DNA of 20,215 bases from IMG/VR virus record IMGVR_UViG_3300028840_000774, positions 1 to 20,215 of that record; one strand, 5' to 3'. Both the position numbers and the translations under genes were made by a program. Below, in pieces: positions 1 through 20,215 of this stretch; position 1 is the stretch's first letter, and every line of letters begins with the position of its first letter. This stretch comes from a virus. The notes beneath the pieces are model-generated. The model was not told the DNA's origin. It saw only the letters and a list, made by a program, of their open reading frames with translations, and ran no database searches.

Positions 1-555
1 AGTTGCAACTGTGATCGCACCGTCAGCGGCGATAGAGACGCTACCACCAGCGTTGGTCAACGTGATTACTCCGTCAGTGTCCATCTTTATCGATGCAGTA
101 CCGTCTGCAAGCCGGAGTTCCATCGCGTCCTCAGTTACTCCCGGATCGAGTACGTCAGCAGTAGGGTAGATACCTGGCACTGCGAATGCGTCGGAAAGGT
201 CAAACTTGCGGTTAGACACAGGGTCAACGTCAACGCCACCCGTTGCGAGCCACGTTGTAATCGCCCGCTCGGAGAAAATTAACATGACGTAAGAGTCCAC
301 GGGAACGTCAAATGTCAGCCACAAGGATGCTGCACCGGGGAAAACTACTGGTACATCCTCGATAACGGGCAATTGAGTCGTCGATTCATCGCCCTCATAG
401 AGTCTATTGAGGCATGGCTGTACTGACACTGTCTGCGCTGCTGCGTCAAACGCGGTTACTTGCGCAGGAAGGCATGTGTGCATATCCGCCGTGACGCTGT
501 TGAAAATTTGGGCTAAGCCCGATTCTAGGGTTGCTGTTGAATATCCTGTTGTCAT
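1..555 (-). CDS. Baseplate central spike, Gp138 N-terminal type (partial, runs off left edge)
   Basis: An open frame of 185 codons with no stop before the window edge. It begins MTTGYSTATLESGLAQIFNS and its ATG shares an ATGA overlap with the stop of the hub gene upstream. The N-terminal ~110 residues (LPAQVTAFDAAAQTVSVQP, then LPVIEDVPVVFP, then LTFDVPVDSYVMLIFSERA) match the OB-fold layout of the Gp138 family of membrane-puncturing spike proteins. After residue ~145 a short-period beta repeat begins (MELRLADGTASIKMDTDGVITLTN), as expected for the trimeric beta-helical needle. By family knowledge the spike sits under the hub at the tip of a contractile tail and pierces the outer membrane. 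The C-terminus and any metal-binding apex are outside the window. Recognition rests on pattern and gene order. Confidence 0.82.
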   Translation of the reverse strand, partial: MTTGYSTATLESGLAQIFNSVTADMHTCLPAQVTAFDAAAQTVSVQPCLNRLYEGDESTTQLPVIEDVPVVFPGAASLWLTFDVPVDSYVMLIFSERAITTWLATGGVDVDPVSNRKFDLSDAFAVPGIYPTADVLDPGVTEDAMELRLADGTASIKMDTDGVITLTNAGGSVSIAADGAITVAT

Positions 556-1348
556 TTCAAATCCGCTTCTATCTCGACCTGAAAAGGTCCGCCGTAGTTG
601 TTACCATAATACCTTAATCGTTGGGCGATGTAAATCCCATCGGCGTTGGTAACGACTCTTTTTTGGTTTTTGGGTTTTTTATATAAGTCCCCGCCGGAGT
701 AAATTGTCTGCGTGGAGTCGATTTGTATGAGCCTACCAGGTGTTATGTCGGGATTGAGCAATGAGACAATCCGAACTGCCTTTTTGTTTTTCCCCCCTTT
801 TGTCGACCGGTTAGTAATTGAAGGAGCGCCTATCATCCCCGAGCTAGGGCTGAGGACTATCGCGGTAGGTTGTGCAATCAAAAAATTTCCATCTTCGATT
901 ATTTCGAGGACTCCCCTTTGCACCGACCAAGACATGCCGTGGTTTTGGCACGCTTTGGTCAACACATCTTTCACTCTTCCGGCGTAAGTCACACTTCCTA
1001 AAAGTTTAGTTTCAAATAAAGGCTCTTCGATGTAAGAAGCCATCCCATAAGCTGACGCCATATCTTTAAAAATTTGCTTGACATCTTTTCATTGAGGGCG
1101 TTAGACGTCTCGCCGGAAAAGATAAGTACTGTATTGTCTCCATAGCCCGCGTAGAATTCGATCGCTTGATGCGAATCAGAGAAGAGATTTCGAGTCTTTT
1201 CACTCAAATTATAAACCGAAATCTTGGCTTTATTTGGTTCCTTATCGGTGGATGCTTTAATTTCAAAATCCATATATAACCCAGTTATCTCGTAAGACTG
1301 ACTGTCTGCATAAACAACGAGTTTAACTTGTGGGTTAAAGAGAATCAT
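552..1348 (-). CDS. Baseplate hub protein (gp27/gpP-like), reading frame interrupted
   Basis: Two overlapping frames make one gene. The first part starts at ATG 1348 (MILFNPQVKLVVYADSQSYE), overlapping the preceding stop by ATGA. It reads correctly to SGETSNALNEK and then becomes nonsense. The sensible continuation is one base out: DVKQIFKDMASAYGM, then AGRVKDVLTKACQNHGMSWS and QRGVLEIIEDG, ending at the stop at 552-554. Restoring one A in the A4 run at 1086-1089 gives about 265 residues. The architecture (an N-terminal barrel ending FSGET, then a V-K-x-x-x-K-D-x-A segment, then SWSVQRGVLEI) is that of tail hub proteins that join the tube to the spike. Family members that I recall have about 25-30 more residues between the FSGE and VKxIxKD motifs, so a small internal deletion is possible. 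Sequencing error is an equally good explanation. Confidence 0.75.
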
Positions 1349-1677
1349 CCGGTCACACTTTCTTCCGTCGTGTCGAAGTAATAAAGGATGAAACGGTTAC
1401 CGATATCATCAAAGTTAGGGTCTTCGTTTTTCTCTTCCGTGTCAAAAATAAACATCTGGCCAAGTTCTTTAATCGCATAAGGCTTTAACAAGTCAACCCC
1501 GCCGACTAGCCTTATCCCTTCCACTTTTATACTTGGCTCTGAGATTCCTTCTAAGTCCATCGCCCACGCTGCGGTTGTGTCGTTCCACCGCACTGTTATC
1601 TTCCAATTCAGGTCTTCCAACGCGATAAAAAAGTTATAATACGCTTTGCTTTTTAAAGGTATGATTATTTTAGCCAC
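1345..1677 (-). CDS. Baseplate plug protein, Pam3 gp18-like (DUF6983-type)
   Basis: A 110-residue protein beginning MAKIIIPLKSKAYYNFFIAL. It carries features typical of the small baseplate plug family: an initial I-I-P-L strand, an aromatic-rich L-x-W-K-I-T-V-R-W segment (residues ~23-31), a central GIRLVGGVDLLKPY and a C-terminal RFILYYFDTTEE. In cyanophage Pam3 the homologous small protein plugs or stabilises the tube-hub junction. The position, exactly between the Dit-like gene and the hub gene, agrees. Its ATG lies inside the end of the upstream gene (8-base overlap) and its stop overlaps the hub ATG by ATGA, so the three are probably translationally coupled. No signal peptide or membrane segment is seen. 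Confidence 0.72.
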   Translation of the reverse strand: MAKIIIPLKSKAYYNFFIALEDLNWKITVRWNDTTAAWAMDLEGISEPSIKVEGIRLVGGVDLLKPYAIKELGQMFIFDTEEKNEDPNFDDIGNRFILYYFDTTEESVTG

Positions 1678-2308
1678 CGAACACCCCCGCTAGCCATTCT
1701 GTTGCTTTAGACGCTAAGGACTGATTCTGATATCCTTGTGTTCCGCCCTCGTTAGCCTCCGGCGCTGTTCTTTTATCTTGTTCAGTGTGTTTTTGTTTCT
1801 TCTTTGCTTTTTTCTTTTTCGGGATTTGGCTCTCGTCAACATCAGAAATCTTTGATGCGACTACCCTAATAAATTTTAATTCAATCTTGACAAAGTACGC
1901 GTTCGATGTCGACGCAACGCGGTTTGGGTCAATATTGGTTATGACCATGCTCTCGTACTGGGTTCCATCAACTAATACATCGATAACTTCTTCTGAGTCT
2001 GAATACTCATATAGTTTATCGCGTTTATCCTGCCAAGAATCAGTGTTCCATGTTCCGTTTAATGCAGCCTTGCCTGCTGAACGAGCGGAAAAATCTGGAT
2101 CTGTAAAGATGCAATCGAGGACTAACCCGATTGGTTTTTTTATCCTCGCGTCTGTTATGTCGAACCCTTCCTCCACCGGATACTCTGTTACGTCCCAATT
2201 ATGGATAGGCTGTACACTTGTTAAGACGTCGATGGGTAATTCCCCGATAAGGTTAGCATTGAGTCCAAAGTAGTCTTTAAGTTCTTGCTTATTTGTGATA
2301 AATGGCAT
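1670..2308 (-). CDS. Dit-like baseplate protein
   Basis: A 212-residue protein starting at ATG 2308, directly after the tape-measure stop (TAAATG junction). The N-terminal ~155 residues form a compact domain of the phage Dit-like type: VEEGFDITDARIKKPIGLVL, then DPDFSARSAGKA, KRDKLYEYSDS, ESMVITNIDPNRVASTSNAY and FVKIELKFIRVV. The pattern 'E-G-x-D-I-T-D-H/A' followed by 'M-x-I-x-x-I-x-x-x-R-x-x-x-x-x-x-x-F' is what I use to call it. It should form the first baseplate ring under the tube. The remaining C-terminal part is a linker rich in Lys (KKKKAKKKQK) with an acidic/polar stretch and a short end with Trp. This tail may contact neighbouring baseplate parts. Confidence 0.75.
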   Translation of the reverse strand: MPFITNKQELKDYFGLNANLIGELPIDVLTSVQPIHNWDVTEYPVEEGFDITDARIKKPIGLVLDCIFTDPDFSARSAGKAALNGTWNTDSWQDKRDKLYEYSDSEEVIDVLVDGTQYESMVITNIDPNRVASTSNAYFVKIELKFIRVVASKISDVDESQIPKKKKAKKKQKHTEQDKRTAPEANEGGTQGYQNQSLASKATEWLAGVFGG

Positions 2309-3826
2309 TTATCTAACAATCCCTGTGCTCAAAGCTCTCGCTGCAGTGGCCACTTCTTCTCCCAGAGCTTTAGAGACTTTTAGTGCGAAATCGTCACTTG
2401 ATTCCCCAGGCTGTTGGTAGATGGTCATAGGAGCTTCTACTTTTACAGCTTGTGTACTTTGATTAGTCGTGCTGTTCATTGCTGCGGCGGACGGCCTCAA
2501 AACTGCTTTTGCTGGGGTGTATGTTGCGGAGCGGTTTACATTAACTTCACCACCACCAAAAAGCATTTCGCCTGCTTTACTCCATTCAGCCCCAATCCAT
2601 TTACCGATTTTACTAATCCCACCCCAGATATTTTTTATATGTTCCCAGACTTCAAATAAAAAAGCGCCGATTTCTTTAAAGACATGAAACGCTGCGGGGA
2701 ATTCTGTTTCAAGAAAATCGATAAAGTGGCCGATAACTGACTCGCCACCATCCATATAAGTCTTTACATCGTCGTATAGCGCGTATAATGCGAGGCCTAG
2801 AGCGCCTATTAAGAGAGGTGCTGCTATGGCTAAACCATTAGTGATTACTTGCCAAAAGGCAAGGCCTTTAAGAGCTTTCGTTAGACTCGCAATCGCGGCA
2901 AGAGCGTTCCCCAGTGCGAAAGATGCAGCGGTGGCCATAAGTAATTTCAGTGCGCCGTCGACGCCGCCAACCGCTTCAGAGAAATACATAAAAACACGTA
3001 CAGCACCTTGGATAATTCCAGCAACAATTTTAATAACAAAAGAAAGGGTATTGGCGAACTTGATGATGTTTATTCGGATTATTTCTCTATTTGCTGCGGC
3101 CCAATCGATAAATTGTTTGATTAATGGTTCTAAAGACTTTGCGAGTTGCCCAAAAATCAAACCACCAAGGGACCGGACAGTCACACTAACATCGTCTAAA
3201 GCAGCTTTAAAAGCTACTGTTCCGAGTCGGCTTTCTTTATCAAGTAGATTGAGCTTTTGCCGTTTATCGATTAAGTCTACTATAGACTCGTCGTAAGTTC
3301 GGAGGAGACCCATAACGTCAGCACCACGTCGGCCAAAAAGTTTGAAGGCCACGTTAACTGATGTTTGAGTATCTTTAAGGCTTTTAGCGGCGTCTGCGAG
3401 TTTTATAAATTGCTCTTCCGGTTTTAATTTTTGAATATCTTTAAACGATATGCCCAATTTTTGTAGGGCCATATCGACGTCAGGGTATACCCCCCTAACC
3501 TTTTTTTCACCGAGTCTTTTATTTAATTCTTTTGTCATGTCGATAACGGCACGCTCGCTCATGCCGATATCACCCATGACTCCACCAAGAGCTTCAAATG
3601 TCTCGATAGACATCTCGACGGATTTAGCTAGGTTGTAGTTGGTTGCAATCTGAAGACCCATTGTGGTGGCGAACCCAGTGAAGACCCCAGTAAGCACACC
3701 AACGACTTTAGTAAAGCCTTTAGCGATATTTTTCGTTCTCTCAAACGATTTATTAAACTCTTTGACTTTTTTTGTATCGACTTTAAAGCCAAGTTTAACA
3801 AAAAATTCTTCAAGTTTAACAGCCAC
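2309..3826 (-). CDS. Tail tape measure protein (short)
   Basis: A 505-residue protein beginning with GTG at 3826 (product begins MAVKLEEFFVKLGFKVDTKK). The GTG shares one base with the TAG that ends the frameshifted chaperone (TAGTG), and an AAAGG lies upstream. Features typical of tape measures are an N-terminal helical region with many Lys, a helix-rich middle, a cluster of hydrophobic segments between residues ~255 and ~355 (for example LLMATAASFALGNALAAIAS and LAIAAPLLIGALGLALYAL), and a C-terminal APMTIYQQPGESSDDFA segment often seen at tape-measure ends. Position after the two-frame chaperone supports the call. At the usual ~1.5 angstrom per residue, 505 residues predict a tail of only ~75 nm (inference). 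No peptidase or lysozyme domain is visible. Confidence 0.85.
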   Translation of the reverse strand: MAVKLEEFFVKLGFKVDTKKVKEFNKSFERTKNIAKGFTKVVGVLTGVFTGFATTMGLQIATNYNLAKSVEMSIETFEALGGVMGDIGMSERAVIDMTKELNKRLGEKKVRGVYPDVDMALQKLGISFKDIQKLKPEEQFIKLADAAKSLKDTQTSVNVAFKLFGRRGADVMGLLRTYDESIVDLIDKRQKLNLLDKESRLGTVAFKAALDDVSVTVRSLGGLIFGQLAKSLEPLIKQFIDWAAANREIIRINIIKFANTLSFVIKIVAGIIQGAVRVFMYFSEAVGGVDGALKLLMATAASFALGNALAAIASLTKALKGLAFWQVITNGLAIAAPLLIGALGLALYALYDDVKTYMDGGESVIGHFIDFLETEFPAAFHVFKEIGAFLFEVWEHIKNIWGGISKIGKWIGAEWSKAGEMLFGGGEVNVNRSATYTPAKAVLRPSAAAMNSTTNQSTQAVKVEAPMTIYQQPGESSDDFALKVSKALGEEVATAARALSTGIVR

Positions 3827-4457
3827 TATCGGTTACCTTTCGACTTCTTTTCTTCGTATTCGCGTAACTGCTGGTCGATTTCTTGTTCTAGCAGCATGTA
3901 CTCGACTCGGTCGAGGAAGTAACGTTGTTGCCAGTTTTCAACTTCTTCCGGTGATACTGTAAAGAACCTGGCAACTTGAAACGTCAAAATCTTTTCCTCA
4001 CTTAAGCTTGTTTCGGGGATTTTTGGTGTAAACCCCCTAACTCTAGCATCTCGTCCAGGGAAACGCCTAGCGTCTCCTGAAGGGTAAAAAAAACTTTGGG
4101 GTAGTTCTCCTTTATCGCATGGGCTAAAGCGAGGTAGAATTCTTCCGGACGGTCATCAAAGTAGTCAGATTCGTCAAGGTCTGTTATCTCAAATTTACCT
4201 TTCTCATTTACGATTACCGCTTCTCGGAGTACCGCCTTCGCAATGTCCCAAATAGTATCAGAGTCAAGAGTTTTAATCACGGAGAGCAAAGCTCCCATTT
4301 CGCTGTCTGTCTCCGTGACCGCGTCCATCGCTCGGGCGACCATCTGGAAGGCTTTATGGAATACTTCCATAGATTCTCTTCTGGTGAGCGGTTCCAAGTT
4401 GTACGCCGACTCACCAGAAAACCCTTTGACTTTAAATTTTATTTGGTCTCTTTTCAT
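3826..4457 (-). CDS. Tail assembly chaperone, long form made by -1 frameshift
   Basis: This is the frameshifted extension of the chaperone at 4002-4457. The first 143 codons are shared. At G-GGT-TTA (4035-4029) a tandem -1 slip leads into a 67-codon frame that has no start codon of its own near the junction. It reads TPKIPETSLSEEKILTFQVA, continues RFFTVSPEEVENW and EYMLLEQEIDQQLREYEEKK, and stops at 3828-3826. The fusion would be 210 residues. The extension resembles second-frame chaperone segments of other long-tailed phages (aromatic V-S-P-x-E-V-E-x-W followed by a Leu/Glu/Gln helix). Its stop overlaps the tape-measure GTG by one base, which is the expected gene arrangement. By analogy with lambda G/GT the long form would bind tape measure and tube subunits during tail assembly and be absent from the virion. 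Confidence 0.82.
4002..4457 (-). CDS. Tail assembly chaperone, short form
   Basis: A 151-residue acidic, mostly helical protein starting MKRDQIKFKVKGFSGESAYN. It lies between the tube gene and the tape measure, the standard place for the tail assembly chaperone. Residues ~1-25 look like a small beta strand region and the rest is helical, ending LGVSLDEMLELGG before the slip site. A purine-rich AAGGGTGGGGA precedes the ATG. The last nine codons after the slippery heptamer (LHQKSPKQA) are read only when ribosomes do not shift. No homology beyond this positional and architectural match is claimed; the clear second-frame extension makes the identification strong. Confidence 0.8.
   Translation of the reverse strand: MKRDQIKFKVKGFSGESAYNLEPLTRRESMEVFHKAFQMVARAMDAVTETDSEMGALLSVIKTLDSDTIWDIAKAVLREAVIVNEKGKFEITDLDESDYFDDRPEEFYLALAHAIKENYPKVFFTLQETLGVSLDEMLELGGLHQKSPKQA
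4029..4035 (-). other. Programmed -1 ribosomal frameshift site GGGTTTA
   Basis: Reading the minus strand, codons 142 and 143 of the tail chaperone lie in the heptamer G GGT TTA, a canonical X-XXY-YYZ slippery sequence in the correct frame. After slippage the two tRNAs pair with GGG and TTT and the ribosome enters the 67-codon extension. The zero-frame stop (TAA at 4004-4002) lies about 25 bases downstream. No strong downstream hairpin is obvious by eye. A purine-rich AGGGGG overlaps the site from upstream and might act as an internal Shine-Dalgarno-like stimulator (inference). Confidence 0.82.
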
Positions 4458-4473
4458 TCCCCACCCTTTCTAT

Positions 4474-4893
4474 TTACGCTTGTTTTGCCCCTGCAGGGTT
4501 CATATCACCTTTGATAAAACCGAACACCCAGACTTTTTCAGCTTGGTCTTTACCTGCTTCATAAGAAGGCATTGTTTGGACTTTACAAGCGTCCGAAAAG
4601 AAAGAATCCCCAGCAGAGTTTTTGTCGATAATCGCAATTGGGAACGGTTGGTCTGTTTTTTCGAGTAGGGTCAAAACCTGATTAGAGGAGGACTTCCCAC
4701 TCAGGGTCAAGGTTACCGAACCGCTGCGATTTTTATTTTTTACGAACCGACCATCACCGTCGCATCCAATATGCATACTGTTAGCATCCTCGGCGAATTC
4801 GACGGTAACTTTGGTGTCGGCACCGAAGGACTTCATAACAGAGCCTCCGATTGTAATTAGGACTTTTGATGGGTCATATTGCACGTCAGCCAT
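4474..4893 (-). CDS. Tail tube protein, DUF3277 type
   Basis: A 139-residue protein beginning MADVQYDPSKVLITIGGSVM. The pattern P-x-x-V-x-I-x-x-G-G, then D-x-x-V-x-V-E-F and MHIGCDGDGRFVKNKNRSGS, then VTLTLSGKSSSNQVLTLL and PFPIAIIDKN, matches the DUF3277 family of tail-tube subunits in phages of this type. Hexameric rings of it form the inner tube, surrounded by the sheath encoded just upstream, and it is followed by the chaperone. GGAG about 8 bases before the ATG serves as the ribosome site. Length is normal for a tube protein. Confidence 0.85.
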   Translation of the reverse strand: MADVQYDPSKVLITIGGSVMKSFGADTKVTVEFAEDANSMHIGCDGDGRFVKNKNRSGSVTLTLSGKSSSNQVLTLLEKTDQPFPIAIIDKNSAGDSFFSDACKVQTMPSYEAGKDQAEKVWVFGFIKGDMNPAGAKQA

Positions 4894-4906
4894 TATCTAT
4901 TCTCCT

Positions 4907-6352
4907 TTAAATTGTCCACGTACCGGTTATGGTGACCGTGACGGCAGCCGAATTCAAGTACCCACTAAAGACATCGCTCAGCACCATATCATGACTCGCT
5001 CGCTCGCTTTGACTGAAGTCGTCCGCGTCAGGGAAGTCGATAACAAAAGGCCTATCAGGGGTGTCGACTAGGATGCCCCTATTAATCGCCTCAGTTGCAT
5101 ATTCTCGGACAACTGCTTCAAATTGGGCCAATGTCGGGTTATCAAACGCGCTAAGTGGATTTTGTAATAAAATTGTGAACACATCCTCTTGGATTCGCGC
5201 TTCAAACCAATCTTTTCCAAGCATAATCCTATGCTCAGTACCGTTCGCGTTCATCCCGTCCGTATTAAAGATGTTATCTCCGACTTTAGCAATTCGATTA
5301 TATTTCTTGCCTTCAAGCACTGAGATTTCCGTCGTGGTAAGTGGCTTCGACGTTCCATCGGCAGCTAAACCGGACTCTTGGACAAGCGCCAAGACTTCCA
5401 TCGCGAATTCAGTCGTACCTTCGGACGCAGGTAGAACACACCCTGCAATTGCAGCGTCGGGCCACTCGTCGGAGTGTTCAGAATAGACGCACATCGTTCG
5501 ACTAAGAGCAAGATCGGCGCATTGAGACCCCAGGTCCGTACTTGTACCCGCGCTCTTTGCATCTGTGTTACTATAAACTAATATACATTGCTTCTTTTTC
5601 GCGTTGACGTAACTTCCTACCGCAACTTGCTGTGTCGTCGTAAGGCTACGCTCACACATAACCTCATAGTAGCTATCATCAAGCTCAGAGATGGCAGTAA
5701 GCGCTTCAGTCGGCTCTTCAGCGTCGAGCCCGGCTTGAGAAAAGCCATTGCTGACATCCATGTAGGTCGAGGATGTTAGGTCAGTTCCACCGCCGCCGGA
5801 GACAATCGAGAGAGTCGCTGCACTCGCTCCCGTTGCGCTATGCTTGAGGATTAACCTATCCTCTGAGTCAAACTCAAAAGTGGCCGTATCAAGCCCGGTG
5901 ATGTTTGGTGATCCGATTGCTTGTATCGCGGCTGTTAATACCGTTGCGACTTGAGAAAGAGCGGTAATCCCGTCGAAGTCAACTCCAGTTACGACGTCCG
6001 TGCTTGTACCGTCGGAAACGGTAAAAGACCCGTCCGAGACTAGTTCCCAAACTGCATAATCCGTTTCGTGCGTACCGCAAACGAAGTATGGTTCGGACGC
6101 CGAGGAAACCCAACGGCCAAGCATCAGCTTTTGAGCCTGCCGTTTTTGTCCGAAGTAAACGTTTGAAAACGAGTATGGGTCCGTCCCGGAAGTTAGGTCA
6201 TCCCAATCAGACGGTGTTACATATTTGTATCTTTGGTCGATGGGAATTTGTGAATCATCGACCAAAAATAGCCCAATGCCAAAAGACGTTCTCGGGGCAA
6301 CCGCCGTTTGTAGTACCGCCGAAACGTTTACGAATTCAGTGATTAGAGCCAT
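4907..6352 (-). CDS. Contractile tail sheath protein, DUF3383 type
   Basis: A 481-residue protein starting MALITEFVNVSAVLQTAVAP. The N-terminus (V-N-V-S), RTSFGIGLFLVDDSQIP, the segment SFSNVYFGQKRQAQKLMLGR, and the C-terminal RPFVIDFPDADDFSQSERAS followed by a short beta region (SGYLNSAAVTVTITGT) fit the DUF3383 family. These proteins form the sheath of small contractile tails, and the family commonly ends in such an extended strand used for subunit interlocking. The gene precedes the tube gene by 13 bases, as usual for sheath-tube pairs. AGGAG is found 8 bases before the ATG. The sheath is the main evidence that this is a myovirus. Confidence 0.86.
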   Translation of the reverse strand: MALITEFVNVSAVLQTAVAPRTSFGIGLFLVDDSQIPIDQRYKYVTPSDWDDLTSGTDPYSFSNVYFGQKRQAQKLMLGRWVSSASEPYFVCGTHETDYAVWELVSDGSFTVSDGTSTDVVTGVDFDGITALSQVATVLTAAIQAIGSPNITGLDTATFEFDSEDRLILKHSATGASAATLSIVSGGGGTDLTSSTYMDVSNGFSQAGLDAEEPTEALTAISELDDSYYEVMCERSLTTTQQVAVGSYVNAKKKQCILVYSNTDAKSAGTSTDLGSQCADLALSRTMCVYSEHSDEWPDAAIAGCVLPASEGTTEFAMEVLALVQESGLAADGTSKPLTTTEISVLEGKKYNRIAKVGDNIFNTDGMNANGTEHRIMLGKDWFEARIQEDVFTILLQNPLSAFDNPTLAQFEAVVREYATEAINRGILVDTPDRPFVIDFPDADDFSQSERASHDMVLSDVFSGYLNSAAVTVTITGTWTI

Positions 6353-6363
6353 CGTATAAACTC

Positions 6364-6882
6364 CTATGGTGCCTCAGCAGTGACCGTGTACTCGGTTTCT
6401 GCGTCATCTTCTAGTGTCCCCGTCAATTCTACAGAGTTAATCAGCATATCCTCTTCTGTTTGCTCAACGTAGTAATACGCCAAAAATTCAAGGTCAACTT
6501 GATAGACCGGAGAGTATTTCGTATCAATTATCTGTGTCATATCTCTGATGCTGCCCGCCTCGATAAAAGTCGCCCCTGAGTCTTTTAGGAGTTTTCTCGG
6601 GGCGGGCATCTCGTTTGCCACAGCTAGTTTTTGCAGTGTTGTTCTCGCATTTTCGCCCCAGCACTCGACTGTTATCGTGTCTTTATGTCGACTCTGATAA
6701 GTGACATCGACGTCCCAACCGTCAGGAGAGCCCTCATAGGACGTGTATTCTATCGGCACGGATGCCACGCGATACCAAGTCAAAAATAAAGGCGTAGGGC
6801 GAGGGCCATTCTGACGAGATTTTATGATATCCGTCTGGCCCGTTACAAGCGCAATCCAATCATATATCAACTCGTCATTCAT
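6364..6882 (-). CDS. Neck/tail terminator-like protein (gp12-like neck family)
   Basis: A 172-residue protein. I choose ATG at 6882 (MNDELIYDWIALVTGQTDII) because GAGG lies 9 bases upstream and the start overlaps the upstream stop. A longer reading adds only a few Lys residues. The layout YDWIALVTGQ, then RPTPLFLTWYRVASVPIEYT, then YQSRHKDTITVECWGENART and a C-terminal YSPVYQVDLEFLAYYYVEQ is that of the neck or tail terminator family found between connector genes and sheath in phages with DUF3383 sheaths. It probably caps the tail tube at the head interface. The call relies on motif memory and position. Confidence 0.68.
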   Translation of the reverse strand: MNDELIYDWIALVTGQTDIIKSRQNGPRPTPLFLTWYRVASVPIEYTSYEGSPDGWDVDVTYQSRHKDTITVECWGENARTTLQKLAVANEMPAPRKLLKDSGATFIEAGSIRDMTQIIDTKYSPVYQVDLEFLAYYYVEQTEEDMLINSVELTGTLEDDAETEYTVTAEAP

Positions 6883-7222
6883 TTTCTTTTTCCTCATAGA
6901 TAAACAATTTACAATAATTTCCTAATCTAGACCTATCAGATATAATGGATATTTTATAAGTTTTACCGCCGATTATTAGCTTATCTGGATCGGTTGGCCC
7001 CCAAGAGGAGACCCCGATTTCAGTCCACGTTCTAAGGTGGTTCTTGTCGATTTCCCCTGAGGGCAGCATCTGCTTCTCTTCCGGTGTAACTGGTTGTGGC
7101 TCAACGATACTAATCGATGAGGTGGAGGGCGTGCCCGGGACCCAGACCCCTTTGACATACGCCCCAGCGGTGTACTGTACTAGTGTTGCGGTTATCATCT
7201 CACTTGCAAAGGCGGAGAGCAT
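6875..7222 (-). CDS. Head-tail connector/stopper-like protein
   Basis: A 115-residue protein starting MLSAFASEMITATLVQYTAG. It contains a mostly beta region: GVWVPGTPSTSSISIVEPQP, then PEEKQMLPSGEIDKNHLRTW, and DKLIIGGKTYKISIISDRSR. The 'P-E-E-x-x-x-L-P-E/S-G-x-x-x' followed by 'D-x-I-x-x-x-G-x-x-Y-x-I' pattern is common in small stopper or head-closure proteins of the region between capsid and tail genes. Its ATG shares one base with the stop of the upstream gene (TAATG), and its end overlaps the next gene. I infer that it helps close the head after packaging; the exact family is uncertain. Confidence 0.58.
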   Translation of the reverse strand: MLSAFASEMITATLVQYTAGAYVKGVWVPGTPSTSSISIVEPQPVTPEEKQMLPSGEIDKNHLRTWTEIGVSSWGPTDPDKLIIGGKTYKISIISDRSRLGNYCKLFIYEEKENE

Positions 7223-7725
7223 TACTCATCCTTTCCATACGTGATTGACTGTCTCATGGTGCCGGTGTGTACTAGTGGTTTAGATGACCCTTTTTGGAGT
7301 CTAGTAGATAGAGCATTTGGTGGGTAAGTAATTTCATCTATTTTTTTCCGGACCCAACTTTGCAATTGGAGACCGATTAATTCAAAAGCCTCATTCGGCG
7401 AGATATCTTTTTTTACAACTTTTTTAGAAACAACACCTATCAGTTTAATTAAAGCGGCCCTTTTTTCCCTCATAGTACTCCGAAGAAACGACCTTGCAGG
7501 AATTACAACTTTCTCAGCGGGGCCAAAAGCGCTTTGCGCTGTTATAGTGGTACCTAATTCATTATAAGCTGCAATTTCCGCAATTGTCTGGCCATGATCT
7601 GCATTTGGATGTTCACCCGTACCTTTAAGGACGCCGATTTTCATATCAGCAAGAGAAGTCAAACGATGCAGCAACTTAGGCAACTCTTTTAACTCAGTGT
7701 TAGGTTTTAACTCTTTACTAGCCAT
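7222..7725 (-). CDS. HK97 gp10-like/virion morphogenesis neck protein
   Basis: A 167-residue basic protein. I choose the ATG at 7725 (MASKELKPNTELKELPKLLH), four codons inside the longest reading that starts with TTG; AGGAG lies 12 bases upstream and the start overlaps the DUF4054 stop. Motifs include AEIAAYNELGTT, VIPARSFLRSTM and the C-terminal PLVHTGTMRQSITYG. The triplet 'NE-x-G-T', 'IPARPFLR' and 'PL-V-D/H-T-G-x-M-R-x-S-I' is characteristic of gp10-type tail completion/neck proteins and Mu gpG-like virion morphogenesis proteins. It probably attaches tail to head. The four connector genes here are in the usual order after the major capsid gene. Confidence 0.72.
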   Translation of the reverse strand: MASKELKPNTELKELPKLLHRLTSLADMKIGVLKGTGEHPNADHGQTIAEIAAYNELGTTITAQSAFGPAEKVVIPARSFLRSTMREKRAALIKLIGVVSKKVVKKDISPNEAFELIGLQLQSWVRKKIDEITYPPNALSTRLQKGSSKPLVHTGTMRQSITYGKDE

Positions 7726-8089
7726 CCCAACCGACAACTCCTAACTGCATACCCACGATCATCGCCATGTTCCAAAACTCAGCCCCATAAGGGGTCGAGT
7801 TATACGAATTTTCAAAGCCGCTTGAACTTGCGCTTGACGCGTACGAGATAGAGACATCACCAATGCTCTTACTTGCTATAGGACCAGAAGCGCCGCCGCC
7901 GTTCGCCATGTCTTGAGACTTTTTCAAAAAATGCGCGGTCAAGTAATAAAGCCCTTCGTTGTAAAGAGTATCCCAAGTCCCCTCATTCACAAAAAGTTCA
8001 GCACGAGTGATAAAAGTCTCGACCCTAGAGTCATCTACAGTGGAAAACTCCGGGAATCGAGACTTAAATCCTGTTGCAGTAATCGCCAT
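7718..8089 (-). CDS. Head-tail connector (adaptor), DUF4054 type
   Basis: A 123-residue protein beginning MAITATGFKSRFPEFSTVDD. The start 'F-K-x-R-F-P-E-F', then 'V-E-T-F-I-T-R-A-E-L-F-V-N', LYNEGLYYLTAHFLKKSQ, an IASKSIGDVSISYASSASSS segment and the end YGAEFWNMAMIVGMQLGVVG, match the DUF4054 family of adaptor proteins that bind under the portal after packaging. Its ATG overlaps the major capsid stop by one base (TAATG), suggesting translational coupling. The length is typical for the family. Confidence 0.83.
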   Translation of the reverse strand: MAITATGFKSRFPEFSTVDDSRVETFITRAELFVNEGTWDTLYNEGLYYLTAHFLKKSQDMANGGGASGPIASKSIGDVSISYASSASSSGFENSYNSTPYGAEFWNMAMIVGMQLGVVGWDG

Positions 8090-9018
8090 TAAATGCCCTT
8101 ACCGAATCGCATAGAGCCAGGGTACATGATATGCAGCGATGCGAATTCAGCAGTCACGGGGATAACGTATTCGAGCCCCTGCAATTGTGGTCCATGTACC
8201 GTGATATCCATCGGGATTTCGATAACCAATTTCTCAGGGTTATAATCAAAAACCAGCATTTGGTCAACGTCAGCTGACGAGATAGTTGTTGAGTCGATTA
8301 ATTGACGTACTTTGATAATGTCAGCCTCAGAGTTCAGCCAGGGACAATTCGCGACCAAAAAGTTTTTGATTGAGCTGTCTCGGTAAGGGGTTGTGGAAAT
8401 CAGGTTCCATTGCGCCGGAGGAAGAGCGAGTTTGTTCGGAACTTCTACCTGTTTAGAGTTAACGTCAACCGCGCTAAACAGAGCGTTTACGTCGTAAAGA
8501 ATTTCAGTAGCAGTTTTATTCGTCCAGAGCTTAGAGGTTCCACCAGCGTTGTCAGCAACCGTGTCAGTGGCGATTGTACTAGCAGATTGATAAGTAAAGA
8601 GACCGGGAAGATTGATTGTGCTGACTCCATTGAATGTCGCGTCGTTCATCTCTTCTTCGATAGCTTTTCGCGCTGCGTTTGCGCGTTCTTGAGCCAAACT
8701 CGTTCCGCTCAAAGCTCCAGCCCGAATCTCTGACATTGTATAGCCGAAAGACGAAGCGCACTCTTTAACCGGGTAACGGGTTTCCCCAGCGCTCACGTCA
8801 GCTCTTGGAAGGTCAGAGGCATTATTCTGAATCCATTGGGCTTTCCCGACTTTATCGTAGTCTTTACGGATAATAGTCTGCGTTCCCGCTGGAATTGCGA
8901 AAGACACCGGAAAAAGATCACGGTAAGGAAGTTCTGGGTAAAGAACTTCGTACATTTTTGGAACAATATGCTCCAACTGATTATAAAAAAACCTTGCTTG
9001 TGCGTCAGTTAATTGCAT
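8089..9018 (-). CDS. Major capsid protein, DUF2184 type (HK97 fold)
   Basis: A 309-residue protein starting MQLTDAQARFFYNQLEHIVP. Segments that identify it are 'Y-P-E-L-P-Y-R-D-L-F-P-V' (residues ~27-38), GTQTIIRKDYDKVGKAQWIQ, ETRYPVKECASSFGYTMSEI, ARKAIEEEMNDATFNG and the C-terminal IPVTAEFASLHIMYPGSMRF. This is the DUF2184/major capsid family with an HK97 fold predicted. There is no long N-terminal delta domain, consistent with a separate scaffold supplied by the DUF2213 gene. GGAG about 9 bases before the ATG is the likely ribosome site. Copies of this protein form the icosahedral shell. Confidence 0.86.
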   Translation of the reverse strand: MQLTDAQARFFYNQLEHIVPKMYEVLYPELPYRDLFPVSFAIPAGTQTIIRKDYDKVGKAQWIQNNASDLPRADVSAGETRYPVKECASSFGYTMSEIRAGALSGTSLAQERANAARKAIEEEMNDATFNGVSTINLPGLFTYQSASTIATDTVADNAGGTSKLWTNKTATEILYDVNALFSAVDVNSKQVEVPNKLALPPAQWNLISTTPYRDSSIKNFLVANCPWLNSEADIIKVRQLIDSTTISSADVDQMLVFDYNPEKLVIEIPMDITVHGPQLQGLEYVIPVTAEFASLHIMYPGSMRFGKGI

Positions 9019-9030
9019 CTTTCTTATCTC

Positions 9031-9502
9031 CTACAGGTCAAGTCGAATTTTAGCGATAGTGTTTTCGGCGGTCGTGGTCTCTTCCAGCGTGCAACCTGTC
9101 AGTTGTGTCTCGCCGGTGCTAGCAGTACCCGCGTCAATCACGCCCGTGGTGTCGTTGTAAAAAAGGCCAGTCCCCATCGCTGAGGCGGTTGGGATGTTCA
9201 CATAAAGATATCCCTTTTTCATGACACCGACTACCTCGTACTGGGCATACGTCAGTTCATTTGTCGACGCAGCGCCACGTTTTGACAGGTCTCTAATAGT
9301 AACGCCGATGCCTGTCGCATCGCCGCCGATGACCACCTGATCGTCGGCAGTTCCGGGGGAAACAACGCGACCGGGGGCAATACCCGCCGGCCGAGGTTTC
9401 AACACGCTTAGAGACAATGTCAGAATACTTATTATTGAGGTCGGCCAACTGCCCTTCATAGGCTGCCGACATGTTCTCTGCATAGCTAGTCTGGACAGTC
9501 AT
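9031..9502 (-). CDS. Capsid cement/decoration protein (gp24-like), reading frame interrupted
   Basis: The true start is ATG 9502 (MTVQTSYAENMSAAYEGQLA), which shares TAATG with the scaffold stop. This frame reads to SKRVETSAG and then fails. The continuation GIAPGRVVSPGTADDQVVIG is one base later, at the GGCGGG run (plus positions 9383-9388), and runs to the stop at 9031. Removing one G gives 156 residues with no stop. The N-terminal 'V-Q-T-x-Y-x-E-N', the central 'G-x-A-P-G-R-V-V-x-x-G-T' and 'G-I/V-T-I-R-D' with 'Y-A-x-Y-E-V-V-G-V-M-K-K-G-x-x-x-V' fit the structural cement family that usually sits between scaffold and major capsid genes. A reading from ATG 9483 gives an implausible N-terminus and is not used. 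An extra base or a real +1 shift are the alternatives. Confidence 0.78.
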
Positions 9503-10614
9503 TATTTATTCTCCTTTTTCGACCGAGCCGAAAATGCTTCACGGGCCTTGCGGATTTTATCCTCAAAACTCTCAGGGGCGGTGTTAGCTGCAGCAGTTAC
9601 AACGCTATCCATTGCGGTTTCAGTTTTGTTTTCTTTTGCCTTCAGCAAGGTATCGAAAATACCATCGATGTACTCTTGGCTCTTGCCTTCCAGTTCATAA
9701 GAAGCGTCAGTAGCTTTAATCGCGGCTGATTTGATTTCGGATTCAGTCTTAAGGCCTTCGTGATCGAGGTCTTTCGCGAGTTTTCTTGCAGAGTCGATAA
9801 CGGCGAAGAGTTTTTCGGCTTCAGCTTTTACGTCAACAGCTTTGAGTTGTTCGATTTCTTTGTCTTTAACAGCAAGTTCGCCTTCAAGCTTTTCAGCCTT
9901 GGCGATTGCGTCATTCGCAACTTGCTTTACTTTTTTGATTTCGGCGTCCATCGATTCAATTTCAGTTTGCAATTTATCGACAACTTGTGCGCCTTGCTCG
10001 CTGAATTCGACCGATATACCGTCGATTAACCTAGTTTTCATACTGGTCTCCTGTTTATTCTCGTCTTGTATCCGCACGTGCGGCCCACCACGCCCCTGAG
10101 GGACAATAGCGATATGATTTACTCTGATATTCCTTTGGGCCCCGTCATAAACCCCATGCTCGTCGCTTACCCCAGGGGTCCAGTCCATATCGAGGTTATA
10201 TCCCAAAGAAATTTGTTTAGTTCCGTTCTTGACTTTTTCTATTGTCTCTTTATCTTGAATTAACAAGTCGGCAACAACATAGCTATCCTCTTGCCTCGGT
10301 TGCCCGACAACAACCCCTTTTGAATACATGCTGTAATTCTCAGCGTTGACAAATACCGGGGGGTGGCCGTCTGTTACGGGCCTGCTACCGATTGACGACA
10401 TAGACTCATCTCCGAAAACCTCGTCCGGTGACCTGTAGAGTCGGACTATGCTATCATGAGGACACTCTTTGAGGCTATCAGGTAAATAGTCTTCCGTCAT
10501 TTCAGCAAGGTAATACTCTTGTATACCTGTACGGGAAAGCCTAGCAGTTACTTGTAGATACCCTTCCGGCGTTACTTTTTGGTCAGTGATTTGTAGGCTA
10601 TCGTTAGTCTCCAT
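9502..10614 (-). CDS. DUF2213 prohead protease fused to scaffold domain
   Basis: A 370-residue protein. I use the ATG at 10614 because GAGG lies 6 bases upstream; a TTG one codon earlier is less likely. Residues ~1-180 are a DUF2213 domain. H84 (VTDGHPP), S136 (KQISLGYN) and H167 (RVNHIAIVPQGRGG) are the probable catalytic triad, as in herpes-type assemblin/prohead proteases. Residues ~200-300 are a Glu/Lys-rich coiled coil (EIESMDAEIKKVKQVANDAI and following) typical of an internal scaffold. The end is basic (KAREAFSARSKKENK). So one chain probably both scaffolds the procapsid and cleaves itself out. A near-consensus promoter lies immediately upstream and the stop overlaps the cement gene start. 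Confidence 0.83.
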   Translation of the reverse strand: METNDSLQITDQKVTPEGYLQVTARLSRTGIQEYYLAEMTEDYLPDSLKECPHDSIVRLYRSPDEVFGDESMSSIGSRPVTDGHPPVFVNAENYSMYSKGVVVGQPRQEDSYVVADLLIQDKETIEKVKNGTKQISLGYNLDMDWTPGVSDEHGVYDGAQRNIRVNHIAIVPQGRGGPHVRIQDENKQETSMKTRLIDGISVEFSEQGAQVVDKLQTEIESMDAEIKKVKQVANDAIAKAEKLEGELAVKDKEIEQLKAVDVKAEAEKLFAVIDSARKLAKDLDHEGLKTESEIKSAAIKATDASYELEGKSQEYIDGIFDTLLKAKENKTETAMDSVVTAAANTAPESFEDKIRKAREAFSARSKKENK

Positions 10615-10630
10615 CAATTACCTCGTTAGT

Positions 10631-10659
10631 ATAATACCATATCCAAATTGAAATGTCAA
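10631..10659 (-). promoter_or_regulatory. Sigma-70-like promoter for protease/scaffold and capsid genes
   Basis: On the minus strand TTGACA (10659-10654) is followed after exactly 17 bases by TATTAT (10636-10631), with a TG one base before the -10 (extended -10). The predicted start is about 10624, right at the GAGG that serves the DUF2213 ATG, so the untranslated leader would be about 10 bases. The promoter occupies nearly the whole 47-base gap between the minor head gene and the protease gene. It would boost the genes needed in high copy number (scaffold, cement, major capsid). Confidence 0.78.
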
Positions 10660-10661
10660 TA

Positions 10662-11516
10662 TTAGTCAACAGTGTCTAGTAAAGGAGACAAGTCCGGGTC
10701 AGCAACGCACCGGCATTGGATATCGTTACCTGGATGCCCGGTTGTCGCGGGTGGGTCTTTCCACGAGAATCTCTCGCCATTATTCGAGGCATGGTCAGGT
10801 CTGACTCGTTCATCCCCTACAGTCCTCCAAATGTAATGCGTCACTCCTACATTCTTCTGACGTATTTTATTAAGGTCGCTATTTAATTTAGACGTTTGGT
10901 CTCTTGCGATAAGGCGTGCATGACGGTACTCTATACCAGCGATTTTGATTAAGTCTCTTTTTAGCGAAAATGAGCTTTGGCCGCTTGCGAATCCTTGAGT
11001 TATAGCTTTCCGTACCCGAACGAAGTAACTTTTGTGTATACGTTTAATCAATCCGACATTTTTTGTGACATGGTTTCTCATCTTCTGTTCAATGCCAGCA
11101 TCGGTTAAGATTTTTGATATATTGACCCCCATCGCTTTTTCTATTGACTTTTTAAATTCTATTTTATGCCTTCTATTGACTTTCCCAAAGTGTTCCGTTG
11201 CTAGGTCCGCCGCCTCCACCGTTATATCCGTGATAGGCTGCACCGCTCTTTCTAAGGCTCGTATGACCGCAGCGTTCGGGTCTTCGTCTTGGAGCCCCCC
11301 ATTTGAATCGGTTAAACTTGCATCGAGCGCGGGGAACACGTACTGCTTAATACGCTTATGGATACGCCGCACTGTTAACCTGTTTATTTCCCTCGTGTAC
11401 CATTCTTCTTGCGGCACCGATGATTCAACACCTTGCGCTTTTTTTGGGCGGTACCTTCGTTTTTGCTTCTCAAGTTGTCGACGTATAGCGGCTTTTCTGC
11501 GAGCGGATAACGCCAT
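10662..11516 (-). CDS. Minor head/head morphogenesis protein (Mu gpF/SPP1 gp7-like)
   Basis: A 284-residue basic protein starting MALSARRKAAIRRQLEKQKR. The middle has FKKSIEKAMGVNISKIL and GLIKRIHKSYFVRVRKAITQ, then HARLIARDQTSKLNSDLNKI, VTHYIWRTVGDERVRPDHAS and the end TGHPGNDIQCRCVADPDLSP with C268 and C270. 'R-D-Q-T-x-K-x-N/A', 'Y-x-W-R-T-x-x-D-x-R-V-R-x-x-H' and 'P-G-x-x-x-x-C-R-C' are the hallmark motifs of the Mu gpF-like domain. A few copies are thought to sit inside the head near the portal and be ejected or needed for assembly. Its ATG shares one base with the portal stop. Confidence 0.85.
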   Translation of the reverse strand: MALSARRKAAIRRQLEKQKRRYRPKKAQGVESSVPQEEWYTREINRLTVRRIHKRIKQYVFPALDASLTDSNGGLQDEDPNAAVIRALERAVQPITDITVEAADLATEHFGKVNRRHKIEFKKSIEKAMGVNISKILTDAGIEQKMRNHVTKNVGLIKRIHKSYFVRVRKAITQGFASGQSSFSLKRDLIKIAGIEYRHARLIARDQTSKLNSDLNKIRQKNVGVTHYIWRTVGDERVRPDHASNNGERFSWKDPPATTGHPGNDIQCRCVADPDLSPLLDTVD

Positions 11517-12964
11517 TATTTTTTCACTTTTTTAGGTTGCTTTTCTTCTTTCTTTTCTGGTTTCTCCTCTTCTTCTTCCTTTTCTGGTTTCTCCTCCTCT
11601 TCTTCTGATTTCTCTTCCTCCTCTTCTGGTTTCTCCTCTTCCTCTTCCGGCTGCGGCTGTTCTTCTGGCTCAGATTCCATATCCTCTTTGTCGATCTCCA
11701 TCATAGTCTCGATGTAGTCGTCTGTGAGAGTCTCATAAGTCCCATCTAGCTTAAGCTGCTCAGCGACCTGTGATGACATAATGACACCATTAAGATAAAT
11801 CTGGTCTCTTTGCGCTTTAATAAGCTGAGCCTGAGCTTTCTCAAGTTCATTCGGCTGCCATAACGATTCAAAATGCGAATCCCAATCATCTGGTATAAAC
11901 CCGAGCACCGACCGAGCATGAATCTCGTCGAATTTATCAAGCTGGGGTTTTATCCCCGTTTCTTGGTAGGCAGAAATTGAGTCATAATGGTTTCTAATCT
12001 CCATTTGCCCAGCGCTATTAAGACCAGGCGCTGACTCACCTAAAAATCGAGTTGCGGGGATGTCGCTAGCTGAGGCGACGATAGTCACAAACCGTTGGAC
12101 TATCTCAGACAACCCACCGAACTGGATAACCTGCTGGCTCAGCTCTTCTCTGTCTTTATCAATCACAAGGGCATTATTAATTGATTTAATTTGGTCTGCA
12201 GCCTGGAAACGCTTTGTCAAATCCTCAACAGATTTACCCCCCGCTGCAATCGTCCCGAAAAAATTCTGCACTGCAATGACGTCCACCACTGCTTTATACG
12301 GCAATGACGACACCGCTGCAATGGTCCCTTGTGCGTTCATAATCGCATCGTAAACATGCGCAAGATAGGACTCCCCCCAATATCCATTGCGGCTGCGCAC
12401 CTGCCAAGGTAGAGGACGTCCATCAAAAATAAGCACCCGTGACGCATGGATAGGTTGCTGTGCCCCCGGCAAACGAAAAGTTTCTGGTTTGCGGAATGTC
12501 TCCGAATAAGGGTCTGTTGTATTGACTCGGTCGACTACCAACTCATAGCGATTAAACACATGGAGATATTTTAGCGAGTCCTGTTTAACTGTCTCCACGT
12601 CTAACGGCTGGTCAAGGTCGGCACCGTCATCGATACCCAACACAACCCCTGCACCACCATAGAGCCGAGCCCAACGAAGCGCCTCGGTAACCGCAGTGCG
12701 GAACCCGAGCTTCTTTTCGGACCTGAGTACTTTATCTAATTGTTCCTGAGATAACGACTCAGAAACGATACGCCGCCATTTACGAGTTGCATCTTGTACC
12801 GGGATATCGACTACTTTTCCAGATATCCAATCATTTCGGTACATGGATTCAAGCTCAGTTTTGTCCACACTCCGTTGGACGAATTCGGAGTGGTACTTTT
12901 TATCTTTTGTTGTGTTCAACCCCGCAATGAGGTTAACGATAGAGTCGTAACTTATCTCAGTCAT
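11516..12964 (-). CDS. Portal protein, DUF1073 type, with long acidic/basic tail
   Basis: A 482-residue protein starting MTEISYDSIVNLIAGLNTTK. Portal features are 'M-Y-R-N-D-W-I-S-G-K-V-V-D-I-P-V-Q-D' (residues ~41-58) followed by RKWRRIV, 'A-L-R-W-A-R-L-Y-G-G-A-G-V-V' (~90-103), HASRVLIFDGRPLPW, a long helical stem region, and 'S-D-I-P-A-T-R-F-L-G-E-S-A-P-G-L-N-S-A-G'. These are typical of the DUF1073 portal family. The last ~50 residues are a low-complexity Glu/Pro/Lys repeat ending in a Lys-rich segment. The core has normal portal length without it. Twelve copies form the DNA entry pore. The start is 2 bases after the LamG gene stop. Confidence 0.86.
   Translation of the reverse strand: MTEISYDSIVNLIAGLNTTKDKKYHSEFVQRSVDKTELESMYRNDWISGKVVDIPVQDATRKWRRIVSESLSQEQLDKVLRSEKKLGFRTAVTEALRWARLYGGAGVVLGIDDGADLDQPLDVETVKQDSLKYLHVFNRYELVVDRVNTTDPYSETFRKPETFRLPGAQQPIHASRVLIFDGRPLPWQVRSRNGYWGESYLAHVYDAIMNAQGTIAAVSSLPYKAVVDVIAVQNFFGTIAAGGKSVEDLTKRFQAADQIKSINNALVIDKDREELSQQVIQFGGLSEIVQRFVTIVASASDIPATRFLGESAPGLNSAGQMEIRNHYDSISAYQETGIKPQLDKFDEIHARSVLGFIPDDWDSHFESLWQPNELEKAQAQLIKAQRDQIYLNGVIMSSQVAEQLKLDGTYETLTDDYIETMMEIDKEDMESEPEEQPQPEEEEEKPEEEEEKSEEEEEKPEKEEEEEKPEKKEEKQPKKVKK
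11555..11638 (-). repeat. Short tandem repeat coding for the portal Glu/Lys tail
   Basis: The plus-strand 15-mer TTCTGGTTTCTCCTC occurs at 11555-11569, 11582-11596 and 11624-11638, with a 3-mismatch copy at 11603-11617 (TTCTGATTTCTCTTC). Spacings of 27, 21 and 21 bases are multiples of three, so copy-number change keeps the frame. Translated on the minus strand the unit gives E-E-K-P-E or E-E-K-S-E separated by Glu runs. The region is almost pure pyrimidine on the plus strand. Confidence 0.8.
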
Positions 12965-12966
12965 TG

Positions 12967-15900
12967 CTATGCCTTCTTGGTTACGAGATATTTTTTAATT
13001 GAGCTGGTATCGTCGACGTTGTTGCCTAACGAGATTTTATCCCCTGTGTCAAGCTCAAAAACTATGTAATCGGACACTTCATAAGAGTTGTCAGGGTCCG
13101 TCGGGTTCGCCCCATCGATGGTTGACACAAGAACGTCATCCACCCAAAGTCGGAAGACACCATAGATAGTCCTGGATACTCTAAATTTAGTCCATGCGCC
13201 GGATGACATAGCGTCATCGTCAGTCGCCAGCCTATAAGGCCCAAAAGTCGAATAAAGGAGGATTTGTTCATCATCTTTTATATCAATATAGTACCCGTCA
13301 CCAGTGCCGTCGCTCGCAGAGTTAATAAAATGTATTTTTGGATTAGATGACGTGGCTTTGTTAATCATAAATTCCCAAGTGCCGTAAGCATTTTCTGTTG
13401 AGTCTTCTTGCATTAGGCTCCTACTAATTGAGACAACTGATGCTGAATTAGCTTCTAACACTTTATGAGGCACGCTATCAATGTCCTCATTAATAACCTT
13501 CACTGACCCTGATTCCACCTCGAAGCCGGAATTAGTAATCGGCCCAGTAGTCACGTTAGTGATAGTCTCGTTAATTTTATAATCAGTTTGCCAATATGCG
13601 CCTAATCCCTTAGCATACTGTTCAGCAACCCAATCGGCATCCTTTGACTCATTGTAGATGTTAAAAGCCGAAATCCTACCAACGTAAGGCCTACCCCCGT
13701 TAGTATCTGCACCGATAGAGACCCCCGGATAATAAAATTGGTACTCTGGTGTGGCAAATTCGAATGAGTCCGTTTCCTGTAGTTCTCCATTCACGTAAAG
13801 TGAGTACGTGCCTTTTGTAGTAACAACTACGATGTGTTCCCACTTATTATATTCGATATTCTCTGGGAACGTTACAGATAAACTGGAGTCATATCCAGCG
13901 AAACGATATGTCGCACCAATAACGAAAAATCGAAATCCTTTTAGGCCACCAAATTCATAAATTCGAGGCGCAGAAACGGTATAGGTGTTAGTACGGCACC
14001 ACATTTCATAAGTACCATTACCGTCAATCTCTAAAGCGCTAGACCTATTAGCTAGTAGGTACTGATTCGCCTCTTCCCGCCAATCAAAACCCGGTCCCAT
14101 CCTGTCAAGTCTCGCTGTGCAGTCGTTAATGTCTATAGTGTGATTATAACTAGACCTATCGTCAAGACCCTGCATAAACGGATGCATATCAACACCAAGA
14201 ACCAGCGAATTATCTTGTGTGTCTTGTTGAGCACAAAGGTTAAAAGCTACATTTGTACTTGATGTAGTAGCCCACACTTTCGCATTAAGGTCGGCGTATA
14301 ACGCGTTGTGTTCCGCCTCTGATAGCGGACGGTTAAACACCAAAGCTGCTTTAAACAACGCTCCTACGAGCGACCCGCCTCCCTCTGCTGAACTACCGAT
14401 ATATGTATCGGCGTTATCGGGACCGGGGCCCCATGCTTCGCTATAGTCCCCAATCGAAACGCCGTCGTGGAACCCTTGCGGTGATTCTCCTTCAGTAAAA
14501 TTAACGGCAAGATACTCTCTATTTTGCATTGACCCATTAATCACAGGGTCAACCCCGGACTCATCAATCTCGCCTGAAAAAGTGAACTGATTAGTACTGC
14601 TATTCCATGTCCAAAGGAATCGCCAATCTCCTACACCGTCATATTGTGTCATCACACGACCGGATGCTGAAACATTAGTAAAGTCGCCATATACAACTAA
14701 CGATCCTGTTGTGAGCCTTAACGATGAGTCCTCCGCGACTCGTATATCGCTCGAAACTAAAGGCACGTTTAGAGTATCAGTCCCCCAAGTAACAATCCCA
14801 GGTATAGCGCTGTTACCGTTTTCACTCCAATCTCTGAACGACCCAGAGCGATAGTCGTGATACATCACACAAGCGCCTTCGCTAATTAAATCATTCAGTA
14901 CCCCAGTACCTTTTTCTATTGTGTTGTACCGCTGGTTGAGGTCAAAAATCTCATCTTTTTTCTGCGTTTCAGTTAATAAGGATGAATGTAACCTAAGACT
15001 TAACAAGTCACCGTCAAATCCGCCAGAAGTAAATAGTGTTGCCCACGTTGTCAAATCATTCTCATGGGTGATACTTACAACCCCCGATACTCTTTTCATT
15101 ACAGTAACGGTATAATCCCCAGTCGGGTTACTAATACCGGTTAAATAGTCATCAGACCCGTCAAAAGCGAACCCTGGCTTGCCCAGTATCTTGGTAGGCA
15201 TCAATCCAGCGGTGGAGCCATCCCCTAATGTAGCGTCATTTCCATTGTTCGTAGCGTCTTTAACGAGATGCTCTGTAGGGTTGTAGTAATAATTATCGCA
15301 GGGGAAGTCTAGCGTCATACTCTGTTTGTAATTGTATGTAGTGCCATCGTATGAGTCTAAAATCTCGCCCGCTGTTAAAGCCGATTGAAAGAATTTAAAA
15401 TTGTGAATTACACCGGAAAAAAAGTCACTACCACCAGACGTCGCACCTAGCAACACGGTCGTAACGTCATACTCGACGTGCGCGGTATCAAAAGAAGCGA
15501 CTTGAGTACCATTCAAATACACCAAGGTGGATGTAGCAACTAACTCAGAACTTACAACCGCGATTTCATTGACTTGGTTTTCAAGCCAGTACGAAGAGTA
15601 CTCTCCCTCAGTCACATCCATCGTTCTACCGGCGACAATAACTCTTAGAGTATTGTCATCGGTATTCGACAGCTTTTTAATTAAAAAATTTGTACCCGCG
15701 TCGTCAATCGCTTGGAAAAGAGTGTAATCATCGTCTGAATCATAGTCAAAATCAGGGGTAAATCGCAGAGTGAACGTAAGAAACGGACTGTCAAACTCAC
15801 CCCCCGCAACAGAATAACTCACGTAGTCCGTAGTGCCATCGAACGTCGCGCCATTAGAAATGACAGGCGACCCTGTAGCAGACCCCCCATTTTCAGCTAG

Positions 15901-15984
15901 TGTGGTGTCGGAAAAGAAGGCTTCTGCGAAAGTACACCCTCGCATCCTTTCCGCAGGGGTTGTCCCCAAACTTACAATAGGCAT
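12967..15984 (-). CDS. Large multi-domain LamG/concanavalin-like virion protein
   Basis: A 1005-residue protein starting MPIVSLGTTPAERMRGCTFA; GGAGG lies 6 bases before the ATG. I see about five jelly-roll-like units. LamG hallmarks are FDGTTDYVSY (~48) and FDGSDDYLTG (~274), 'L-V-Y-L-N-G-T' (~154) and 'S-L-Y-V-N-G-E-L' (~728), and the closing helix pattern I-H-N-F-K-F-F-Q-S-A-L-T-A-G-E (~193), L-V-F-N-R-P-L-S-E-A-E (~548) and I-S-A-F-N-I-Y-N-E-S-K (~771). A last unit (~868-1005) has the same style (WEFMINKATSSNPKIHF, FRLWVDDVLVSTIDG). Such domains bind glycans, so a head fibre, decoration or receptor-binding role is plausible. It is not in the tail gene cluster. No chaperone, collagen repeat or protease domain is visible. 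Confidence 0.78.
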   Translation of the reverse strand: MPIVSLGTTPAERMRGCTFAEAFFSDTTLAENGGSATGSPVISNGATFDGTTDYVSYSVAGGEFDSPFLTFTLRFTPDFDYDSDDDYTLFQAIDDAGTNFLIKKLSNTDDNTLRVIVAGRTMDVTEGEYSSYWLENQVNEIAVVSSELVATSTLVYLNGTQVASFDTAHVEYDVTTVLLGATSGGSDFFSGVIHNFKFFQSALTAGEILDSYDGTTYNYKQSMTLDFPCDNYYYNPTEHLVKDATNNGNDATLGDGSTAGLMPTKILGKPGFAFDGSDDYLTGISNPTGDYTVTVMKRVSGVVSITHENDLTTWATLFTSGGFDGDLLSLRLHSSLLTETQKKDEIFDLNQRYNTIEKGTGVLNDLISEGACVMYHDYRSGSFRDWSENGNSAIPGIVTWGTDTLNVPLVSSDIRVAEDSSLRLTTGSLVVYGDFTNVSASGRVMTQYDGVGDWRFLWTWNSSTNQFTFSGEIDESGVDPVINGSMQNREYLAVNFTEGESPQGFHDGVSIGDYSEAWGPGPDNADTYIGSSAEGGGSLVGALFKAALVFNRPLSEAEHNALYADLNAKVWATTSSTNVAFNLCAQQDTQDNSLVLGVDMHPFMQGLDDRSSYNHTIDINDCTARLDRMGPGFDWREEANQYLLANRSSALEIDGNGTYEMWCRTNTYTVSAPRIYEFGGLKGFRFFVIGATYRFAGYDSSLSVTFPENIEYNKWEHIVVVTTKGTYSLYVNGELQETDSFEFATPEYQFYYPGVSIGADTNGGRPYVGRISAFNIYNESKDADWVAEQYAKGLGAYWQTDYKINETITNVTTGPITNSGFEVESGSVKVINEDIDSVPHKVLEANSASVVSISRSLMQEDSTENAYGTWEFMINKATSSNPKIHFINSASDGTGDGYYIDIKDDEQILLYSTFGPYRLATDDDAMSSGAWTKFRVSRTIYGVFRLWVDDVLVSTIDGANPTDPDNSYEVSDYIVFELDTGDKISLGNNVDDTSSIKKYLVTKKA

Positions 15985-15985
15985 A

Positions 15986-16261
15986 TTATTCCTCCGGTGT
16001 TAACTCAACAAGTTTTTCGAGCCATGCTCGTTTAATCAACCTAATTTGCCCAAATGATATAGACACACCCAAGTCTTTCGCCTCCTGTTTAATCGATACA
16101 AGGGTTCGTCCCTCTTTGAGCCTAACAATCACCTGCTGAACCCTTTGCGCTGTAAGAGGCGGCGGCGGCGACAACGGCGGCTGCGGGTCTATGTAATTAG
16201 GCTCAAGTTGAGCGTACGTTTTATCCGCTAAAAAGGCGTCTATCACATCAATATCAGACAT
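15986..16261 (-). CDS. Small proline-rich protein with possible helix-turn-helix
   Basis: A 91-residue protein not recognised by family. Residues ~1-25 are acidic (DIDVIDAFLADKTYAQLEPN), followed by a proline stretch (PQPPLSPPPPLT, ~27-38). Residues ~39-85 form a helical part (AQRVQQVIVRLKEGRTLVSI, then KQEAKDLGVSISFGQIRLIK) that could fold as a helix-turn-helix, with 'L-V-S-I-x-x-E-A-x-x-L-G-V-S-x-x-x-I-x-x-I' as the candidate core. It has AGGAGG 5 bases before the ATG and lies between two putative virion genes. A DNA-binding regulator or a terminase-associated protein are guesses. Confidence 0.6.
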   Translation of the reverse strand: MSDIDVIDAFLADKTYAQLEPNYIDPQPPLSPPPPLTAQRVQQVIVRLKEGRTLVSIKQEAKDLGVSISFGQIRLIKRAWLEKLVELTPEE

Positions 16262-16274
16262 AGGGGCCTCCTAT

Positions 16275-16772
16275 CTACCAGGTTTGTCTGGCGTATATCG
16301 ACCAATCGGCGTCGTCTGCAGCACCTGTGCTCGCGACGACTTTGACTTTTACAAACTTCGCGCCGGCCAGCTTCCTTGCGCTATCAGAAAGGAAGTTAGA
16401 CGCGGTGAATGTAGCGGCACCAAAGACAGCATTGGTCACGTCGGTATACGCGCAATCCCCCGGTGCCGAGCCGTCATCTTGCGCTGTAGCTTCGACCGTT
16501 ACTGTCACAGACCCAGACCCACCGTCAAGTACCAACGACAAGCTGAGATGTCTATACCCGTCCATATCAACGTAATATGTATACGTGCCGTCTGCACCGT
16601 TAGTTACTTCAGCCAAAGTTTGCGGTCTTTTATGTGTCCAAATAGGGCTAACATCCATAACTCTCAAACCAGCGCCCGAACTTGCGCCTGCGAGAGTTAC
16701 ACGTTTATCCCATTTATTCCCATTTTGTTCATACGTCAATCGTTCATCGATTGTCTGATTGCTATAGCTCAT
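16275..16772 (-). CDS. Unrecognised beta-rich protein, probably virion-associated
   Basis: A 165-residue protein starting MSYSNQTIDERLTYEQNGNK, 9 bases after the large terminase. It has alternating hydrophobic strands and Gly/Ser/Ala turns: HLSLSLVLDGGSGSVTVTVE, then AVFGAATFTASNF, KLAGAKFVKVKVVAS and the end DWSIYARQTW. This suggests a beta-sandwich, as in decoration or fibre-base proteins. No signal peptide or membrane segment is seen. AGGAG lies 6 bases before the ATG. A link with the following LamG gene is suggested only by adjacency. I do not recognise the family. Confidence 0.62.
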   Translation of the reverse strand: MSYSNQTIDERLTYEQNGNKWDKRVTLAGASSGAGLRVMDVSPIWTHKRPQTLAEVTNGADGTYTYYVDMDGYRHLSLSLVLDGGSGSVTVTVEATAQDDGSAPGDCAYTDVTNAVFGAATFTASNFLSDSARKLAGAKFVKVKVVASTGAADDADWSIYARQTW

Positions 16773-16781
16773 TCTCAGCTC

Positions 16782-18374
16782 CTAAAAAATATCTTGATAG
16801 CTGACCCCTTGCTCTTCGATCAGCATGTGTTGTATTGCATCCAATGTTGGGTCAATTTGGTCGTCATGAGCATGACTCATCTCAGCTGTAAACATGCTGA
16901 ATTCGTACAAATACTCACTAATCCATACCGCGTTTTGCGGTAAGAACACTCTACCAGACGCGATATGGTCAAGGCATCCCGATGCCCTTGACACCTTATC
17001 TTTGTCTCTTGGTATACCCTTAACCCAATCATAGCCCATTTCTCGATTAACGTCCTGGATTAAACCAGATCCAGAACTTTTATCCTCAACGAATCTATCA
17101 CGAATCCCCACGGAAATCAAAGGATGTGGCTTTCCTGGCTTAAAATCGTGTCTAAAACAAAAGTTTTTAAACTGTTTTTTAAGGTCGGGCGCTATCCATT
17201 TACCCCTAATTTGGTCGAGTAAATAAATACCTCGTTCGCCTCGGCCCCACAATTGGGCAACAGAAAAGTCGTTATGTTCCCCCGTCTTTACTGCAGTATC
17301 GGCGAAAATAAACTTGTATCGAATAGCATCGGTGGACTCGTCTTCAAAAGTGATAACATTCTTAGCGTAATCGTAAGCTAGATAGAACCTCCACCAGTCC
17401 TCTTTAAATAACCCACCACCGAGCGGTGCAGGACTTTGCCCGTACTGCGAGGCATAGGTGTAGGGGTGCTCTCTGAGCTTTGCTATCTGCTCTTCATTAT
17501 GTTTTAGCGCCCAAAGCGGTCCCTCTGGTCTCTCGTATTCGATTGGAATAGCATGCGTATAGTCTGCTGGGTAATTATAGATAGGATCTGAGCTATGAAC
17601 AGGTATACATAAATGATGCCAAGTGTCACCGCTCCCCCCACGAAGTAGAAACGCAGTCGTATCGTCCTCATGTAATCTCTGCATAATGACAATAATCGGG
17701 TGGTCATCTCTATTAATCCTCGACCGTATAGTATTGGGGATACGGTCATTAACACTTGACCGACGTGTCTTACTATAGGCGTCTTCGGGTTTAATCGGGT
17801 CGTCAACGATAATCGCACCAGAAAACTCCCACTCTGGGGACATGACCCCAGCACCAAATCCGGTAACCTGGCCACCTGAGGAAGCGGCCATCATGCCGCC
17901 TTTTTCCTCGGTGAACCATCGTTTTTTTGATGCAGTGTCTTTGCGAAGTTGTCGGGGCCAAAGCATCTGAAAGTGGCCAAGCTTGATTATCTCTCTTACA
18001 GCATCACTATTAGCACGAGCCAAGTCATCAGAGTAAGAAAGATGTATTGACGAACTTAAAGAGTTAAGCGCAATGCTCCAAGCGACAAACAATACAACAG
18101 TCATCTCTGTTTTGCCGTACCTCGGCGGTATGTTGATAATTAACCTGTTAATCTCACCATCCCTGATCCTCTCAATAACTTTAGCCAATACCCTATGATG
18201 CCAGTTAAGAATAAATTTTCGGCCCTCTTTAACGCGGAAGAAAACTCGGCAAAACAGCAAAAAGTCTGCCTCGAAAGCACACTTTAAGAAATACAGCTCT
18301 TTGTCGGATAAATCATCCGGGGAATGGACAAACTTAGACACTATATGCTTAGAGAATATCATCGTCCTCACCAT
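16782..18374 (-). CDS. terL: Terminase large subunit
   Basis: A 530-residue packaging motor. The ATPase has Walker A at residues 83-90 (PPRYGKTE), Walker B at 187-195 (AIIVDDPIK, with D191-D192), and a coupling motif MQRLHEDD at 231-238. The nuclease has D359 (FADTAVKTG), E430-D431 (FVEDKSSGSG) and D504-D505 (HAHDDQIDP), the expected metal-binding acids of the RNase H-like domain. It pumps DNA into the procapsid and cuts it. I use the ATG at 18374 (AGAGGA with a 6-base gap), inside the end of the small subunit gene; another ATG four codons in is possible. Length is normal and all catalytic residues are present. Confidence 0.93.
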   Translation of the reverse strand: MVRTMIFSKHIVSKFVHSPDDLSDKELYFLKCAFEADFLLFCRVFFRVKEGRKFILNWHHRVLAKVIERIRDGEINRLIINIPPRYGKTEMTVVLFVAWSIALNSLSSSIHLSYSDDLARANSDAVREIIKLGHFQMLWPRQLRKDTASKKRWFTEEKGGMMAASSGGQVTGFGAGVMSPEWEFSGAIIVDDPIKPEDAYSKTRRSSVNDRIPNTIRSRINRDDHPIIVIMQRLHEDDTTAFLLRGGSGDTWHHLCIPVHSSDPIYNYPADYTHAIPIEYERPEGPLWALKHNEEQIAKLREHPYTYASQYGQSPAPLGGGLFKEDWWRFYLAYDYAKNVITFEDESTDAIRYKFIFADTAVKTGEHNDFSVAQLWGRGERGIYLLDQIRGKWIAPDLKKQFKNFCFRHDFKPGKPHPLISVGIRDRFVEDKSSGSGLIQDVNREMGYDWVKGIPRDKDKVSRASGCLDHIASGRVFLPQNAVWISEYLYEFSMFTAEMSHAHDDQIDPTLDAIQHMLIEEQGVSYQDIF

Positions 18375-18789
18375 CTAGTATCCTCTTGAATTCTTCTATT
18401 TCTTCTTTGGTCGGCTTGGGAATCTCTCGTGGTGTGACGTCCTCGACTGTAACTTCTAACGCCTTCTGTTTTGGGATGTACACTTTAGCTAGCTCTTTAG
18501 CAGCGTCAAGAGAGACGGAGGTGGGGGGTCTCTCGTACTGATATGCTGGATTACCTAGGACTAACCGTTTGATTTCGGCCCACTCTTCTGAGTCTGGAAG
18601 TTCTTCCCTTTTGGCAATATGGTAAATTAAATCATAGAGTTGACTGGTGTCATATCGTGGGTCTTTACCCGCAGCTAGCTCGACAAGGTAAACATGAGGG
18701 CCACTTATGCCATAGGATAAACAAGCCCCATCGATTTCCTCTAAAATTTTGTCAAGACGTGCTTGTGCGTTTTTATTCTTCCCAGACAC
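18349..18789 (-). CDS. terS: Terminase small subunit (leaderless GTG start likely)
   Basis: A 146-residue protein ending inside the large terminase start (26-base overlap). SLDAAKELAKVYIPKQKALE (~92-111) is typical of phage small terminases of the type with 'A-A-x-x-x-A-x-Y-x-Y-P-K-x-K-A-V-E'; the N-terminal half is helical and probably holds the DNA-binding part. It recognises the packaging start site and stimulates the motor. The only possible start is GTG at 18789: an in-frame TAG lies at 18816-18814 with no other start codon between, and the next in-frame ATG/GTG/TTG is not near. No Shine-Dalgarno sequence precedes it, and the promoter upstream places +1 exactly on this G. Confidence 0.8.
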   Translation of the reverse strand: MSGKNKNAQARLDKILEEIDGACLSYGISGPHVYLVELAAGKDPRYDTSQLYDLIYHIAKREELPDSEEWAEIKRLVLGNPAYQYERPPTSVSLDAAKELAKVYIPKQKALEVTVEDVTPREIPKPTKEEIEEFKRILDGEDDDIL

Positions 18790-18795
18790 GTCATG

Positions 18796-18824
18796 ATTGT
18801 AAACGATTGTAGACTAATTGTCAA
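18796..18824 (-). promoter_or_regulatory. Sigma-70-like promoter upstream of terS
   Basis: On the minus strand TTGACA (18824-18819) is a perfect -35, followed after exactly 17 bases by TACAAT (18801-18796), one base from the consensus -10. Counting 7 bases on gives +1 at 18789, the G of the terS GTG. The promoter begins immediately after the protease stop (18827-18825), so it separates the accessory protease from the packaging operon. Confidence 0.8.
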
Positions 18825-18831
18825 CTATTGT
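18796..18831 (-). repeat. Four phased ACAAT direct repeats over the terS promoter
   Basis: The pentamer ACAAT (plus strand ATTGT) recurs at 18796-18800, 18806-18810, 18817-18821 and 18827-18831, at intervals of 10, 11 and 10 bases, that is, one per helical turn. The first copy is part of the -10, and the third overlaps the -35. The flanking bases are only partly similar. It may be an operator or just AT-rich promoter composition. Confidence 0.5.
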
Positions 18832-19481
18832 ATAAAACCAGGGGCGAATTCTTTGAGATAAGCCTTGACAACGGGGGCGCTTTCGATTAATACAGCAAAA
18901 ATTTTCGTCTCATCGGTGGTCATCTTGACGAGTATGCCAAGGGTGCAATCTTTCAAGCCACCGGAGTACACCAGAGCGCCACCGGACATGCCACGTTTAG
19001 AAGTAGAGTTGACAAGTACCTCACTAATGCCCTTTTGGTCAATATAGTAGTCGATATCGCCGATATAGGTCAATAAAGGACCCCTCGGCCTACCATACGA
19101 CGTTGTATAACCATCCGGTGGACGGCCAGTGCATAAAGGGGCAATCGGACTAGACACCATATTAACCTTAAGCAACGCAATGTCGGCGTCTTCGTCCTCT
19201 GCGATTACTTTCGCAGGGATAAAGCCCGATGACCACCAAACTCGGATATGAGCGTAGTCATTGTATTGCCTATTCGCGATTACATGCTGAGCAGTAAGCA
19301 AAAGACCATCTTCGTTGACAAAAAAACCAGACCCACGCATGCCATGGCCCCATACTTCGACATACGTGTCTACATTGTAAGACTCATGCAACGAAGTATC
19401 TGGGGGGTCCAGTCCCCTAGGCGATACACTTTCGCACGCTGCGAACAGTACGACAGCAAACAAGTAAAACACACGTTTCAC
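18825..19481 (-). CDS. Trypsin-like serine protease with lipoprotein signal peptide
   Basis: A 218-residue protein read from GTG at 19481: GGAGG lies 7 bases upstream, and this start places MKRVFYLFAVVLFAAC at the N-terminus, a signal peptide with lipobox (A-A-C, C16). The reading that begins 28 codons earlier lacks a ribosome site and buries the signal. The mature part is a chymotrypsin/HtrA-like domain. The catalytic triad is H66 (LLTAQHVIA), D100 (EDADIALLKV) and S166 (SKRGMSGGALV), with the oxyanion-hole glycine G164. There is no PDZ domain. It should be a lipid-anchored envelope protease of a Gram-negative host; E17 after the lipid cysteine is not the classical inner-membrane retention Asp. 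It lies between nucleotide-metabolism and packaging genes, with its own structured leader, so it looks like an accessory (moron-like) gene. Confidence 0.83.
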   Translation of the reverse strand: MKRVFYLFAVVLFAACESVSPRGLDPPDTSLHESYNVDTYVEVWGHGMRGSGFFVNEDGLLLTAQHVIANRQYNDYAHIRVWWSSGFIPAKVIAEDEDADIALLKVNMVSSPIAPLCTGRPPDGYTTSYGRPRGPLLTYIGDIDYYIDQKGISEVLVNSTSKRGMSGGALVYSGGLKDCTLGILVKMTTDETKIFAVLIESAPVVKAYLKEFAPGFIQ

Positions 19482-19503
19482 CTTTCTGCCTCCTTTTAAA
19501 TGC

Positions 19504-19664
19504 GCTGGGTACGGTATAGCGCAAGACGGGTTGTCTATGTCGCTATCAAACCGAACAGCCGCCACAACTCTGCCAGTCTGCTACCTCGTAACAGGGTGAG
19601 CCTTAGGGCCCGCCGCAAAGCTCCTTTGTAAGCTGTAAATGTCTTGCACTATACCGTACCCAGC
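19504..19664 (-). repeat. 24-base inverted repeat with 113-base spacer (structured leader?)
   Basis: The arms are 19504-19527 and 19641-19664. They match at 23 of 24 positions, containing GGGTACGGTATAG and GCAAGAC on one strand. In the minus-strand RNA the single difference is a G-U pair, so all 24 pairs can form; in plus-strand RNA it would be a C-A mismatch. The spacer can add inner stems: GAGCTTT with AAGGCTC around a GC-rich loop, and GTTGT with ACAAC. The 3' arm ends about 10 bases before the GGAGG of the protease gene. It is the only non-coding gap over 100 bases in the window. A regulatory leader RNA, RNA stabiliser, packaging site or operator pair are all possible. No U-run follows, so it is not a standard terminator. 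Confidence 0.72.
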
Positions 19665-19673
19665 TTTGTTGTA

Positions 19674-19844
19674 TTAGGACAGCATTACCTTAGGGTCACA
19701 AGATACTCCACAATAATACCCATTAATGTCGTTCATCTCCAAAACGTCGTATACTGGCATCATATCAGACAATACAACTAATGTGTCTGACCCGTGCCTG
19801 TTTTCTGCATCTTGAAGCTTTTCAATCAATTCCCTAATCGTCAT
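19674..19844 (-). CDS. Small phage protein of unknown function
   Basis: A 56-residue protein beginning MTIRELIEKLQDAENRHGSD. I choose the ATG at 19844 (AAAAGG ten bases upstream, overlapping the end of the reductase-like gene by 11 bases) over a TTG seven codons earlier. The 'M-T-I-R/K-E-L-I-E-K-L' start followed by a short beta part (TLVVLSDMMPVYDVLEM) is a common plan of small phage proteins without known function. Two Cys (YYCGVSCDP) near the end are not enough for a metal site call. Confidence 0.62.
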   Translation of the reverse strand: MTIRELIEKLQDAENRHGSDTLVVLSDMMPVYDVLEMNDINGYYCGVSCDPKVMLS

Positions 19845-20196
19845 TATCACAATACCTTTTCTCAAGCCAATGCGCCACGTAGTCCAATACTGACGTAGCC
19901 ATTGGTCTAATATCTGGTCTATCTGTCAAGCCTTGCGGCTCAAATCTTGTATGTTTAAATTTAGCCACTATCGCCGAGATGGGAACCCCGTATTGCAAAG
20001 AAACCGACGCCATGACTGCCCAGGCGTCAGCGAACCCACTTAACGTAGAGCCTTCCTTGTCCATGTGGATAAATATCTCACCGGGGGTTCCATCCTCATA
20101 CTCTCCGACGGTCACGTAGCCCTTATCCCCGTCGACAACAAACTCATGGGTCACTGCTGACCGAGTGTCCTCTAATCTAGTCCGCGCTGCTGTCAT
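19834..20196 (-). CDS. Stand-alone C-terminal domain of class II ribonucleotide reductase (NrdJb-like, TSCPD-type)
   Basis: A 120-residue protein closely resembling the end of B12-dependent ribonucleotide reductase: SAVTHEFVVDGDKGYVTVGE, then YEDGTPGEIFIHMDKEGSTL, SLQYGVPISAIVAKFKHTRF and EPQGLTDRPDI, ending SVLDYVAHWLEKRYC. In most NrdJ enzymes these blocks follow the catalytic barrel on the same chain; in Pseudomonas the enzyme is split into NrdJa and NrdJb, and this part lies on NrdJb. No catalytic barrel is in the window. It may complement a phage NrdJ encoded to the right, or a host enzyme. Start: ATG 20196, with AGGAG 2 bases and AAGGAGG 12 bases upstream. The short NrdJ tail with redox Cys is missing. 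Confidence 0.8.
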   Translation of the reverse strand: MTAARTRLEDTRSAVTHEFVVDGDKGYVTVGEYEDGTPGEIFIHMDKEGSTLSGFADAWAVMASVSLQYGVPISAIVAKFKHTRFEPQGLTDRPDIRPMATSVLDYVAHWLEKRYCDNDD

Positions 20197-20215
20197 CTCT
20201 CCTAATTACCTCCTT

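Follow-up and report, generated by a model that had tools for sequence, protein, structure and literature searches.

An inverted repeat with 24-nt arms fills most of the space between two genes of an uncultured phage from an environmental sample, and the best-supported reading is that, on the gene-sense transcript, it forms an intercistronic RNA closed by a long helix and is probably a target of RNase III. We give this reading about an even chance of being correct. The window, i.e., the whole stretch of DNA analyzed here, is 20,215 bases long and constitutes the entire IMG/VR record. Its gene set (tail sheath, major head, portal, head maturation protease, and terminase) shows that it derives from a myovirus-type phage, and the minus strand carries all of its main genes. 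The closest terminase of a known phage is that of Pseudomonas phage KPP23 (46%), none of the 80 + 80 terminase relatives from IMG/VR exceeds 50% identity to the window terminase, and the latter was not found in GTDB genomes. A search of IMG/VR for relatives of the protease, the TSCPD protein, and the terminase yielded a sole close one, IMGVR_UViG_3300017963_001126 (L005), which is 99.95% identical to the window phage over 10.9 kb; it is the same phage and reaches 2.6 kb further than the window on the upstream side. Past the window end, upstream of the early genes, L005 has at positions 20-169 a 150-nt hairpin that is AT-rich and near-complete (gene strand z -8.9). The TSCPD protein (PF12637; window 19834-20196, minus strand) is a stand-alone version of a domain that elsewhere forms the end of class II ribonucleotide reductases.

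The arms of the repeat are 24 nt long, differ at a single position, and are 113 nt apart (Table 1), just as a sequence-only reading of the window had described them. When arms with a gap of 40-160 nt were scored, the observed repeat reached 23, while none of 100 dinucleotide-shuffled versions of the whole window scored above 16. The inverted repeat is therefore real and far beyond chance, and a coincidental origin, in favor of which no point was found, is refuted. Twenty-three of the 24 pairs of the arm helix are Watson-Crick pairs, and the lone arm difference is, as had also been stated, a G-U pair in minus-strand RNA and a C-A mismatch in plus-strand RNA. From this one pair the sequence-only reading argued for selection on a minus-strand transcript. 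Such an argument is uninformative, no better than a coin flip: whichever transition occurs in an inverted repeat, one strand will read G-U and the other A-C.

Folding of positions 19504-19664 gave -80.9 kcal/mol (z -7.4) for the minus strand and -70.6 kcal/mol (z -5.9) for the plus strand; the arm duplex by itself gave -46.5 and -43.0, respectively. As the interior 113 nt folds no better than shuffles (z -0.70 on the minus strand and +0.10 on the plus strand), the entire fold signal of the 161-nt element resides in the arms, and the closed multi-branch shape once envisaged from inner stems finds no support beyond chance. This null result does not count against an RNA, since the interiors of a family of phage N4 elements described below likewise fold no better than shuffles (z -0.75, +0.12, and -1.24).

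The element fills a gap of 192 nt (19482-19673) flanked by a 63-aa open reading frame (ORF) and a trypsin-like lipoprotein gene. This is the largest gap between genes. A gap of 175 nt is also present at 3827-4001 (minus strand), between the tail assembly chaperone and tape measure genes. The latter stretch is open in another frame and probably extends the chaperone gene by a frameshift; a programmed frameshift is usual for this gene pair and fits the open frame. The 3' arm was correctly said to end shortly before the GGAGG of the protease gene. The proposal that the element is a leader controlling the ribosome-binding site of this gene is not supported. In a leader that sequesters such a site, the Shine-Dalgarno (SD) sequence pairs with the element in one state; in the predicted fold of a 320-nt context the SD is unpaired with the element, and in silico deletion of the element makes the SD more accessible, not less. 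Downstream of the protease gene, a near-consensus promoter precedes the terminase small subunit. Given this placement, the element is probably part of the transcript that comes before the late genes.

Table 1. Positions of the element, its neighbors in the window, and like-built elements of other phages
Feature	Position	Strand	Basis or remark
161-nt element, arm to arm	19504..19664	-	repeat scan and fold
5' arm of gene-sense RNA, GCUGGGUACGGUAUAGUGCAAGAC	19641..19664	-	repeat scan
3' arm of gene-sense RNA, GUCUUGCGCUAUACCGUACCCAGC	19504..19527	-	repeat scan
113-nt interior, hairpins predicted, no better than shuffles	19528..19640	-	fold versus shuffles
Upstream ORF, 63 aa, no assigned function	19674..19865	-	stop codon 9 nt before 5' arm
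Protease Shine-Dalgarno sequence, GGAGG	19489..19493	-	10 nt after 3' arm
Downstream gene, trypsin-like serine protease, PF13365, lipoprotein-like signal	18825..19481	-	GTG start at 19481
Strong sigma-70-like promoter, TTGACA-17-TACAAT, before terminase small subunit	18796..18824	-	consensus match only
N4 long-stem RNA with 25-bp closing helix and tRNA-type T-arm	NC_008720 32933-33045		covariation
Two more N4 long-stem elements between tRNA genes	L117 32700-32797 and 33127-33222		repeat scan
N4-type RNA relatives	L126 300-411, L127 292-402, L128 285-395, L129 277-385, L130 277-384		homology
JD001-type element	Klebsiella phage JD001 (L114), NC_020204 248-345; also L119-L125		arm-to-arm matches

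An RNA element on the minus strand, as proposed in the sequence-only reading, is thus still the likeliest reading, but the strand and inner-stem grounds on which it had been proposed fail. The RNA reading is supported instead because the element lies flush between a stop codon and an SD and because like-built elements occur in other phages, one family of which displays strong compensatory change. We infer that the element is transcribed and cut, that the released RNA has a function, and that the protease is affected, along the following lines. In the minus-strand transcript, the arms would pair into a 24-bp helix closing a 113-nt loop domain, the whole extending from the stop codon of the 63-aa ORF to the protease SD. 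RNase III of the host, for which the helix would be long enough, would cut on both sides of the helix, so that a loop-domain RNA of about 115-150 nt would be released and the 5' end of the protease mRNA would be fixed just before the SD. The minimum target of RNase III is a duplex of ~22 nt, and RNAs of lambda, T7, and T3 are cut by the enzyme (PMC5371410); the predicted helix, at 24 bp, exceeds this size. In its working mode the element may be likened to the T7-type intercistronic RNase III sites, and in its build to the long-stem RNAs of N4, JD001, and phiPLPE.

Terminase relatives and the phages phiPLPE, JD001, and N4 carry elements of like build in their non-coding DNA, with arms of 16-32 nt and 46-113 nt between them, and the long-arm repeat scan was also positive in KPP23. 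Seven terminase relatives (L017, L019, L021, L022, L023, L026, and L076) carry non-coding long-arm repeats of unrelated sequence with 64-103 nt between the arms; that of L026 is also positioned just before a start codon. Arm mismatches in the seven terminase-clade elements with transitions comprise 8 G-U pairs on the gene strand versus 2 on the other (one-sided P 0.055), an excess that is suggestive only. Gene-strand RNA of L076 2270-2414 has a T-arm-like hairpin (ACCUGUUCGACUUAGGU) just 5' of the 3' arm, as does the N4 element. In phiPLPE (L115; 46803-46932) and L077 (2569-2742), the arms and flanking bases are common to both, and the rest of the interior differs. A single RNA family embracing all of the relatives' elements was rejected; their interiors are without common sequence, and some arms consist of tandem motifs.

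Phage N4 (L117, NC_008720) has three long-stem elements among its tRNA genes. The one with the 25-bp closing helix recurs in G7C, Pylas, and FSL SP-076, as well as in the T4-like Yersinia phages TG1 and phiR1-RT. It is a genuine RNA structure, because the pairs of its closing helix change on both sides. Such double changes affect 16 of the 25 pairs while the interior is conserved, the covariation score of the helix is 0.491 versus 0.220 in shuffles, and 96% of cells pair, a share that drops to 35-55% once the partner is shifted by one to three columns. Selection at the RNA level has thus acted on a like-built element in another phage group. In a cmscan of the N4 region, only the four tRNAs appeared among the Rfam matches at gathering scores. 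A covariance model made from six phages of this type (R1) found no match in window positions 19504-19664 with filters off, and T4 rnaC (17 bits, E 0.81) was not accepted as a member of the N4 family.

A second group is typified by JD001 and is common to Jedunavirus, Gamaleyavirus, Lastavirus, Skatevirus, and Salmonella phage seszw. The JD001-type element is bounded by its arms and is ~95% identical in unrelated phages; paired changes are present in BUCT_47333, and in JYSS3 and Sasha the arms are retained with the interior replaced.

The element of the window is a single-copy sequence, present elsewhere only in L005. Searches of IMG/VR, GTDB genomes, phages, and plasmids revealed no diverged homologue, a paired-arm pattern search of IMG/VR and GTDB returned L005 only, and blastn against phages and plasmids gave no match. 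A 16-mer of the interior had seven matches in IMG/VR, with 46-57 of 161 positions agreeing, which were judged to be chance. No Rfam family exceeded its gathering threshold, and neither ARAGORN nor Rfam matched the element to a tRNA or tmRNA. An intrinsic terminator does not fit, as the loop is 113 nt, GCAUUUAAAAGGAGG follows without a U-run, and no terminator was called there. A T7-like promoter, suggested by CACTATA in one arm, was rejected since the motif is not repeated. The element is an orphan, with no relative that reveals its function in the collections searched.

The intercistronic position of the element, flush with stop codon and SD, and its interior without structure beyond chance would also suit a helix that acts purely in cis, blocking exonucleases or separating the translation of the two genes without any RNA being released. 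We regard this as rather unlikely, since a simple hairpin does not need a 113-nt loop, cutting of a 24-bp helix by RNase III is to be expected, and the predicted accessibility of the SD is not improved by the element.

Long arms of near-perfect identity might also be two inverted copies of a 24-bp site at which DNA is bound by protein or recombined, such as a packaging site, a replication origin, or an invertible segment. Tandem short motifs make up the arms of L019, L021, L022, L029, and L042, a feature that resembles DNA sites and counts against the RNA reading, and in the JD001 group the interior at the same locus is swapped while the arms stay. Nonetheless, a DNA-level site is unlikely, because the arm motif has no further copy in the 20-kb window or in L005, where more copies of a protein-binding site might be expected, and no invertase or integrase is found among the proteins examined of this incomplete genome; cruciform extrusion would also be disfavored by a loop of 113 bp. 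In the two records that carry it, the segment has the same orientation. That the element is a discrete 161-bp unit, and that unrelated phages carry the JD001 element from arm to arm, could alternatively point to a MITE-like mobile insertion with 24-bp terminal inverted repeats. This is very unlikely, as no target-site duplication is seen (the flanks are CAACAAA and GCATTTA) and no other copy exists in IMG/VR, GTDB genomes, phages, or plasmids, L005 being the same phage.

The RNA reading places the window element beside scattered, poorly described phage RNAs with long closing stems, which it resembles, in a grouping by shape only. As a tentative extension, these may constitute a class of phage non-coding RNA, widespread and for the most part unrecognised, to which the window element belongs; its members would have only a closing helix of ~16-30 bp around a modular interior in common and would be exchanged as cassettes between unrelated phages. 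The helix would serve as the handle for processing, and the interior would do the work. If it is an RNA, the window element points to a stable small RNA, or to a processing site, within an operon of an uncultured myovirus-type phage. The comparison that it prompted appears more important than the element itself. Both the N4 element and the JD001 element are conserved and have spread horizontally across phage families, and annotation omits them save for an occasional "tRNA-Undet" given to the N4 type, which no Rfam family covers. A search of phage intergenic DNA for long closing helices would make the class testable.

Among known systems, T7, T3, and lambda have intercistronic RNase III processing sites that, like the helix predicted here, are long duplexes between co-transcribed genes, but T7, lambda, and P22 have no long repeat of the window kind in the same scan. 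T4 rnaC and rnaD are also phage-encoded non-coding RNAs (119-139 nt), but they lie in a tRNA operon and have no long closing helix in their predicted fold. Like the window element, the JD001-type element runs from arm to arm as a discrete unit, lies in non-coding DNA, and belongs to a phage whose terminase is related; unlike it, the JD001 type is conserved and horizontally spread, and the two share no sequence similarity. The N4-type RNA comes close in build, being non-coding, about 110-160 nt long, and closed by a helix of ~25 bp around an interior that folds no better than shuffles. On the other hand, the N4 element sits in a tRNA cluster and has a T-arm, while that of the window has no T-loop and no covariance-model match. 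Judged by the covariance model, the window element is not a member of the N4 family and is similar to it in build only.
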